Source: a virus
Direction: 5' to 3' (one strand)
Length of the DNA: 64,000 bases
IMG/VR virus record: IMGVR_UViG_3300017991_000002
Coordinates: 124,001 to 188,000 of that record
Shown: positions 1 to 64,000 of the stretch, piece after piece
How the letters are laid out: every line of letters begins with the position of its first letter
Numbering within the stretch: the first letter of the stretch is position 1
Notes under the pieces: model-generated
What the model saw: only the letters and a program-made list of their open reading frames with translations
Database searches by the model: none
Told to the model about the DNA's origin: nothing
Program-made: the position numbers and the translations under genes

Positions 1-2
1 CA

Positions 3-251
3 CAGGAGGTGGAGATATTTGCTCACGTTTTCCTTAATGATCGGCCTCTTCTTGGAAGAATAAAAAATGCCATAAAATATATCTTCGGGTATAAGTGCCG
101 GTATGGTCATTGGGACGAATTTATCACAAATGATCCCGAGGAGGTAAAAAGATTACGGGATATGTGCAATAAGTTTCTTGAGCTAAGTGATGAAACACTT
201 CCCAAGGAACTGAACAAAAATAGAAAAATAAGACTTGGAGGAGAAGAATGA
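3..251 (+). CDS. C-terminal part of a small conserved phage protein (cut by window edge)
   Basis: The frame is open to the first base of the window, so the gene probably starts upstream. A GTG at 9 could serve as start but overlaps the AGGAGG at 4-9 and is too close to it. The visible part has a motif around IKYIFGYKCRYGHWDEF that I recall from small uncharacterised proteins of many phages; no function is known. It ends with a basic stretch (NRKIRLGGEE). Its TGA overlaps the ATG of the next gene, indicating an operon. Confidence 0.6.
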   Translation, partial: QEVEIFAHVFLNDRPLLGRIKNAIKYIFGYKCRYGHWDEFITNDPEEVKRLRDMCNKFLELSDETLPKELNKNRKIRLGGEE

Positions 252-709
252 GGAAGAAGACAATAACAACCAAATACCACAAGATTACCAGAGAGTGGTG
301 GTTTGATGTAGTTCCCCTCACGAAAGTGGGAGGGTTTATGGACTATTGTTTGGAGGCTATTTCTGATATCTACCCCCTCCCTGATGAGAAGATTGTTGTC
401 GAAATAGGGTTTAAAGAAGGGAATTATGTCGAGAATGGAGGCTACATGATAAAAATAGCCAATAATTTTGGAGAGAAGCTATCCTCATACTCATGCTTTG
501 CAGCAGCAGTGAGAATGGGCGATGCGTTCGAAGATGTATTTCCTCACGATTTTATTGACAGCCTTATTCATAAGATACAGAAAGATATGAGATCTGAAGG
601 GATCAGGGGATGGCTGAGGGAGTTCTTCTGGTTCAGTTCACATTGGTTTCGGTCGGCTCCTTTGAATAGGGGATCAAAGAAGAGGTTGAAAAGGAAGTCA
701 AAGTTATGA
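248..709 (+). CDS. hypothetical protein, 153 aa
   Basis: I do not recognise this protein. It begins at an ATG overlapping the previous stop and preceded by a GGAGGAGAA ribosome site. The N-terminal half is mixed alpha/beta and the C-terminal 25 residues are strongly basic (GSKKRLKRKSKL), which might bind nucleic acid. It overlaps the next gene by ATGA, so the three genes from the left edge to 1110 are translationally coupled. Confidence 0.6.
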   Translation: MRKKTITTKYHKITREWWFDVVPLTKVGGFMDYCLEAISDIYPLPDEKIVVEIGFKEGNYVENGGYMIKIANNFGEKLSSYSCFAAAVRMGDAFEDVFPHDFIDSLIHKIQKDMRSEGIRGWLREFFWFSSHWFRSAPLNRGSKKRLKRKSKL

Positions 710-1110
710 GGTTCCTAAAGGCGGTATTGAAGAGACTGACTCTGACGATTCCTGTAAGAAGATTATTTTTGAGGTCGATAAGAAGGGATCATCGGGTTAA
801 GATGTTTGTCGTATCCAGAAGAGACATCCCTCAACACTATCGAACAGTTTGCTACCTTCATGCGGTGTCCCTAATGACCTCCCGCCTGAAGTACACAAAA
901 CGATGTGCTCGATGGGATCCTGATGTCAATATTATCGTTCCTTTGCTTACTGATGATCATCACAGCCTTCGGGAACTGCAGCATTACTTGAAAGGTACCC
1001 TTGGCTGGTCAGTTGCCTCCTGGGAAACTCCGTATGGCGTCGGCGCCTTCGCCTTTATCGCTGGAGATGAAGAGGCTATAACAATAATCGATAATCTTAC
1101 AATTGCCTGA
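706..1110 (+). CDS. hypothetical protein, 134 aa
   Basis: Not recognised. The N-terminal 30 residues are rich in Arg/Lys (LKRLTLTIPVRRLFLRSIRR) and could be a membrane-proximal amphipathic helix or nucleic-acid contact. The rest looks like a small globular domain. It starts in an ATGA overlap with the preceding gene. A 17-base stretch in it (767-783) recurs exactly in the next gene (1274-1290). Confidence 0.55.
   Translation: MRFLKAVLKRLTLTIPVRRLFLRSIRRDHRVKMFVVSRRDIPQHYRTVCYLHAVSLMTSRLKYTKRCARWDPDVNIIVPLLTDDHHSLRELQHYLKGTLGWSVASWETPYGVGAFAFIAGDEEAITIIDNLTIA
767..783 (+). repeat. 17-bp direct repeat, copy 1 (copy 2 at 1274-1290)
   Basis: TTTTGAGGTCGATAAGA occurs at 767-783 and again at 1274-1290. 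Both copies are inside reading frames and both encode LRSIR, although the surrounding sequence differs. It may be a remnant of local duplication or recombination, or coincidence. Confidence 0.5.
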
Positions 1111-1134
1111 ATGAGGGTATGAGAGGTTTATTTA

Positions 1135-1422
1135 ATGACCCAACCTATGTGGATAAAGGAAGCTGCTGCCTTAGCTATCAGCAGAGTACGATTTGAAGGG
1201 GCATACTTTAATGAAGGAACTGAAGAGGTGAGAAGAATTACAAAAGGCTTTGTCGAATCTTGGATTGTTCCTATTTTGAGGTCGATAAGAGATAGAGATA
1301 GTGAGACGGCCAGGTGTTATTTAGAGGGGGAGGAGAAGTACATCAATCATGGTATGGAAGACGGGAAGAATCAAAAGTCGTATTATGAAAGTCCCCGTAT
1401 TATATCATCCACCCCTTTGTAG
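1135..1422 (+). CDS. hypothetical protein, 95 aa
   Basis: Not recognised. The ATG at 1135 is preceded by GAGAGG at good spacing. The protein is mixed charged and probably helical, with no membrane segment or visible motif. It is the last gene of the left plus-strand operon and is followed by a terminator hairpin. Confidence 0.5.
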   Translation: MTQPMWIKEAAALAISRVRFEGAYFNEGTEEVRRITKGFVESWIVPILRSIRDRDSETARCYLEGEEKYINHGMEDGKNQKSYYESPRIISSTPL

Positions 1423-1427
1423 TATAA

Positions 1428-1491
1428 CAAAAAACGGAGCCCTTGGAAGGCCAGTAGTTTCAACCCTATCCGCCTTCTGGGGGCTTTTTTT
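1428..1491. terminator. bidirectional intrinsic terminator
   Basis: An imperfect stem (AGCCCTTGGAAGG at 1438-1450 against CCTTCTGGGGGCT at 1473-1485) is followed by seven T on the plus strand (1485-1491). On the minus strand it is followed by GTTTTTT (1437-1431). It sits between the convergent genes ending at 1422 and 1490 and can serve both. Confidence 0.7.
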
Positions 1492-2911
1492 ATGCCTTCT
1501 GGGTAAGCTTGGAGAATATCGGATACCAGTTATGCTGCTCAACAAGACCATACTTGAGGTGCCATAGCATACACTGAACGTTTCTCAGGTTTATGTATCC
1601 CTTCATCTTCGTCCAACGACTTGGAATAACCAGGGTTGGCAAACACCTGAACAGGATTCCTTGTCTGTCTTCAACCAACTGATGATGGAAGTGGCCCGTG
1701 TGCCATTCGTGAAACTGAGTTTGGGCCCAAGCCTCCTTCATTTCGTTTGTCATGAGGCTATACAGGCGTTCCTTCTTTTCCTGGTCCCCGTGGCAGAAAC
1801 CGATGAGATTATTACCAAAATGATAATACTTCCTCATCATGGGTCTGTTTTCCACGGTAACATTATCATCGCTTCTGTACCAACAATGAAGCGCATCCCC
1901 GAGGTGGAACATTCTGTCCGGTGCGTGGTTGTCGAGAACTACAATGACCTTTACGGGGCCCAATTGACGGCACATGTCTATTATCTTAACCCACATCTCC
2001 CGACATTTTCGAAAGATCTTTGGCTCTCTTCCTTCCTCGTCTTGCGGTGTACCCCTAGCCGTTGTTTTATCCTGTGTATTGACATTGAATAAATCGTTCC
2101 CTGTCGGCAGTATGATCTCGTGGAGATCAAGATGACTGATCCTGGCAAGCTGGTGTTCCACTGACTTAATAGCCAACTTCTCTGCTATTTTTATGTCATA
2201 GTTTTCGCCGGTCTCTTCCCACCAGGACAGAAGTCCATAATGAATATCGACGAGTGGAACCTCGTAGACATATTCGCCGTCATCTCCTAAGATAAGATTG
2301 AAGTCTTCATATACCTTTGGAGAGTGTTTCTGCATGTCATCAACTTGATCGCTGATTATCTTAGACAGCTTTACCTCTTCAACCTTATACCTGAACTTTG
2401 CTTTAATGTGGGTAACAACTTTGGTTATCAATTCAGGCTTTCTGACGCTAAACCCTGTCATCTTACCATCTTCCCAAGAGAGATCCTGATCGCGGTAGTT
2501 TGTGTATATCGTCTGACGGGATATTGTCTTGTCGACAAGTTCCCACTTATCCATATCTATCTTGTACTTCTCAACAAGCTCGTCTACACTATGGATTTCA
2601 GTTGATTCACTCTCAAGATGGATCTCCTTCTCTCCTTTCGTATTAATGGTTTCCCTGATCGTGGAGTCGTCCTTGTCTAGACATGTCTTTGGATCCTTTT
2701 TCATCTCTCTTCTGAGAGTACTTTGACCATTATCCAAGACAGGCTTAACGTATCGATAGAGAACCCCATGAATGGATCCTGGGGTACAGTTAATATTGAA
2801 CTCTTTGTTCAATTCCCTTGCTATAACCTTGGATTTTCTAATCCCCTTGGCATATAGCTCCCTGACCTTATCGACATATTCTGGATGCTCTTTCCAATAT
2901 GACGATGCCAT
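1490..2911 (-). CDS. calcineurin-like metallophosphoesterase with N-terminal HTH-like segment, 473 aa
   Basis: Residues about 220-410 carry the ordered motifs of the metallophosphoesterase superfamily: D222-x-H224 (VDIHYG), G271-N272-D273, D327-N328-H329 in the place of the usual GNH, H374-G375-D376, and G406-H407-F-H409. These residues normally bind a two-metal centre that hydrolyses phosphomonoesters or phosphodiesters. Residues about 12-53 look like a helix-turn-helix, so a nucleic-acid substrate is plausible but unproven. The ATG at 2911 has AGGAGG five bases upstream; a TTG one codon earlier is too close to it. It is second in a two-gene minus-strand operon. Similar enzymes are common in large phages with unclear roles. 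Confidence 0.8.
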   Translation of the reverse strand: MASSYWKEHPEYVDKVRELYAKGIRKSKVIARELNKEFNINCTPGSIHGVLYRYVKPVLDNGQSTLRREMKKDPKTCLDKDDSTIRETINTKGEKEIHLESESTEIHSVDELVEKYKIDMDKWELVDKTISRQTIYTNYRDQDLSWEDGKMTGFSVRKPELITKVVTHIKAKFRYKVEEVKLSKIISDQVDDMQKHSPKVYEDFNLILGDDGEYVYEVPLVDIHYGLLSWWEETGENYDIKIAEKLAIKSVEHQLARISHLDLHEIILPTGNDLFNVNTQDKTTARGTPQDEEGREPKIFRKCREMWVKIIDMCRQLGPVKVIVVLDNHAPDRMFHLGDALHCWYRSDDNVTVENRPMMRKYYHFGNNLIGFCHGDQEKKERLYSLMTNEMKEAWAQTQFHEWHTGHFHHQLVEDRQGILFRCLPTLVIPSRWTKMKGYINLRNVQCMLWHLKYGLVEQHNWYPIFSKLTQKA

Positions 2912-2930
2912 CAAAACCTCCTTGATAGGG

Positions 2931-3164
2931 TTAATACAGGTCTACTTCATACTCATTAAGGATGGCAATAAACCAATCCCTGATCCTTCCTACCAACTCC
3001 TCAGGGGTCAGATTTATCATATCCTTGGGTAGACCATGCTTGTCCCAAGACTTAAGCTGGGACTCTGTAGCCTGTAAAGCAGAAAGATATGTTCCAGCAT
3101 TCATGGCTATTTTAAGCTCTTCAGCCTCTTCCGGTAAGTTAAACGTCACACTCCACTCTGGCAT
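2931..3164 (-). CDS. hypothetical protein, 77 aa
   Basis: Not recognised. It is a small acidic protein, probably helical, with no membrane segment. An AGGAGA ribosome site lies just upstream of the ATG. It is the first gene after the leftward promoter at 3187-3215, so it is likely expressed early with the phosphoesterase. Confidence 0.55.
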   Translation of the reverse strand: MPEWSVTFNLPEEAEELKIAMNAGTYLSALQATESQLKSWDKHGLPKDMINLTPEELVGRIRDWFIAILNEYEVDLY

Positions 3165-3186
3165 TGGATTCTCCTTCCTTTATAGG

Positions 3187-3215
3187 AAGATAGCATATCC
3201 GATCGAATTTGTCAA
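3187..3215 (-). promoter_or_regulatory. sigma70-like promoter, leftward
   Basis: On the minus strand TTGACA (complement of 3210-3215), a 17-base spacer and TATCTT (complement of 3187-3192). Transcription would start near 3180 and run into the 77-aa gene. The -35 box is one arm of a palindrome shared with the rightward promoter. Confidence 0.7.
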
Positions 3216-3222
3216 ATATTTG

Positions 3223-3251
3223 TTGACAAAATCATCCATTGGTTCTATATT
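3223..3251 (+). promoter_or_regulatory. sigma70-like promoter, rightward
   Basis: TTGACA at 3223-3228, a 17-base spacer, and TATATT at 3246-3251: a near-consensus promoter. The two divergent -35 boxes form the palindrome TGTCAA-7-TTGACA (3210-3228), a natural place for a repressor. The predicted start, near 3258, coincides with an ATG. The transcript would lead into the HU-like gene after a leader of about 170 bases. Confidence 0.75.
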
Positions 3252-3257
3252 TTTAGT

Positions 3258-3344
3258 ATGGAAGAGAGACACGAGGTTATACCGGAGGTGAAAACACCAA
3301 TAATAGAAGGCGAAATTTTGGTATGTGTCAAAAACGCAAAATAA
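3258..3344 (+). CDS. possible 28-aa leaderless peptide
   Basis: An open frame of 28 codons starts at the ATG lying at the predicted transcription start of the rightward promoter, so it could be translated without a leader. There is no other support, and it may be chance. The rest of 3345-3428 is an AT-rich leader with a GAAAAAATTTTTC palindrome (3348-3360). Confidence 0.25.
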   Translation: MEERHEVIPEVKTPIIEGEILVCVKNAK

Positions 3345-3428
3345 TACGAAAAAATTTTTCTTTTTTCTGTTCAGAAACGTATAAGTATAGTAGAGACCTT
3401 TAACCTCAGTCCACGAAAGGAGACATCC

Positions 3429-3704
3429 ATGGACAAAAAAGATTTGATTGAGGGCATTGTTTTTGAAAACGAGAACGTGTCCAAAGCACAGGCTGGTCGT
3501 ATTGTGGATGCCATCACAGACATGATGGTAGAGGCTATTTCCGATGGAGAAGAGGTGAAGCTCGGAACATTCTGCAGGCTCTCTCCTTATATAAGGTCGG
3601 CCAGAACGGCAAGAAATCCACAGACCGGTGAAACTATCCAGTGCCCGGCAAAAAGATCCGTCAGGTTTAAGCCTTTGAAGCAATTGAAGGAAGCACTGGC
3701 ATAG
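3429..3704 (+). CDS. HU/IHF-family DNA-binding protein, 91 aa
   Basis: The length and layout match the bacterial HU/IHF family: an N-terminal helical dimer region, then the beta-arm signature RNPQTGE (about residues 60-66), which intercalates in the minor groove, and the C-terminal VRFKP..LK segment. The family bends and compacts DNA. In a phage it may organise the replicating genome, assist recombination or packaging, or act in regulation. The start has AAAGGAGA upstream. The gene is monocistronic between its own leader and a strong terminator. Confidence 0.9.
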   Translation: MDKKDLIEGIVFENENVSKAQAGRIVDAITDMMVEAISDGEEVKLGTFCRLSPYIRSARTARNPQTGETIQCPAKRSVRFKPLKQLKEALA

Positions 3705-3709
3705 GAGAA

Positions 3710-3736
3710 GGGGCGGGAGACCGCCCCTTTATTTTT
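3710..3736 (+). terminator. intrinsic terminator after the HU-like gene
   Basis: Perfect 7-bp stem GGGGCGG/CCGCCCC (3710-3716, 3721-3727) with a GAGA loop, followed by TTTATTTTT. Confidence 0.9.
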
Positions 3737-3762
3737 AATACCTTGACGTATTTGGAGGTCTC

Positions 3763-3999
3763 ATGGCAACCATTAAGTCAGAATACAGAAGAAAGACCAG
3801 TTCATTAAGAATATTGAGAGCCCTTAGAAGACAGGGGGCATCAAAGGTATCCCTCCTGAAAAACTATCTAAACATAGACTCATCACTGTCAAGGATACTT
3901 AAGACACTACTCAAGAGGGGCTATGTGGAGAAGGTTGAGCGAGGGGTATATCGAATCACAGAAGATGGAATAAAAAAGCTTGAAGAAGAAAACTTTTAG
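3763..3999 (+). CDS. small winged-helix DNA-binding protein, 78 aa
   Basis: Residues about 15-75 look like a winged helix: a recognition helix region (DSSLSRILKTLLKRGYVEKV) and a beta-wing (RGVYRITEDG). This resembles MarR/ArsR-type or archaeal-style wHTH domains, and the N-terminus is basic. It probably regulates transcription. It lies between the HU-like gene and the sigma-like gene, and its stop codon touches the 5' arm of the structured RNA at 3999-4102. A GGAGG site precedes the start. Confidence 0.75.
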   Translation: MATIKSEYRRKTSSLRILRALRRQGASKVSLLKNYLNIDSSLSRILKTLLKRGYVEKVERGVYRITEDGIKKLEEENF

Positions 4000-4102
4000 G
4001 ACCCGGTATCTAGTCGTGGGAGAGTCCTATGTTGACACCAAAAACAAGAAAACTTTCATTATGCGATATCTGTTGTGGTAGCAGATTACCGGGTCCTTTT
4101 TT
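3999..4102 (+). ncRNA. candidate structured RNA closed by a 10-bp helix with U-tract
   Basis: GGACCCGGTA (3999-4008) is perfectly complementary to TACCGGGTCC (4087-4096), which is followed by TTTTTT (4097-4102). Inside are a hairpin ATCTG/CAGAT next to the closing 3' arm and a possible hairpin GUGGG/CCUAU near the 5' side, giving a multi-branched fold. The U-tract means the closing helix could also end transcription. It could be a small RNA processed from the mRNA, a conditional terminator, or a cis-element controlling the sigma-like gene at 4120. It matches no RNA family I know. Confidence 0.45.
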
Positions 4103-4119
4103 CCGAGGAGAGATAGGTG

Positions 4120-4779
4120 ATGGATAAAAACGAACTCGCGGATAAACATGAGGAGGTCGATCAACTCCGGGCTTATAGGGTAGAAGAAGATTTACCTGTG
4201 GATGATTATAGAGTCCAGTTACGTGTAAAAAATAACTATTTCCTGACGGCCATGGATCGGGCTGGTATAGCATCGATTGCCGAGCTTTCCAGAATGACGG
4301 GAATTGATCAAGGCGCTATCGGAAAGTTTGTAAATCTCAAGATGTCGCCGTATAAGTCAAGAACGGGCGAGCTTCGTACAAATATCCGTAAACTATGCGA
4401 CGTAATGGGGGCCTCTGTTGAAGACCTGTTTCCTCCGCAGCACTTGTATTCTCCACTACCAAGAAACACGGCGACTATGACCTTGCCTCTGCACAGTATT
4501 AAGAGTCTTATCCACTACAGTGACCAAGAGGTCCTACAGTTGATCAGTCGTAAAGAGGAGATAGATGCCGTACGGCAGGCCTTACAGACGGAGATAGACC
4601 CTCGTCAGGCGACGGTGGTCATGATGTATCACGGAATAGGGGAGTATGAAGGTAGGAATTATACCTATGACCAAATCGCACAACATCTTAATATCTCAGG
4701 AAGCCGTGTCGGGCAGATACTGGACAAAGCATACCGTAAACTTAGACAGTGCCCACTGTTCACAGAATACAGGAGATAA
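4120..4779 (+). CDS. XRE-type HTH fused to sigma-factor region 4, 219 aa
   Basis: Residues about 40-100 resemble an XRE/Cro helix-turn-helix (AELSRMTGIDQGAIGKFVNL ... LCDVMGASVEDLF). Residues about 155-210 resemble sigma70 region 4 (ATVVMMYHGIGE ... TYDQIAQHLNISGSRVGQIL ... AYRKLR), the part that reads the -35 box. No region 2 is seen, so it is unlikely to be a complete sigma factor. It more likely redirects or regulates host polymerase. GAGGAG nine bases upstream selects the ATG at 4120; a GTG codon precedes it at 4117. It lies directly downstream of the structured RNA. Confidence 0.7.
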   Translation: MDKNELADKHEEVDQLRAYRVEEDLPVDDYRVQLRVKNNYFLTAMDRAGIASIAELSRMTGIDQGAIGKFVNLKMSPYKSRTGELRTNIRKLCDVMGASVEDLFPPQHLYSPLPRNTATMTLPLHSIKSLIHYSDQEVLQLISRKEEIDAVRQALQTEIDPRQATVVMMYHGIGEYEGRNYTYDQIAQHLNISGSRVGQILDKAYRKLRQCPLFTEYRR

Positions 4780-4837
4780 CGATATTCCGGACTATGCACG
4801 GAACGACATCAAACATTTATCGAGAAGGAGGTTTAAC

Positions 4838-5116
4838 GTGTTCTTGAAAATAAGCAATAGACTAATCAATACCGAGGGTATATCGGATATATATTTGGAA
4901 GTAGCCCCGGGTATAATGGAGATGATACTGATCGAAGGGGGCAGAATTATGCTCATCAGTAATGATGTTGATAAGGATTCCCTAAAGCTTGATGACTATG
5001 ACGGGGAGGTTTTGTTCCTCAGTCCCGGGGAGTATGAGGGAGTCTCCAACCATTTTAACAGCATAGCTTTGAACCTCTCACCGCACAAGGATGAGGACAA
5101 AAAGGATGGCGAGTAG
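4838..5116 (+). CDS. hypothetical protein, 92 aa, GTG start
   Basis: Not recognised. The GTG at 4838 has an excellent GAAGGAGG site six bases upstream, whereas upstream in-frame codons overlap the preceding gene. The protein is acidic and beta-rich (ISDIYLEVAPGIMEMILIEG), ending in a charged tail. It overlaps the next gene by 11 bases. Confidence 0.6.
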   Translation: MFLKISNRLINTEGISDIYLEVAPGIMEMILIEGGRIMLISNDVDKDSLKLDDYDGEVLFLSPGEYEGVSNHFNSIALNLSPHKDEDKKDGE

Positions 5117-5372
5117 ACGAGAAACTCGTATAACTGGTGATCAGGATGTTGTAGTCGTCTTTAACTGTAAAGACTTTTTCATTAATGACAAATGCATAGA
5201 AGATATAATCCTGGATACTATCAGGAAAAGATTAAAGACGATAGACCTAGAGAGCAATCGTGCCGTGTCCAGTAAACTGATTACATCCATTATCGAGAGC
5301 TTGGAGACCGATTCTGGGAAAAATAAGTCTACAATAAGAAGATTACGTGTAAAGGGAAAATCATGCTCGTAA
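5106..5372 (+). CDS. hypothetical protein, 88 aa
   Basis: Not recognised. The ATG at 5106 is placed eight bases after GAGG; the in-frame ATG at 5091 has poor spacing. The protein looks alpha/beta with a basic C-terminus (TIRRLRVKGKSCS). It overlaps genes on both sides, consistent with one operon. Confidence 0.55.
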   Translation: MASRRETRITGDQDVVVVFNCKDFFINDKCIEDIILDTIRKRLKTIDLESNRAVSSKLITSIIESLETDSGKNKSTIRRLRVKGKSCS

Positions 5373-5767
5373 AGAAGATAGAGGTACCTATCTATAAACA
5401 CTTTTTGGTCTTTATAACCGACTGTGACTATTCAGGCTTGAGGACTTACCTGTCTGAGGAATATGAGATCGATTGGCTGCCTGAAAATGGAAGCTGTGGG
5501 CGCTCGTTCAAATTAGAGGCCACAACAGGGGCAATGATGTACTTTATTTGGATGAGAAAGTATGATAACCTTGTAGAGGATCATGTCACATTGTCCCATG
5601 AAATATCACATCATGTTTTCTGGATGTTCAACGATCTTGGAATGACCAGAACCAAAGATTCCGATGAAGCCTATGCCTACTATGATGGGTGGGTTACAGA
5701 GGAGATACTAAAAGCCCTGAATGAGTATAGGTTAAATAAAGGATCCGGGGAAGAGGGGAAAGAATGA
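5363..5767 (+). CDS. putative zinc metallopeptidase-like protein (HEISH), 134 aa
   Basis: An HExxH zinc-binding motif (H79-E80-I-S-H83) sits in a helix, followed about 20 residues later by DEAYAYYDGW, in which D101 or E102 could be the third ligand. This arrangement occurs in small gluzincin/IrrE-like peptidases, some found in phages. The fold and substrate are not known, and the motif may be structural. It begins within an overlap with the previous gene after AAGGGA and ends in an ATGA overlap with a small membrane protein. Confidence 0.55.
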   Translation: MLVKKIEVPIYKHFLVFITDCDYSGLRTYLSEEYEIDWLPENGSCGRSFKLEATTGAMMYFIWMRKYDNLVEDHVTLSHEISHHVFWMFNDLGMTRTKDSDEAYAYYDGWVTEEILKALNEYRLNKGSGEEGKE

Positions 5768-5931
5768 ACAGAGATAAGAAGATAATAGTGGCTCTTGCTG
5801 CTTCCACAATAACACTACCCATAATCTATCGGTATCACCAAGAAATCGGGGTATCAATACTCGGGGTGGCGGCAAGAGTGGCCCATAAAATGGAAGAACG
5901 TTTAAGAAGGTATGCAGGAGGCATAACATAG
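5764..5931 (+). CDS. small single-pass membrane protein, 55 aa
   Basis: A short positively charged N-terminus (MNRDKK) precedes a hydrophobic segment (IIVALAASTITLPIIY, about 7-22). A second moderately hydrophobic stretch and a basic C-terminal helix follow. The start overlaps the metallopeptidase-like gene by ATGA, so the two may work together at the membrane. No family recognised. Confidence 0.55.
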   Translation: MNRDKKIIVALAASTITLPIIYRYHQEIGVSILGVAARVAHKMEERLRRYAGGIT

Positions 5932-5961
5932 AAACCAGTCCAACCATAGAAGGAGATTTTT

Positions 5962-6384
5962 ATGGAGTATGAAGAGTTTAAAGCAAAAATGGATGAGCTC
6001 CTGGTAGACTATAAAGAGTTTATTTTATGGCTCAAGGATAACATCCACAGTCTAAAAGATCTCATCTCTCACTTTGCAGAGGTTATACCGAAGGTCGTTC
6101 TCATCTGGGCAGCCACCAAGGCAGTGGCCGAACAGATGCATGATCTGCCTTCCTCTATCCAGAGACATTACTTTGCCCTGTACCTGGATGATCTGTTCGA
6201 ATTCCAGAACGTTATTCTGGAAGGTATCGATCGATACGTCTTTGAGGTTATCTTTTACTTCTGTGAGTACTTCGGTGACTACCTGTTCCCGGGCAAGAAA
6301 TCGGTCGAGTTTAAGGATATGGCACAGAAAATTTTGTCAACCCCGACGAAAAAGAAGGTCAAGTTCAAAGTCGTCGCCAAATAG
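5962..6384 (+). CDS. hypothetical protein, 140 aa
   Basis: Not recognised. AAGGAG precedes the ATG. The protein is helical, with an acidic N-terminal part, an amphipathic middle and a basic tail (TKKKVKFKVVAK). That tail resembles the basic C-termini seen on several other proteins of this block. A strong terminator follows. Confidence 0.6.
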   Translation: MEYEEFKAKMDELLVDYKEFILWLKDNIHSLKDLISHFAEVIPKVVLIWAATKAVAEQMHDLPSSIQRHYFALYLDDLFEFQNVILEGIDRYVFEVIFYFCEYFGDYLFPGKKSVEFKDMAQKILSTPTKKKVKFKVVAK

Positions 6385-6394
6385 AACCCCATCC

Positions 6395-6433
6395 GGTAGC
6401 GGCCGTAAGCCTCCTGCTGCCGCTACCTTTTTT
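6395..6433 (+). terminator. intrinsic terminator
   Basis: Perfect 9-bp stem GGTAGCGGC (6395-6403) / GCCGCTACC (6419-6427) with a 15-base loop, followed by six T. Confidence 0.9.
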
Positions 6434-6444
6434 AGGAGACTGGA

Positions 6445-6606
6445 ATGGCCAAAATAACAAAATGCGTAAGGACCATAGATTATACGTATCAGGAGCTGGA
6501 AGAGGAACTCACCAAGTTATTTGCTGAGGGGTGGAAGATAGAAACATCGACCGCCGCCACTATTATTCTCACAAGAGATAAAACTCCTCAGGAATTGTTG
6601 GACTAA
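6445..6606 (+). CDS. small DUF1737/DUF4177-like protein, 53 aa
   Basis: AGGAGACTGGA precedes the ATG. The sequence TYQELEEELTKLFAEGWKIE and the following strand TAATIILTRD fit the small family in which a helix ends in EGW and is followed by beta strands; the function is unknown. The next gene ends with a similar segment (INELLKEGWSIKSH ... TLLTKK), suggesting related modules. Its TAA overlaps the next ATG. Confidence 0.6.
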   Translation: MAKITKCVRTIDYTYQELEEELTKLFAEGWKIETSTAATIILTRDKTPQELLD

Positions 6607-7019
6607 TGATAATAGATAAGGTAATAGATATGCAGCTCAGTATGCTTCTTCAGGATATGGACATATGTGCCAGGAAGTATGAGGTCGAGGAGTACGAAAA
6701 ACTTGCATTAATGAGACACGTTATCTTACGGGAGATGCAGTACGGAGAAGAGATGTTTACCTGGATATTTGCTCTGGAGAACGGCCTCCTCTCCAAGAAA
6801 ATCCAGGAAGACTGGGCAGACAGTATAGAAGCAGAGCTTGATAAACATGGCTTAACTGCCGTATATCATGATTGGGATGAGGAGAAGGACAGCAAGGCTG
6901 TTGATAGGATAAACGAACTTCTAAAAGAAGGATGGAGCATAAAATCGCACAGGTATTGGACCACGTTATTAACCAAAAAACCTGTAAGCATAAAAAACAT
7001 AGAAACATCGGTTCAGTAA
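6606..7019 (+). CDS. hypothetical protein with C-terminal EGW-type module, 137 aa
   Basis: The N-terminal 100 residues are helical and not recognised. The C-terminal 40 (INELLKEGWSIKSHRYWTTLLTKK) resemble the whole of the upstream 53-aa protein. The start is taken at the ATG overlapping the previous TAA; the ATG at 6630, after AAGG, is an alternative. Confidence 0.6.
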   Translation: MIIDKVIDMQLSMLLQDMDICARKYEVEEYEKLALMRHVILREMQYGEEMFTWIFALENGLLSKKIQEDWADSIEAELDKHGLTAVYHDWDEEKDSKAVDRINELLKEGWSIKSHRYWTTLLTKKPVSIKNIETSVQ

Positions 7020-7087
7020 ACAAATGTCCCGCACGGACACTTTCTACGGTAGACATTATATGACGCTATCAGAAAGGAGATTTTACG

Positions 7088-7525
7088 ATGTATATAAATG
7101 GCTTCTCCGTAAGGATACCACAGGGTTTCGAGCAAAATGGCTACATTCTCATGAAGCATGAGACTGTCTACACAATCCGACTCAGAAATACTCGAGAGGA
7201 ATTGTGTGATGCTTATGTTGAAATAGACGGCCAATATGTTGGAACCTGGCAAATAGAACCAAAAAGCTCCCTGGAACTAGAACACCCGGCCAATGACGAC
7301 GGTCGATTTACGTTCTATACAGTGAGCTCGAAGGCAGGAAAGCAAGCCAACCTTCCCACAAGAGATCCCAATCTTGGGCTCATCAGGGTAACATTTACCC
7401 CAGAATTAGCATCGTTCCAGGGTTTATCCGAGGGTGTAAAGTTTCCCACATCCGATGCTGTGAGAACTTACTGGTATGGAAGAGATCCTACTCCGGGTCG
7501 GATTATTGATCCCGCTATTACTTGA
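7088..7525 (+). CDS. beta-rich protein, 145 aa, ending at an in-frame TGA
   Basis: AAAGGAGA precedes the ATG. The first 90 residues look like a beta sandwich (ILMKHETVYTIRLRN ... AYVEIDGQYVGTWQIEP ... HPANDDGRFTFYTVSS), a pattern I have seen in uncharacterised viral proteins. The frame stops at TGA 7523-7525 but continues open in the same frame for 105 codons to 7840 with similar low-complexity composition. The product may therefore be extended by readthrough, or the gene may carry a recent nonsense change. Confidence 0.65.
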   Translation: MYINGFSVRIPQGFEQNGYILMKHETVYTIRLRNTREELCDAYVEIDGQYVGTWQIEPKSSLELEHPANDDGRFTFYTVSSKAGKQANLPTRDPNLGLIRVTFTPELASFQGLSEGVKFPTSDAVRTYWYGRDPTPGRIIDPAIT

Positions 7526-7840
7526 ACATATTCTGGCAGCAGTGCAGTTATGTATTGCAGTTCCGGGGGACCCCAGTCATGTAACCTCTCCCCGGAATCC
7601 CAAGCAGGGGGAACAGGATTGTCCGGTAAAAGTGAGCAGGAGTATGATGCTCAAGATCCTGTATCGAATCCAGATACCGAGCAGCAGACAGTTATACAGG
7701 TAAGACTCGTTGAGAAGGAAATGTCCAAAGGTCCGAGGCAACTTATCGCCTCAAATTCTACCCCTTATCCTCCCCCATTGCCTGTTGGCAGAGGAGGGAG
7801 AACAGTAACCACCAGAAAATTGAATCTGGACAGTGATTAA
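7526..7840 (+). pseudogene. in-frame continuation of the 7088 gene beyond TGA
   Basis: Directly after TGA the same frame runs TYSGSSAV... and stays open to TAA at 7838-7840. It is Ser/Gly/Pro-rich and ends PPPLPVGRGGRTVTTRKLNL. I see no ribosome site before the internal ATG at 7550, so independent translation is unlikely. Either readthrough makes a C-terminally extended minor form, or this is a disabled 3' half. Confidence 0.45.
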
Positions 7841-7845
7841 ACCTC

Positions 7846-7866
7846 GGTCCGTGCGGGGCCCTTTTT
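7846..7866 (+). terminator. short possible terminator
   Basis: GGTCC (7846-7850) can pair with GGGCC (7856-7860) with one G-U pair and a 5-base loop; CTTTTT follows. A weak stem, right after the stop of the 7088-7840 frame. Confidence 0.4.
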
Positions 7867-7882
7867 ACAGAGGAGAAAATAT

Positions 7883-8050
7883 ATGGAACATATCTCACGA
7901 GCAATTTGTGGCTCCGTAGCATTTGCTGCCGCAGCCGCTCTCATTATTATTAAGGGGAGTATTGCGTGGCCTATTGTCTTTATTTTCGTTGGCTTAGCTG
8001 TTATGTCTTCATCTTTGGGAGGAGAGGAAGAGGAGAAGAAGGATGGTTAA
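7883..8050 (+). CDS. small two-helix membrane protein, 55 aa
   Basis: Two hydrophobic stretches (VAFAAAAALIII about 12-23; IAWPIVFIFVGLAVM about 27-41) are followed by an acidic tail (GGEEEEKKDG). GAGGAG lies upstream of the ATG. It overlaps the next gene by eight bases. Its size and topology would fit a holin-like or membrane-accessory protein, but nothing specific supports that. Confidence 0.55.
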   Translation: MEHISRAICGSVAFAAAAALIIIKGSIAWPIVFIFVGLAVMSSSLGGEEEEKKDG

Positions 8051-8321
8051 GACAAGAAGACCAGTCTTTTATACCATAAAAAAGAGTGAATTCTTGTTTG
8101 AAGAGATGAATCGTATAGGGCTGAAGTTGAAGAATATGAGGGATATGGTTACATCGGACAGAAGAATATCGAAAAGAGAATGGGAGGAGTTTATACTGAA
8201 TTCTGCAGAGTCTCAGAAGATGATAAAGGATTGGACAAAATGTGTGGCTGTTTTGAAAGAGACCATAAATGATCAGAGAATAAAACCAAATAAAGAGGAG
8301 ATTGAGAGTGATGATATTTGA
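8043..8321 (+). CDS. hypothetical helical protein, 92 aa
   Basis: Not recognised. Basic and helical, possibly coiled coil, with no membrane segment. Translation begins inside the previous gene after GAGAAGAAGG and overlaps the following gene. Confidence 0.55.
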   Translation: MVKTRRPVFYTIKKSEFLFEEMNRIGLKLKNMRDMVTSDRRISKREWEEFILNSAESQKMIKDWTKCVAVLKETINDQRIKPNKEEIESDDI

Positions 8322-8547
8322 CCTGGAAAGACTTGAAGATAAGTGGTGTCCATACATCAGAATCACTGTGCTCGAGGATGGGAGATTTTTGTCTAATAGG
8401 GGAGAGATAGCACACCCTGAGGAGTCAAAAACACTCTGCCAATGCATAGGACCAAAATGTATACTCTGGGAATGGGATGTAGTGAATAAATCCGGGTACT
8501 GTTCAGGGTGTAAGGATGATGAAATGATTTCAAGGGATTACTCATGA
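8308..8547 (+). CDS. hypothetical small Cys-rich protein, 79 aa
   Basis: The GTG at 8308 lies seven bases after GAGGAG; the ATG at 8311 is an equally possible start. Cysteines occur as C-x-C and C-x4-C...C-x2-C (KTLCQCIGPKC; GYCSGC), suggesting a zinc or redox site. I do not recognise the family. It overlaps the next frame by ATGA. Confidence 0.55.
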   Translation: MMIFDLERLEDKWCPYIRITVLEDGRFLSNRGEIAHPEESKTLCQCIGPKCILWEWDVVNKSGYCSGCKDDEMISRDYS

Positions 8548-8726
8548 ATTCCGATCACGAAGCCAACACCAATATTTGTATTGTAGAGCTATCCTTCATC
8601 GATGGGTTATTTTTTGATTTATTGTCCTTCTGCATCGGGGGAATGTTCTATTCTATGCTTTGTGTTTCACTAACACTACACAGTATTTATTTGGAGGTCT
8701 TTGGAGTTACTTTGATAGACCTCTAA
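8544..8726 (+). CDS. possible small membrane protein, 60 aa
   Basis: A frame of 60 codons starts in an ATGA overlap after AAGGGA and encodes one long hydrophobic stretch (GLFFDLLSFCIGGMFYSMLC and onward). It fills the gap before the peptidase gene. Composition alone supports it, so it could be spurious. Confidence 0.4.
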   Translation: MNSDHEANTNICIVELSFIDGLFFDLLSFCIGGMFYSMLCVSLTLHSIYLEVFGVTLIDL

Positions 8727-8740
8727 GAAAGGAAATAGGA

Positions 8741-9460
8741 ATGAAAATCTTAAAGAACGGAACAATCGTTACTGATCATCGACTTGACCGCATCCCAAGC
8801 TTCGATAGAGAGAGTAGGAAGTTCTGTATTACTTCCCGCCTCGAGACATCAGCTCCTATTCAAACAAAGATGTGGGAATTGGAACACTACCTGGATCAGG
8901 GACAGGAGGGGGCATGTGTAGGATTTGGTATTTCCCATGAGCTATTGGCCACGCCTAAAGACGCCCCTTATCCTTATGTCAATAACGAGTATGCAAAGGA
9001 ACAGATCTACTGGGAAGCACAGAAGATCGATCCTTGGCCAGGCGGTGCATACCCTGGAGCCAGCCCTTTTTATGAAGGCACTTCAGTCCTGGCTGGTGTT
9101 AAAATAGCCAAGAGCATTGGCTGGTTCGACTCATATTACTGGGCATTCTCCCTGAATGATCTGATGAAGGGAGTATCACAGGAAGGTCCAGCTGTCTTGG
9201 GAGTTAATTGGTATGAAGGTATGATGGATACCGATGCAGCCGGGTATATAAGGCCTACGGGCTCTTGCATAGGTGGTCACTGTATCTGTGCAATAGGGAT
9301 CAATAAAGAAGATGAATACTTTACCCTTCACAATTCCTGGGGGGACTGTTGGGGAGATGATGGTCGATGTCGTATATCCTTTGCTGATATGAGGAGACTC
9401 CTGAACGAGAATGGCGAGGCCTGCTTTTTTGTCGGCCGGCATGTAAAATTACCGAGGTGA
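8741..9460 (+). CDS. papain-like (C1 family) cysteine peptidase, 239 aa
   Basis: The papain catalytic constellation is present: Q53 six residues before C59 in LDQGQEGACVGFG, H180 in GGHCICAIG, and N198 in HNSWGDCWG. There is no clear signal peptide or propeptide, so the enzyme appears directly active and cytoplasmic or virion-borne. The ATG at 8741 follows AAAGGA; upstream codons in frame lack a site. Phage papain-like enzymes are uncommon; targets could be host proteins or phage precursors. Confidence 0.8.
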   Translation: MKILKNGTIVTDHRLDRIPSFDRESRKFCITSRLETSAPIQTKMWELEHYLDQGQEGACVGFGISHELLATPKDAPYPYVNNEYAKEQIYWEAQKIDPWPGGAYPGASPFYEGTSVLAGVKIAKSIGWFDSYYWAFSLNDLMKGVSQEGPAVLGVNWYEGMMDTDAAGYIRPTGSCIGGHCICAIGINKEDEYFTLHNSWGDCWGDDGRCRISFADMRRLLNENGEACFFVGRHVKLPR

Positions 9461-9463
9461 TAC

Positions 9464-9937
9464 ATGTCTGAGTATAAGAGACCTGGCACTTTAGCGGGAG
9501 AAACGGATAAATTGACCACAGGATGCGGCAATCTCTACGTTACCCTAAACAAAGACAAGGGAGGAATAAAAGAATGTTTCTGCGTCTTGGGGAGATCAGG
9601 AGGTTGCCCAGCAGCACAGACTGAAGCAATAGGCCGTCTTATATCCCTTATGCTAAAAGAAGGGGTTTCCAGAAAAGAAATTGCCCAACAGTTAAGAGGG
9701 ATACGTTGCCACAGTCCCCATACTGAGGAGGGTACTGAAGTTCTATCCTGTGCGGATGCTATAGGAATTGCTATGGCCAGAAGATCTGGAATGGCTGTTC
9801 AGGTCGAAAAGGAAATGACATCCGAGAAAAAAGATATCGAGCCATCTAGGGGGGCTTGTCCTGACTGTGGCTCCGCCGTGGTGTATCAGGAAGGTTGTTT
9901 AAAGTGTATGTGTTGTGGCTATAGTGAGTGCGGATAG
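9464..9937 (+). CDS. stand-alone TSCPD-domain protein with RNR-type C-terminal finger, 157 aa
   Basis: Residues about 15-100 match the TSCPD module found at the end of B12-dependent (class II) ribonucleotide reductases: TTGCGNLYVTLNKD, GGCPAAQTEAIGRLISL, and a counterpart of the LSCPDAI motif, here LSCADAI. Residues 131-157 match the cysteine-rich redox tail of those enzymes (CPDCG ... CCGYSECG). The catalytic barrel is absent. It might supply the reductant/regulatory tail in trans to a phage or host reductase, or be a repurposed zinc protein. It sits in a run of zinc-ribbon genes. Confidence 0.8.
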   Translation: MSEYKRPGTLAGETDKLTTGCGNLYVTLNKDKGGIKECFCVLGRSGGCPAAQTEAIGRLISLMLKEGVSRKEIAQQLRGIRCHSPHTEEGTEVLSCADAIGIAMARRSGMAVQVEKEMTSEKKDIEPSRGACPDCGSAVVYQEGCLKCMCCGYSECG

Positions 9938-9950
9938 GAAGGGGTATGTT

Positions 9951-10178
9951 ATGAGAATTGAAAGGGAGAAAGGGTCTAATTGCAAAGGTATAATGGGATT
10001 ATTATTCGGCCATAACTTTGTCCCCTGCTATAACAGAACAATAATTCCTCCATCTCTTCACGGAGCCCGTCTTGAAGGGAGTATCAAGGAAATGATTAAA
10101 GCTCTCTCTAAAGTGGAGGAGAGATATGTTCACAGTATTTGCAGAAGGTGCGGGAAGGTAATTAATGAGAAGGGTTAA
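9951..10178 (+). CDS. small protein with single CxxC knuckle, 75 aa
   Basis: GGAAGGGG precedes the ATG at 9951. The C-terminus ICRRCGKVINEKG forms one zinc knuckle; an earlier pair of cysteines (residues about 10 and 25) might complete the site. Function unknown. Confidence 0.55.
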   Translation: MRIEREKGSNCKGIMGLLFGHNFVPCYNRTIIPPSLHGARLEGSIKEMIKALSKVEERYVHSICRRCGKVINEKG

Positions 10179-10179
10179 G

Positions 10180-10401
10180 ATGAAGACTTCTACATTATTA
10201 TGTGATAGCGTAAACCCTTACGATCCAGATATCCATTGCGATAGACCTCTCGGTCATGATGGATTTCATAGAAGCGGGTTTGCACGATGGGGAAGTAGAG
10301 GATCGGGGGATAACCATATACCGAGCATATGTGACTACAATCATTATAGAGATTACGATCACTCAGTGTTAGGAGGCATGCATGAGATCAAGAAGAACTG
10401 A
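10180..10401 (+). CDS. small Cys/His zinc-finger-like protein, 73 aa
   Basis: The ATG at 10180 follows AGAAGGG. The pattern C...C-D-R-P-L-G-H-D-G-F-H (about residues 8-30) recurs in small uncharacterised phage proteins and probably binds zinc. The rest is rich in Tyr, His and Asp. It overlaps the next gene by 20 bases. Confidence 0.55.
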   Translation: MKTSTLLCDSVNPYDPDIHCDRPLGHDGFHRSGFARWGSRGSGDNHIPSICDYNHYRDYDHSVLGGMHEIKKN

Positions 10402-10732
10402 TTTGGATCTTTCAACGGTTCAGTTTAAGACGAGTATCAACCTTAGTATCATTAAGGAAACTGAGGAGGCGTGCAGGGGCATTACTACTGACCACGAAAA
10501 GGAGGAAAGGCTGAGCAAGCCTGAGTGCCGTACGTGCCACTACATCAGGAGATCCAGGATAGGCGGAGCTGCAATGACCCAGGCATTATGTTCCTTCTGT
10601 GGAACAGAAATGATGTTTAGTAATACCTGTGTTGATGTCCTTTGTCCAGACTGTGCAAAGAAGCACGAATTGTGTAAACATTGTGGAGGCGACCTGAGGG
10701 ATAGAATGAGAAGGAAGCTGGAAAGAAGGTAA
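10382..10732 (+). CDS. zinc-ribbon protein with three CxxC-type knuckles, 116 aa
   Basis: TTAGGAGG precedes the ATG. The C-terminal half contains CRTC, CSFC, CPDC and CKHC pairs (about residues 50-105), enough for two zinc ribbons. The tail RDRMRRKLERR is basic. The paired ribbons resemble nucleic-acid or protein adaptor domains; no specific family recognised. Confidence 0.6.
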   Translation: MRSRRTDLDLSTVQFKTSINLSIIKETEEACRGITTDHEKEERLSKPECRTCHYIRRSRIGGAAMTQALCSFCGTEMMFSNTCVDVLCPDCAKKHELCKHCGGDLRDRMRRKLERR

Positions 10733-10737
10733 TCATC

Positions 10738-11736
10738 ATGCAAGACCCTGCATTCAATTATGAAATAATGATCAATGATCCTGTACGATTGCTTATACTT
10801 GAAAGTATTAAGAAGATTACCAGTGATCCTGTAGAGGTTAGAAGAAATTCGGCAGTTATTCATTACAGCAGGATACCCGAAATAGTGTCAGTTATCTGCC
10901 CTTTCGGTGAAGATCAATTTCAGATAGCCTCTGCCGCTCATGCTTTTCCAGCCATCTCCACAAGAATGGGTACGATTCCAGTACATTATGACACATATCA
11001 CAACCGGGCTATTCACGATATGAGCTTTGACTCCCTGGCAAAGGAAATTGCCTTTCAGATCGATAAGAGGTGTTTGGATCTTATGGAGGATTCTGCATGT
11101 TTTAGAAGGCACTGTCCTATGGAAATAATCCTTGATAACGATACCAATCGCCGATATTTTCTTGAGGGGTATCTTGAGGACACTTTATTTGAGGTCATCA
11201 GTCGTGTAATACAGCAAAGCAGTTATCCCTCAACATTCATGGTTACTGGAGATGCCATAGCAAGGATGTTGAGACATTCTAACCACTTCATGGATTCCAG
11301 TATAACTGAAGGCCCGCCCTCTAGGTCAGAGGGGTATATTCGACACTTCGGGAATTTAGGGAATTGTACTGTATATTCAAGCCCCTTGAGGACGAATGGA
11401 ACTACTTTGATCGGGTCTTTAAGTCCACATAGTTGTCGCCAAGGAGACAGATCATTTGACTGCGGTTTCGTTTATGCTCCATATCTTCCGTTGTCATCGG
11501 TACCAGTATCCATTCCGGCCAATGCTTGGATGGAAATATCGTCACTACGACCCAGAGGGATAGAAAGTCGATACGGAGCGGTTGTTGTTAACCCAAACTT
11601 CTATGCTACCCTTCACTTCGATGTCCGTAACTCAGAAGAGCTTTTATCTGTACCGTCTACAAAACCACCTTACTATCCTAAACCAACCAAGATAGAGTAT
11701 AAAAGAAAGTTAAAGGTGATAAGAAGCAATGGTTAA
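10738..11736 (+). CDS. diverged gp23-like capsid-fold protein, 332 aa
   Basis: The C-terminal half resembles the C-terminal region of the major capsid protein in this window: FMVTGDAIARML, HFGNLGNCTVYSSPL, LIGSLSP, CGFVYAPYLPLSSVP, and the closing RYGAVVVNPNFYATL. The capsid counterparts are WVVAGVEVCNII, MKIGTLQGKWDCY, LVGYKGV, GYIYAPYIPLYETP and QYGKKVVW. T4-like phages have such a paralogue (gp24) at vertices, so a vertex or minor capsid role is a reasonable guess. The gene lies far from the late block and on the other strand. It ends with EYKRKLKVI, a motif shared with the next two proteins. Confidence 0.6.
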   Translation: MQDPAFNYEIMINDPVRLLILESIKKITSDPVEVRRNSAVIHYSRIPEIVSVICPFGEDQFQIASAAHAFPAISTRMGTIPVHYDTYHNRAIHDMSFDSLAKEIAFQIDKRCLDLMEDSACFRRHCPMEIILDNDTNRRYFLEGYLEDTLFEVISRVIQQSSYPSTFMVTGDAIARMLRHSNHFMDSSITEGPPSRSEGYIRHFGNLGNCTVYSSPLRTNGTTLIGSLSPHSCRQGDRSFDCGFVYAPYLPLSSVPVSIPANAWMEISSLRPRGIESRYGAVVVNPNFYATLHFDVRNSEELLSVPSTKPPYYPKPTKIEYKRKLKVIRSNG

Positions 11737-12187
11737 TGAACATCGTCCCATAAGGATTCTTGTTGAGGAATGGAACGGCTTCTTATCAGTACTGACTCTT
11801 GAGCACTTGAGCACTGATCAATTTGAGGGGAGAGCTGTCGAGATAATAGATGGATCCGAGCTTTGCCATCGGGGAGGGTGTGAGTGGTGCGACAGGCTTA
11901 GGTATCTTTCTGAAGATAGATTTACATTAGTGTGCAGGGGATGCGGAAAGGTTCTTGATCAGGATAATGACGATTATATAGCCTTCAAAGGAAATGTTAC
12001 AAGAGGATGGACAGGTGGTATCATAGGTCCCAACCTTACCCAACAAAACAGACTGAAGAACGTATCTGTATGGTGCATGGACTGTCGCCTTGTTCTCCTG
12101 AACTACCTTGGCGATATGTTCGAATTGAACGCCCCTCCTCTTAAAAAACCATCCTATCAGTTTAAAAGAAAATTGAGGATTGTATGA
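11729..12187 (+). CDS. zinc-ribbon protein with basic C-terminal motif, 152 aa
   Basis: Two or three CxxC-type pairs (CEWC, CRGC, CMDC) suggest zinc ribbons in the middle. The C-terminus APPLKKPSYQFKRKLRIV closely resembles the end of the preceding capsid-like protein. Starts inside that gene (8-base overlap) and ends in an overlap with the Lar-like gene. Function unknown; possibly a partner of the capsid-like protein. Confidence 0.6.
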   Translation: MVNEHRPIRILVEEWNGFLSVLTLEHLSTDQFEGRAVEIIDGSELCHRGGCEWCDRLRYLSEDRFTLVCRGCGKVLDQDNDDYIAFKGNVTRGWTGGIIGPNLTQQNRLKNVSVWCMDCRLVLLNYLGDMFELNAPPLKKPSYQFKRKLRIV

Positions 12188-12495
12188 GTCTCGAAGAACT
12201 AAAGTGTCCTGATCTCTTGCCCTGCCCATTCTGTGGGGGTGAGGCTTTTCTGTTAAAAGGACACGTAATTGTAATTCCAGGAATAAGCTATATGCTGTGG
12301 GGAGTCGGGTGTAATAATGGTACCGAACTTTGCTACTGTCTCCCCGATAAGAACCTCTTAATGTGGGGAACTCAAGAAGAAGCAATAAGCGCATGGAATA
12401 AGAGAAGTATCATAGGCAACGAAAAGTCCGACACTGCCTCCAGAAAGCTAATCCCTGATAAAGACAGGAAGAGAAAGATCAGGATTCCTTCCTAA
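12184..12495 (+). CDS. Lar-like (restriction alleviation) zinc protein, 103 aa
   Basis: LLPCPFCGGEAFL near the N-terminus, then CNN..., and EEAISAWNKR about 65 residues later, is the signature of the Lar family of small phage and prophage proteins. The founding member eases host type I restriction; most members are untested. Here the family's tail is extended by KDRKRKIRIPS, the same type of end as the two upstream proteins. GAGG five bases before the ATG. Its stop overlaps the stop of the convergent late operon. Confidence 0.75.
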   Translation: MSLEELKCPDLLPCPFCGGEAFLLKGHVIVIPGISYMLWGVGCNNGTELCYCLPDKNLLMWGTQEEAISAWNKRSIIGNEKSDTASRKLIPDKDRKRKIRIPS

Positions 12496-14033
12496 TACTT
12501 ATATCTCACCGAAAACTGGTCTCCAAGCTCTATATCAACCCCTGCCGTTAGGTTAATGTTCGTCCCCGCTACTGTATAGTCGTAGGATGCTCCCTTTGTC
12601 AGTGTAACCCCGTTCAGAATAACATATTCAGTCGTATTGATCGGTGTATTTGACAATGTCAATGTTCTGGAACTGATGATCCCTGCATTAACAATAAATA
12701 TCTCCGTACCTATCGTATCCAATCCTGGATCGGTCTGATATTTGGCGTGGATCTTTGCTCCGAGGATCAAACTTACCCCGGATTCGAACCTTACGCGGTA
12801 AGCAGGATCCCCGCCGCCACCAACAGCATAATCATACAAGAATGCTCCGTCATTTTTGGTCAAGCATACACCGTTCATGTAGATGAACTCAGAGCTCAGG
12901 ACTGGAGTGCTTGACAGATCGAAATACCCATTTGTTATGAGGGTGGAATCGACGATGAAAACATCCTCCGCCATCGGCGTTGTGAATAAGCCCTCAATTA
13001 TATCATATTGGGATCCTGTTGAGTCAACATACATCAAATGATCAGTCGCTGTTTTGACATAAATCTGGGGTCTTTCAGAGGGAGAGTACACCTCATCGGT
13101 CTGCGGGACAAACCCGTACATTTTTGAGTCAAGGACACTGTCCGGACTGATTTTATTTGCCGAAACATCCCCCAATGAAGACACTATGAACACGTCAGCG
13201 CTCGTCGAGTCCTTCACAACGAAAGAGTTGGCCCCCGCTGCATCCCCAAGGGTAGCCCGGACATCCTGTGCAGATGTAGCCAATATATGCCCAGACGATA
13301 ACGTTTGCAGCTCTAGGTTACCGGACTCCGATGCAATGACCCTTGTCCCTCCTGTCAATTTTATTGAGGGGTCCGCCGCCACCGCCGAATTGTAAACTGT
13401 CAAAGGAATACCACTCGTAAACTCTTGAGAGATCAACAGAATATCCCGAGCACTTGGGGAAGCTGGAGCTCTGAACGTGATTTCCTTCCCGGCATCAACA
13501 GTGATTATATTACCGGCCGGGGGGCCTGCTTTGTCATAGGCACCTTGAAGATTATTACCACCTGCCGTGGGAGGGACTGCATGAGCTGCCTGATTGACCG
13601 CATCGATGGCATCGGCAATTTTTGTTGTTGCCGTGATGACGCCATGAGCAGTGACCCCGTCGTCCCAATTTTCATCAGAAGGTAATCCAACCTCCGACTG
13701 GGCAGGATATACCCAGCCGGAGAACCCGAACATAACTTTAATCGCTCCCGATTGCGGGGAGGAAAAATTGACCGTAATCTGGTTCGCACTGTCTATGGTC
13801 ATGGAGGTTGGATAGATCTGAGTAGGAGGCGTTCCATTGTCAACACAGAGGTAGGTGAAAATCTCGGTATTGAGACCATGATTCACCACCCACGTCGCTT
13901 GACTTGTGAAGGACTCCTCATATCCTGAATTAATCGATTCACTAACCAACGTCCGCAGCCAGTTATCGTTATAGTTTGACTTGTCCGCCCCATCTTTCAG
14001 GAAATCGAGCTCTTCTATCAATCTTATACTCAT
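12492..14033 (-). CDS. tail fibre-like structural protein, 513 aa
   Basis: The N-terminal 100 residues are probably an attachment domain. The middle is Ala/Ser/Thr/Asp-rich and beta-structured as in fibre shafts. The C-terminal 170 residues contain two copies of a roughly 75-residue repeat (FIVDSTLITNGYFDLSSTPV ... and FIVNAGIISSRTLTLSNTPI ...), probably tip or oligomerisation domains. It is the last gene of the late block, where host-recognition proteins often lie. The exact role is inferred. Confidence 0.6.
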   Translation of the reverse strand: MSIRLIEELDFLKDGADKSNYNDNWLRTLVSESINSGYEESFTSQATWVVNHGLNTEIFTYLCVDNGTPPTQIYPTSMTIDSANQITVNFSSPQSGAIKVMFGFSGWVYPAQSEVGLPSDENWDDGVTAHGVITATTKIADAIDAVNQAAHAVPPTAGGNNLQGAYDKAGPPAGNIITVDAGKEITFRAPASPSARDILLISQEFTSGIPLTVYNSAVAADPSIKLTGGTRVIASESGNLELQTLSSGHILATSAQDVRATLGDAAGANSFVVKDSTSADVFIVSSLGDVSANKISPDSVLDSKMYGFVPQTDEVYSPSERPQIYVKTATDHLMYVDSTGSQYDIIEGLFTTPMAEDVFIVDSTLITNGYFDLSSTPVLSSEFIYMNGVCLTKNDGAFLYDYAVGGGGDPAYRVRFESGVSLILGAKIHAKYQTDPGLDTIGTEIFIVNAGIISSRTLTLSNTPINTTEYVILNGVTLTKGASYDYTVAGTNINLTAGVDIELGDQFSVRYKY

Positions 14034-14044
14034 TATATCGCCTC

Positions 14045-14335
14045 CTACAGATTCAGAAATTCCAGCGTCTCTTCAGATAAGGAAGCTTTTCCTTTCTTGG
14101 TTAATGCCTCGGCAATATCCTTTAAGGCAGATATAGCAGAAGCCACATCACTTTCCAAGGCATTAATCTTTTTTTCCAGAGCAGCCATATTTCCTGCTAC
14201 TTGTCCAGCATCTTTAGGCGCCGCTGTTCCTTTAAGTCTAGAGATCTCCCGCTGGATTTTCACCATCTCCCGTCTCACTTGTTTTTTGATACTGCCTTCC
14301 TTCGGCTTTGAAAAAATCTTCAACCCTGTCCTCAT
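14045..14335 (-). CDS. coiled-coil protein, 96 aa
   Basis: Residues 15-75 form an evident coiled coil (IQREISRL ... MAALEKKINALESDVASAI). It sits between two fibre-like genes, so it may be a fibre connector or trimerisation chaperone; this rests on position only. Confidence 0.55.
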   Translation of the reverse strand: MRTGLKIFSKPKEGSIKKQVRREMVKIQREISRLKGTAAPKDAGQVAGNMAALEKKINALESDVASAISALKDIAEALTKKGKASLSEETLEFLNL

Positions 14336-14347
14336 AATCTATCTCCT

Positions 14348-17300
14348 TTATATCGACTTAAAGGCATTGGTAAACTCTTTGACATATGGGGTGTTATACT
14401 CGTAGCCTAGGCTATTTGCCAGCCTGATTCGTGCCCTGAAGTAATCAACGTCGTAAAGAGCTGTGTTGACTGACGGCGGAGTCTCTGCTGCGATATACGA
14501 CCCATCGATAACATGCTGGGCAGGCAGTCCGGTTTCATAGTCCGAAAGAGCCACCCACGTGGCAGTCTTGGCTAATGCCCAACTGGTTCCTTGTGCTCCG
14601 TAGATACGATAACCGGTTGTCTTCGCTCTTGGGTTCCATGTAGACCCCGTCAAGTTCTTATCAAAGGTAAGGACAATGGTTCTATTGGAGACATCGAGTG
14701 TAATAGGACCAATAGCCTCATCCCCCGTTAAGCCACCCTCAACCGTTGTCTCTCCATCCTCGTTGGTCGCGACCACACGAATATACCAAGGAGCAGTCAA
14801 GTAATCAAGTGTTCCACCAGCACTGATCGCAAAGTCGATCGACCCTGGATACTTCCTCTTATCGGTAACCGGGGTAGCTACTGTGCTTATCTCCCCTGCT
14901 GCCATTTCGAGGGTGCCAGCTCCCCATGCCGTTCCTGACCCGCCAAAATTTCGAAGCCTGATAGAACTGGCTGTCCCGCCATCAAGATTCCATCCCGTTG
15001 TTGGACTCAGAATCAATATCTTCGTTGTCGAGTAAGCATAAGCAACAGTTATGCCGAGCTGGGTATTGATTTCCGCGGCCAGTAGTGCAGTAGTAGCATA
15101 GGTTCCAGCCGTCATAGTCCCGGTATACTGAACACCGTCGACAAATACATCTAGGGTATCATTCACTCCGAGGGAGATTGTCACCGGGAATGCCGGGATG
15201 TCCCCCCCAAGCCTAAATGCAGCAGTTCCAATATCTGGCTCGTCAATATCAATATTGTAGTTGTATTCATACAGGTAATAGCCACTCGAAAGCTCTCTCT
15301 GATTTTCCAGGATATTTTCTACCCAATCGCCTCCCTCTTCCTGCTGGAAGAATACTCTTACTGAGGTTCCTGAAGGAGTATTTATCTTCGCCGTCTGTCG
15401 GACATTGTTATACTCAATACTTGTTACCGGCTGAGAGATGTAGTCTCCTTCTGTATCGAGGATCCTCGTATGGGCAAATACAGAGTCTACAGATATCAGA
15501 GGGCTTATTCGTGGATTATCCGTATAGATCTTCGCTCGTATTTGGAGTTGTGTCCTGTACCGGGGGGTTCCTCCCGACGTCGGACCTCCTGCATCTATCA
15601 CAACGAACGGAAAACACGGAAACCATGTTGTTCCGGCATCATATGAATACTCCCATTCGATCCTACCGCCCACCGGCGTCAGCCAATCAACGGCCAGCAC
15701 GAATCTGGTGTAGCTAACGGCCAGATTGTTCCAAAGGACAATTCCCGAAGGGGTACTTGTTCCTTGAGCATCAAATTGGGCACCGTAGATTTTGAACTTG
15801 AGGTCTGACTTCTGCTCTGTTGTCCAGGAGGAATTATTGCTTGATGTGAAAAGGACTCCAACCGAATAAGGCTGATTTGCTACGAGTTCTCCGGAGACGA
15901 GATCGAGTTCTCCTAATGTACCGATGGTCATATTATACTCATTCGTATCTGACATCAGGACAATGCAGTATTCAGTAAAAGCTTCCAGGTATACGGGGGA
16001 GTTAAAATAGGCTTTGAATTCTATATCCCCGTAAACAGGGTCAACATCCGTTCCTATATCGGAAGGCTTAACTATAATCTCACCGAATGACTGAGGACCA
16101 GGAAAGCCATTGATAACTTCCCTGATCTGTATGGTTACCGGATCAGAATCGGAGGCAGCTACCGTAGCAAAGTAAAGACCTATTCCTGTCATAACAACGT
16201 CATAGTCGAACGAGAAAGTCTGGGCAAGGGGATCCTGACCTCTTAGGACAATTCCACCTCGGTAGATTGTATCGATAATGGTTCTCTTCGTTCCAGAAGC
16301 TGTGAAGTTAACGTTCCCAATCGGTTGCCCGGGACTATCACCATCCCATGCTTCAACCGTCCTTGTTCCCGTCCTAACCGCAAATTTTGTCGGGGGTGAA
16401 GGGATCAGAAACTGAGCAGTCCATTCTCCATTAGCGTCTGCCATTACCCGGGTACCGCCCGGTGCCGGCCAAGCTCCGCCGTGGGGACCGCCGCCTACCT
16501 GGTTATAAAGATCAACTTCTTGACCGTCGAACGTGATATAGATATTGTCCATTAAAGGCTGAAACGACTTCCCTTCAATATTGATCTCTATTTCCCTCAT
16601 GTAGGTAATAGCCTCATCGATAATTTCTCTGGAGGTAGAGTATGTTACCCTTTCAGTAACAGCCTGATCCTGACCTTCCCAAAAATTATTGTTCTCCTCC
16701 CAACCGGTTCTCCACAACTCTTGCAGAATCTGAATCTCCTCCTCGGTCACCCAAGCAGGTATATCATGCCAGACATTTATCCAGCGTGTCTCCATGGGAA
16801 GTTCTTGTATCTGGCTTATTTGGGTTATATCGATCCAATTATCCGACTGTGGGTCCAAAAATAATCGTGCATCCCTGTCATAAACAGCATAGGGATTGAT
16901 ATTTAAAAACCCAGTTCCGTATCTCTGTTGCAGTAGGATAACCTCAGGCTCGGCCCCGTCAAGTGGAGCAGAGATGAGATGGCCACCATTAATGAGATCA
17001 TATGTCGAACTTCCATCAATACCGACAGTCATTAAGTCATTCTCTGTTTCCGTATAAGGTAACAGCAGTTCTCTGGTTAGGTGATCCATACAGGCCGAGA
17101 ATTGAAAACCTCCAGAGTTATAGGTCAGATCGGCCAATTGGAAACCGAGAAATGCATCAGACAAGATTCCCGCCAATTCATCCGGATTTGTTCCGGAAGC
17201 TGCTTGCTCATCCATCAGCGCCAGGGCCGTATTATACTCGAGCTCATTTACCCTGTCCCTCATTTTATTTATCTGGGACATAGTAAGCCGCTGGTTCCTA

Positions 17301-19438
17301 AAATTCGTCATCTCGGCATTGAGACCCTCCGGAGGTAAGTAGACCTGAGCCAATGTTAATGAATTTAAAGGACCTGTCGGAGCCTCTACCAACTCCACAG
17401 TATCGGACTTCCCTTCTACTCGAGTAACACCACCTTCCTGATCCAGGATCAATATATCTCTCCTGGCAAGATACCAATCGTAATCTACCTGTGGCTGAGC
17501 TGTTATACCCAGGGGATTCGCAGGAATGGGTTGATCACCGTTCCCTACTCCCGATCTATTTCCCGGCCTGAAGCTTGGACTGAAGTCAACATAATAAGTC
17601 CCGCCGAGTTTTAAGAATTGCCAGTCGCCCGAACCTGATCCAGGGTTCCCTTCATCAGTAAAGGTCTTGATGTAGGCATACATTACCTTGTAAGTTGATG
17701 AAGCTGGCGGGCCAAATCCTGAACCCTTCCAAACGATGTCGTTTCCGGACACATCAAAGTCAACACCTTCGTACCATTGAGTAGCCGATGGCTGATAATA
17801 TCCCGGCCATCCGTTCGTGGAGTCAGTATTTTTAGTGTCTTCAACCCATGTCCACGATCCTGTATTATCGACCACAGCAATAACACGGCTCACTGGGTTT
17901 GGTGTTAATGTCTGAGTATTTCCCACTCTAACCAATGATGATTCAATCATCGTAGTGCCGGCAACGCCCTCACCACCGCCAGTATAGACTTCTTTGACCG
18001 GCTGCTCAAAGAACTCATGAAGAATTCCACCCTCGAGCGGCGATCCTCCTACTGCAAAGACTGTAAAATTATCAGCATTCGTCCATAGTCCGCAATAAGG
18101 ATCATCATCTTCATGCCCGGTGTCTGAGTCCGTATAGAACTCAATTACTGTCGGTCCTGGGTTGGCCACGGGTAACGCACTGTTATAGCTACTAACTGCT
18201 TTAATCTGCCGCCCACTTGAGGTGTTGTAATTATACACCCAAGCATCAATCGGCGAAGCAGCATATTGGTCCGACCAAAATCCTATATCCTCATTGTCGT
18301 CGGTAGTACTCACTCGAACACTACTGGTCGAGGTACAAGTAGGCGATCGAAGGATAAGAATATCTGATGGAGACAGAGCAAAACAGACATCAAAAGATGT
18401 TCCAGAGGCTGTATAATATGCTGAGTTTATTGCACCGGCTACTGTGGCTGAGTCAACCGATCCAGACAGTCCAGAGACAGCCACCTCAACCCCGTCGATA
18501 TAGATGGTTAATGTGTCGTCCGCTACAGCAATTGTCCCTCCTCCAAAGGACACTGACCCATACACCAAGGGATTAAAACCGTACGTATCGTTAATAGCTG
18601 TACAGGTTATTGAGTCTGTGCTGCTCGGTGAATCTTCAACCGTTCCACTCCTTGGTCGAGGCCAGTAATATGAGAAAGGTTCATTCAACGATCTGCTCGT
18701 CTCGAGGGATCGGGGTACTTCCAACCACGTCGCCACTGGCTTCGTAACTTCATAACCTCTGACGATGGCCTTTCCGGGATCAACCGAGACATCGATCATA
18801 TCGGGGTCTGTGCTTGACTGTCCGTGATCTTCGACCTTCAATCCCTTAACCGCATAATGACCACACTCGTCATATGTCCTACGGGCCATAATGTCTATTA
18901 AATCGGAATACTGTCCCCTTGTTGGGACACTGATTGGAATACCGTCCTCTAACCTGAAGATAGTAATCTCTATTTCCGATTGATTAATTGTCCACTCGGG
19001 TGTAGACTGCAGTCTATGACAACCCGGCTGATTGAAGTTATCATAACCAAGTGCGGGATCCTTGAGGGTATTGTCTTCCACTTCAGTTACAATAACCTCG
19101 TTGAATTTAAGACCGATGACCTTCTCTCCTGTCATAATGGAAGTTATGTCTGTCGGTCCCCACTCATCCAACTCCCAAATATCTCCCCTGGCATATAAAC
19201 TTCCTGCACTAATCCGAGCATTTGTTCCAGAGATCGTTAGGACAATACCTTCAACGATGTCACCGTCATCGAAGATAGCATTGGCAACTCTCTTCTGGCG
19301 TTCTCTTATAATTGTTTGGAGCTGGGTGGCCTCACGGGCCTGAAAAACTCTCCCCGGGATAGCCAGAAATTCTATGTAATTCTCGGCTATCGCATGCTCC
19401 CAATCATTGTAATAAGGTGATCCGCTTGTATCTACCAT
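14348..19438 (-). CDS. giant DUF4815-type tail/baseplate protein, 1696 aa
   Basis: The first 600 or so residues start with the conserved IPGRVFQAREATQLQTII segment typical of DUF4815 proteins of phage baseplates and fibres. Further on come a helical segment with LNAEMTNFRNQRLTMSQINK, then beta domains (lectin- or fibronectin-like: EWEYSYDAGTTWFPCFPF). At least two small VDG/INS modules resemble those in the sheath. It probably links baseplate to fibres or forms the fibre itself. Several domains may have been acquired by shuffling. Confidence 0.75.
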   Translation of the reverse strand: MVDTSGSPYYNDWEHAIAENYIEFLAIPGRVFQAREATQLQTIIRERQKRVANAIFDDGDIVEGIVLTISGTNARISAGSLYARGDIWELDEWGPTDITSIMTGEKVIGLKFNEVIVTEVEDNTLKDPALGYDNFNQPGCHRLQSTPEWTINQSEIEITIFRLEDGIPISVPTRGQYSDLIDIMARRTYDECGHYAVKGLKVEDHGQSSTDPDMIDVSVDPGKAIVRGYEVTKPVATWLEVPRSLETSRSLNEPFSYYWPRPRSGTVEDSPSSTDSITCTAINDTYGFNPLVYGSVSFGGGTIAVADDTLTIYIDGVEVAVSGLSGSVDSATVAGAINSAYYTASGTSFDVCFALSPSDILILRSPTCTSTSSVRVSTTDDNEDIGFWSDQYAASPIDAWVYNYNTSSGRQIKAVSSYNSALPVANPGPTVIEFYTDSDTGHEDDDPYCGLWTNADNFTVFAVGGSPLEGGILHEFFEQPVKEVYTGGGEGVAGTTMIESSLVRVGNTQTLTPNPVSRVIAVVDNTGSWTWVEDTKNTDSTNGWPGYYQPSATQWYEGVDFDVSGNDIVWKGSGFGPPASSTYKVMYAYIKTFTDEGNPGSGSGDWQFLKLGGTYYVDFSPSFRPGNRSGVGNGDQPIPANPLGITAQPQVDYDWYLARRDILILDQEGGVTRVEGKSDTVELVEAPTGPLNSLTLAQVYLPPEGLNAEMTNFRNQRLTMSQINKMRDRVNELEYNTALALMDEQAASGTNPDELAGILSDAFLGFQLADLTYNSGGFQFSACMDHLTRELLLPYTETENDLMTVGIDGSSTYDLINGGHLISAPLDGAEPEVILLQQRYGTGFLNINPYAVYDRDARLFLDPQSDNWIDITQISQIQELPMETRWINVWHDIPAWVTEEEIQILQELWRTGWEENNNFWEGQDQAVTERVTYSTSREIIDEAITYMREIEINIEGKSFQPLMDNIYITFDGQEVDLYNQVGGGPHGGAWPAPGGTRVMADANGEWTAQFLIPSPPTKFAVRTGTRTVEAWDGDSPGQPIGNVNFTASGTKRTIIDTIYRGGIVLRGQDPLAQTFSFDYDVVMTGIGLYFATVAASDSDPVTIQIREVINGFPGPQSFGEIIVKPSDIGTDVDPVYGDIEFKAYFNSPVYLEAFTEYCIVLMSDTNEYNMTIGTLGELDLVSGELVANQPYSVGVLFTSSNNSSWTTEQKSDLKFKIYGAQFDAQGTSTPSGIVLWNNLAVSYTRFVLAVDWLTPVGGRIEWEYSYDAGTTWFPCFPFVVIDAGGPTSGGTPRYRTQLQIRAKIYTDNPRISPLISVDSVFAHTRILDTEGDYISQPVTSIEYNNVRQTAKINTPSGTSVRVFFQQEEGGDWVENILENQRELSSGYYLYEYNYNIDIDEPDIGTAAFRLGGDIPAFPVTISLGVNDTLDVFVDGVQYTGTMTAGTYATTALLAAEINTQLGITVAYAYSTTKILILSPTTGWNLDGGTASSIRLRNFGGSGTAWGAGTLEMAAGEISTVATPVTDKRKYPGSIDFAISAGGTLDYLTAPWYIRVVATNEDGETTVEGGLTGDEAIGPITLDVSNRTIVLTFDKNLTGSTWNPRAKTTGYRIYGAQGTSWALAKTATWVALSDYETGLPAQHVIDGSYIAAETPPSVNTALYDVDYFRARIRLANSLGYEYNTPYVKEFTNAFKSI

Positions 19439-19450
19439 CTTTCTTCTCCA

Positions 19451-20677
19451 TTAAAATTCGATGACGATTTTTATTACTTCGTATTCATCAGATGCCCTGT
19501 TAACAACTCTCCGGTTATCCACTACTTCCAGGATACCGGTCGTTGTGTCCCTTCCTTCTACTTCCAACGGATCGTGACCGACATAGGCCGGTAAAGCATC
19601 AAGATCACTATACCATCCAAACTGTCTGACATCTTCCAATGGAAAATCATCATAATTCAGATTAGCTTCAAGATAAACCCAACGAGCTCCTTCATCATAA
19701 GCATTTACTGACGATACTATTCTCCATTGGGTATCACGATATGTAATCGATCCTCCAGCATGACCTGTCGAAGATGACAATGCAGTGAACCCTAAAGCGG
19801 TACTACCATCCGCTCCTACCTCCACCTTGCTCGTTCCTCCAGGATTAGGGCTGGTTAACTTCACATAATGATCCAGTCCGTCCAAGAAATCCGAGGCAAC
19901 AGTATCAGCAGTGGCATATCCCTTCACGGCAAGAAACTGTGCCTGGTATGCCCCGTTGATATCATTAATAATCGTTGCTATAGGGACTGTTGCCCCCGGG
20001 GTAAGATTTACCACGAAAGAGCCCAGATCGTCAACCTCTAAATCAAAGGTATAATCAGTTGGTGGGCCATTCGTATCAAAACCGGCCCCTTCCGCAACGG
20101 TCCCAGTCAATTCTGCTGCAGTATCAGCGTCGGGTACTACCAGCTCGTTAACATCATATCTCTTATATCCTACAATCTCCTCAACTTCCTCTGTCGAAGG
20201 GGCTGAGGGAGGGGGATCAAGATCATATCCATATTGAACAGTGTCGGCAGCAAATCCGATATCCGCATTGTCATCGACACTGTCCACCATAACCATAGCA
20301 TACTGTCCAGTTGTCGGTGTTTTAATCTTGATGAAAGTATCACTGCCCACTACCTCACTGTAAGCCAACGTTCCAGACCCACCGACTGCAGTCCATCGAG
20401 CATTTATCGTGCTAAGGATAGTCGATATTGTCTGGGATCCTGACGGAAGCGTTACGTCTACTGTATACTCAGGAAGACCGGTCGATGAATTGATATCGAT
20501 CAAGAAAGTGACCGAAGTATCTGTTATCGTAAAGTTTCCTGCCACAGCAGCAACGGTTCCGATCAACTGCGCCTCGTCCCACGGAGTCGTACGACCGACG
20601 CCAAGCCATATGTCTGTCCGCGCTTGAAAAGCGACAGCCCTAAAAACATGTCCGTTTATTGTTGTCGTTGCAACCAT
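19451..20677 (-). CDS. putative baseplate protein with repeated small beta modules, 408 aa
   Basis: The ATG at 20677 has GGGAGG four bases upstream and is preferred to an in-frame ATG at 20707. The N-terminus (INGHVFRAVAFQARTDIWLG) and the C-terminus (RDTQWRIVSSVNAYDEGARWVYLEANL) look like a wedge-associated protein of myoviruses. Between them are two copies of a module ending in a D-N-A-D-I-G-F or G-S-T-A-L-G-F turn, also found in the sheath and the 1696-aa protein. It lies among baseplate genes. Confidence 0.6.
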   Translation of the reverse strand: MVATTTINGHVFRAVAFQARTDIWLGVGRTTPWDEAQLIGTVAAVAGNFTITDTSVTFLIDINSSTGLPEYTVDVTLPSGSQTISTILSTINARWTAVGGSGTLAYSEVVGSDTFIKIKTPTTGQYAMVMVDSVDDNADIGFAADTVQYGYDLDPPPSAPSTEEVEEIVGYKRYDVNELVVPDADTAAELTGTVAEGAGFDTNGPPTDYTFDLEVDDLGSFVVNLTPGATVPIATIINDINGAYQAQFLAVKGYATADTVASDFLDGLDHYVKLTSPNPGGTSKVEVGADGSTALGFTALSSSTGHAGGSITYRDTQWRIVSSVNAYDEGARWVYLEANLNYDDFPLEDVRQFGWYSDLDALPAYVGHDPLEVEGRDTTTGILEVVDNRRVVNRASDEYEVIKIVIEF

Positions 20678-20723
20678 GCTACCTCCCGTGTATGTAAAAT
20701 GTGTCATTTACTTATCCTTTAAG

Positions 20724-21053
20724 CTAAGTAACAGCACTCCAATTCGTTATGTCCGAATTTGTATCTGTAAATCTCATCCTGACATAATATATTTCATAAG
20801 GAGTCATTTCATAACCATTATACTGTATTTCTTCGCTCCTGTCACCATCTGGTACATTATTTATTGGAACCCAATCGGAGTCCCACATCATTCTTCCAGA
20901 GAATCCAGAGTCAGTATTGACCTGTATCTGGCACTCAACCGCTTCATGACCTGCAGTATCATTAAATTGAGCACTGAATGTTATCGGATTTGGTACTTCA
21001 AAACCTGTACCATTTCCGCTTACTTCAACTTCTGTCGGTGCAAGAGATGTCAT
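20724..21053 (-). CDS. single fibronectin-III-like domain protein, 109 aa
   Basis: The whole chain resembles one FN3 domain: PTEVEVSGNG ... PITFSAQFND ... ECQIQVNTDSGFSG ... YEIYYVRMRFTDT ... WSAVT. Free FN3-like proteins occur in tails as surface or adhesion decorations. Stop/start spacing with both neighbours is short. Confidence 0.6.
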   Translation of the reverse strand: MTSLAPTEVEVSGNGTGFEVPNPITFSAQFNDTAGHEAVECQIQVNTDSGFSGRMMWDSDWVPINNVPDGDRSEEIQYNGYEMTPYEIYYVRMRFTDTNSDITNWSAVT

Positions 21054-21056
21054 TTT

Positions 21057-23420
21057 TTATCCTTTCAAAGTATAAGCCATATCATATGTCGTGGCCGTTA
21101 CCGGTTCGCTCCCTCCAGGGCTCCAGTCAATATAGAATTTGTGCGGGTACACTGTATCATCAATAACCAACTCCCAATCGGTATGTTCCAGGTAAGAAGT
21201 CCCGCCGGTAAACGTATGAGTTGTCTTATTCCACGTACCACCTTGATTCACTTCAAGAACTGCAGTCACCAGCTTGTCCTGATGAGGCACAAATTCGTCC
21301 TGACCCCCTGCAGCTCCTTTCGTTATTGAGGGGTTCGTAGAACTTCCAGATACCGTAAATATTAAGAGGTTTATATCATCCGGACCTTGAGCATCAAGAT
21401 AAGGAGGTTCACTGTCATAACGATACCCATCGGTCACCCAACAGTCAGTATAGGGATCAGGACTATCACTCCCGCACAAGTATCCGATTGTTCCATTAAG
21501 GTCCGGGTACTGAAGAGTAGCCGACCAGCCTGGTGTTCTTCTCATCAAAGCTGGCAAACCTTCGATGCTCCCCATGTCGATATAAATTCCTATCTCCTCA
21601 AGAACCTCAATACATCCAGATAAGGTAGCACCACTCCCGGAGAGAGGAGGTCCAACGCTTGGGACTATCCCGCATAGTTGATACTTAACCTCAGGCTCTA
21701 CAACAATACCGAGCTCAGCAGCAGGGATATGACCAAAATAAGCCTTGCAGTCTATGTAAATAATGGTGTATTCTTCCCCTAATGAAGGTGCAGAACCTCC
21801 AACAGACCAATCAATGTAATACCTCATCGTCGGGAAGGATGAGTCGTCGGCAACAAACTCCCAATCGGTGCCTCTTACATATTCAGTTCCGCCTTCAAAC
21901 GACAACGTTTCGACATTCCATACTCCTCCGACATTAATAGAGAGGGCCGTTTTGATTTTTCTGAAATAGGGTTCCGTTATCTCATCCTGATCACCCGATC
22001 CTCGTTCCACTGTCGTTGCACTCAGCATCCAATCGTCCCAAACAATGTCATCGACATCCACGTCGTCCTCGCACAAAAATGAAGTAAGCAAGAATGCAAA
22101 ATATACTCGAGTACCGGCCGGGTGGACATTATCAAGAAGCTCGTCCTTGAACTCCGATGGATTGAGTGTTGTTCTGACTTCATAAACTCCATGGTGCCAG
22201 TACTTCCAATCAGTAAAATGGTGACTCTCCGGCTCCGGGACGTAAAGAAAATATCTTATATTGGTTATATCCGTTTTGCCTCTGTGAACTGGATCGTTCC
22301 ATACAAGGGAGGCTTGGGGTATTTCTACGTGATTATTATCAATAACTTTTGCGATCTTAAAGCCCTTTCTGCTTCCTCCTTCATCCGGCATGAGTATTAC
22401 GTGACCCTCCTTAGCCGTTGAGAATATAGGACTGCTCAAATCTTCTAGGATAGTCGGGTCGGTCGAGTGAAGAGTTCCTGAGGAGGAGAAGGTTCTATTT
22501 CCTGGATTCGAAAATACTTCGGTTCCGGACAATGCAGAATGTGAATACTTGGCTATATGAACATATGGCTCGTAGACTTCATCCAAAGTCTCACCTGTCG
22601 TTATCCCAAGCTCTCTTCTTTTCTGCTTTAATGTTCTAAGGATGGAAGGTATTGTTGTTTTTATTTTTAAGACATCTACCCGTTTCTTAAACTCATCCAC
22701 CTGCTCCTCAATATCTTTTGCGGGATTTATAAGACTTCTCAGGAAGTGAAACAGATAAGGTAAAACTTTTTCCGGTGCAATAGAGAGGTTGATCATCTCC
22801 CCAAGCTGACGAATCTTATTTCTCATTTCATCAAGAGTATATGACTTATCAAGCATTTCAGGATCGTAATAAGCAGATGTCTGCTCTGGGGGATAAATCG
22901 TGTCGTAGTCGGGGTCTGTTCCATCATCGATATAAGTGGCCGGAATACTCGTTACAATATACCGCAGAGGGGTCTCGATGTCTCCATAAGGGGTAGGAAG
23001 ATCTCCTACAGGAGGTGTCGGCACCGGATCGCTCCTGTAGATCTTAAACCCCGTAGCCCTTGTACTGATGTAGTTCTGAATTGTCCACTCTACTGAGGAT
23101 GAAGGATTACTTACCTCCACGACCACATAGTCCCCAGAGATACTCTCCCCAGTCAGAGACCCATCATCATACTCTGTTGCTGCCGTAAACCGATAAACAT
23201 ATGTTCCAGCTGACAGGGATCCCGTTCCGGATGACACAGAATACTGCACTATAGAGGGTGCGGGGCATATAGGTCGGCCGGTAAACACCTGAATGAAGCT
23301 TCTTAAATCCTCAGCAGTCAGAGGATTGATAGTTTCAGGGGTTATAGATTTGACACCTATCTTAAGAGTCTCGGGGAGAAGTTCCCATATTACGTCTTCC
23401 AGATTCCACTTTTGTTCCAT
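21057..23420 (-). CDS. baseplate/tail protein in the P2 gpI position, 787 aa
   Basis: The N-terminus (WNLEDVIWELLPETLKIG) and its place directly after the gpJ-like gene fit the role of P2 gpI, the protein joining wedge to fibres, though it is much longer than gpI. It contains an FN3-like domain (VYRFTAATEYDDGSLTGESI), a helical segment (EQVDEFKKRVDVLKIKTTI), and two similar C-terminal modules (DEITEPYFRKIKTALSINVG... and DEFVPHQDKLVTAVLEVNQG...), each followed by TDWEFV/TDWELV and YYIDWS/FYIDWS. Confidence 0.6.
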   Translation of the reverse strand: MEQKWNLEDVIWELLPETLKIGVKSITPETINPLTAEDLRSFIQVFTGRPICPAPSIVQYSVSSGTGSLSAGTYVYRFTAATEYDDGSLTGESISGDYVVVEVSNPSSSVEWTIQNYISTRATGFKIYRSDPVPTPPVGDLPTPYGDIETPLRYIVTSIPATYIDDGTDPDYDTIYPPEQTSAYYDPEMLDKSYTLDEMRNKIRQLGEMINLSIAPEKVLPYLFHFLRSLINPAKDIEEQVDEFKKRVDVLKIKTTIPSILRTLKQKRRELGITTGETLDEVYEPYVHIAKYSHSALSGTEVFSNPGNRTFSSSGTLHSTDPTILEDLSSPIFSTAKEGHVILMPDEGGSRKGFKIAKVIDNNHVEIPQASLVWNDPVHRGKTDITNIRYFLYVPEPESHHFTDWKYWHHGVYEVRTTLNPSEFKDELLDNVHPAGTRVYFAFLLTSFLCEDDVDVDDIVWDDWMLSATTVERGSGDQDEITEPYFRKIKTALSINVGGVWNVETLSFEGGTEYVRGTDWEFVADDSSFPTMRYYIDWSVGGSAPSLGEEYTIIYIDCKAYFGHIPAAELGIVVEPEVKYQLCGIVPSVGPPLSGSGATLSGCIEVLEEIGIYIDMGSIEGLPALMRRTPGWSATLQYPDLNGTIGYLCGSDSPDPYTDCWVTDGYRYDSEPPYLDAQGPDDINLLIFTVSGSSTNPSITKGAAGGQDEFVPHQDKLVTAVLEVNQGGTWNKTTHTFTGGTSYLEHTDWELVIDDTVYPHKFYIDWSPGGSEPVTATTYDMAYTLKG

Positions 23421-23432
23421 TATATATTTCCT

Positions 23433-24935
23433 TTATACTTCGCCCGTTACCGTAATAAGGACATTACCGATGAGCGCTATTTCGGTATCTTCGATCGGCA
23501 CATCAGATACGGTTTGTCCTGTTCCATAATCTATGCCATTTGCAGTCATAACAAGTGAATCCAAAGTACTAACTTGAGACAAGTTTACCAGAGCGGCAAC
23601 AAGCTGCTCGAATTCTATATCTTGACCAAAGACAAGCCCATCAACTGAACCCGTTAACCTTTCTTCCTCGGCCGGCGACTCAGCGACCCTAAAAAACTCC
23701 TGGATAGCTTCAGTGACTGATTGGATAACTTCATAGTCCTCATAATCCCGGTATTTTACACAATTAACAGTTATATCTGTAACCACATACTCTGGATCCA
23801 GTATCTCCAGATCGGCCGTTACATACTTCTTTTGATTAACAAGATAATTGTAAACTGCTTCTTTTAGAGCCTGACCTGGGTATCCTTCATTGTCTGGAAT
23901 AACAGCAATTCTTATTTCATAATAACTTATCTCGAAAGAATACAGAGGATAGTCGTTAATATCAAGGACCTTACATTGCTTAATTCCAGGGTATCCCTCA
24001 ACCAGGGCCCGTATATCGAGTCTTGTTATTGCCCTACTATTTGCCTGCACCTCTGCGGGTATTTGTTTTTTGGCGTGGTACAACGATTCTCTATAATTAC
24101 CTCCAGCCAACTCAGATGGATTGGTAACCGATATATTTACTGTCTCTCCCGAGGAGTCGAATATCGTATCAAGAATAGACGTGACTGTCCCTGCTCCTCT
24201 ATTTCCATCAGGGCCATCGGTTAGGATGTATATTATTTCTACTGTCCCGTCCGGTTCTTTTCCTTCAAACCCGTCTCCAAAGAATACGGTAGTCGTATCA
24301 TCAGGATTTAATTGTGTTGTGTAAATTTCCGACTCGCTGCTGTAATTGATGAAGTTATCAACATTCACCCAATTCCTCCCATTTACTTTAACTACGATGG
24401 ATCCTTCAGCAATTTCAGTATCTGATAAAACGTAAGGAGGAGGGTCGATACCTGTATTAAAAGTCAGAGAAGGATCAATTACCGATCCTTGCCATGCCTC
24501 TATATCAACAGATAACTGACCGGCCGGAATGATAGCATCCTCGACAGTCACCAGTGGGATAGGTGATACCGCCGGGGATGAACATCTCGTATACTTCGGG
24601 ATGATAACATTGGCCGTTATCGTCCTGGGGATAGAAAACCTGAGCATTGTTCTTGCTGCTACCCTTGAATTGAATTTGTATCCGACTGACTCGGCAAAAT
24701 AAATACCATGTTTTCTCTCTCGCATCGTCGGTAGATACACTTCATTCAGTCTCCTATCCAACATATAATTCAACATAGCTCCGACGCCACAGAAAGTTTC
24801 CAGAAGGGCAATACCAATATCCGACTCATTAAAGTCTGTCCACCGATCAGTGATTAGGGGGATCTTGGCAATAAGAGCGTCTCTGAGCTCTTCATAGTCT
24901 GTATTTGTGTATGCAACCTTGGCCTTCAGAGCCAT
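23433..24935 (-). CDS. baseplate J/gp6-like wedge protein, 500 aa
   Basis: The N-terminus DYEELRDALIAKIPLITDRW, the segment DIGIALLETFCGVGAMLNYMLD and the middle FFGDGFEGKEPDGTVEIIY are characteristic of the baseplate J family (P2 gpJ, Mu gp47, T4 gp6), which form the ring of wedges around the hub. The length is typical. It follows the gp25-like gene, as in most contractile tails. Confidence 0.88.
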   Translation of the reverse strand: MALKAKVAYTNTDYEELRDALIAKIPLITDRWTDFNESDIGIALLETFCGVGAMLNYMLDRRLNEVYLPTMRERKHGIYFAESVGYKFNSRVAARTMLRFSIPRTITANVIIPKYTRCSSPAVSPIPLVTVEDAIIPAGQLSVDIEAWQGSVIDPSLTFNTGIDPPPYVLSDTEIAEGSIVVKVNGRNWVNVDNFINYSSESEIYTTQLNPDDTTTVFFGDGFEGKEPDGTVEIIYILTDGPDGNRGAGTVTSILDTIFDSSGETVNISVTNPSELAGGNYRESLYHAKKQIPAEVQANSRAITRLDIRALVEGYPGIKQCKVLDINDYPLYSFEISYYEIRIAVIPDNEGYPGQALKEAVYNYLVNQKKYVTADLEILDPEYVVTDITVNCVKYRDYEDYEVIQSVTEAIQEFFRVAESPAEEERLTGSVDGLVFGQDIEFEQLVAALVNLSQVSTLDSLVMTANGIDYGTGQTVSDVPIEDTEIALIGNVLITVTGEV

Positions 24936-24948
24936 GACTTTGTCTCCT

Positions 24949-25521
24949 TTATGTTACAGGCTCACCACGCATCTGATACGGGTAAACGTAATTGCTCCTT
25001 ATGTTCGAATTCTTAATAACATAATCAATGCTTATTCCTATCTGTCCATTTTCCCAGAAGTTTTCATCATCCATTATATCCACCCCGACAACTGTTATTC
25101 TTGGCTCCCATCGCTCAAGTGCCCCCCTAACCTCGAGATCAAGCTCGGTCCGTAGGGCATCGTCATAAGGTTCAAATACCAGCAATGGTAACCTGGACCC
25201 GAACGTGGGGACAAAGAATCGTTCTCCGGGCCTGGTGGATAATATCAAGAAAATCGACTGGTTGATCTTATTCTTCCCCCAAGATGCAGAGAGTCCGGAA
25301 ACACCTTGGGCATCTGATGAAAATTCGAAAGGGTAGGCAATACCTTTTCCTATTAAATCAAGAAGCTCTTCATCCAACCGTTTTGGTTTCTCATAATAAT
25401 CCTCCCGATTGTCGTCGATACCTCTTGTTCTGACACCGGGTCGTATCCCACCACTGAGATTAACCCTTCCAATCGTTCTTGTAGGGGGAACTCTTGTGCC
25501 TCTTGTGATCCTTTTTGTCAT
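24949..25521 (-). CDS. gp25-like baseplate wedge protein, 190 aa
   Basis: Residues about 60-180 match the gp25/gpW family: GKGIAYPFEFSSD, NQSIFLILSTRPGERFFVPTFGSRLP, FEPYDD, and ERWEPRITVVGVDI. This conserved protein joins wedge and sheath initiation in contractile injection systems. The N-terminal 55 residues are an additional Arg/Gly-rich extension. Confidence 0.9.
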   Translation of the reverse strand: MTKRITRGTRVPPTRTIGRVNLSGGIRPGVRTRGIDDNREDYYEKPKRLDEELLDLIGKGIAYPFEFSSDAQGVSGLSASWGKNKINQSIFLILSTRPGERFFVPTFGSRLPLLVFEPYDDALRTELDLEVRGALERWEPRITVVGVDIMDDENFWENGQIGISIDYVIKNSNIRSNYVYPYQMRGEPVT

Positions 25522-25533
25522 TTTTATTCCTTA

Positions 25534-26031
25534 TTAGGGAGGAGGTGTCCAACTGTCACAAATAAAATCATCCTCAGCTATCTTTAAACCGTCGGGTAAT
25601 CCTGGGATGTAGTCACTCCACTCAACGAGTTTCAACAGGACCTCTATAAGCTTGCTAATGTTCAAGCAACCTGCATCTACGTTAATGGATACTGTCCCCC
25701 CCAAGATCATTATACCGATGTCCCCGATCAGGATCGATATTGCATTTGACGGAATGCTGATGATAATTCTCAACGCTCCAGCCTCGATTCTTATTTGATT
25801 GCCTGAAATATTAACACATATCTTGAGACTTCCATCCTCACTCTGCATACAAATGGTGTTACCCAGGCCATCTATCAGCATTGCCGCAATACCGGCTGAT
25901 GCTGCAAATTGGGCTCCCACTCCTTCGATGTTCAGCTCCACATCTCCTGACGATGCGGATATTGTCTGATTATCCTCGTTAACCGAGAACTGTGCTGCTG
26001 CACTGCCCTCGAATACTTTATGTGTTCCCAT
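25534..26031 (-). CDS. beta-rich spike-associated protein, 165 aa
   Basis: Almost the whole chain is short alternating beta strands (GNTICMQSEDGSLKICVNIS ... IRIEAGALRIIISIP), the pattern of beta-helical spike segments. It lies between the giant beta-helix protein and gp25. No family recognised; possibly part of the spike or its tip. Confidence 0.5.
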   Translation of the reverse strand: MGTHKVFEGSAAAQFSVNEDNQTISASSGDVELNIEGVGAQFAASAGIAAMLIDGLGNTICMQSEDGSLKICVNISGNQIRIEAGALRIIISIPSNAISILIGDIGIMILGGTVSINVDAGCLNISKLIEVLLKLVEWSDYIPGLPDGLKIAEDDFICDSWTPPP

Positions 26032-26041
26032 ATGCTAACTC

Positions 26042-29000
26042 CTAAGGTACTGGCTCCTCTGGTGCATCAGGACTATCCGGTGTATCCGGTGCCGTTGGAA
26101 CTGGCGGGGATGTCCCACTGGTCTGACTGTATGAAGGGGCCAGGTCAGTTATCGCCAACGCCGATCTCGTCTGTGCTATTGTAGCCAGCAAAGAAATACT
26201 CAAGAAAATGTTTGCGGTCAAGCTTCCTATCATACTGGAAATAGAGATATCAAAGTTTGTCTCCAAGGCAAAGTCCTGTAAGGTGTTAAGTGTCATGGTG
26301 CTGCCCGAGAAAATATCCATCGCTCCGCCAGTATGAAGTTCCATGTCATCACTTGATATTAAGGAAGCATCTTTACCGACGTCGAGTTCGTACTTTCCGG
26401 AAATCCTTTGATAGCTGTCCTCTTCAACATTGACCTTTTTGCTCTTCGTTATTCTCTCCTCAAGATTCTCGTCGAACCACCGTTTCACATTTTTGTCAAA
26501 TACTTCATACAGCTTATCGGTCCCCACACGAGCAACCATCCCCGGTACACAAGCAGGCAGGGTTTTATGACCAACCGTGATAGCGCCTGAACTCATACTG
26601 ATAAGCTCAAGGGCCCCGCTGCCGGAGACAGATCCACACGTTCCACCTTTACCGGTGAACGCAGCGCTTGAAAGGGTAACTGACCCAGCAGTTCCTCCTT
26701 GCTGTATAAGACCACTACTTGTCAGACTGACCGTAGCCACGGTTCCTCCCAAGAGAGCAAACCCTCCATTGGTGATATCGACTGCAGCGGCTGTTCCCCC
26801 TTGGTTAATATATCCACCATTGGTTACGGACACTGTCCCGAGAATACCACCATACTGAGAAACACTTCCAGTTGTCATAATGACAGCACCGGCTGTTGCT
26901 GCATGGTGCTCGTATGTACTTGTTGACCCGGTCACGGCACCGGCCGTTCCTGACCGCTGAAATAAAGAACTATTTGTAAGCGTTACGGATCCGGTCTCGC
27001 CACCCTTCATCTCTCCAGAAGAGTCGTTTAGCGTTATGTCAGCAGATATAGTCGATAATTGTTTGTATGCTGATCCTGACTTCCCGTCAATACTGGCCAC
27101 TTGAGAGGCTCCATAAGTAACTTGTGAGGAGGTGAAGTCAGTGATCTCCCCCACGGTCGTATTTTCGCCTATCAAAGTGCAACTACTCAGCTTTATCTGC
27201 CCTGATATATTTGAGCCTTTCAACTTTGTGGTACAATTAGTGTGATCAATGCTCCCTGACAGTGTATAATCGGAGAAGTGATTCTCTGAGTCCTGATCTT
27301 CAAAACTACCGCCGACCTCTGCCTTCTCCACCTTACCAGTGCATCGTAGGCATTCATGTTTTCCGATTACTTCCACTTCCTTCCACCTATAAATGGTATC
27401 CGTAAAGTCTATCCTATCCATTATTTTAACCCGAAGCCACTCATGTTTGCAATCATTTAATGACTCAAATTTTCCATCAATAGTAACATTCTCCAGGTAA
27501 GTCTCACAATCCTCCGCTGTTTTCGCATCTTTTATCTTAAAATGAACGTCTTTGGCGAATAGCCTGGATGAGTTATTCATGAATAAAGATAGCGGGTTGG
27601 CCCCTGCGATGTCAGATCTGAACACTCTGATGTCCGATTGATTAACCTCATAAAGACCGTAGCTGGCTCCATATCCATCAGGGACAGTCTCCACGGTTCC
27701 CACACAGGTCTCGAGGTAAAGACATTTGTCCCCATCTCCATGAAGAACATCGACAAAATAAACATCGACATTGCAGTGATCGGCATGTATACCGTCTCTT
27801 CCTTCCCCTCTAATCTCTTGGGTTCTCTGGACATTAATCAGCTTGCCGTCCTCCATGTAGATACCATCCCTACCTTCTCCAAGAATTTTCTCTCCTCGTT
27901 TTGATGTGGCTTCGCATGAATCCTCCCCATGGATTCCGTCCCGTCCCATCCCTCTAATAAGAGTGTCATTAATAGATATACTTCTGCATGAATTCTCCAT
28001 TGAGATACCATCCCTGGCCTCTCCTACAATCTCCTCACAATACCGTGATTGGCACCTGCAGTCATTTTTCATATAGATACCGTCTTTTCCGACTCCTCTT
28101 ACCTTGGCTATTTGATAAAGAACTGCTTGGCAACTGTCCTCCATATGAATTCCGTCAGTTGCAAGACCGACAACCTCTTCTGTATAATTTTTAATTACTA
28201 TCTGGCAGTTGTCCTTCGCTTCAACACCGTTGTCTCCTTTCCCCATAATATATTCGCCATTAACAGCAATGAGACGACTGTGGTCTTCAAGATAAACACC
28301 ATCCTCACCATCCCCGATACATGCAACAACACCGTCCAATTTGGCGTTAGAGTACACAGTAGCTAGGATGCCATAATCGACCAACCCTTCCATCTTGTCC
28401 GTAATGTTAACCCCTATGAAGTCGCAATATTGAGACATATCAACGGCATCACCAACAGGTGCATAAATAAGAGGAACATCATACACCTCAACCCTGGAAT
28501 GATCCCTTATCCAGATAGCATCGACAGCATCCGATTGAATTTTATCGGTCAGCCCGAATATCCTTACTTTACTGTGATCGTCACAATAAATGGCCTCTTT
28601 TGTTGCACAGGTGACATGAAGATAATTGGTGACTGATACGGATGACTCCCTCGACGATCGAATACAGGGCTCATCGCCCCCCTCCAATCGAACAGCACTG
28701 TTCCCTATAGCCTCAACAACAGAATTCTCATCGGCCCATATTCCATAGTCGCTCCAATTTCCGGGAGACCCAACAATATGTGAATCTTTCACCCGAACAT
28801 AACTCCCATTAGAAGCCTTGACTACCCACTGCCCGGAAAATAATCCCTTATCAGCCGGACAATATCCATCACCTTGAGTAATTATTCCCACCGAATTATC
28901 AGCAACAGTAACTGCCGGGCAGTCAAAGTATCCTTCGATGTGACTGTCGGTTATCTGGAGATATGAATGATCTTCCACTTTTACCGCGTAACCTGTCTGT

Positions 29001-29995
29001 TGCTCAAAATGTGCTCCTGAAATAATAAGGTTCGTTTGCTTTCCGTGAATACCGGCCTTTGGAACAGTAGCAGTCGGACGGAGCATCTTTACCGATGAGC
29101 ATGCCGAATTCATAACCTTGTTGGGATCAATGTGAACAGTATCAATCAGTTCTATATTTGACTGTTCATAGACATTAATCGGTTCTTGAAATTCAGTGTC
29201 TTTGATGGTTCCGTCACTTCCCCATATTTCCGATTTTATAATAAAATCTGGACCTTCTATCCAGAAATCGCACCCGGTCCCTATATAGAGCTGGTCAATA
29301 CTTCCCCCTTTTATAAAGAAAGAATTATCTCCCCCAAATTCAATCGACCCAAGGATGCAGTCGTAAAATTGGACATTTACTCCCGGAGGAACATAAGCAT
29401 CCCCGGACATGCCTTCCATTTTAATAACGGACATAGGCAGGGTCTCATTAGTAAGTCTGCCATCAATGAAATCCTGAATAGGTCCGGATGGTCTTGTTGT
29501 AGGGTCAGCCCCTCCCCCACCGCCGCTGGGGCTATCACCAAACCCAAGCCATAAGCCATCAATAATAGGTCGACTATCAGGAGAAGAGGGGGCAAATTGA
29601 AAACATATCTTCTGCAAAGACTGGGTCAATGTAATCTGCTGCTTATAAGCTTTACAGAGTTTACTTAGGGGATCTTCGTCAATAATAACCTGTCCATTGT
29701 CATCATTGACCCTGACAGTTAGCAGCACCTCCTCATTACTGTGCTTCCGGGATTGAAAACCGATCGTGAAAGTCGTCCCGGCCGGAATAGATGCCTTTCC
29801 TTCCAGCTCTACAGTATAGCTACACATAACACTGCTGTTCGTGGTCATTTCAATTGACCATCTCCCTTCACACCCAGCAGGTATAGAATTTACTGCTCCC
29901 GGGCCGGTGAGTATACTCCACCCTCGAATGGAATTGGACTCACTGCCATACTGTGTATGTGTTGCTGCATTGAAGTTTGGAATTACACTTGTCAT
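26042..29995 (-). CDS. giant parallel beta-helix spike protein, 1317 aa
   Basis: After an N-terminal beta-sandwich (about 1-180) come many turns of a right-handed beta-helix with the recurrent unit G-x-G-R/K-D-G-I-x-M-E-D-S/N-x-C (about 550-780). A second repeat zone is built on GG-T-x-A-x-V-x-L/I-T-x-G/S (about 1000-1150). A C-terminal region resembles the VgrG/gp5 needle (YELDVGKDASLISSDDMELH), with a Pro-rich end. It overlaps the gp5-like gene by ATGA, so it is probably part of, or attached to, the central spike. Beta-helices of this type often bind or cleave glycans; I see no catalytic motif. Confidence 0.7.
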   Translation of the reverse strand: MTSVIPNFNAATHTQYGSESNSIRGWSILTGPGAVNSIPAGCEGRWSIEMTTNSSVMCSYTVELEGKASIPAGTTFTIGFQSRKHSNEEVLLTVRVNDDNGQVIIDEDPLSKLCKAYKQQITLTQSLQKICFQFAPSSPDSRPIIDGLWLGFGDSPSGGGGGADPTTRPSGPIQDFIDGRLTNETLPMSVIKMEGMSGDAYVPPGVNVQFYDCILGSIEFGGDNSFFIKGGSIDQLYIGTGCDFWIEGPDFIIKSEIWGSDGTIKDTEFQEPINVYEQSNIELIDTVHIDPNKVMNSACSSVKMLRPTATVPKAGIHGKQTNLIISGAHFEQQTGYAVKVEDHSYLQITDSHIEGYFDCPAVTVADNSVGIITQGDGYCPADKGLFSGQWVVKASNGSYVRVKDSHIVGSPGNWSDYGIWADENSVVEAIGNSAVRLEGGDEPCIRSSRESSVSVTNYLHVTCATKEAIYCDDHSKVRIFGLTDKIQSDAVDAIWIRDHSRVEVYDVPLIYAPVGDAVDMSQYCDFIGVNITDKMEGLVDYGILATVYSNAKLDGVVACIGDGEDGVYLEDHSRLIAVNGEYIMGKGDNGVEAKDNCQIVIKNYTEEVVGLATDGIHMEDSCQAVLYQIAKVRGVGKDGIYMKNDCRCQSRYCEEIVGEARDGISMENSCRSISINDTLIRGMGRDGIHGEDSCEATSKRGEKILGEGRDGIYMEDGKLINVQRTQEIRGEGRDGIHADHCNVDVYFVDVLHGDGDKCLYLETCVGTVETVPDGYGASYGLYEVNQSDIRVFRSDIAGANPLSLFMNNSSRLFAKDVHFKIKDAKTAEDCETYLENVTIDGKFESLNDCKHEWLRVKIMDRIDFTDTIYRWKEVEVIGKHECLRCTGKVEKAEVGGSFEDQDSENHFSDYTLSGSIDHTNCTTKLKGSNISGQIKLSSCTLIGENTTVGEITDFTSSQVTYGASQVASIDGKSGSAYKQLSTISADITLNDSSGEMKGGETGSVTLTNSSLFQRSGTAGAVTGSTSTYEHHAATAGAVIMTTGSVSQYGGILGTVSVTNGGYINQGGTAAAVDITNGGFALLGGTVATVSLTSSGLIQQGGTAGSVTLSSAAFTGKGGTCGSVSGSGALELISMSSGAITVGHKTLPACVPGMVARVGTDKLYEVFDKNVKRWFDENLEERITKSKKVNVEEDSYQRISGKYELDVGKDASLISSDDMELHTGGAMDIFSGSTMTLNTLQDFALETNFDISISSMIGSLTANIFLSISLLATIAQTRSALAITDLAPSYSQTSGTSPPVPTAPDTPDSPDAPEEPVP

Positions 29996-31173
29996 CTGTA
30001 GTTTTCCGATCCTTCTTCGATAAGTTCACCCTCTACTATATTCCCTGTAACGAGCAAATTTCCGTCTATCATAACATCACCATTGAATTGCATATCTCCC
30101 TCCATTACGATGGTGTTTGCTCCGACTGTAAACCTGTTCCCGTTAACAACAATAGTAGACCCCTCCCCGGTGGCCTCAATCTCGATAATTGGTCTGTTTG
30201 TATCATATCTTGCTTTTATTTTTACTTCGCCTTCTCGTAATCCTTCATAGGCAGTTATTCCGTGACCGGCATTGAGTTCAAAAGTCTGTCTTTCATCCCC
30301 AACATCAAAAACTCTTATCTCTTTCTTTGCACATTCATCATGCTCGAACGAGGGCTGCTTTGACTGCAATCTTACCCTCTCTTCCCCTCGTTTTCCTTTT
30401 ATCCTCAAACCCTGGGAAGTAGCATCCTGGATCCGAACCGTTGTATCAGCATCCTGCATTGTATCATTATAAGTAGCCTGATTACCAGAAAAAGTCGTCC
30501 TCCGTCCTCGCTGCTCGGCATTTCCTTCGCTCTTTTCTCCTAGGACTCTTCCCTTGATAATCATTCCCTGTCCGGCGCGGTCAACAACGGAGAGGCTTTC
30601 CGTCTCTTTCCCCTCATCAATAATCATGGACGCGCCTTTCGGTGTTTTGAAGATAACTCTCCGGCCTGGTTCAGATTCCCTCATCATCTGAGACTCTTTT
30701 GGTGTCTCCGGCCGGTTCTTGCCCCACCACTCTCCCATGGCACTATTACCGTCTAAGGGAACTCCCCTCTCGTTTTCCGCATTTGGCGAGACACCATACT
30801 GCGTTGTATCCTGCCTCGAGTCGTTGTCTGAGGCTTCCTCAGTGGATGGAACCCCTTGATATGTCCCAAGAACAATGGGATGGTCCCGTTGCCCCATATG
30901 GAATATTAGGACGACATCGGTTCCTATAATTGGAGGGTTAAATGAACCACAATCCCATCCGGAAGCCCCACCATATACAACAAATGCCCATGGCAAGGTC
31001 TCGGTCGGTATTCCTTCCTCTTTAGATTCCCCGTGTATTACTGGTATTCTTACTTGGACTCTCCCTATCTGAAGAGGGTCGCAGTCGTTTTCTACCTTCC
31101 CTAAATAATATCCATACAGGATATCTCTCATTGAATAATCACGACGAAATCTTTTTTCGCTTAAGTCTTGCAT
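29992..31173 (-). CDS. gp5/gpV-like baseplate spike protein (OB fold plus beta-helix), 393 aa
   Basis: Residues about 15-120 form the OB domain of gp5/gpV/VgrG (YYLGKVENDCDPLQIGRVQVRIP ... WAFVVYGGAS ... IGTDVVLIFHMGQRDHPIVLG). The C-terminal part is a repetitive beta-helix (TGEGSTIVVNGNRFTVGANT ... GDVMIDGNLLVTGNI). No lysozyme domain is present, unlike T4 gp5. The ATG at 31173 overlaps the preceding stop; an ATG at 31209 has a tighter ribosome site. Confidence 0.85.
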   Translation of the reverse strand: MQDLSEKRFRRDYSMRDILYGYYLGKVENDCDPLQIGRVQVRIPVIHGESKEEGIPTETLPWAFVVYGGASGWDCGSFNPPIIGTDVVLIFHMGQRDHPIVLGTYQGVPSTEEASDNDSRQDTTQYGVSPNAENERGVPLDGNSAMGEWWGKNRPETPKESQMMRESEPGRRVIFKTPKGASMIIDEGKETESLSVVDRAGQGMIIKGRVLGEKSEGNAEQRGRRTTFSGNQATYNDTMQDADTTVRIQDATSQGLRIKGKRGEERVRLQSKQPSFEHDECAKKEIRVFDVGDERQTFELNAGHGITAYEGLREGEVKIKARYDTNRPIIEIEATGEGSTIVVNGNRFTVGANTIVMEGDMQFNGDVMIDGNLLVTGNIVEGELIEEGSENYR

Positions 31174-31174
31174 A

Positions 31175-32530
31175 CTAACCCCAATTCGCTTGATCCCCTG
31201 TGGCTTCATAGCCCTTTGCTGACGTTCCCCTTAGTAGCTTCAGAGTCGTTATCCATGCTCCTGGAGATATTTTGTGAACAACTTCTGATACCAGATAACC
31301 TCCAGAAGTGTAATGCATACGACCGTCAGGAAGAATAAGGAACACTCTAACCATTTGCATGGGCTTTATCCTCGGATCCCCTACAATCTCTAGGGTAGCC
31401 TGATAGTTCCTTATCCACTCACTATAAAACCATCCTTGGGCCAAATTCTCGGCCTCTTTAAAGTTCCTTGATGGTCGATGTAATACTTTTGCTGATTGCC
31501 CTGGTTTCGTATTAATGTGGTCATGAGACTTCGGGTTGTAAAGGGTCTTCTCTGGCGTATTATCGTCATCGACAGAGATTCTTTTCACTCTCTTTGTTGA
31601 CATTTCATGAGCGACAATAGCAACTTCATTACTTCCTTTCATGGAAGCATACGGTTCCGCAATAATGTCGGGCGAAAAAGAAATGACTTCTGTATTTTTA
31701 TCATCCCTGATATATCTGAACGTTCTTATTCCTTCCGACCCCTCCTGCCGGTGGGCCTCCCCAGGACCTACATTCTCTACCTGGTAGTGAACCCTCGTCT
31801 TCCCTTTTCCAATAGGCTCCATATAAAGAACATATCCGGATTTTCCAGATACAGCAGAAGTTGACCTTGGGATTAATTTTTCTTTTATGAATTGAAGGTG
31901 ATCCATCTCTTCATTGTTGAAGTAGACCTGGTCCTCCCTGCTTAAGGCAAAGCTTGAGGTATCAAGAATCTCTTTTGTCGGCTCAACGTACCCCGTTTCC
32001 CAGTCATCTCGTATGCTAATAATCCAATGTATTATTTCATGTATCTTTTTTCCCTTTAAATAATCCAATGTTTCATATGACTCTGTCTTCTTCCTTGAAC
32101 GAGCGTTCATCCAGTTTTCAAAACCCTCAATGGTCAAGCTAACCCCATGTGCTGTAAATGTAGGCGAACATCTTTGAATAATACCGCTGTACCGTATAGA
32201 TCGAAGACCTTTCCTTGATCCAGGATCAGCTCCTCCGCCGCCAAGGTAATAATACTGAAACTCTATCATTTTATCCTCATCACCTTCGCTTGTCCTGCCC
32301 ACGGCATCGAAAACTTTCTCTTCAATTTCTAGCCAGTCACGATCGAATAAATCTATTCTCCATTCGGACGCACCGCCACCTGCTGCTCCTGCAGTCCGTA
32401 TAGTGTGCTCAAAAGACAGTAATCTGGCAGGCTTTCCTTGAACCTTTGTCAATGAGTCGCCACCCTGAATCCAAAAATCTACCCACGCCACGTATGGCTG
32501 GGATACATATCCATCTTCACCTAAACTCAT
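31175..32530 (-). CDS. gp27/gpD-like baseplate hub protein, 451 aa
   Basis: A long beta-rich protein directly before the gp5-like spike gene, the usual place of the hub (T4 gp27, P2 gpD). Conserved-type segments: FEHTIRTAG (N-terminal barrel), LTIEGFENWMNARS, KIHEIIHWI, DHLQFIKEKLIPRS, and the C-terminal barrel AENLAQGWFYSEWIRNYQATLEI ... GYLVSEVVHKISPGAWITTL. It forms the platform holding the spike. Confidence 0.8.
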   Translation of the reverse strand: MSLGEDGYVSQPYVAWVDFWIQGGDSLTKVQGKPARLLSFEHTIRTAGAAGGGASEWRIDLFDRDWLEIEEKVFDAVGRTSEGDEDKMIEFQYYYLGGGGADPGSRKGLRSIRYSGIIQRCSPTFTAHGVSLTIEGFENWMNARSRKKTESYETLDYLKGKKIHEIIHWIISIRDDWETGYVEPTKEILDTSSFALSREDQVYFNNEEMDHLQFIKEKLIPRSTSAVSGKSGYVLYMEPIGKGKTRVHYQVENVGPGEAHRQEGSEGIRTFRYIRDDKNTEVISFSPDIIAEPYASMKGSNEVAIVAHEMSTKRVKRISVDDDNTPEKTLYNPKSHDHINTKPGQSAKVLHRPSRNFKEAENLAQGWFYSEWIRNYQATLEIVGDPRIKPMQMVRVFLILPDGRMHYTSGGYLVSEVVHKISPGAWITTLKLLRGTSAKGYEATGDQANWG

Positions 32531-32886
32531 ACGTCAATAGCATTCCCGTAAATGCTCGCCTTCGCCGGTATTTTAATAACACGGCCTAACGGCATCTCAA
32601 AAGGATCCGATATATCGTTGGACTCCAAAAATATCCACCACAACTTCACTGTTCGATAAAATCGGAAAGAAAGACTTTCCAATCTCCCATATAAGTTTTC
32701 CATATTAAGGGCCCTGACCTGATCCTCGGGTGAGGTTGGGAGGGAGACAGGATCCCGTGAACCATAGAAAACTTCTCCGTCTGTCTCTTGGAGAATATCC
32801 TGCCGCTTATTGTAAGATAGCTGATCCCTCGAAAGCTCTATATCCAAGGGCTCCAGTTCTTTATACTCATCAAAGTTTACTGTCAT
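32527..32886 (-). CDS. LysM-like baseplate protein (gp53/gpX-like), 119 aa
   Basis: The C-terminal 45 residues (FRFYRTVKLWWIFLESNDIS ... MPLGRVIKIP) fit the LysM-like fold of small wedge/hub proteins such as T4 gp53 and P2 gpX. It overlaps the hub gene by ATGA. Confidence 0.65.
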   Translation of the reverse strand: MTVNFDEYKELEPLDIELSRDQLSYNKRQDILQETDGEVFYGSRDPVSLPTSPEDQVRALNMENLYGRLESLSFRFYRTVKLWWIFLESNDISDPFEMPLGRVIKIPAKASIYGNAIDV

Positions 32887-32895
32887 CTTATTTTC

Positions 32896-33393
32896 CTAAA
32901 TACTCACCTGTTGATCGAGACCCTTCCACACATCCATATATGACCAGGGAGTCTCATTCGTCTCTGAAAACGTTACCGATATTTCAACATACATTGGTTT
33001 TTTCTCTTTCACATCCCAGGGATGCTTATGGGTAATCTCGCATTGCATGAGAACACCCTTTATTCTTACCTCACCTACTTGAACCAAGCATACCGGGGGC
33101 GGGCCGGTATCCCCTCCTTGATAATTTGCATACTCCAATGATCTTATCTTATTGGCCACTTCATACGGATCAAATGTGTCTGTTCTATAAAACTGGAGGG
33201 AAAATGAGAGCTGCCTCGCAGAAGAGCTGGCATACCCCATTAGCGGCATGGATCTGGACAATATTTCTGTTTCATTATAATTTGCTGCTTTGCTGTCGGA
33301 GATATCTTCCGGAAGAAATTGAAAACGAATTGTCTCCCCACCAAGTGGTTTAATAAAGCCCCAATTATAAGCTAATGGACAATGATCTGGCAT
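32896..33393 (-). CDS. tube-initiator / CIS tube-like protein, 165 aa
   Basis: It has the layout of hub proteins that connect tube and spike in contractile systems: FQFLPEDIS near the N-terminus, a MGYASSSARQLSFSLQFYRT strand pair, and a C-terminal beta half (CLVQVGEVRIKGVLMQCEIT ... MYVEISVTFSE). It lies between tape measure and LysM-like genes, as in Afp/PVC-type clusters. Confidence 0.7.
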   Translation of the reverse strand: MPDHCPLAYNWGFIKPLGGETIRFQFLPEDISDSKAANYNETEILSRSMPLMGYASSSARQLSFSLQFYRTDTFDPYEVANKIRSLEYANYQGGDTGPPPVCLVQVGEVRIKGVLMQCEITHKHPWDVKEKKPMYVEISVTFSETNETPWSYMDVWKGLDQQVSI

Positions 33394-33404
33394 TCTTTAC
33401 TCCC

Positions 33405-36400
33405 TTACCCTTCGAAGGCTCCGATAATCTTTGTTAGGCTGCTCAAGGCATTCGGTGCTCCTGTAAGCGGGACTGCAAGCCTTAATAATGTCTCCTGAAG
33501 CTTACTGTTCGTCTCAGGATTTCCTCCATCTCCTCGATCCTTCAGAACTGCCAATATCTCCTTGAGAACAGCAATAATTTCATCCTGTCCCGACTCCAGA
33601 CCTTCAAGGCCGGGAAGGGGACCCTCACCTGGCTTACTCGGCAGTCGTGCGTTAGAGGGTTTCACATTTGATGCTCCGCCAGCCGCCACAACTTCAACAC
33701 GGTCACCGGAAAATAACCTGGTTATTGCCTTCAGCGGGGCAGTTATTAATTTCCATGGTCCCTTGAACAGGTCAACAATCATACCGACAAAAGATTTGAA
33801 TAACTCGTAAACAGTACTTATCCAACCTTTAAAGTCCCAAACGGTATTACCGAACAAGAACTTCCATGCCCATGTAAACATATCTATGAGATACCGTATA
33901 GGGGCAAGAAGATACTTCTTGAACATCTTAAAGGGCCATATAAGCGCATCCAAAAACGCACTCCCGAATCCTTTCATCCCTGCTAATATCTTTCCTCCCG
34001 CCCATCCCCATAGTTTCGGTAGTAGCTTTAAAATAGCCCATACGGCTCTCAAAGTAATCTTCACCAACAGTACGATCAGACCTCCTAAAAGTTTTACCTG
34101 GGCTATAAAAATGGCTCTGCCAAGCTTAGGTAATTGGAAAATCAATATCTTCCAATATGTTTTCATTACCTTCATCAACATCCATGCTATTGCTGGACCT
34201 TTTTGTTGAAGTATGGTGGGTATCCTCTTTATAAGATCAATAAGTTTGTCCCCAGCTTGTTCCATAAAGACAAATACTTTATCCGGTAATTTCGTCATAT
34301 AGTCAATAGCATCGTCAAGGCGGGAGGAGAAGTTCTCCATCCACAATAGAACCTTCTGCAATATCTGTGGACCATATTTGAATGCCACCCACACAGCAGC
34401 AATAGCAGCGGCAACAGCTAAGACTGGCCACAGAAAAGACCACACTGCAACAACAGCTGCCCAGATTGCTGAGGTAAATCCCATAGCCCCGATAGTGGCT
34501 ATAGACTCCCCGGTAGCATACATGACAAGATACTTCCATCCGTCAACGATCGCAATCTTATAAGCCTTCTGAGCGAACGTCTTGGCCCATGTAGATTTAA
34601 CAGAAAGCCAGTCCCAAGCAGCACTCATCTTTGTAGCAGCAATATTTCTCTTATCCGCCATAGTGGCTGCATTCGTGACCGCGGTTTCGACTTTCTGAAC
34701 TTTGATCAGTGACTTTAATCTACCGATGGAGGCTGCATATATTTTATTTCCGAAGGCTCTTACCCCATTGTATATTTTTTCCAGGATAGTTGATCTTTTT
34801 ATCACCTTACCAAAGAGGGTTTGGAGCCCTACCATTACCTTCGTGAGAGCTATCCTCTTCAACTGAAATATAATCAAACCTCCCCACAGTGTCATGAGAA
34901 GCATAAGAATTGATATAACTGCTCTGATGGGAGCCGGGAGCGCCAGAAATCCTTTAGCCAAGGCATTAAGAGCCCACAGGAAGGGCCAAACAGTGACTTT
35001 CAACAGGATGAGAATCGGTGCCCCTAGGGTCATTAAGACTGATTTAAAGACCTTTCCAACATTCATGAACATGTCAACAAATGTCTTATGCATCATTTTC
35101 CACGTTTCCATGAGTTCTTTGCTTCTCTTCGACTTTTCCATTGCCTCCTTTGTCATCTTCCCGATATCTTTGATGTTTTCATCAGACATTCTTCTGATCT
35201 TCAATATCATATCAACCGGCATGCCAAGAACATCGGCAAAGAATTGACGATATTCAGCCACCATCGGCGCAGGCATTTCTCTAATGGATTGTATTACCCC
35301 TTGAAATACGTCTTCTACTGTCCCTGGTCCCCCTACATGAAGAATTTGACGCTGTAACTCTGGACCAGTCTTTCCTAGGGAAGTTGCTACAATATTCAAC
35401 AATCTCATTCCTTGTTCGTCAGCAATATTGGTCATGGCTGAAAAGGACTTCATGATCGGGGCAGGATCTATCCAGAAGCTTTCCATGGCCCCCGACCATG
35501 CTGCCATCATGGGTATGGTGTCTTCCATAACATTCTGGGGCATAAGAAGGAGAGCCTCCTCAGCTTCGTTAACATGAGCGAGTAATCGATCCATGGAAGC
35601 AGCACTATTATCGGCCACATACTTCATCGCTCCTGCTACCTCAAAGATTTTATCTGTTTTTATTTTATACAAACCTTCCAGCTTGAATACGAATTCTGAC
35701 ATCTCACCGACTGCGACACCTGTTGCTTCCGATAATTTAATAGTAGTTGAAACGAATTTCTCCAATCCCCTTCGTGCCCTATAGCCCCAGTTAATTGCAT
35801 CTTGCATAACCTCGGAAACTTTATCAAAAGACGCATACGTCTGCCCGGCGATCAGGCCTAATGAATCCATGTATTTATACACCTCGGTTGTGCTCATATT
35901 CACATGACGCATCATCTCTGTTACCCTGTCCTCCACTTTTGCAGCTATGAGCACGCCGACGCCAATAGTGACTCTGGAAATCCACTCTTCCCAGTTGTTG
36001 GCCACATGCTCTATCCCCCTGGCCACAATATTTTTCAGCGTGTTACCGAGATGTGTCATTTTGTAGGATAAGGTAGACGTATCCTTTATTGCCTGCCCAG
36101 TAGCCCTTGCATAGACACCCCGAAGCAGACCAACATACTGAACCATAGGATCGAAGGGAAGAGACTTACCAACCAGCCGTGCTGCAGACGACATTTGGTG
36201 CATTGTTCCAGTCACTTTATTGAGGAGGGAGTCTTGATCAAGTAGCTGATGATTAAGACCCTCAGCTGCAGATGATGCAATACCAGAGGCAACAGCTGCC
36301 GCCTGGGGTGCCGCCTGCTGGGCAAGTCCCATAGCTACGCCCCCTAGCTGCGGGGCTGCTGCTCCCCATAAGCCTTTGTCGTCCTTGACGCCCAGGGTTC

Positions 36401-36704
36401 TCCTTTCGACTCTTATCTTCTTTATTCCCTTCTCAATATCATCTAGAGTATCCTTACTCTTTTTCCCAAAAATCCTCCAACCTTTGTTCATCTCCTTCAT
36501 ACGATCATTGCCCAGTTTTATCTTATCCCATACGCCTTTAAGAGAGTGATTGACTTTGGACATGGAGGGAGGAACCAGGGCCTTCGTTGCCTTGGCTACT
36601 TTCTGAAGACCGAGAAGTCCACCCTTTGCTTTATCAAGCGCACTTGTCTCCGTCTTAAAACTTAAATTAAAATTAAGAGCTTGGAAGGAGGGAGATTCAG
36701 GCAT
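33405..36704 (-). CDS. tail tape measure protein, 1099 aa
   Basis: Very long, helical, with Ala-rich N-terminal segments (GLAQQAAPQAAAVASGIASS) and several hydrophobic stretches in the middle (APILILLKVTVWPFLWALNAL; VWSFLWPVLAVAAAIAAVWV), as in tape measures. It lies between chaperone-position genes and the hub genes. By the usual 0.15 nm per residue, it implies a tail near 165 nm (inference). A good GGAGG site precedes the ATG. Confidence 0.9.
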   Translation of the reverse strand: MPESPSFQALNFNLSFKTETSALDKAKGGLLGLQKVAKATKALVPPSMSKVNHSLKGVWDKIKLGNDRMKEMNKGWRIFGKKSKDTLDDIEKGIKKIRVERRTLGVKDDKGLWGAAAPQLGGVAMGLAQQAAPQAAAVASGIASSAAEGLNHQLLDQDSLLNKVTGTMHQMSSAARLVGKSLPFDPMVQYVGLLRGVYARATGQAIKDTSTLSYKMTHLGNTLKNIVARGIEHVANNWEEWISRVTIGVGVLIAAKVEDRVTEMMRHVNMSTTEVYKYMDSLGLIAGQTYASFDKVSEVMQDAINWGYRARRGLEKFVSTTIKLSEATGVAVGEMSEFVFKLEGLYKIKTDKIFEVAGAMKYVADNSAASMDRLLAHVNEAEEALLLMPQNVMEDTIPMMAAWSGAMESFWIDPAPIMKSFSAMTNIADEQGMRLLNIVATSLGKTGPELQRQILHVGGPGTVEDVFQGVIQSIREMPAPMVAEYRQFFADVLGMPVDMILKIRRMSDENIKDIGKMTKEAMEKSKRSKELMETWKMMHKTFVDMFMNVGKVFKSVLMTLGAPILILLKVTVWPFLWALNALAKGFLALPAPIRAVISILMLLMTLWGGLIIFQLKRIALTKVMVGLQTLFGKVIKRSTILEKIYNGVRAFGNKIYAASIGRLKSLIKVQKVETAVTNAATMADKRNIAATKMSAAWDWLSVKSTWAKTFAQKAYKIAIVDGWKYLVMYATGESIATIGAMGFTSAIWAAVVAVWSFLWPVLAVAAAIAAVWVAFKYGPQILQKVLLWMENFSSRLDDAIDYMTKLPDKVFVFMEQAGDKLIDLIKRIPTILQQKGPAIAWMLMKVMKTYWKILIFQLPKLGRAIFIAQVKLLGGLIVLLVKITLRAVWAILKLLPKLWGWAGGKILAGMKGFGSAFLDALIWPFKMFKKYLLAPIRYLIDMFTWAWKFLFGNTVWDFKGWISTVYELFKSFVGMIVDLFKGPWKLITAPLKAITRLFSGDRVEVVAAGGASNVKPSNARLPSKPGEGPLPGLEGLESGQDEIIAVLKEILAVLKDRGDGGNPETNSKLQETLLRLAVPLTGAPNALSSLTKIIGAFEG

Positions 36705-36763
36705 TCACTTTCCTCCAAGAACGTTAAGGTCCAAAATAAAAAGAGATTACAGTAGCGTGTTCG

Positions 36764-37600
36764 TTACCTTTTCGGAGCGTCGTGTATATGACGTTTCCAA
36801 TACGCAACGTCCGATGCCGAGACCGGTTCACCTACATTCTTTCTTTCTACTGCTCCTCGTTCATTGTAAATGTATTCTCCCGGTCGTGCCCAATAAATAT
36901 TCGGATCTTTTTTCTCGCCTGCTCTCGGTCTTCCCCGGCCTCTCGATAGCATCACCCAGTCAGGGTTTGCCGGGTGGGGTTGAAACTTTGGAGGATCGGT
37001 TCTTTGCTCCTCTGGATGCTTCCGTCTTTCTGCCGCCTCGAGCTCCCTATTCTTCATTTGATAATAACCTGACAAGGGCACTCTTTTCCTTATTATCGGT
37101 TTCGATGTAAGAGTTGATCCGGTAAATGTCCTGTCCCTTACATCTACATCGCCCGTTTTCAGAAACATAGGGGGCATTTTCATCCCAAGGATATTGTAAT
37201 CAGGAGTCTTAAAACCGACATGAAAAGCATCGCCAGCTATCTCATACTCAACCTCACTGGCCCGAGGAGCTTGGGTAGCAAACTTCTGCTCTATTGACCA
37301 TCTAACGCTCCCGTCTCGAAGTGTCTTTATAGTCAGCTCCATCTGAAATCTAATATCTCGAAACGGGCCAAATGGCGGACGATAAACAAAATAAGTCTTA
37401 AATTGTCCACGCTTCCCACCCATAACAGTTCTCAGGATCTTCGTCGGGACAATACCCATCTTTTTTAATTTCCTGATGAGATGGAGACCAGTGCTCCCCA
37501 CCGTTTCCGGATTACCATGTCCCTGATTCTCGGCATATTTTAATACATTCTTATAGAACTGATTTTCGAGCTGTCCATGCGGAGGTACTTGTCTTGTCAT
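36764..37600 (-). CDS. hypothetical tail-region protein, 278 aa
   Basis: Not recognised. The N-terminal half has beta structure, and the C-terminus is rich in Arg/Pro (SRGRGRPRAGEKKDPNIYWA). It occupies the slot immediately before the tape measure, where tail assembly chaperones or connectors lie. Its start overlaps the preceding 62-aa gene by ATGA. Confidence 0.55.
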   Translation of the reverse strand: MTRQVPPHGQLENQFYKNVLKYAENQGHGNPETVGSTGLHLIRKLKKMGIVPTKILRTVMGGKRGQFKTYFVYRPPFGPFRDIRFQMELTIKTLRDGSVRWSIEQKFATQAPRASEVEYEIAGDAFHVGFKTPDYNILGMKMPPMFLKTGDVDVRDRTFTGSTLTSKPIIRKRVPLSGYYQMKNRELEAAERRKHPEEQRTDPPKFQPHPANPDWVMLSRGRGRPRAGEKKDPNIYWARPGEYIYNERGAVERKNVGEPVSASDVAYWKRHIHDAPKR

Positions 37601-37785
37601 CGTTTAAAACTCCCAGCATTTGGCCTTTTGAAGGACCGTTTGCTTTTGTTTGCTTCCCTTTCCTCTTCTTTCTTTGTCTCAACCAATTGGCGATACAAAT
37701 AATTCCTCTCTTCCGAGGGCATAAACTCCGTCGCAGAGTAATCTATTCCAGCATGGTATGCCAGCTGGAATTGCTGTTTCAGCAC
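37597..37785 (-). CDS. small baseplate/tail assembly protein (gp26/gp51-like), 62 aa
   Basis: QLAYHAGIDYSATEFMPSEERNYLY... resembles the short assembly proteins found next to gp28-like genes in T4-like and Afp-like clusters (helix, then a conserved E-R-x-Y/W-L-x-x-L). The C-terminal third is Lys/Arg-rich. Confidence 0.5.
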   Translation of the reverse strand: MLKQQFQLAYHAGIDYSATEFMPSEERNYLYRQLVETKKEEEREANKSKRSFKRPNAGSFKR

Positions 37786-37786
37786 A

Positions 37787-38737
37787 TCACTCGCCCCTTC
37801 CTGGGGCAGGACGAAAAAACTCGGCTGTAAAAGGCATTATAAACTCATTGATCTTGTTACATCTCGGACATCTTTCCAACATCTCCGTATCAATCCCGCA
37901 ATCATTATCGCGTATGGCAGCTTGCAGGGCCATGGAATCCCCGCCAATTAACTTTTCAACAAACTCAATCTTATCCTTCATCAGTTGGGTATCGGAGACA
38001 TCAATATTGTCCAGTGTCTCGATCAGCAAAGCAGTCCTGTATATATACGCAGGATCTCCTTGCTTTTTAGCTACTGTCCTCTTCTTACCTCTGCCTCCAA
38101 GCATTCTCTCAGAATACTTGGCAATCATGACCTCATCGCTTCCTCGAGGCAGTCTAAAGCCTACTTTCTTCCCACTCATAGGAAGAACAACTTCAAATGG
38201 TTCCTGTACGTCATCCTCTAGATATATGGTTTCAAAATCGTCTGGAATATTAACCGTTTTAGTGAAATCAAATCCACAGGCATCACAGGTAACCGAAAAT
38301 GTGTAGTCCTGACCATAAGAGGTAGCTCTTAACATCAAGAGGGTATAAAACCTATCACTCGACAGAAACATCGAGGGTTTGAGGTCTGGACCCATAACTA
38401 CACACCTCTGGAAAATGGTATCGATAACCTCCGTCAGATCACCAGAGGCCCCAGCCAACAATTTTTCCTCTCTCGCCGTCATCGGTATTACATTAAGCTT
38501 ACCATCCGGTAACAGCCCATCATATAACAAACCCCTCGAAGGGAGTCTAATAAACTGTACCGGAGCCTCCTTATAGGAAAAGGCAGCAGCCAGATCTGAC
38601 GAGACATTGGATCTCTTTATCCTTCGCTGCTCCATTGGTGGAGGCTTTGACACTTCCGATGACGTCTCAATATTTTTCTCTACATCTTTTGGCAGTTCAT
38701 GCTTACCTTCAGGAAAACCTTTTGTTTCCTCTGACAT
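37787..38737 (-). CDS. gp28-like baseplate hub assembly protein, 316 aa
   Basis: Matches the T4-type baseplate family seen in many myoviruses: a disordered N-terminus, then IRLPSRGLLYDG, IPMTAREEKLL, and two cysteine pairs (CDACGF about 150-155; CPRCNK near the end), likely binding zinc. Located between tube and tape measure, as usual for this family. AAGGAGG precedes the ATG. Confidence 0.8.
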   Translation of the reverse strand: MSEETKGFPEGKHELPKDVEKNIETSSEVSKPPPMEQRRIKRSNVSSDLAAAFSYKEAPVQFIRLPSRGLLYDGLLPDGKLNVIPMTAREEKLLAGASGDLTEVIDTIFQRCVVMGPDLKPSMFLSSDRFYTLLMLRATSYGQDYTFSVTCDACGFDFTKTVNIPDDFETIYLEDDVQEPFEVVLPMSGKKVGFRLPRGSDEVMIAKYSERMLGGRGKKRTVAKKQGDPAYIYRTALLIETLDNIDVSDTQLMKDKIEFVEKLIGGDSMALQAAIRDNDCGIDTEMLERCPRCNKINEFIMPFTAEFFRPAPGRGE

Positions 38738-38807
38738 ATTATCCTCCTTGGATATTGCTTACGAAAATAACCACAAAACGCTAACTTTTGTTACTCTATT
38801 TTTTATT

Positions 38808-39359
38808 TTACAGGCCACCTGTTCCGCCGGCTCCGCCTTTCCACTCAACATGCTCATAACGCAAAGTCACTTCGATCTTCACGATATCGTTGGCAGTATA
38901 GTCAAGGGTTCCGAAGTTAACAGCAGTTGGCCACACTCCTGCTAAAAACCAATGACCGGCTTCGTCTCCCCCATCGTGTCCGACAGAGTACGCAATAACA
39001 TCGGCCGTGGCTTTATAGTCAGACTGTCTTCCAATCGTTCCACCGGAAGCTCCACCAAACGACCCGGCATCATATACTTTCTGATACCAATTCCAGATTG
39101 TTGCAGCAGTTCCAGCATCCACAAAATCACGTAGTGTTAATGTTCCAGTTTCATAGGAAGCCTTACCGGCGACCCAAATCCTTGAATTCCAATATGGAAG
39201 TTCTATCTCTTCATTGGTAACATTCGGCAAGAAAGCAGACTCCACAGAGATCTTAATACTTTCACCGCCTGGAGATCCTCCGGGCAGCGCTATATCGATC
39301 TCAAAGTCAAACTGCCGAACCGGCTCATAACTCTGAAGTCTGGTTGCAAGTTCTACCAT
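38808..39359 (-). CDS. tail tube protein, gp19-like, 183 aa
   Basis: N-terminal QFDFEIDIAL, IKISVESAFLPNVTNEEIELPYWNSR, TLTLRDFVD and C-terminal GVWPTAVNFGTLDYTANDIVKIEVTLRYEHVEW follow the gp19/phage tail tube family, which stacks into the inner tube. It lies next to the sheath. The 70 bases between this gene and the next (38738-38807) are AT-rich without clear signals. Confidence 0.9.
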   Translation of the reverse strand: MVELATRLQSYEPVRQFDFEIDIALPGGSPGGESIKISVESAFLPNVTNEEIELPYWNSRIWVAGKASYETGTLTLRDFVDAGTAATIWNWYQKVYDAGSFGGASGGTIGRQSDYKATADVIAYSVGHDGGDEAGHWFLAGVWPTAVNFGTLDYTANDIVKIEVTLRYEHVEWKGGAGGTGGL

Positions 39360-39382
39360 TAGCCCTCTCCTGTTTTAAAGAG

Positions 39383-39404
39383 GGCGGGGACGTGAATCCC
39401 CGCC
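39383..39404 (-). terminator. hairpin between sheath and tube genes
   Basis: Perfect 8-bp stem GGCGGGGA/TCCCCGCC with a 6-base loop. On the minus strand it is followed by CTCTTT rather than a clean U-tract, so it is probably a partial terminator or mRNA-stabilising hairpin that sets different levels of sheath and tube. Confidence 0.6.
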
Positions 39405-39410
39405 GCTTCA

Positions 39411-42400
39411 TTAATATTCTAATTCCTCAAACGAGGCACCGGTTGACAGGATGACAAAATCAACGGTAATAATTTCCGCAGCCTTCGTGGGCTTCAGATA
39501 AATACGACCATTCATCTCATTTCTGTCAATCTGGTCCGGAGGATTGGTTGATTCATCACAAATAACTCGAAACTCGTAAACACCCCGACGGTTCTGGATA
39601 TTGGTAAAGATCGGGGTAACGAGATTCACAAACCGTCTCCACGTAACCGGATCATTCGGTTCAAACACCAAGTATTTCACCACAGTAGCAACGATTTTCC
39701 GTGCATACAGCAGTAAACGTCTGACGTTCACTCGATCCAGTGCAGTAGGTGCCCGCTGTGCAGTTCTCTGGCCCCAAATCGTAATACCGTCCGGATAGAA
39801 GTTGACAATCGGGTTCACAACATTTGGATAGCCATACATTAAATCCCGATCGCCTTGGTTTGGAGACATCTCGAGATCTATAGCAGCAATGATGTGTGCT
39901 CTATTGTATCCAGCGGGTGCATACCATGGTTCAGACACATAGTCAGTATATGCATACACTGCAGCTACATGCCCGCTCGGGGGCGTCCACACTTCAACCG
40001 CATTGTACGAATCATATACCTTGACCCACGGCCAATAGATGGCTGCATAGGACGAGTTGATTGCCTGCCCGGGTGAATAAGATCCTTGACGATTGGACCA
40101 ATCAACCACCGACTGAGGACCCGTAAGACCGAACGGGGGATCCAGAATGCACATACAATCAGCCCTGTTCTCACACATCGAAATCATATACGTATGAACT
40201 GCCGTTGCCGAAACTCCAGGAACGATAACAAGGTTCACATCCAAGGTTTCAGCATTAGCATAGATATGGAGACCCGTAGGATCACCGGAAGGATCAGCTG
40301 CGACACCGATGTAATCGGCCTCAGAAAGAGCTCCAGTTCCATTTGACCCCTGCAGGGCAACCGTAGCACCGAATGCATAGGTTCCATAGGCCGGAGGCAA
40401 CCCAATGCCACCATCCTCAGCAACCATATATTTCGATGGATTATAATCTGACGCTTCTGTCCCAAGCTGTGTTTCGATGAAACTATCAGCATCAGTATCG
40501 TTGACAGTCAAGTTGTCAAAAGACGCAACTCGTGTCCCGCTGTAATACAGATCGATCTTGAAAGCATCACGAAACTCGTAGTAGGGAGAATCCTCCACTG
40601 GTTCAGCTGGGTTGTCAGTCACCCATTGATCATGCTGTGTCTTCTGGTAACCCTCATCGACAATAGCGGACAAGTTATTACCGTCCGTTCCGGGGGTCTG
40701 GGCGATCAACGTAAACGTCGCCTGCTCAGTTCCCGTTCCCCAGTGAACTGAATTATCAAGCCCGAGAGGGGTGTCTGCAGTACTTGCTGCATCCACAAGC
40801 AGAGAAGCCGCCGGGCCTTCAAGAGTCGTTGTGATCCTAACATAATTCTTGTAATTCGAAGCTGTTGCTCCAGTCAGCCCGCTAAGATCGGCAATGACTG
40901 CATCAGTCGTAACCGTTCCGGACGTCAGAGTAAACGATTGAGAGGCAGACCCGGCTACAGCACCTGGCCCCGCTTCAACGTAACCGGCCTGGAAGACATT
41001 CGTCCCAACCGTTCCTGCAGCAACTGCAATCGTCGAAGAGGTTCCTAACGTCGGTGTCGTTTCATCATTACTGATGAAATAAAAATAACCGTTGCTCCAC
41101 TCAACTTTGATGTTCTGGTTTCCGGGCCATGCGAGTCCATTAATTGCGGACTCCATTACTTGTGCCACGTCAGACATATCAGCAGCAGACGTAAAGTCCA
41201 TACTGGAAGCTTCCAGGGCCCCAGCACCATCCAAATTGACCTGAATCGAACCATTCGAGATTGCTTGAAAGTTCGAAAGGTTGGCAGTGCTGTCACCAGA
41301 TCTATAGTAACCAAAAGGGTTAACCCATACGGTTAATGCAACATCCCCATCAGTGCCTACCTCAGATGCAGGTATTGATATACCAGAACCAAAGACATCC
41401 GTATATCCTTCAATCGTAGAGGGGACCGTCTTGAACTCTATCTCCCCCGAAGACCCGATCGTATTGGTTCTGACGTAGACATAGGTATTAGCGCCGATCG
41501 TTTCCGGCCAAGCGGTAATACCAGTCGTCCCCGCATTTATATCATCACACATGTGCTGGGCAGTAGTATTGGTATCCCTGAACCTGACTTCTTGGTCGGC
41601 TCCTCCATCGACAGCGAGGATGATAACATCATTTCCATCCGAACCTGCTGTAGGAGTTACCGTAGCCATTACCATATAGCTGGCACCATGAACGTCCGTC
41701 CCCGTCCCACCCGGAACAGAGGTGAATGTGGCATTGACATTACTTCCAGTCTCATTGACGTCTGACTCGAAGGAGAAATGATTTCCTCCGACATAGGTGA
41801 AATTCTCATTCCTGCTCGTAGCCGCCCGAATACCAGCCTGGATTGTGGCAGCAACATCATTCAGATCAAGATCGGATGTAAAATCAAGACCGGTTATATC
41901 GATGTTCGATGAAGATCCAGCCCTGTCAGTGTAAACCATCCTGAACTCACCGTCAGAAACCAACTGGAAAGCAGCCAGGTTTCCGGAAGAAGTTCCACCA
42001 ATACACTTGAACGTCGTTGATTCAGTAATGGAATACGTTTGGGCCTCTTCACCTTCAATTGTTCCATAGGTTGCGGCGCTTAAGGTAAAGGAACCTTCAT
42101 TAGCGCCGGTAATAAGTGCCGGTCCTTCCTCGGCCGGAATTTCGGCCTTTGCCTTCGTTTCTGATCCATCAGTAATTCTAACAAAGTAACTCTGGTTACC
42201 TTTGGACATAAACTGAAGGTGGGCCAACGTAGCAAGGTGATCACTGCTCGGGTTACCAAACTCACGGATGAATTGGGTATGACTCGAGATATAAATCGCC
42301 TCGTTGACCGGTCCCTTTGTTGCAGTCCCCAAATTACCAAGAATACTGGTCGATATCTGGGGAGCATACAACGAAAGGTCTATTTCTCTTATGTATACTC

Positions 42401-42422
42401 CTGGAGATACATAAACTGGCAT
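39411..42422 (-). CDS. tail sheath protein, 1003 aa, with inserted beta modules
   Basis: The N-terminus (PVYVSPGVYIREIDLS) and C-terminal third (SWRFVNLVTPIF-like RRFVNLVTPIFTNIQNRRG ... FRVICDESTNPPDQID ... GRIYLKPTKAAEIITVDFVI) are classic contractile sheath. Between about 145 and 560 are inserted beta modules, including at least two clear copies of one type (NLAAFQLVSDGEFRMVY ... and NLSNFQAISNGSIQVNL ...). The sheath is therefore much longer than usual and should carry surface domains. Confidence 0.92.
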   Translation of the reverse strand: MPVYVSPGVYIREIDLSLYAPQISTSILGNLGTATKGPVNEAIYISSHTQFIREFGNPSSDHLATLAHLQFMSKGNQSYFVRITDGSETKAKAEIPAEEGPALITGANEGSFTLSAATYGTIEGEEAQTYSITESTTFKCIGGTSSGNLAAFQLVSDGEFRMVYTDRAGSSSNIDITGLDFTSDLDLNDVAATIQAGIRAATSRNENFTYVGGNHFSFESDVNETGSNVNATFTSVPGGTGTDVHGASYMVMATVTPTAGSDGNDVIILAVDGGADQEVRFRDTNTTAQHMCDDINAGTTGITAWPETIGANTYVYVRTNTIGSSGEIEFKTVPSTIEGYTDVFGSGISIPASEVGTDGDVALTVWVNPFGYYRSGDSTANLSNFQAISNGSIQVNLDGAGALEASSMDFTSAADMSDVAQVMESAINGLAWPGNQNIKVEWSNGYFYFISNDETTPTLGTSSTIAVAAGTVGTNVFQAGYVEAGPGAVAGSASQSFTLTSGTVTTDAVIADLSGLTGATASNYKNYVRITTTLEGPAASLLVDAASTADTPLGLDNSVHWGTGTEQATFTLIAQTPGTDGNNLSAIVDEGYQKTQHDQWVTDNPAEPVEDSPYYEFRDAFKIDLYYSGTRVASFDNLTVNDTDADSFIETQLGTEASDYNPSKYMVAEDGGIGLPPAYGTYAFGATVALQGSNGTGALSEADYIGVAADPSGDPTGLHIYANAETLDVNLVIVPGVSATAVHTYMISMCENRADCMCILDPPFGLTGPQSVVDWSNRQGSYSPGQAINSSYAAIYWPWVKVYDSYNAVEVWTPPSGHVAAVYAYTDYVSEPWYAPAGYNRAHIIAAIDLEMSPNQGDRDLMYGYPNVVNPIVNFYPDGITIWGQRTAQRAPTALDRVNVRRLLLYARKIVATVVKYLVFEPNDPVTWRRFVNLVTPIFTNIQNRRGVYEFRVICDESTNPPDQIDRNEMNGRIYLKPTKAAEIITVDFVILSTGASFEELEY

Positions 42423-42434
42423 AGCATACCTCCC

Positions 42435-42752
42435 TTATTTACCCTTCTTCCGGGTCTTTTTTCGTTTTGTCGATGACCTTCTATTCCGAGACGTGTTCTT
42501 TTCAACCTTCGGGCTCTCTGGGACAGGAATCTCTTCCTTCTTTATACCAGATTTTACCTCTTTTGGCCACTCAATATCGACACGATCACGCTCGTAAAGA
42601 TCCTGACAATGACCGCTCAGCTCCTCTTCCTTTATCAACGCAAAACCTTTCTTCTTAATCCATATCTGCCGGAGATTCTTCGGATCTGACGGATTTTTAA
42701 GAAGGACTGGAAGGGCCTGTGCCATTCGATTGATTAATTTTACTTTACTCAT
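42435..42752 (-). CDS. small basic protein, 105 aa
   Basis: The ATG at 42752 follows GGAGG. The N-terminal 60 residues are globular (VKLINRMAQALPVLLK ... LRQIWIKKKGFALI); the last 40 are Lys/Arg-rich (RNRRSSTKRKKTRKKGK). Directly upstream of the sheath. Function unknown. Confidence 0.55.
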   Translation of the reverse strand: MSKVKLINRMAQALPVLLKNPSDPKNLRQIWIKKKGFALIKEEELSGHCQDLYERDRVDIEWPKEVKSGIKKEEIPVPESPKVEKNTSRNRRSSTKRKKTRKKGK

Positions 42753-42770
42753 GCTTAACCTCCACAAAGT

Positions 42771-43448
42771 TTATTCCGAATACTCAAGACTTTCCAAAGT
42801 CTGAATTGTTCCATCTGCTCTTTCTTCTATAAAACAAACAATTTCCTTCCTTACCGTTGGGACATTAAATGTATCTTCAAAAGCCCATCCTTCTATCAAC
42901 ATCTGTATCTGATGCTTCAACATCCTATCAGCATCCTCACCTGGTTCAAGATCAGACAAATCATCAGTCGTTACAATAGATGCATGACAGGGGACTGAGT
43001 GATAAGGAGGGCCATAATTAACATCTATTTTATACATAGGCCAATACCTGCTTAAATAATTTTCAGCCACCTCTTGGAGGCTGTATCTTTTTTTGTCCCA
43101 AACTGTTATCTGGTAATTAACATTAAAAGGAGTAGCTCTTCGCAGCTGGCTTACAGCATTTCTATCATCGGAGTATTCAACTTTCCGATGAAAGACTCTG
43201 GCATACCTCATTTGATCAAGCTCCGGGATCAACCGCTGAACACTGACATACGGGAGTGGAATATTGGCATGGTTTTTAATTTTTAATACTTTCATAAGAA
43301 CAGACAATGCTCTTCTTGGCGTTGACAAAACTGTTGGAACATACTTACCCTCATACTTCAGAGTGGCCACGTCATTAGCTACGGCCACATCAATCGGCCG
43401 AAATAGATTAGACCTTTCGGGATACTGCATCGTTCTGGTTGTTGTCAT
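42771..43448 (-). CDS. probable tail terminator/sheath stabiliser-type protein, 225 aa
   Basis: Mixed alpha/beta protein with TPFNVNYQITVWDKKRYSLQ and ending in PTVRKEIVCFIEER. The position between neck/completion genes and sheath fits the sheath-stabiliser/terminator (T4 gp15- or gp3-like) role. Sequence alone does not decide this. Overlaps the next upstream gene by ATGA. Confidence 0.55.
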   Translation of the reverse strand: MTTTRTMQYPERSNLFRPIDVAVANDVATLKYEGKYVPTVLSTPRRALSVLMKVLKIKNHANIPLPYVSVQRLIPELDQMRYARVFHRKVEYSDDRNAVSQLRRATPFNVNYQITVWDKKRYSLQEVAENYLSRYWPMYKIDVNYGPPYHSVPCHASIVTTDDLSDLEPGEDADRMLKHQIQMLIEGWAFEDTFNVPTVRKEIVCFIEERADGTIQTLESLEYSE

Positions 43449-43873
43449 TCAAGCGCCTCTTTGAATAATTCCAAATGTTCTTTTAGTATTTTCTGTCCTA
43501 TTTCCTGCTTCCTATTCCGTAGCTTATCTACAGCTTCTTTAATATGAGGTGACCTTCTTTCCCTTTCTCCGGCAACCACCTGATATGTCCTTCCGGTTTC
43601 CGTATGCCTCCCTTTTCTGAACTTGACAACTGCCCCATCCTCTGTCGGCTCAACAACTATCGAGTCAGCGAGATCAGAGGACGCTTTAGCTTTATCGACC
43701 TTATTACCCCACGGGGTGTCGTCACGTCGTATGGCTTTTTTCACCTCTTCCCCGACAACCTGGGCCTCTTTCAGGAGGACACGTCTCGAATTATTGAATC
43801 CTTTACTTTTCATGATCTGGGTCATGGTATCAAAAAATGAGGGATTCAGCGATGTAATCTTAACCTCAGTCAT
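43445..43873 (-). CDS. HK97-gp10-like tail completion protein, 142 aa
   Basis: The ATG at 43873 overlaps the upstream stop region and is preferred to the longer frame. The chain (KEAQVVGEEVKKAIRRDDTP ... SSDLADSIVVEP ... RTYQVVAGERERRSPHIKEAVD) fits the HK97 gp10-type head-tail joining family: helix, beta sheet, and a C-terminal helix. Confidence 0.6.
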   Translation of the reverse strand: MTEVKITSLNPSFFDTMTQIMKSKGFNNSRRVLLKEAQVVGEEVKKAIRRDDTPWGNKVDKAKASSDLADSIVVEPTEDGAVVKFRKGRHTETGRTYQVVAGERERRSPHIKEAVDKLRNRKQEIGQKILKEHLELFKEALE

Positions 43874-43874
43874 A

Positions 43875-44450
43875 TCAATTTTCCGGATAAAGGGGATCAT
43901 ACCTCATCGGCTCTTCCCCTAACTCACCTTCCTGATCATCGGGCTTGTTAACATAAGGATCAACTCGATCGTCAACAATCGAAGACCCTCTTCTCATCTT
44001 CGTTGAATAACCTCTCTCCAGATACAGGTTCTCATTCATTATATGGGACTCAAGGCTTTCGTCCATAACCTCAAATTCCTTATCATCGACGATAAAGACA
44101 TCTCCTGACTTTATTATCACATCCTCACCCGTCATGACTTCTGTAGAACACCAGATAATCAGATCCCTCTCTTCATCCTTTCCAAATAACGTCAATAACC
44201 GTGATCGTTCGACATTATAATCAACAAACGCCGGGAGCTCCACCGGTCTTACATCAAAGACCGCATCTTTTGATTCCCCATAAAGCAAATCAGTTTCTTC
44301 GTCGTCAATCATCCTGGGGTAATATTTAATCTCAGGAAAAAACAGTCGATGCGTCTCCTCATTAACTCCTTTGAGGAAAGTAATATCCTTCGGTCCTGGG
44401 AGTAGTACCACAATATTATCCCCATGTTGGCGGTAAGTCTCCTCGACCAC
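43875..44450 (-). CDS. head-tail connector/neck-region protein, 191 aa
   Basis: Not clearly recognised. Beta-rich with an acidic, disordered C-terminus. It overlaps the upstream neck gene by 35 bases and sits in the head-completion slot, so a connector role is inferred from position. Confidence 0.5.
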   Translation of the reverse strand: MVEETYRQHGDNIVVLLPGPKDITFLKGVNEETHRLFFPEIKYYPRMIDDEETDLLYGESKDAVFDVRPVELPAFVDYNVERSRLLTLFGKDEERDLIIWCSTEVMTGEDVIIKSGDVFIVDDKEFEVMDESLESHIMNENLYLERGYSTKMRRGSSIVDDRVDPYVNKPDDQEGELGEEPMRYDPLYPEN

Positions 44451-45117
44451 CTTCTAATTCAACCATTAACCGCTCTTTTTCGGCAGTAGCCTCACCTTTC
44501 AGCTGTGCACCATTGAGTTGGACCCCTCCGCCAGCGGTAGGAACATTACCGAACTTCTCCCTAACTTCCCCAAGCGTTTCTCTTGCCTCCGCCAGGGCCC
44601 ACCTCTTTACCCATTCCTGCCACGTTACCGGAACAGTCATCAATTTATGGTCAATGTTATACATGTAGAAGATGTGGGTTGCTGTAGACGGAACATTGGT
44701 TACATGAAGGTACGGAGGATCAAATCTCCAATCAAAAGCGGCGGAGTAGATATTATTAGCCGTCTCCTGCCACATAAGATATGCTTCATACTTCTCCATC
44801 TCCAGACCCGGAATTCTGTACTCATAAGGAATAGGGAATCCAAAACCGTGCGAAAGGTCAAGAACATTCCTGGATCCAACACTCACTGCATAAATACCTC
44901 GGCTACCAAAGTCACATAACTGATAGCGTTCCCTTTCCGGAACAACCGGTATAGCATTCATCATCTTCAACGGTTTGAATTTGCTGAAAATAGACAAAGC
45001 AGACTGCAGGGCATCAGTAAAGTCCTCAGTAGTAATCTCTATATCTATCGAAGACCCACCAAGCTTCCTTCTTGTCCAAGCAACAATTTCTTCTTCTGTA
45101 AATTCCTTCAGCGCCAT
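44416..45117 (-). CDS. neck protein-like (gp13/gp14-type), 233 aa
   Basis: The N-terminus EEEIVAWTRRKLGGSSIDIEIT, the DALQSALSIFSKFKPL helix and the C-terminal WQEWVKRWALAEARETLGEV ... NVPTAGG pattern are typical of neck proteins of T4-like phages. It joins head and tail after packaging. Its ATG overlaps the stop of the preceding gene. Confidence 0.7.
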   Translation of the reverse strand: MALKEFTEEEIVAWTRRKLGGSSIDIEITTEDFTDALQSALSIFSKFKPLKMMNAIPVVPERERYQLCDFGSRGIYAVSVGSRNVLDLSHGFGFPIPYEYRIPGLEMEKYEAYLMWQETANNIYSAAFDWRFDPPYLHVTNVPSTATHIFYMYNIDHKLMTVPVTWQEWVKRWALAEARETLGEVREKFGNVPTAGGGVQLNGAQLKGEATAEKERLMVELEGGRGDLPPTWG

Positions 45118-45584
45118 TAAACTTTCTCGAGAATGAAGTCAATGATTTCCGACTTCTTTGCATCAGCCGGGACATCTCCTAAATCATGCTCCTCAATCAT
45201 ACGCCTCAGTTCACGTACCGTATGACCTTCCAAGTCTTCCCGAGTCAGTGTTCCATCCTCTTCTGCCTCGGCAGATTCTTCAACAGGCTCGGCAACCTCT
45301 ACAGGGGCCTCTTCCACTACTTCTTTCACGGGCTCCTCAGCAACCTCTTTCTTCTTCGGTGCTGCCGTCTTGTAGCCTATGCTCTTCAGGTACACTCCTC
45401 GATAGTACTCGACTTTCTCATCAGTCCATTCAGCCAAGAGTCCTCTCTCGACCAGAGGTAGATAGTAGTCACCGCTCACAGTCTCCGGTTTCTTCCCAGG
45501 AACCACAGGATTAAGAGCCATCCTACCACCGTTCTCGGACGTGAAAAAAATCTTAAAAGGTTTTGCATTGTAATACTCGGCCAT
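45117..45584 (-). CDS. capsid-adjacent protein with C-terminal SAP/Rho-N-like domain, 155 aa
   Basis: The N-terminal 70 residues are globular. They are followed by a very acidic linker (EEPVKEVVEEAPVEVAEPVE) and a C-terminal helix-extended-helix (HTVRELRRMIEEHDL ... KKSEIIDFIL) of the SAP/HeH/Rho-N type, which binds nucleic acid. Immediately downstream of the capsid gene. Possibly a head completion or packaging accessory protein. Confidence 0.6.
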   Translation of the reverse strand: MAEYYNAKPFKIFFTSENGGRMALNPVVPGKKPETVSGDYYLPLVERGLLAEWTDEKVEYYRGVYLKSIGYKTAAPKKKEVAEEPVKEVVEEAPVEVAEPVEESAEAEEDGTLTREDLEGHTVRELRRMIEEHDLGDVPADAKKSEIIDFILEKV

Positions 45585-45607
45585 AACTTAAATCTCCTTC
45601 TCAGGTT

Positions 45608-45637
45608 AAGGGAAGTGGGCCGCCAAAAGCGGCCCAC
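45608..45637 (-). terminator. hairpin terminator after the capsid gene
   Basis: Perfect 9-bp stem GTGGGCCGC/GCGGCCCAC (45615-45623, 45629-45637) with a 5-base loop. On the minus strand TTCCCTT follows, an imperfect U-tract. It probably terminates part of the highly expressed capsid mRNA. Confidence 0.65.
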
Positions 45638-45646
45638 ACAGCTTCC

Positions 45647-46175
45647 TTACGGTGAAGTAAACACGTTACCGCTGCAGTAGAACTTGTCCCAAACGACTTT
45701 CTTGCCGTACTGAGTCCCCAACGCTTTACGAACGACGAAATCGTCGAGGGTAATGGTCGGAGTTTCATACAGCGGGATATACGGTGCATAAATGTAACCG
45801 GTTTCCAGGAATGAAACACCCTTATACCCGACGAGGAAATCCGTCGCCGTCATATAAGGATCTTTGTAACAATCCCATTTCCCTTGAAGAGTCCCAATCT
45901 TCATGACACCCATACCGCCGGTAGCACCAGACGGAACAAAACCAGGCAGAGTTTCGATGATGTTACAAACCTCAACACCAGCGACAACCCAGTTGCCCGT
46001 TGCACGTCTGGTCTGCTGAAAGATCAGGTTAGAGGCTTCAACAAGGGTATCGAGGAATGCCTGTTTGTGCTCTGTCCAGGAAACACCCGTCGGGAGCTTC
46101 CGGTCAAAAGACACGGTACCTGCAGCAGCGATATTGGTCAAATCGCGGATTATTTCGCGGTCAATTTCAAATTTG
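45647..46175 (-). CDS. major capsid protein, exon C
   Basis: The last base of codon 287 through the stop (175 further residues). It has the gp23-type P domain core (FLVGYKGVSFLETGYIYAPY) and ends WDKFYCSGNVFTSP. The apparent TTG start at 46141 is an artefact of the intron. Confidence 0.75.
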
Positions 46176-48387
46176 CACTTTTGTTACTACCATCATTTGA
46201 TGGCGGGCAGGTCATCTCTGCCTGCCTCTCTACGTCACCGTAGAGGTCTGACTATATCTTCACCCACCGCTTCCTGAAGCGGGGAGGGGGCTGCCGTAGC
46301 CTCTGCAGTTTCCCACAGAGACGTAGTCGATGAACTAGAGAAAAGGAAATCTTCAGTCAAAACCAGAAAGTAAGCACTGTTTTTGGAGCACCAAGCTCGA
46401 GCGGCCTCAAACTTCTCCTCACAATAGCTCAAGAAACTTTCAGGTTTGATCTCAACCAGGAACTTTCGCCCGTCAACGAGAGTTACCAGGTAGTCCGGCA
46501 CATAGTGCTGAAACGATCCATAAGGTATTACTACCTCTTCGTACTGAATATTTGCCACGATCAGGTCGGTATCGATCAATTCCAGGAACTTCAATTCATA
46601 CGAAGACCTGTAATAAAATCTTCCCAATCTGCCGCTAAGGTAACCAGTTTTATACTGATTATTATTTCGCCTGCCCTCTGCAATCATCTTGGCCATACCC
46701 AACGAGACCTTCTTCCGATTTTCAGGATCCTTATACCTCTCCACCTGAGCCTCAGAAATCTTCTTTCTCCATTCCGGGGTTATGACCTTACCAAGAGCAC
46801 CCTGACTCATACTTTCCCTAGCCTCTTCTGAGGTATCAGTTCCAAGACGATTTCTTGTCCGTCTTGCAGCATCAGCACATTTCGGATTGTCTTTATTGGC
46901 CTTGGATATACTATCTCGATGAGACTGACTCAATTTAACTCCTTTATGAGACAGGCTCATTTGCTTTTTAGCATATCTTGAGACTATGGCATGATCTTTC
47001 TTATATACGTCAAGATCGATCTCCGGATGTGCATGCCTCAAATGACTAAGCAAATTATGAGCTTTATACTCTTTGCAGATTTGGCAAGTTATTTTTTCCA
47101 TCTTTTCTCCAGCTGCTGATTGTCTCACAGCTCGTGAGAGGTTCCAGCAATTAAGCAGCTTGTAACGCCCAGCATCTCTGCTGAGGGAGCCCAGTTTCGT
47201 TAAGCTCTTCCGCGAGGACCGCAACCAATTCTGCCTCTGCTTCAATCCCGTGAACATTCCGCAGGTTAGCAGCAGCTTCCATTGACCATCGGCTTCTCAG
47301 CTTACGGGTCCGTGCGATGACGGGCGAGCTGGTAAGCACCAAGTCAACCTCAGGCAGATTCGGGTTTCCTTCCATGTTGTAATCATACGTGGAAGTGACC
47401 AGGGTTGTATTATCAATAGTGTTACTAAAAGTCACACTGACTGAACCAGACGAGTAGTCAATGGTTCCTGTTCCATCACCGGTAAATCCCCCTGCTCCAT
47501 CATCCGTAACGGTCAGATCAGAGGCAGCGGCAGTACTGTAACCGGTGACTGTAATCGTACCAGGACGGATTGGGATAAAAGACAGAGAGCCGGTATAAGG
47601 ACCAGTAGTACCATTGGCCGTAGCAACCGTCTCAGACTCGACCTTCTCTGAGCTGTAGTAATCAGCCGCAGCAGTGTAGCCCTGAGTATCTTCAATTACC
47701 TGGCCTTTGCTGATGGCGCCTTTATTGGTACCATAAACAAACTGCAGATAGAAGACGATACTGGCAGGTCCCAGCATAGGCTGAACACTGACCAGATCAG
47801 TAGCGATCAGGTTCGGGAATATAGCTCGAATCAACGGGACTTAATTCTGCTATATTTGTTATTTACAGGGCTCTTTATCCCTGTGCTCCGATTTCTCGGA
47901 GGATCGGATCATATCATCTTCCTGGGTACTATCTTTCAGGAAGCCAGGCGCTCGTGCCTCTGTTACTGCTTTCGCTCGAGAGGTGATCTCTGAACCTTCT
48001 TCAGCCCTGGAGATATTCATCGTTACGTCTGAAGCTTGGCTGCTGATTGTCTTAGATGTAAATATGTCTGACATATGAAGATTTCCAGCAATTCACCTGG
48101 TTATTCGACAGCCATTACTGACTGAAGGCGCTCCCATTTAATCCATAAGTTTTACAGAGTGGCAACGCGAATTTTTCGAAGTTTGCTATTCCCGGAGAAG
48201 TCGTAGTCGTTGTTTCATACAGAGGATCTTTATTGGCGAAAAATCGATGCTGGCTTTCCAGCAAGAAAGCTGTCACCGTTCGCTTATAATCGTCCTCAAT
48301 AGATTCGCAAAGAGGTGACCATTTTGGGGAATTAGCAAGGCTCTCCCCTTTCTGGGTCATCTCTTCAACTAACATTTGCCGTTCCAT
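45647..48387 (-). CDS. major capsid protein, gp23-like, split by two group I introns
   Basis: The proposed spliced gene is complement(48387..48165, 47839..47203, 46175..45647), 462 codons plus stop. Exon A encodes the N-terminus up to NFEKFA. Exon B encodes PLIRAIFPNLIATDLVSVQP, a Gly/Thr-rich insertion domain, and HGIEAEAELVAVLAEE. Exon C encodes FEIDREIIRDL, the WVVAG core and YIYAPYIPL. Joined, these give the continuous gp23 layout (KFAF-PLIRAIFP; LAEEL-KFEIDREII). No single frame encodes a full capsid, and the apparent downstream starts are not real. AGGAGG precedes the ATG. It forms the prohead shell, probably matured by the upstream protease. Confidence 0.85.
46176..47202 (-). mobile_element. 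group I intron 2 in the capsid gene (about 1027 nt, with endonuclease gene)
   Basis: Td-like core on the minus strand: AATTGCTGGAAC (47152-47141), P5 CTCTCAC/GTGAGA, GACAATCAGCAGC, P7 GACTA/TAGTC (46330-46321 with 46260-46249), P8 CCGCTTC/GAAGCGG (46282-46267), S-like AAGATATAGTC, and a P9 hairpin CTCTACG-GTGA-CGTAGAG (46245-46228). P1 can form between exon end GAGCU and guide GGCUC. Exact ends are less certain than for intron 1: a site one base further downstream at the 5' end, paired with AAG|TGC at the 3' end, also keeps frame. Confidence 0.85.
46235..47101 (-). CDS. intron-encoded homing endonuclease, PD-(D/E)XK type with NUMOD3-like repeats, 288 aa
   Basis: The N-terminal zinc-finger-like CQICKEYKAHNLLSHLRHAH is followed by several NUMOD3-type DNA-binding repeats (SLSHKGVKLSQSHRDSISKA; KISEAQVERYKDPENRKKVS). 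The nuclease core has YRSSYELKFLELID, YVPDYLV and LVEIKPE, matching PD-(D/E)XK homing enzymes and Vsr/TnsA-like nucleases. The ATG at 47101 has GGAG five bases upstream. The C-terminus is encoded over the P7-P8-P9 core, so protein and ribozyme sequences constrain each other. It would cut intronless capsid alleles to spread the intron. Confidence 0.8.
   Translation of the reverse strand: MEKITCQICKEYKAHNLLSHLRHAHPEIDLDVYKKDHAIVSRYAKKQMSLSHKGVKLSQSHRDSISKANKDNPKCADAARRTRNRLGTDTSEEARESMSQGALGKVITPEWRKKISEAQVERYKDPENRKKVSLGMAKMIAEGRRNNNQYKTGYLSGRLGRFYYRSSYELKFLELIDTDLIVANIQYEEVVIPYGSFQHYVPDYLVTLVDGRKFLVEIKPESFLSYCEEKFEAARAWCSKNSAYFLVLTEDFLFSSSSTTSLWETAEATAAPSPLQEAVGEDIVRPLR
47203..47839 (-). CDS. 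major capsid protein, exon B
   Basis: Residues 75-286 and two bases of codon 287. It contains the conserved IATDLVSVQPMLGPASIVFY region, then a roughly 100-residue Gly/Thr/Ser-rich insertion, then LRSRWSMEAAANLRNVHGIE. A TTG inside it mimics a start, but no ribosome site is present. Confidence 0.75.
47840..48164 (-). mobile_element. group I intron 1 in the capsid gene (325 nt, no credible ORF)
   Basis: Core elements are in order on the minus strand: P-like AATTGCTGGAAA (48093-48082), Q-like AATCAGCAGCCAAGC (48048-48034), R-like GGTTCAGAGATCA (47996-47984), S-like AAGATGATATGATCC (47920-47906), with P7 pairing GATCA/TGATC. A P9 hairpin CTCCGA-GAAA-TCGGAG lies at 47901-47886. The guide GGGAGCGC pairs by its GCGC with the exon A end GCGT, and by its GGGA with the exon B start TCCC (P1 and P10). 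The last intron base is G. Confidence 0.85.
48165..48387 (-). CDS. major capsid protein, exon A
   Basis: Residues 1-74 and the first base of codon 75. The frame runs on into the intron to a stop near 48115, giving a false 90-aa ORF. The splice site follows GCGT, whose last U can form the expected U-G pair with the intron guide at GCGC. Confidence 0.75.
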
Positions 48388-48415
48388 TATTTCCTCCTAA
48401 AAGTAGAGTTAATTC

Positions 48416-49192
48416 TTATCTCCAACCGTGTTTCTTGATAACTTTTCTTGCCAGGACCGCTGAAGAATTGTCCTGGACATCCTCCATGAGCCAACTTTCA
48501 TCATCCTCGTTAAAGTCCAAGGAATCCCCATCACCTTCTTGTCCTTCATACAAGTATCGAGATCCGCCTGTCGGCAGGGGCTCCAAGTCCATTCCTCTCC
48601 CGGAAACTACTGGTGATCCCAATGCTTCCCGGTAACCTTCCAACAAGTTAAGTGTCTGCACCATCTCCTCTTGGCTCTGGCACTGCTCCAGGATAGGTTT
48701 CAGAAACTCGGCATGCGGGTGGTCTTCGAGGATCCCCTCAAGATACGATGTGATCTGGGCCTCGTTCCCTTTTTCGAGCACGGATTCTAAGACATCTACA
48801 GATGCATTGTACTTCTCGGTTATGTCTTCGAGAGCTCCTTCCAACTGCTCTGCATACTCTGACAAAGACTCGATCTGCTTTTCTTGTTCTTCCAATCCTT
48901 CTGCCACTTCAGCAGAGCCCTCTTCGACTCTCTCTTCAAGCCTAGTCGTCAGCTCTTCGATGATTGCTTCAGATGCACCCAATTCCTCTTCCAAGGCGTT
49001 ATATGATTCAGCCATTTCACGGAATCGGTTCTTCATTTCATCGATGACGGCGACAGAGGCATTATACTTCCCCTGGATCTCGTTGAGAGTGCTTTTATCT
49101 TCTACGATAGCAGCCATCTGCTCTTGAAGAAGTTCAACATTCTCATTGATTACTTTATTATCCAGAGTACCATTTTCTTTCTCTTTCGGCAT
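48416..49192 (-). CDS. internal in-frame start: scaffold protein alone, 258 aa
   Basis: Within the protease/scaffold frame an ATG at codon 272 is preceded seven bases upstream by a perfect AAGGAGG (49206-49200). The product PKEKENGTLDNKVINENVEL... would be pure coiled-coil scaffold ending in SSAVLARKVIKKHGWR, like Nu3 made inside lambda C. Probably the major scaffold form. Confidence 0.75.
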   Translation of the reverse strand: MPKEKENGTLDNKVINENVELLQEQMAAIVEDKSTLNEIQGKYNASVAVIDEMKNRFREMAESYNALEEELGASEAIIEELTTRLEERVEEGSAEVAEGLEEQEKQIESLSEYAEQLEGALEDITEKYNASVDVLESVLEKGNEAQITSYLEGILEDHPHAEFLKPILEQCQSQEEMVQTLNLLEGYREALGSPVVSGRGMDLEPLPTGGSRYLYEGQEGDGDSLDFNEDDESWLMEDVQDNSSAVLARKVIKKHGWR

Positions 49193-50005
49193 GGTATTTC
49201 CTCCTTCGGATATATTTTTACACTCTTCAGTCCCGTATGGTATCTTGGGTTGAATCAGTTCGTTTGCTTGTGATATCTCCTCTCGCAAAATGGAAACGAC
49301 GTCCTTCGTGCCTTCGGCATCCAGTCCATCGGTGTTCTCTATACTCATAAGGGCACATCTGTGCTCCTCTAATTTCAACGACATCTCAACCAGCTCGGCA
49401 GTTTCCTTTTCTTCCAAATCCTCGAGGTCAAGCCCTTTAAGATAATTGCTTATCTCCTCGAGCTTTGACACTGCCTCTACCGGGGAGAACTCAATACTTT
49501 CTGACAAAACTGCTGGAAAGGCGCCGGCAGTTGAAGGGTTGGCCACGAAGTCCCACGTCTCCAATTTATAATCGTCTTGAACGATCGGTTTGTCCCTCCC
49601 AAGGCTGCCAGTTCCTCGTGAAGAGATACCGACTCGAGTTCCGCCTTTAAACAGTTCTTGGAGTATTTTCCCGTTCGGGGTATCGAGAATTTCTGCCTCC
49701 CCGATTATAGTTCCATCGTCCTGAATATCGACTCCGGTAATTATGTGGGAGACCCTTTGAAGAGATGTTTTACCAGAACTCGGATGGTCCAACTCCCCGA
49801 ACATCCCTCGATTATCAAGCCTATCCCTAACTTTTTGCTCTTTGAGCTTTTTTCCGAACAGACCGTTCGGATAGATCCTACCGTTCTCGTTCTGAACACC
49901 TTCACGTTGGAAGACGCCTTTGACCTTCATCCGCTTCGATCCGTCGCCTTCCTCCAATATCTGGTATTGGAACGGTATCACATCAATAAGTAGTTGCTCT
50001 GTCAT
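48416..50005 (-). CDS. prohead protease (gp21-like) fused to scaffold, 529 aa
   Basis: Residues 1-190 form a gp21/U9-type serine protease: NGRIYPNGLFG, GELDHP with catalytic H74, and GISSRG with the nucleophile at S128 or S129. From about 190 the chain becomes a long acidic coiled coil (LEERVEEGSAEVAEGLEEQE and similar), the composition of a gp22-like scaffold. T4 keeps these as two genes. An internal start at 49192 would make scaffold alone. It lies directly upstream of the capsid gene, as expected. Confidence 0.88.
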   Translation of the reverse strand: MTEQLLIDVIPFQYQILEEGDGSKRMKVKGVFQREGVQNENGRIYPNGLFGKKLKEQKVRDRLDNRGMFGELDHPSSGKTSLQRVSHIITGVDIQDDGTIIGEAEILDTPNGKILQELFKGGTRVGISSRGTGSLGRDKPIVQDDYKLETWDFVANPSTAGAFPAVLSESIEFSPVEAVSKLEEISNYLKGLDLEDLEEKETAELVEMSLKLEEHRCALMSIENTDGLDAEGTKDVVSILREEISQANELIQPKIPYGTEECKNISEGGNTMPKEKENGTLDNKVINENVELLQEQMAAIVEDKSTLNEIQGKYNASVAVIDEMKNRFREMAESYNALEEELGASEAIIEELTTRLEERVEEGSAEVAEGLEEQEKQIESLSEYAEQLEGALEDITEKYNASVDVLESVLEKGNEAQITSYLEGILEDHPHAEFLKPILEQCQSQEEMVQTLNLLEGYREALGSPVVSGRGMDLEPLPTGGSRYLYEGQEGDGDSLDFNEDDESWLMEDVQDNSSAVLARKVIKKHGWR

Positions 50006-50016
50006 CGCGTCTCCTT

Positions 50017-50268
50017 CTACTGGATATCTATCTTTCCTTCCGGGAATCCCGGATACTCAGGATAGAAATGAATCTCATTAAAGTTATACAGTGCATCCCA
50101 GGCCAATTCTGGTATTTTTAATTTATGTATAGCGGTGAATACATCCTTTTTCTCCCACTCCACTTCAAAAAGCCTTCCACTCCGTAGAACGACCGTAATC
50201 GTCTCCATATCAAACGGCTCTCTTTTCAGTGTTATGTATGGCTTTTGTATCGGCTGAAAGCCTGTCAT
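50017..50268 (-). CDS. hypothetical protein, 83 aa
   Basis: Not recognised. Small beta-rich chain (METITVVLRSGRLFEVEWEK) with an aromatic C-terminus. Overlaps the upstream gene by ATGA and lies just before the protease. Confidence 0.5.
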   Translation of the reverse strand: MTGFQPIQKPYITLKREPFDMETITVVLRSGRLFEVEWEKKDVFTAIHKLKIPELAWDALYNFNEIHFYPEYPGFPEGKIDIQ

Positions 50269-51266
50269 AGCTCAAACTTCTCCTTAACTATCCTGAATTC
50301 CTCGTCGGTTTTGATATACCCCTGTTTAAGAAGATTTGACTTCCTCCCCCACACTCTCGGATCCAGCCTTATTAACACTTCCACTATCTCTGGTTCATAA
50401 CCGCGGGGCTTACTTACTGCCATCTTCGAGTACCTATTAAATGCTGGCCTATTCTTATCCTCCAACACTTCGAACGCCTCGACCAAAGAATCGCACTCTT
50501 GTCTGAAGTCGCCAAATGCGACCACATACGTATTATCTTCCTCGGATATATAGGACTCAGTCGTTTTATCCTTCTGAATAAGCTGCAGGCTAGATCCTGA
50601 CGTCCACTCCTTCTCATTAGGATTACTCAGATACCTTACCTCATATCCCATATCTTTGGATCCTATAACTATCCCTTCTTTATTTGTTCCCCTATTCCTG
50701 ACACGATCACCCGGAATAAACTTTCTATTTGGGTCTGGTGACTCTTCATTAAGCATTTTTATGGGGCATAGAAGACCTTTACATAAAGGGACAGTTATCG
50801 CCTTATTGAACTCATCAGTGAATGTGACGAAGCCTCTCCTCGCTGGGATTATGGTATACTTTATACCTTTCTTTGACCCCTCTGGGAGAGTTCCAAGAAA
50901 GACAAATTGATCCCCAGGCCTGAGGTACGACAATGTATAATGGGGAATTGGGTTAGAGGAGCTCTTAGCTACCTCCTCGTATGACGCTGTCTGGACAACC
51001 GGGTTGTCAGAATCTGGATGACCATAAGCAGTCATTGACGCCCCTATAATGGTGGATCCACATTTTGGACAAGTGGAAAACCCTCCTTCAGGATCTTCTC
51101 CCTTCATCTCAAACCCACATTCAGCGTTTGTACACCGAACAACCTTTTCAGCTACTACCTTATCACCATCCCGCTTCTTAACGAACCTCTCTACGGCGGC
51201 GCTGGCCTCTAACTCTCCCTTCGCTACCTTGTCAATCATCGATCGTATTTTGGTCTTATTAGACAT
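50265..51266 (-). CDS. zinc-ribbon protein with SH3-like middle, 333 aa
   Basis: Residues about 40-75 form a zinc ribbon (CTNAECGF ... CPKCGST). The segment FIPGDRVRNRGTNKEGIVIG followed by YEVRYLSNPNEKEW resembles a KOW/SH3 beta barrel as in nucleic-acid adaptors. The C-terminus is helical. No known phage family recognised. Confidence 0.55.
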   Translation of the reverse strand: MSNKTKIRSMIDKVAKGELEASAAVERFVKKRDGDKVVAEKVVRCTNAECGFEMKGEDPEGGFSTCPKCGSTIIGASMTAYGHPDSDNPVVQTASYEEVAKSSSNPIPHYTLSYLRPGDQFVFLGTLPEGSKKGIKYTIIPARRGFVTFTDEFNKAITVPLCKGLLCPIKMLNEESPDPNRKFIPGDRVRNRGTNKEGIVIGSKDMGYEVRYLSNPNEKEWTSGSSLQLIQKDKTTESYISEEDNTYVVAFGDFRQECDSLVEAFEVLEDKNRPAFNRYSKMAVSKPRGYEPEIVEVLIRLDPRVWGRKSNLLKQGYIKTDEEFRIVKEKFEL

Positions 51267-51268
51267 GA

Positions 51269-51613
51269 CTAATTTTCCAAAAGACGAGAAGCAATCTCCT
51301 TCGGAGTAGCCTTACCGTCACGAATCTCCTGTATCGACTCATGCAGTAATTTCTTCAGGTCCTTTTTATCTCCCCCTCCACCTGTAATAGGGGACTTCGG
51401 GGAGGAAATGATACGTCCCTTCTTTCTTTGGGATTTATTCTTGCTCATTCTATACAAAGGACTACTCTCCAAAAAACTCTTTGCCTCTTCTTTTTTACCC
51501 TTCGGTGCCTGTACTGCCCCCAAGGAAGATCCCTCCCCTTTTTTGGCAGTAGACTCACTATAACCTTGTAGAAGGCCGCCGAATTCATTTTCATCTATAT
51601 TATGAACTGTCAT
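51269..51613 (-). CDS. hypothetical basic protein, 114 aa
   Basis: Not recognised. Low-complexity Lys/Ser/Gly-rich middle (KNKSQRKKGRIISSPKSP) and a helical C-terminus (LKKLLHESIQEIRDG). The C-terminal pattern resembles the start of the next gene downstream (SNKTKIRSMIDKVAKGELEA). Overlaps the upstream gene by 4 bases. Confidence 0.5.
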   Translation of the reverse strand: MTVHNIDENEFGGLLQGYSESTAKKGEGSSLGAVQAPKGKKEEAKSFLESSPLYRMSKNKSQRKKGRIISSPKSPITGGGGDKKDLKKLLHESIQEIRDGKATPKEIASRLLEN

Positions 51614-51915
51614 ACTAACCCTCTCCTAAAATGCTTACTTACTGTTGTTAAAGATACAGAACCTGCCCCGGGAGAAGCTTTGTCGGAAATTGTGGACCAT
51701 TTGGATTTACTATCGTCCTCCCCAGGCCTTATTCCATGAATCTTCACATACTCAGCTAACAATTGTGGACTCCCATTCACAATACTGTAAAATATTCCTG
51801 CGATTTTTCCATACGGAGTCCCCTCTTTTTTATCTCGGCCTTTACCGGCCAGTAAATGTGACCGACGCCATGCTTTCCGTAACAACTTACTTCCTTTTGT
51901 GTACGTATTCTCCAT
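51610..51915 (-). CDS. hypothetical basic protein, 101 aa
   Basis: Not recognised. Basic N-terminus (TKGSKLLRKAWRRSHLLAGKG). The ATG at 51915 has no visible ribosome site. A GTG at 51936 is in frame but lies inside the terminator hairpin. The start is therefore uncertain. Confidence 0.45.
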   Translation of the reverse strand: MENTYTKGSKLLRKAWRRSHLLAGKGRDKKEGTPYGKIAGIFYSIVNGSPQLLAEYVKIHGIRPGEDDSKSKWSTISDKASPGAGSVSLTTVSKHFRRGLV

Positions 51916-51920
51916 TGCGG

Positions 51921-51946
51921 AAAAATGGGGGCCCACAAGGGCCCCC
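51921..51946 (-). terminator. strong intrinsic terminator
   Basis: Perfect 8-bp stem GGGGGCCC/GGGCCCCC with a 4-base loop, followed on the minus strand by ATTTTT. It ends the transcript of the 89-aa gene and would lower expression of the genes downstream. Confidence 0.85.
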
Positions 51947-51953
51947 TTCCTTA

Positions 51954-52223
51954 TTACGCTGTTGGACTCTTCAATAATGCCACCAGGGCATTAACTTTCT
52001 CGACCGCTGTGTCCAGAGCAGTTTCCAGCTCACCTTTCAATGTATTGAAGGTAGAAACGTCAGCCGAAGCAACCGTCTCCGGCGTGGGCCATTCATTGGT
52101 CACCAGGTCTGCTTTGAACTCGTTGAGATACTTCATACCATTAACATAAATGTTGGCATAAATGTCCCTGATCCCAACATGATCAACGTCTCGAGGTGCT
52201 TGGTTCGGATTTGTAAAAGGCAT
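51954..52223 (-). CDS. hypothetical protein, 89 aa
   Basis: Not recognised. AAGGAGG precedes the ATG, and a strong terminator follows the stop at once, a sign of an abundant product. The sequence is helical (TFNTLKGELETALDTAVEKVNALVALL) and might be a small virion or decoration protein. Confidence 0.55.
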   Translation of the reverse strand: MPFTNPNQAPRDVDHVGIRDIYANIYVNGMKYLNEFKADLVTNEWPTPETVASADVSTFNTLKGELETALDTAVEKVNALVALLKSPTA

Positions 52224-52273
52224 CTTAATCCTCCTTGTTTTCGTTGGCAGGAATACTTACAGTGTTAAAATTC

Positions 52274-52969
52274 CTACTCGAGCATTTTTTTAATACTTTG
52301 AATGTGGATTTCATATCTTGGGTCCTTAAAGCGACGAAGAGTGTACATAAGGTCCTCTAAACGATCGCCAAATAGCTTCAAGTTCGAAAATGGATCAGAT
52401 TGGGAAATCGAAGCAACCAATCGATACAGAGCCGGCCTATGATCTGGATGAGCATCCATCAATAAACGATGCATGCTTGTTTTCAGGGCCCTTTTAAACC
52501 TTGACTTGTCTATGGCACTTCCTATAGTCTGAAATATCCCAAGGGTACCGAGGACAGTGGCTGCCCCTTCCGCCGCAAGAGCCGGCACCAGCAGCTTCTT
52601 TCTTTTTATCTGCGATTTCATCGTCCTATCCATTTTGGACATGTAATCTAGCCTTTTCTTGTTTGCCTCGGGGTCAGAGGAAGTAAAAAGATCATACCCT
52701 CCTTTTTGCCGTTCAAGCTCGGGTGCCATACGGAGTCTTTCAACTTCCAGACCCCTGACATCCTGCATCGTCTTGATTATCTGCGTTGCCACAGCCGCCA
52801 TTGCACCGCCAATCTTAACGATCTCGTCAAGTTTACGGCCGATTCTGGTCCATTTCGTTATCCCGCTTCTCTCATAGAGATCGAACACATACCTCGGTGA
52901 TCGATCCTCATAGAGAATCATATCAACATATGTAGAAACATCAGTCACGTCAAAACCTTTTACGGGCAT
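52274..52969 (-). CDS. hypothetical protein with membrane-like segment, 231 aa
   Basis: Not recognised. Basic and helical, with Ala/Gly-rich hydrophobic stretches (about 120-150, VPALAAEGAATVLGTLGIFQ). Overlaps the upstream gene by 10 bases. It resembles the neighbouring unknowns in having a charged helical body with one hydrophobic region, so it may be an internal or injected virion protein. Confidence 0.5.
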   Translation of the reverse strand: MPVKGFDVTDVSTYVDMILYEDRSPRYVFDLYERSGITKWTRIGRKLDEIVKIGGAMAAVATQIIKTMQDVRGLEVERLRMAPELERQKGGYDLFTSSDPEANKKRLDYMSKMDRTMKSQIKRKKLLVPALAAEGAATVLGTLGIFQTIGSAIDKSRFKRALKTSMHRLLMDAHPDHRPALYRLVASISQSDPFSNLKLFGDRLEDLMYTLRRFKDPRYEIHIQSIKKMLE

Positions 52970-53334
52970 GGCTCACCGCTTGGTAACGGCTCCCCTCCGA
53001 TAAAAATAGTTACTGTCGCCTGGTTTCCACTACTATTAGAAAGCAATAGCTGATCAATGTCCGTACCCATCACTATAAAACAAACAGAGAAGGCAATACT
53101 CGATCCCGCAAGTGATGTCTTTAGGCTGATATCCTGATCAGTAAAGATAGCAACGAACTGGGCATCATCAAACGGAATACCTACATCAAAATCTGTCGTC
53201 CCCGTGTCTATGGGAAATATGTAGGTAGCTTCCTCCGGAGTACCGATGGCGCGGGTAAAGTCATACAGCGATCGCTTTCGTTCTGTGTCTGTGGTTTTCC
53301 ACAAAGTTCCTTCTAATGTCCACGTAATTGACAT
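52960..53334 (-). CDS. hypothetical beta-rich protein, 124 aa
   Basis: Not recognised. Predicted strands throughout (SITWTLEGTLWKTTDTE ... IAFSVCFIVMGTD ... QATVTIFIGGE), as in small virion decoration or beta-sandwich proteins. Confidence 0.5.
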   Translation of the reverse strand: MSITWTLEGTLWKTTDTERKRSLYDFTRAIGTPEEATYIFPIDTGTTDFDVGIPFDDAQFVAIFTDQDISLKTSLAGSSIAFSVCFIVMGTDIDQLLLSNSSGNQATVTIFIGGEPLPSGEPCP

Positions 53335-53346
53335 ATTAATATCCTC

Positions 53347-53886
53347 TTATTTACGGGATTGCCTTACAAAGCTGAGAAAGTCTACAGCAAGATCCTGAAA
53401 CTTTTTAGGCATTTGATAAAACAAATCTTCAGCCTCGTTCTCATCTTTGGCTTTCCTAAAAATAGCCTCCAGCCACTTCATCATTAAAGCTATATCTTTA
53501 TTCTTGGCCCGAGCGTAATCAGGATCATATTTCTTCATGTACTCACGATGAGCAATAGCTCCTGCACCAGCGGTAGCAGCAAGCAAAGGAATAATCCAAC
53601 TATTTTTCTTTAACCAATTCTTGGCCCGGTTCCACAGGCTTGGCTTATACCCGTAGTAAGGGTCTGGATGGTGTCCTCCATAACGTGGCTCATAGGCCGA
53701 AAATGGATCATGCCCTACTCTTGCTTCCCATAAGACAAATTCAAACTGATTATCTTCGTGTAAATCCTCAAAAGACTCCCAGACCTGCCGACGTGGATTG
53801 AAGAATTGAAGAGAAAGCATGCCAGCAGTCTTACCGCTTAAATGCTTTCCATACATGACTTGTTCCATTAACTCGGCAGCAATCAT
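53347..53886 (-). CDS. hypothetical single-pass membrane-like protein, 179 aa
   Basis: The N-terminal motif LQFFNPRRQVWESF resembles EFFNPYERVWQTV in the next protein, so the two share a module. A Tyr/His/Pro-rich stretch is followed by a hydrophobic helix (WIIPLLAATAGAGAIA, about 95-110) and a helical C-terminus. Function unknown. Confidence 0.5.
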   Translation of the reverse strand: MIAAELMEQVMYGKHLSGKTAGMLSLQFFNPRRQVWESFEDLHEDNQFEFVLWEARVGHDPFSAYEPRYGGHHPDPYYGYKPSLWNRAKNWLKKNSWIIPLLAATAGAGAIAHREYMKKYDPDYARAKNKDIALMMKWLEAIFRKAKDENEAEDLFYQMPKKFQDLAVDFLSFVRQSRK

Positions 53887-53887
53887 C

Positions 53888-54196
53888 TTACTTTCCCTTC
53901 TTTAGCTTCCGCATATAGGCCTTGATTTTCTTAAGGTTGATCACGGAATACTCTAGCAGCTGGGCCTTTTCAACGAACTCATCTTCTTCGAGATTGGACT
54001 CCCTGAAATCCCAGTTTTCAACATCATCAAAATATTCCTCATCAATCTCATCAACTGTCTGCCAGACCCTTTCGTAAGGGTTGAAGAACTCGACATCAAG
54101 AGCCTCCATGACCATACTTTCCGGGTCAACAAAGTCAGCAGCATCGGCCGCACTGCCTTCAGTTAATACTATATTAATAAGCTCTCTTGCATTCAT
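53888..54196 (-). CDS. hypothetical acidic protein, 102 aa
   Basis: The ATG at 54196 follows AGGAG. Very acidic middle (DEIDEEYFDDVENWDF) with a basic C-terminus (KKIKAYMRKLKKGK). Shares the FFNP-x3-VW module with the next gene downstream. Confidence 0.5.
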   Translation of the reverse strand: MNARELINIVLTEGSAADAADFVDPESMVMEALDVEFFNPYERVWQTVDEIDEEYFDDVENWDFRESNLEEDEFVEKAQLLEYSVINLKKIKAYMRKLKKGK

Positions 54197-54206
54197 CACC
54201 TGCTCC

Positions 54207-54590
54207 TTATGCAGTTTTGCCGCCTATCTTGACAAGGTAATCAACAACTTTGTCGGCAGCCTTTGAAGACCCGGATACCTTGGAATCTCTCCTGACAACG
54301 ATCAGCTTCTTTCTCGACTCGGGCACAACCTCTACCATTTTCCTTTTGGATATACTCAATGCCCTTCTGACAGCTTTTTGTGCCGCCCCTGTTACTGTAT
54401 TCCCTTTGATACCCTTGGCATCTACAATGGCATGGTTAACAAACTTGCTCCCAATCCTAATCCCCAATGCTGCAAGAAGCCAGCGAACAACATCCCACAC
54501 ATCTTCGTCCATCTCAGACCGCTCCACAGCATGCTCAATCAACTTAAGTTCACGTTTACTTGTATTGAGGATGTACGGGTTGTTACTCAC
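54207..54590 (-). CDS. hypothetical basic protein, 127 aa
   Basis: Not recognised. Helical, with a short hydrophobic segment (VVRWLLAALGIRIGSKFV) and a basic C-terminal half. Overlaps the upstream gene by 8 bases. Confidence 0.5.
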   Translation of the reverse strand: MSNNPYILNTSKRELKLIEHAVERSEMDEDVWDVVRWLLAALGIRIGSKFVNHAIVDAKGIKGNTVTGAAQKAVRRALSISKRKMVEVVPESRKKLIVVRRDSKVSGSSKAADKVVDYLVKIGGKTA

Positions 54591-55050
54591 TTCCCTGGCC
54601 TACTCCGCCCCAAGAAATATCATCGAGAGCAAATCTTATTTTTACTGCGCCATCGTCGCCATTATCGTCCGCCTTGACAGCAAGTCGAATTGCATCCTCT
54701 CTCGGCAACGAGGGCATAAGTATTCTATACTTACCAGTTGCCGTGAACCTCCACGGCATAGCTCGAACACCAACATAGGTAGCAACGCCTGCAGCCATAT
54801 TCCCTTCAGCCGGCCAAAAGCCGTCAGCGGAGAGAGCAAACCAGTTCTCCTCCTCCAACTGTTCCCGATTCGAGTTATCGAAATAGAGCTGAAGTTCAAT
54901 ATAGTCCTCAGTGCCCTTGGTGTAGTCCACAAATATAGATAGCCAGCCGTTCCTGACTCCATAGGCTTCAATATGATTGTCATCGAAATCGTCGGTCAGC
55001 TCACCGCTTGCAACCACCCATTCAATCTCGTCGTTACTCCATCTCGCCAT
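54583..55050 (-). CDS. hypothetical beta-sandwich-like protein, 155 aa
   Basis: The sequence IEAYGVRNGWLSIFVDYTKG ... YIELQLYFDNSN ... ENWFALSADGFWPAEG has the look of a virion surface or neck beta domain. It is first behind the promoter at 55082-55111. No family recognised. Confidence 0.5.
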   Translation of the reverse strand: MARWSNDEIEWVVASGELTDDFDDNHIEAYGVRNGWLSIFVDYTKGTEDYIELQLYFDNSNREQLEEENWFALSADGFWPAEGNMAAGVATYVGVRAMPWRFTATGKYRILMPSLPREDAIRLAVKADDNGDDGAVKIRFALDDISWGGVGQGSE

Positions 55051-55081
55051 TAAATGTCTCCAAGGTACGGGTTATAGTTTT

Positions 55082-55111
55082 TAGATACCCTGAAATATAT
55101 GGAAATGTCAA
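55082..55111 (-). promoter_or_regulatory. sigma70-like promoter inside the late block
   Basis: Minus-strand TTGACA (complement of 55106-55111), 18-base spacer, TATCTA (complement of 55082-55087). Lies in a 66-base gap just upstream of the gene starting at 55050, giving an internal transcription start for at least 54583 leftward. Confidence 0.6.
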
Positions 55112-55116
55112 CCCTT

Positions 55117-55521
55117 TTATCCATACATCAGGGACTTTATCACTTCATAATTCACATCACTCCCAAACTTACCAATAACATTACCGAGATCCTCCATCAC
55201 AATAAGCAAATCCCTCGGCTTAACTTTCAGATCCTCGTTGAGGTACCCTTTAATAAAGTCGATAGATTTCCCTTCATCCCAATAAAGTCTGATTGATTCA
55301 TCAAGAGCTCTTCGTCTTAAATCACGTCTCCCGACAGCTTTTGATACTTCTTCCCTTATCTCCGCTTCCGGGGGATCTTCTACCAAGTCCTCAAAAGGAA
55401 TGACAGACTCACACAGAGGACAGACCAAGAAATCCTCACCGTTATCATCTTCGAAGAAAAATGATTTTTCAGCATCAAAGCTATCGTCACAAAATGGACA
55501 ATTAACTACAGTTTCACTCAT
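55117..55521 (-). CDS. zinc-ribbon plus LYWDEG-module protein, 134 aa
   Basis: N-terminal zinc ribbon (CPFCDD ... CPLCES, residues about 8-38). The C-terminal 70 residues (ESIRLYWDEGKSIDFIKGYL ... LGNVIGKFGSDV) closely resemble the whole of the neighbouring 68-aa protein. Probably duplicated; function unknown. Confidence 0.55.
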   Translation of the reverse strand: MSETVVNCPFCDDSFDAEKSFFFEDDNGEDFLVCPLCESVIPFEDLVEDPPEAEIREEVSKAVGRRDLRRRALDESIRLYWDEGKSIDFIKGYLNEDLKVKPRDLLIVMEDLGNVIGKFGSDVNYEVIKSLMYG

Positions 55522-55533
55522 AATTTTATCCCC

Positions 55534-55740
55534 TTAAGTTGAGATCCTTCTATCAATATAATCAGATCCAACATCGCTTCCAAATCGAGCAATCGCCTCA
55601 CCGAGATACTGCATTATTTTTTTGATACTGGAAATTGATTGACCGCACTCCTCAAACAGATAATCGTCGATGAGCTCTAGATCACATCCTTCATCCCAAT
55701 AAAGCCTAAGTGCCTCCCGTAATGCCTCTCTCTCAGTCAT
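55534..55740 (-). CDS. LYWDEG-module protein, 68 aa
   Basis: The ATG at 55740 follows AAGGA; the longer frame would overlap the upstream gene. REALRLYWDEGCDLELIDDY ... YLGEAIARFGSDV is the same module as in the next gene downstream, without the zinc ribbon. Confidence 0.55.
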   Translation of the reverse strand: MTEREALREALRLYWDEGCDLELIDDYLFEECGQSISSIKKIMQYLGEAIARFGSDVGSDYIDRRIST

Positions 55741-55750
55741 AGCATTTTCC

Positions 55751-56647
55751 TTAATACAGACCCATCCGTGCTCCACGCTTTCTGGACTTGACAGCTTTAC
55801 GCCTCGAGGACGATTTTATTCGGGATCGAGCCTTCTTTAAAGCGGCCCGCATCGCAGGACTTGACCGAAACCTTTTGGAAGCCATCTTGCTGGCCTGTTT
55901 TGTTGGTGCATATTGAACTCGTCCGCCCCGGACTCTCTTCTTCCGCTCGACAAGATCCTGGATGAAGCCAACCTCTTCATCGGTTAACTCTTCAATAAAC
56001 TCATCCAACTCATCTTCATCAAGAGAATCGATGTAATCCATAAACGAGTCCTCGTTAAAATCATCCTCTTCCTGATATTCGTCCTCTTCAGAAAACCTCC
56101 GAAGAATTTTCAGCGATTTAGCTCTTCCTTTTTTGGCTTTCGTGCTCCACGCTTTTCTGCGAGCTTTCTTCAAAGCAGCCTTCTGTTTCGATGTTCTCCG
56201 TTTTCTCTTTTTCTTCTTTTTCCGCATAAGTTTCCCTTTGCGGACCATCCAAGCCTCCTCAATATTATCTTCCTCATCAGCAGCCTCTTCTTCCAGTCTC
56301 ATCTGCCGAAGAATATTGATAATATTGGTCTGAGGATCTGCGCCTTCTTCAATGTTATAGACATCATATTCCTCATCGACCTGACTCTCTTTGGAGCCGA
56401 CCAGCTCCTCCGGAAGGTAAAACAGTTCTCCACATGCTGAACACTCAGAAAACAGATCCCCTTCTTCATCCTCTGCAATAACCAGACTATCTGTTGTCAG
56501 CATAGCCTCACACGAAGGGCACACAAGATCTCCTTCCTGCGGCTCCGTCGGTTCCACAGTAGGAGACTCCTCTTCAAAGAGCTGCTCCCTATGAGTAATA
56601 AGTTCAAGACTTTCGCAGAAATCTTTTTTTACTTTACTCACTGTCAT
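55751..56647 (-). CDS. zinc-ribbon protein with histone-like basic blocks, 298 aa
   Basis: Residues about 40-80 form a zinc ribbon (CPSCEA ... CSACGE). Two highly basic Lys/Arg/Ala blocks follow (about 137-180, KKARRKAWSTKAKKGRAKSL; about 255-295, RSSPAMRAALKKARSRIKSS). A very acidic segment separates them (DSLDEDELDEFIEELTDEEV). The basic blocks resemble linker-histone tails and suggest DNA condensation, perhaps inside the head. Confidence 0.55.
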   Translation of the reverse strand: MTVSKVKKDFCESLELITHREQLFEEESPTVEPTEPQEGDLVCPSCEAMLTTDSLVIAEDEEGDLFSECSACGELFYLPEELVGSKESQVDEEYDVYNIEEGADPQTNIINILRQMRLEEEAADEEDNIEEAWMVRKGKLMRKKKKKRKRRTSKQKAALKKARRKAWSTKAKKGRAKSLKILRRFSEEDEYQEEDDFNEDSFMDYIDSLDEDELDEFIEELTDEEVGFIQDLVERKKRVRGGRVQYAPTKQASKMASKRFRSSPAMRAALKKARSRIKSSSRRKAVKSRKRGARMGLY

Positions 56648-56670
56648 AATAGTTCTCCTCTTTCTATCGG

Positions 56671-57210
56671 TTAAAACTCAGACATTCCAGACTGTGTCAT
56701 TCTCCTAATAACTTCTTTCACATAAACCTCTTTCTTCTCCTCCAAAGCCTCCCGAACCGCCTCATGAACATCCCCTCTGATCTCCGATCCAAGCTCCTTA
56801 AATATCTTTGGAAGATGACGATCTATCACTCTATTTATTTTATTCCTTTCCTTGTGCATCATCTCTTCTACACTGACTACCCTTCCCGTCACTCCGGCAG
56901 TGAGTAATTTTGCAAAACTCGGCTTTAACTCATTCATTACCTCGCTCACCATTTTCGGGTAGGCATCCTCTATCACCTTATACTGACTATTCTTATTTCT
57001 CATAGAGGATAATTTACTGACTATGATCCCCACTAAGGACATAAAGGCCGTAGCAAGCACCACGACAATAGCACTACTGACAGCTCTTGACGTCTCCTTC
57101 TTCAGTTCCTTAGCAGTGCCTTTAATAAACTTGGTCAGCCCCTCGTTTAGGGATTCTTCAGCACTTTTCTGCTCAAACAAAATATTATCAACTACTTTTT
57201 TTATATCCAT
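56671..57210 (-). CDS. hypothetical membrane-anchored helical protein, 179 aa
   Basis: One hydrophobic helix (AIVVVLATAFMSLVGIIVSKL, about 47-67) lies between charged helical regions. It shares its plan with the adjacent 158-aa protein, including an N-terminal hydrophobic segment and a C-terminal EAVREALEEKKE helix. Role unknown; possibly a virion membrane-active protein. Confidence 0.5.
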   Translation of the reverse strand: MDIKKVVDNILFEQKSAEESLNEGLTKFIKGTAKELKKETSRAVSSAIVVVLATAFMSLVGIIVSKLSSMRNKNSQYKVIEDAYPKMVSEVMNELKPSFAKLLTAGVTGRVVSVEEMMHKERNKINRVIDRHLPKIFKELGSEIRGDVHEAVREALEEKKEVYVKEVIRRMTQSGMSEF

Positions 57211-57686
57211 TATCGTATAATCCCCTCGCTGAATAAGAAGACGATAAACTCATCCCTCAAGTCGGACAAAATATGCTCCCTGATTTTCGGAACAATTTTA
57301 GACAGTTCCTGATCGATAACCCTTGATGATTCCCTGAACTTCTTATTTATTAATGACTCTATGAATTTTTCGATCTGGGCATCAGACATGTTATCAAAAG
57401 ATCCGGACGAGTGGGCCCTTTGTAGCTCATTGACCAAAGGTCGTATCTCTGGTCCAAGCACAATGCTTATATCAATAAGAGCATCGCTCATGATCCTGGC
57501 AATAGCATCCCTGTTATCGGTCTTGCGCAGATAGACAGCAAAAAACCTGGATATCAACTTCTTTAGCTTATTCCACAACAGAAGTGACCCAGCAACAGTC
57601 GCCGCTGCCATATACCACACATGGGCCGGTCGTTTCTCCCATCCTTTAGGAACAATTCTTCCGGGAATATCCTTTATTTTTGCCAA
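57210..57686 (-). CDS. hypothetical membrane-anchored helical protein, 158 aa
   Basis: A hydrophobic helix near the N-terminus (VWYMAAATVAGSLLLW, about 24-39) is followed by charged helices (ARIMSDALIDISIVLGPEIR ... INKKFRESSRVIDQELSKIV). The C-terminal part parallels that of the neighbouring 179-aa protein (NRVIDRHLPKIF), hinting at a shared origin. One-base overlap at the stop/start. Confidence 0.5.
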   Translation of the reverse strand: MAKIKDIPGRIVPKGWEKRPAHVWYMAAATVAGSLLLWNKLKKLISRFFAVYLRKTDNRDAIARIMSDALIDISIVLGPEIRPLVNELQRAHSSGSFDNMSDAQIEKFIESLINKKFRESSRVIDQELSKIVPKIREHILSDLRDEFIVFLFSEGIIR

Positions 57687-57938
57687 TTATTTCCCCTCTT
57701 GGTCACTTGGATCAAGCAATGATCCACACTCTGGACATTTCTTCGGATACCTCCCAGGGTATTTTGGGATCGGGAAGCCACACCAGGGGCACGTATACTT
57801 CGGGGAAATTGTTCTGCAGATAACATTCCTCATTCCTGGAGATAACTGTTCCGCTATTATATCATCAACAATATCCCCCACGGATAACCCCTCCGAAATA
57901 TTCTTTGATATTACTGCATCCGTGCTATCGAATTTCAT
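57687..57938 (-). CDS. small zinc-ribbon protein, 83 aa
   Basis: C-terminal CPWCGFPIPKYPGRYPKKCP plus ECGS makes a four-Cys ribbon. The N-terminal half is helical (SVGDIVDDIIAEQL). Four-base overlap with the upstream gene. Confidence 0.55.
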   Translation of the reverse strand: MKFDSTDAVISKNISEGLSVGDIVDDIIAEQLSPGMRNVICRTISPKYTCPWCGFPIPKYPGRYPKKCPECGSLLDPSDQEGK

Positions 57939-58435
57939 TTCCGTCTTTTCCTTTTTGATGTAATTGGGTCTATGTATGAAACATGGGTACGTGACATACC
58001 GATCGATGGGGTAGCAATATTTGTACTCATGGTAGATTCATTCTCCACAAGACCAAGATCCCTCAGAGTATTGGACACGAGGGCATCAGGAAGAACACCC
58101 AAATATCTTAAAATAAGTTTTCTTATGTGAACATCAGTCCATGTATCCAGTGTCCCCAAATACACTGTCCTGCCAGCTTGGGATACCCAGGCCTCTTTTG
58201 TGGTCGGGTTGATTTGAAGCCTACGTCCACGGTTCCTTACCGTAACAGACTCTGATGCTATACCGTCAGTAAAAGATTTATTAACGGAAAACTTCCTACC
58301 CATGGGTATGATACCCATCACCCCGGCATCGAAGTCATCTTTCACAAATGGAGCAAGGACACGACTCATTGAAGGCGATATTGATAGAGTTGTTACCGTC
58401 TCATCTATTCCTATGTCTTCTTTTCTTCGTCTCAT
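57935..58435 (-). CDS. hypothetical protein, 166 aa
   Basis: Not recognised. Beta-rich middle (LQINPTTKEAWVSQAGRTVY), then a helix-rich part, with basic ends (MRRRKED; SKRKRRK). Preceded by AAGGAG. Confidence 0.5.
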   Translation of the reverse strand: MRRRKEDIGIDETVTTLSISPSMSRVLAPFVKDDFDAGVMGIIPMGRKFSVNKSFTDGIASESVTVRNRGRRLQINPTTKEAWVSQAGRTVYLGTLDTWTDVHIRKLILRYLGVLPDALVSNTLRDLGLVENESTMSTNIATPSIGMSRTHVSYIDPITSKRKRRK

Positions 58436-58487
58436 ATTTAATCTCCTTACGATCTAATGATACCGTAAATTTCAATTATTAGCAAGC

Positions 58488-61400
58488 TTAAACATACACA
58501 CCAGTGCGTCCCATACTATATGAAAAATCCCTTGACCTTCTTTTTGGATCCATAAAAATACCTTTAAAGAGCTTATAAAATATAAATGGGAGAGTTATTA
58601 AGTGGGCAATTGTATGAACAATCATCCTAATATTTTTCTTGCTTTTAATAAAATCAGGATCGTCCTTCAACATTAATTTGATGGAATCGATCTTAAGTCT
58701 GGCCGCTGGGGTCTCAAGTCTTTTCTCCACTTCCCTTACTATCATTGCCTGCTGCTGGGAGGTCAACATATTAACATTAATACCTGACTGTGCCAATGAA
58801 TCAATTATCTGACGCTGAATCATATTTCCGACCTCCCTCTTAGCTCTTTGGTCAAGAGATACACCCTCGGCTATTTTTGTTACTGCGACTGCAGCTATCT
58901 TAGACACCATAAACTTAATGGACCCGCCGAGGAGTATTTTTCGTGCCTCTGGGGATGAAATCGGCCTATACTTCGTCTTCTCTTCCTCGGTCATCTTCTT
59001 CTTAAAGGACCGCTTAATAGGATGATGGAGCAGGGTGTAAATAGCACTACCGATAAGAATCCCGAACAATGCTCCAGCAACTCTGGCAGGATTATGCTCT
59101 ATTCTGTACCTCAACTTATCGGCCAATGCTTTATCATGACGTAACTTGTCCCATATTTCAATGGCCAGAAGTTCCTTTGCCTCCTCCTGGCTGACATTCC
59201 GGGCCTTCATTATCTCCGGTATCCTGTGCATGTAACGTTTCCTAAGCTCCAAATAGGCCTTTCTTAATTCTTGGCGGGTTACATAGTCAGTGGCAAGCCC
59301 TACCCCCAAATCAATTCCGCTCCCCGGACTGATTATCAGCTCCCACAAATGGTCAAAGGGATCATCCCTTTTATTCCCCATGGGAGTCAATGATTCTTGC
59401 ATCATTTCCCTTTCAAGAGGGTAATTAATTTTATCAAAAAACGCCTCCGCAGACGCCTTATCTTTGAAATCATCAGGAATTTCATTGCTCTCCCTTGCTT
59501 GTTCTACTGAAGCTATAAATTCCTTAGGTGGCTCTTTACCGAACGCGGCAAGAAACAGACGTCCTATGTCCTCATTATTGTACCCAGCAACCTCCATCTC
59601 CGCCCGGGCAATCCTTCTACCGGAACTTCCTTCTTCCGACTCAGGATCAGCATAATACTCCCATGATGATCCAGCAGCCTTTGGTCCTCCTATAATCACT
59701 GGATGACTTATGGCATATTCATGAACCATACCATCAAGGATAGCATTTCTTACGGTCTCGGTATAAACTTTCTCCAACTCATTGTCACTAATTTTTGGAT
59801 CTATCTTCTTTTTATTCCTCATAAAATCGGTTTTCTTGTTGGAGATAACCCAATAGTCCGCCATAACCCCCTTCATTGGATCAACAGACTTAATGGACTG
59901 ATAAATAGCCTGATCAACCGGTTCCTCTTCCCCCTCCCCGGGAACTCTGTAATTATGCCAGGCATCAGACAGCAGACCGACAACTTCAGGAGGAGGCTTC
60001 GTCCCTGCTGCCAATCTATATGCACTTGTAACTGATTTCAAAGCATTCTTCAGGCCATCTTTACCTCCGAACTCTTCTCTGAATCTCCTTGCCAACATTT
60101 TCAGTAATGTTCCATTGGTGAGACTTTCTATGACCACATGACAGTAATAATCGGCAAACCTCTCCCGTAAGTCATCTTCCATATCTCCCCACTTTGATTC
60201 AACAACGTCATCCATATCTTTGTCGTATTGAATAAGCCTTTGAGCAAACTCCTCATCAGTCTCATAAGGATCTCTGGTAGGCTTCGGATATTTATTACGG
60301 AATTGGCGCTCCAAGAGCCTCTTCACAGACGCTCTAGCATTCTCCATCTGATCGTCGACATATTCCTCTGCCGTCATGCTCAACAACTGCCGGAGTCTCT
60401 TCTCTTTTCCAACACCTTCTGGAGGAGGGACAACTCTTTCAAGCTCATGGGGTACCAATTTCCAGCCAAAGTCTGGCCGGCCTACGTGCCGTCCTTCGTT
60501 ATCCAGGAGGATAGGAAGACCTTCCTTATCCATACCTACAACGGCTCTTTGTCTTTCTATAATGGTCTTCCCTCGAGCAGCTTCTTTCGTTTGTATCCTC
60601 TCCATGACATCTCCGACCTCCATCCTGAAACCCTCTCCATGGCGGCCGTCCATGATATATCTCTTATATGCATTTTTAGCCTCTGCAGCCTTCTTCTCAT
60701 TTTTCCCTTTAAATTCATTAAATCTTCTCAAGGCAAGTTCAGCTTTTATTGCTTTTTTCTCTTCCTTCTCACCCGGGGACAAATTGCTCTCGAGCCCCTT
60801 TGTCAGCTCCTTCTGTTTTTCCTTTCCAGCTTCTGTCCCAGCTTCCTTTTCCGATACCTTCTGATCTGTATAGGAATAAAAAATACTATATATTCTCTTC
60901 AACTCGCTATCTGGCACCAATTTCAATGCCCCCAGATCATCAAAATGAATACCGGGGCTGGCATCAATTCTAAACTCCCGAGATTTCCGATACTTCTGTC
61001 TATCCTTATAATACTTATCTTCTTTAACGAGATCGAAGGCCTTAGCGAGCTTCGCATTGTTTCCAATAAAACCTTTATAGTTCCTGACACCTTCAAATTC
61101 AGGAGAGTTTATGACTATATTCATCCCGCCAGAATGTCCCGGTCTTGTGTTGGCATAGTTAATGAATTCCCCAGCCGAACTTAATGGTGCCATCTCTTTT
61201 CTCAACTGGACCAGCTCCCTGTTGCCGGGATTCATTAAGAGGGATATTCTTCTATCGTCCTCCTGCTTTTTGGTCAGTTCAGCGGTTCCGAAATGGGACT
61301 CTGCTGCTCGAGACAGTTTCCTCAGCTTCGTAAGTGCGGGAAGAGCAGCACCTTTAACAAAACTTCCACCATCAAGAGCATCGTAAGTGATATCTCGGAT

Positions 61401-62705
61401 ACGTTCTCCTGATATCACAAGTGGGACTACCTTGAATTGCTCTGGATAAGGACCTGAAGAAGATATCATTTCAACATTTCGCCTGTAATCCTTCAGCACC
61501 TTCCTTGCCTCGTCTCTGATACCGGTAGCATACTCTATGGAGTTATTTATTATTGCGTCTCTTGCTGACGAAGAAAGCTTCCTCTTGGAGATGGCCTCTT
61601 TGGATTTCTTTTCCTCCTTAGCTACAAGCATCATTATACGTTCGAATAATTTCCCTATCCTCTCATTCCATTCATTTTTTATTTCATTTATCTTTGCCAA
61701 ATGCTCGCCCGACACAGACACTCTTCTCTTTTCTGCAGGGGTAAGAACCTTATATTCACGTCGAAGTTTGCCCATAGTCTTCTTCATGTAGTCACTAACA
61801 CCTTCAGACTCCACTTCACTCTTTACCCCTAAACGGTCAATCTCACTGGCAGATATTTCTCCCTCTAGGGAACGATTCACCAGATCAGATAACGCAAAGA
61901 CCAAAGCACCTGATTTCTCAGCCTTATTCACCCTTGCCGTAATACTCTTGGCAGGACCTGATAACGACCGGCTTATTTTCTCTATTTTTTCGTATGCCTT
62001 CTGTATATCCTGAATAACCGGATATAACTGCCTGTAGTCTGCTCTTTCCAGCTCACCTCTCATACTTTCAAAGTCATTGATAACTTTTTCCTTGACCTCA
62101 CGAGCAGCCTTCTCAAGAGAAGATATCTTATCCCTCGCATCCAATAATTCACTCCTATGCTCCACGGGATCACGGAGACGTACCCCTCTGAATGCCAGGG
62201 TTTCATCTTCCCTCTCTTCCACCTCAATATTTTTAAGGTCACCAATATGAGTCCTGATCTGAAACATGAGAATAATTGTATGGGCTAATGCACGAAGAGA
62301 CCGTTCAATTGATCTGACATCTCCTTCAAATCGTCCTTCCATTTTGGCTGCACTTATCTGGGCCTTGATGGCCGTTTTTACTTTCGGGTCGCGGAGTCTT
62401 TTCCGAGCAAAATGACCAATTTTCAAGAGGAATTCTTCCTCGGTCATTCCATAGGACCTGGCATACTTTCTGGCGTTGAATGCCAACTCCATTTCCATCT
62501 GCCGCCGGAACATTTTCTTGATTCTAGAATTAACTATAAATTTCCGAATGACAGGACCGAGGACAAAAGGCCCCAATATAAACGTTGCCGCCTGCAGGGC
62601 AACAAGGTGCATTTCCTTTGTAAGGCTTACCCTTTTAAAGAAGGATGCTGCCCTCCTGGCCACTCCCATTCCTTTTTGAATCGATTTTTGTTTTTGTTCC
62701 ACCAT
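58488..62705 (-). CDS. very large helical protein, candidate internal/injected virion protein, 1405 aa
   Basis: Highly charged and mostly helical, with many coiled-coil stretches. Hydrophobic segments lie near the N-terminus (LVALQAATFILGPFVLGPVI, about 34-53) and near the C-terminus (VAGALFGILIGSAIYTLL; TIAHLITLPFIFYKLFKGIF). I recognise no enzyme domain. Size, composition and terminal membrane-like segments are like internal proteins ejected with DNA, but this is inference. It starts inside the upstream gene (79-base overlap). Confidence 0.6.
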   Translation of the reverse strand: MVEQKQKSIQKGMGVARRAASFFKRVSLTKEMHLVALQAATFILGPFVLGPVIRKFIVNSRIKKMFRRQMEMELAFNARKYARSYGMTEEEFLLKIGHFARKRLRDPKVKTAIKAQISAAKMEGRFEGDVRSIERSLRALAHTIILMFQIRTHIGDLKNIEVEEREDETLAFRGVRLRDPVEHRSELLDARDKISSLEKAAREVKEKVINDFESMRGELERADYRQLYPVIQDIQKAYEKIEKISRSLSGPAKSITARVNKAEKSGALVFALSDLVNRSLEGEISASEIDRLGVKSEVESEGVSDYMKKTMGKLRREYKVLTPAEKRRVSVSGEHLAKINEIKNEWNERIGKLFERIMMLVAKEEKKSKEAISKRKLSSSARDAIINNSIEYATGIRDEARKVLKDYRRNVEMISSSGPYPEQFKVVPLVISGERIRDITYDALDGGSFVKGAALPALTKLRKLSRAAESHFGTAELTKKQEDDRRISLLMNPGNRELVQLRKEMAPLSSAGEFINYANTRPGHSGGMNIVINSPEFEGVRNYKGFIGNNAKLAKAFDLVKEDKYYKDRQKYRKSREFRIDASPGIHFDDLGALKLVPDSELKRIYSIFYSYTDQKVSEKEAGTEAGKEKQKELTKGLESNLSPGEKEEKKAIKAELALRRFNEFKGKNEKKAAEAKNAYKRYIMDGRHGEGFRMEVGDVMERIQTKEAARGKTIIERQRAVVGMDKEGLPILLDNEGRHVGRPDFGWKLVPHELERVVPPPEGVGKEKRLRQLLSMTAEEYVDDQMENARASVKRLLERQFRNKYPKPTRDPYETDEEFAQRLIQYDKDMDDVVESKWGDMEDDLRERFADYYCHVVIESLTNGTLLKMLARRFREEFGGKDGLKNALKSVTSAYRLAAGTKPPPEVVGLLSDAWHNYRVPGEGEEEPVDQAIYQSIKSVDPMKGVMADYWVISNKKTDFMRNKKKIDPKISDNELEKVYTETVRNAILDGMVHEYAISHPVIIGGPKAAGSSWEYYADPESEEGSSGRRIARAEMEVAGYNNEDIGRLFLAAFGKEPPKEFIASVEQARESNEIPDDFKDKASAEAFFDKINYPLEREMMQESLTPMGNKRDDPFDHLWELIISPGSGIDLGVGLATDYVTRQELRKAYLELRKRYMHRIPEIMKARNVSQEEAKELLAIEIWDKLRHDKALADKLRYRIEHNPARVAGALFGILIGSAIYTLLHHPIKRSFKKKMTEEEKTKYRPISSPEARKILLGGSIKFMVSKIAAVAVTKIAEGVSLDQRAKREVGNMIQRQIIDSLAQSGINVNMLTSQQQAMIVREVEKRLETPAARLKIDSIKLMLKDDPDFIKSKKNIRMIVHTIAHLITLPFIFYKLFKGIFMDPKRRSRDFSYSMGRTGVYV

Positions 62706-63004
62706 AAGGCTGCCTTTCGCTCGTCAATGATTCTTTTATCAAACCTGATTGCTTGTACTTCCCATTTCTTCCGACCAGCATTATACCCGACAAGATATGA
62801 AACACCAGGAGTCCTCTTGGATTTAATCCTCGTAAACTTCCCAGCAAACTGAGATGGATCCTTCAGCCTCCACCGACCTTCGTTCCTGGTTGAGTTTGGG
62901 TCGAACTTAAAGTCACCAGAGTAGTGGCCGGCACCCTCGAATCTCTTCGAGGATGCCATTTCCACTTCATGCAAAACAACCTTTCTGTAAACTGTCTCAA
63001 CCAT
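62627..63004 (-). CDS. hypothetical protein, 125 aa
   Basis: Not recognised. FEGAGHYSGDFKFDP ... GRWRLKDPSQFAGKFTRIKS ... GVSYLVGYNAGRKKWEVQAI is basic and beta-rich in the middle. An internal ATG at about 62959 could also be the start. Preceded by the three-hairpin leader; overlaps the giant gene by 79 bases. Confidence 0.5.
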   Translation of the reverse strand: MVETVYRKVVLHEVEMASSKRFEGAGHYSGDFKFDPNSTRNEGRWRLKDPSQFAGKFTRIKSKRTPGVSYLVGYNAGRKKWEVQAIRFDKRIIDERKAALWWNKNKNRFKKEWEWPGGQHPSLKG

Positions 63005-63019
63005 AGAAAATAAGAGGTT

Positions 63020-63120
63020 GCAGTCCCTAGGAGACTGCTTGTTGCCTCAGGGAATGCGCGCACCCTTTGGCAATCCGGCTAACCCCAGGTAGCCTGCCCA
63101 TACGGATAAGTCCGTATGGG
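63020..63120 (-). ncRNA. three-hairpin leader/intergenic RNA
   Basis: The 124-base gap between genes holds three stems in a row on the minus strand: CCCATACGGA-4-TCCGTATGGG (63120-63097, perfect 10 bp), GGCTA-8-TAGCC (63094-63077) and GCAGTC-7-GACTGC (63038-63020). None has a U-tract, so simple termination is unlikely. Possible roles are stabilising the upstream mRNA, processing, or controlling the 125-aa gene. Confidence 0.5.
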
Positions 63121-63128
63121 GAGTCTTG

Positions 63129-63653
63129 TTAATCTGACAATACGTATTCAACAAAAAGATTGAACTTACCGGCAGTAAGATCCTGAACAGCGATCGTAGC
63201 GGTCAGTTCACGAGCCGCAGTTGTTTTCACCGCATTGGCAACGGTCCCGTCCTCAATACCCTCATGAAGACCGGCATCCCAAGGATTGGTTCCATCGTTA
63301 ATTGCGATCGCAGCAACGATATCATCAGCACCTTCGGCATGAAGGGCAATGGTTGCTGTATCAGCGGCAGATTCACATGTGGTAAGCACATCGACATACG
63401 CCCGCATGATGATAGCATTGTCGGGAATTGTAACTCCCAATCCAATCGCCCCGATAGTACCACCAAGCTCAGCGAAGTCATACTGCGCTTTGACCGTAAA
63501 TGGCATTTTGGTGTACAGGAACTGAGTTTTGTCCAGCAGCTCCTGAGCAATAATATCTACCTTATCCAAGGTAAGATCAGACCCATCATCCTGAGCCAGC
63601 TCACGGAGGGTCTCATCCCATTCATAGGCAGTATTTGCAGTTAATTCAGACAT
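63129..63653 (-). CDS. probable virion structural protein, 174 aa
   Basis: N-terminal helical part (ETLRELAQDD ... DIIAQELLDKTQFLYTK), then a beta domain (FAELGGTIGAIGLGVTIPDN ... TATIALHAEGADD ... GKFNLFVEYVLSD) like small decoration or fibre domains in other phages. A strong site AAGGAGG suggests abundant expression. Confidence 0.6.
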   Translation of the reverse strand: MSELTANTAYEWDETLRELAQDDGSDLTLDKVDIIAQELLDKTQFLYTKMPFTVKAQYDFAELGGTIGAIGLGVTIPDNAIIMRAYVDVLTTCESAADTATIALHAEGADDIVAAIAINDGTNPWDAGLHEGIEDGTVANAVKTTAARELTATIAVQDLTAGKFNLFVEYVLSD

Positions 63654-63684
63654 TTTATTTCCTCCTTATATAAGGAATAGGTTA

Positions 63685-63984
63685 CTAGACGTCCAATGCT
63701 CCGTCAAAATCGTCTAATGTTTTCAGGTATTCATATCCCTGTGTAAGCAGATTATCATCCGCCACAGTTTCCGTCGATTCGATATCATATACAAACTGAT
63801 AACTCCTCGACATAAGTGGCGGTTTTCCATCCGTTCTAGATGCTGCATCGAAATACGTCAATACATTACAGCCAGCTACAAATGAGCCGTCAGGCTTTTT
63901 CCTTGTCCTAACATTACCTATCCTATGATAGGCATTCGGGCACGAGACACCATGAACTGTTGTATATGCCTTCTCTAATGCCAC
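63685..63984 (-). CDS. hypothetical protein, 99 aa
   Basis: Not recognised. Beta-rich chain (GSFVAGCNVLTYFDAASRTD ... SYQFVYDIESTETV). Lies at the start of the visible late block; AGGAGG at 63990-63995 precedes the ATG. Confidence 0.5.
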   Translation of the reverse strand: MALEKAYTTVHGVSCPNAYHRIGNVRTRKKPDGSFVAGCNVLTYFDAASRTDGKPPLMSRSYQFVYDIESTETVADDNLLTQGYEYLKTLDDFDGALDV

Positions 63985-64000
63985 GACCTTTTACCTCCTG

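Follow-up and report, generated by a model that had tools for sequence, protein, structure and literature searches.

Why does a large, uncultured bacterial virus carry, among its small accessory genes, a second protein that resembles its major capsid protein (MCP)? The question is raised by one open reading frame, P0001, in the window studied here, a stretch of 64,000 nucleotides (bases 124001-188000) of a virus record of 205,367 bases, hereafter G000. The initial annotation described the protein as following the C-terminal half of the MCP in motif order and offered three readings: a vertex protein, an interference factor, or a repurposed fold.

Capsid homology of P0001 and the genuine head genes

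The P0001 ORF lies where, and on the strand on which, it was initially placed (Table 1). A Shine-Dalgarno-like AGAAGG is found 8 nt upstream of its ATG, and the last 8 nt of the ORF overlap the gene that follows. The protein matches the Pfam family PF07068 (Gp23, T4 major capsid; E = 4.4e-10), residues 98-290 corresponding to positions 176-355 of the model, and its score of 40 bits exceeds the curated family cut-off of 24.4. An MCP-family HMM of 468 positions, built from other MCPs, matches residues 87-293 (1.4e-16), and direct BLAST against an exon of the window's own MCP gave 1.8e-5 with 24% identity; PHROGs returned a weak match to major head protein (0.0047). The four motifs first noticed in P0001 (VTGDAI, GNCTVYSSPL, FVYAPYLPL, and RYGAVVV) all align in register with VAGVEV, GKWDCYKDP, YIYAPYIPL, and QYGKKVV of the MCP. 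Because the Pfam, HMM, and BLAST matches are joined by motifs in register, the capsid likeness is considered real and not a product of chance, and these matches make P0001 a genuine member of the T4 Gp23 major-capsid family. Among annotated phages only distant MCPs were found, and no close relatives were found in IMG/VR or GTDB contigs.

Structure prediction and fold comparison, proposed initially as the check on this likeness, revealed an HK97-type core and not an unrelated fold, in a model built on an MCP alignment. With a three-sequence alignment of P0001, AF2 reached a pLDDT of 33; with an alignment of 28 rows, most of them MCPs taken from IMG/VR, the pLDDT was 63 and residues 97-232 and 280-300 were confident. 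The top Foldseek hits of the 28-row model were all HK97-type capsids, including the phage P1 head (2.1e-9), phage S6, T4 gp23, and T4 gp24 (1yue; 6.1e-5). The MCP rows steer the model; therefore, the fold is consistent with the sequence match and not independent of it, and the independent evidence for capsid identity is the sequence match.

The genuine MCP is encoded in three pieces between 48.39 and 45.65 kb, on the opposite strand and about 34 kb from P0001, in agreement with the roughly 35 kb given at first. The pieces are separated by two insertions, the first a group I intron and the second group I-like, its two ends scoring 29.6 and 24 bits in Rfam, below the cut-off. The second surrounds an ORF that encodes a TnsA-like nuclease domain, and the same ORF is present at the same MCP site in a relative, L013. 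The prohead protease ORF of L013 (5842-8505, plus strand; 887 aa) contains, by sequence reading only, an intein-like insertion beside GELDHP. Homologues of the tail sheath, at 37-39%, occur in Desulfosarcina chromosomes (L198 and L200), which may hint at the host group or at a related contractile system. P0001 itself adjoins zinc-ribbon and Lar-type genes outside the late block, as initially described. The original claim of likeness to the MCP stands as homology to a capsid protein; it is restricted to the C-terminal half, and the MCP gene to which it refers is split by two group I-type introns.

Table 1. Features of the window in window coordinates; "tagged" refers to the shared C-terminal motif described below
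Feature	Position	Strand	Evidence or remark
Tagged ORF at window start (NRKIRLGGEE)	9..251	+	longer call begins upstream of window
Tagged ORF (IRRLRVKGKSCS)	5091..5372	+	
Tagged ORF (TRKLNLDSD)	7550..7840	+	
Zinc-ribbon-like gene upstream of P0001, ending RRKLERR	10382..10732	+	possibly a decayed tag
P0001, capsid-like accessory protein, 332 aa	10738..11736	+	Pfam Gp23; MCP HMM; ribosome-binding site
P0001, N-terminal 86 residues	10738..10995	+	not alignable with MCP N-arm/E-loop; low model confidence
P0001, Gp23-homologous part (residues 87-293), A/P-domain core of HK97 fold	10996..11616	+	HMM alignment; AF2; Foldseek
P0001, C-terminal tag YKRKLKV	11698..11718	+	shared tail motif; disordered in model
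Tagged gene downstream of P0001 (QFKRKLRIV)	11729..12187	+	cysteine-rich
Tagged Lar-type restriction-alleviation protein (RKRKIRIPS)	12184..12495	+	Pfam Lar 3e-8; last gene before convergent late gene
Genuine MCP, C-terminal exon	45647..46171	-	Pfam Gp23 5.5e-27 for 45647-46141; frame extended
Second MCP insertion	46172..47175	-	group I-like
Genuine MCP, middle exon (ORF as called)	47151..47834	-	Pfam Gp23 8.7e-28; exon end near 47180
First MCP insertion	47840..48165	-	group I intron; Rfam 64.2 bits over 47885-48165
Genuine MCP, N-terminal exon (ORF as called)	48115..48387	-	MCP HMM 5.2e-12
Prohead protease-scaffold fusion	48416..50005	-	Peptidase_S77 2e-13; tagged paralogue at G000 49742-50296

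Truncation and divergence

Homology of P0001 starts at position 274 of the 468 in the HMM. The region of the N-arm and E-loop, looked for in a functional major capsid protein, is absent, and 86 residues that align with nothing stand in its place. Within the C-terminal half, 39 positions carry the same residue in at least 80% of MCPs; P0001 keeps 18 of them and has changed 21, which is not the pattern of a functional MCP. A diverged Gp23-like ORF of an uncultured phage (L130:3251-5122, plus strand), situated directly after gp23 and probably a gp24-type vertex protein, keeps 28/39. Branch lengths in the tree were 3.87 changes per site for P0001, the placement of which is unsure, 0.86 for the L130 paralogue, and 0.09 for the phage's own MCP. 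P0001 is thus a capsid paralogue that has been truncated and evolves fast, without the parts needed to sit in a capsid lattice.

Its position among known proteins is consequently mixed. P0001 shares with the T4 gp23/PF07068 MCPs the EIAFQID, FVYAPYLPL, RYG, and FYA motifs of the C-terminal half and a predicted A/P-domain fold; it differs from them in the missing N-arm and E-loop, the accessory location, the C-terminal tag, and extreme divergence, visible even against its own MCP. Like T4 gp24, it is paralogous to Gp23 and has an HK97-type fold; however, gp24 is full-length, with an N-terminal propeptide, and a gp24-type protein is expected as a full-length gp23 paralogue in the head cluster, whereas P0001 matches over half the length, lies 34 kb off on the opposite strand, and is tagged. 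In 24 of the 27 other Gp23-bearing virus records a single Gp23 match was found; in the remaining three, the match was split in two pieces (SP-15), accompanied by an extra N-terminal fragment, or accompanied by a weak extra match. It is thus unusual for a phage to encode another Gp23-like protein in an accessory block.

The C-terminal tag of the accessory genes

More unusual than the capsid likeness, and absent from the initial annotation, is the way in which P0001 ends. Its last residues are YKRKLKVIRSNG (the tail is also given as ...IEYKRKLKVIRSNG), and a related tail is found on many other proteins of the record. The core of this tag consists of R, K/R, L, R/K/N, and I/V/L/M, followed by 0-12 residues, most often 2, before the stop; it approximates [Y/F]-K-R-K-L-R-[I/V]. 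When the ORFs of the 205-kb record were called mechanically, 36 of the 307 ORFs carried the strict motif, R[KR]L[RK][ILVM], among their final 17 residues, compared with 0.41 expected from its internal rate (6 in 58,009 residues). Shuffled tails gave a mean of 0.45 strict matches and a maximum of 5 in 1000 trials. When looser forms of the motif and small overlapping ORFs are counted as well, about 69 ORFs are tagged: 40 at 11.5-52.1 kb of G000, 18 at 66-79.1 kb, 5 at 79.1-91.5 kb, and 6 at 123.6-136.5 kb, the last region being the first 12.5 kb of the window. The tag is confined to accessory blocks, being found in none of 114 core genes (0/34 in the replication block, 0/80 in the structural blocks).

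When enriched C-terminal 5-mers were searched for blindly, the same motif emerged in G000 (about 1e-39), and eight other sets of phage sequences yielded nothing comparable. The tag is essentially absent, with one chance-like match, from the relatives G001, G002, G003, G007, G008, G013, and G024 and the first 50 kb of SP-15; outside G000 it was seen in 2 of 2028 ORFs over 189 loci, some of which overlap. Its DNA pattern gave 46 chance matches across IMG/VR, none in a tagged genome, and no such phage tag was found in the open-access literature. The tag is thus known from one genome.

Two other origins of the motif were considered. Synonymous codon variation occurs at every tag position, which rules out a DNA repeat, and 18 of the 69 tagged ORFs are without a same-strand start within 30 nt, which together with the variable codons rules out a by-product of ribosome-binding sites. 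Selection therefore acts on the tag peptide and not on the DNA or the ribosome-binding site. In the 25 residues preceding the tag, K and P are abundant whereas aromatics and C are scarce, and the tail of P0001 is predicted by AF2 to be disordered; thus, the tag is best described as a short linear motif carried by a flexible tail. The alternation of Y-R-L-I with K-K-R within it would suit strand addition. As possible sources of the tag, the C-terminus of the phage's scaffold (ARKVIKKHGWR), vaguely alike only, and the MCP-internal TRKLRSRW resemble it too weakly for a claim. Peptides resembling the tag also occur at N-termini (4 matches), among them those of DNA polymerase I (MRKLNLPK; G000 100878-103754) and the terminase (TRRLNIPLP; G000 113690-115795).

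The tagged proteins are mostly mutually unrelated, with few small paralogue pairs. When 27 core-gene HMMs were compared with the tagged set, matches came from the MCP and the prohead protease only. The protease paralogue (G000 49742-50296, minus strand) matches head maturation protease in PHROGs (8.6e-11 in the tagged set) and the HMM of the phage's own protease (2.4e-10); its active-site motifs are changed (ELDHP to AFTHG, SSRG to SICG), and its nearest relatives are in the Stenotrophomonas phages CM1/RAS14 (about 31%) and cyanophage gp21. Another tagged ORF (G000 29996-30484) is weakly similar to the N-terminal part of the MCP (genome-scale E 1.8e-4; 0.0015; MCP HMM 0.001), which is suggestive only of a second capsid fragment. 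A second protease-like tagged ORF (G000 51342-52025) was convincing by eye, but with E 0.17 it was rejected. Other recognisable members are a DUF932 protein, an ExoX-like C-terminal domain, a HicB-like protein, several zinc ribbons, and, besides the Lar-type protein of Table 1, a second Lar-type ORF with a weak match (G000 77388-77699). Two small tagged proteins (G000 66096-66257 and 66254-66643, plus strand) have a hydrophobic N-terminal helix and are membrane-like; directly upstream of this tagged cluster lies a gene that reads as a Lon-like protease (G000 63580-66027).

Possible roles of the tag and of P0001

One C-terminal peptide on about 70 unrelated accessory proteins, those derived from capsid and protease among them, is, with somewhat better than even confidence, the phage's own sorting code, read by one receptor that the phage makes. 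A C-terminal address used throughout a phage was found neither in the open-access papers searched nor in the related phages examined, and a tail shared across a genome may be a new kind of thing. Many phage genes whose function is unknown can be approached together through it. Were the tag an address, knowing its receptor would show the place, and probably the time, at which the tagged proteins act, and the tag could offer a loading or localisation signal for other work.

Of the initial three readings, the repurposed fold is the best supported. P0001, a diverged Gp23 paralogue that has lost its N-terminal part, was on this reading taken into the tagged accessory class. The exposed, probably strand-forming tail would dock on one phage partner and so gather many unrelated proteins at one place. 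The first choice for this place, held tentatively, is the prohead core, and the tag would then be a C-terminal counterpart of the T4 capsid-targeting sequence (CTS). In that case P0001 would act inside the head or in the control of its assembly, and further clients, such as the Lar-type proteins, would be packaged and then ejected to protect the incoming DNA. On such a reading, head proteins are recycled into accessory genes.

Loading into the prohead is ranked first, with modest confidence, because head-derived and anti-restriction proteins are both among the clients. In T4, diverse anti-restriction internal proteins share only the targeting sequence (PMC3012670), a pattern that the Lar-type clients match, and the CTS, like the tag, is a short terminal peptide common to many unrelated proteins. 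For SPN3US, diverged paralogues of the prohead protease have been described (PMC5694885), the one of the SPN3US type being inactive; both there and here, a head-assembly paralogue is kept without its original job, although no shared tag was seen described for the SPN3US type, whereas the protein at G000 49742-50296 is one of many tagged ones. Several points argue against the prohead. The T4 sequence is N-terminal, cleaved by the prohead protease, and present on few proteins, whereas the tag is C-terminal and present on about 69 ORFs, and no protease-site motif was found enriched upstream of it. Two membrane-like proteins would be odd cargo for a head, some 70 internal proteins would be many, and the tail of the phage's own scaffold is only vaguely like the tag.

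Nearly as likely as prohead loading, and possible though still doubtful in its own right, is that the tag anchors accessory proteins at some other site made by the phage, such as a replication factory, a membrane patch, or a DNA-bound phage protein, where the capsid fold of P0001 would have been put to new use as a binding module. The membrane-like pair would fit such a site, as would the tag-like N-termini of DNA polymerase I and the terminase and the absence of the tag from late genes; however, the N-terminal look-alikes are few, no compartment gene was identified, and the import route of chimalliviruses is known not to use a simple terminal signal (PMC11087766). Unlikely, by comparison, is a degron, by which a phage or host AAA+ protease would clear accessory proteins late in infection, P0001 being one short-lived early protein among them. 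The Lon-like gene beside the tagged cluster would suit this, and the ClpX degron of MuA (RRKKAI) is likewise short, basic-hydrophobic, and C-terminal (PMC8138137). However, the tag has the more specific pattern R-K-L-R-I and stands at a variable distance from the stop, unlike degrons read at a free C-terminus; the degron is less likely since the MuA signal sits at the very C-terminus and the tag does not.

The two readings that would keep P0001 in contact with capsids fare worse than the prohead address. As the interference factor of the initial annotation, it would be a dominant-negative capsid mimic that blocks the assembly of co-infecting phages or satellites; a truncated, diverged capsid core, in the same class as a protease paralogue with changed active-site motifs, could act in this way, but it would need a rival target, P0001 would have to spare its own capsid, and most other tagged proteins are without a capsid link, which makes this improbable. 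Least probable of all is a vertex or minor subunit of the shell: gp24 is a known gp23 paralogue (PMC3012670) and its structure is among the Foldseek matches, but P0001, lacking the N-arm and E-loop and bearing the accessory tag, is disfavoured in this role by its position in an accessory block, away from gp23, and by a divergence far beyond that of the gp23-adjacent L130 paralogue.
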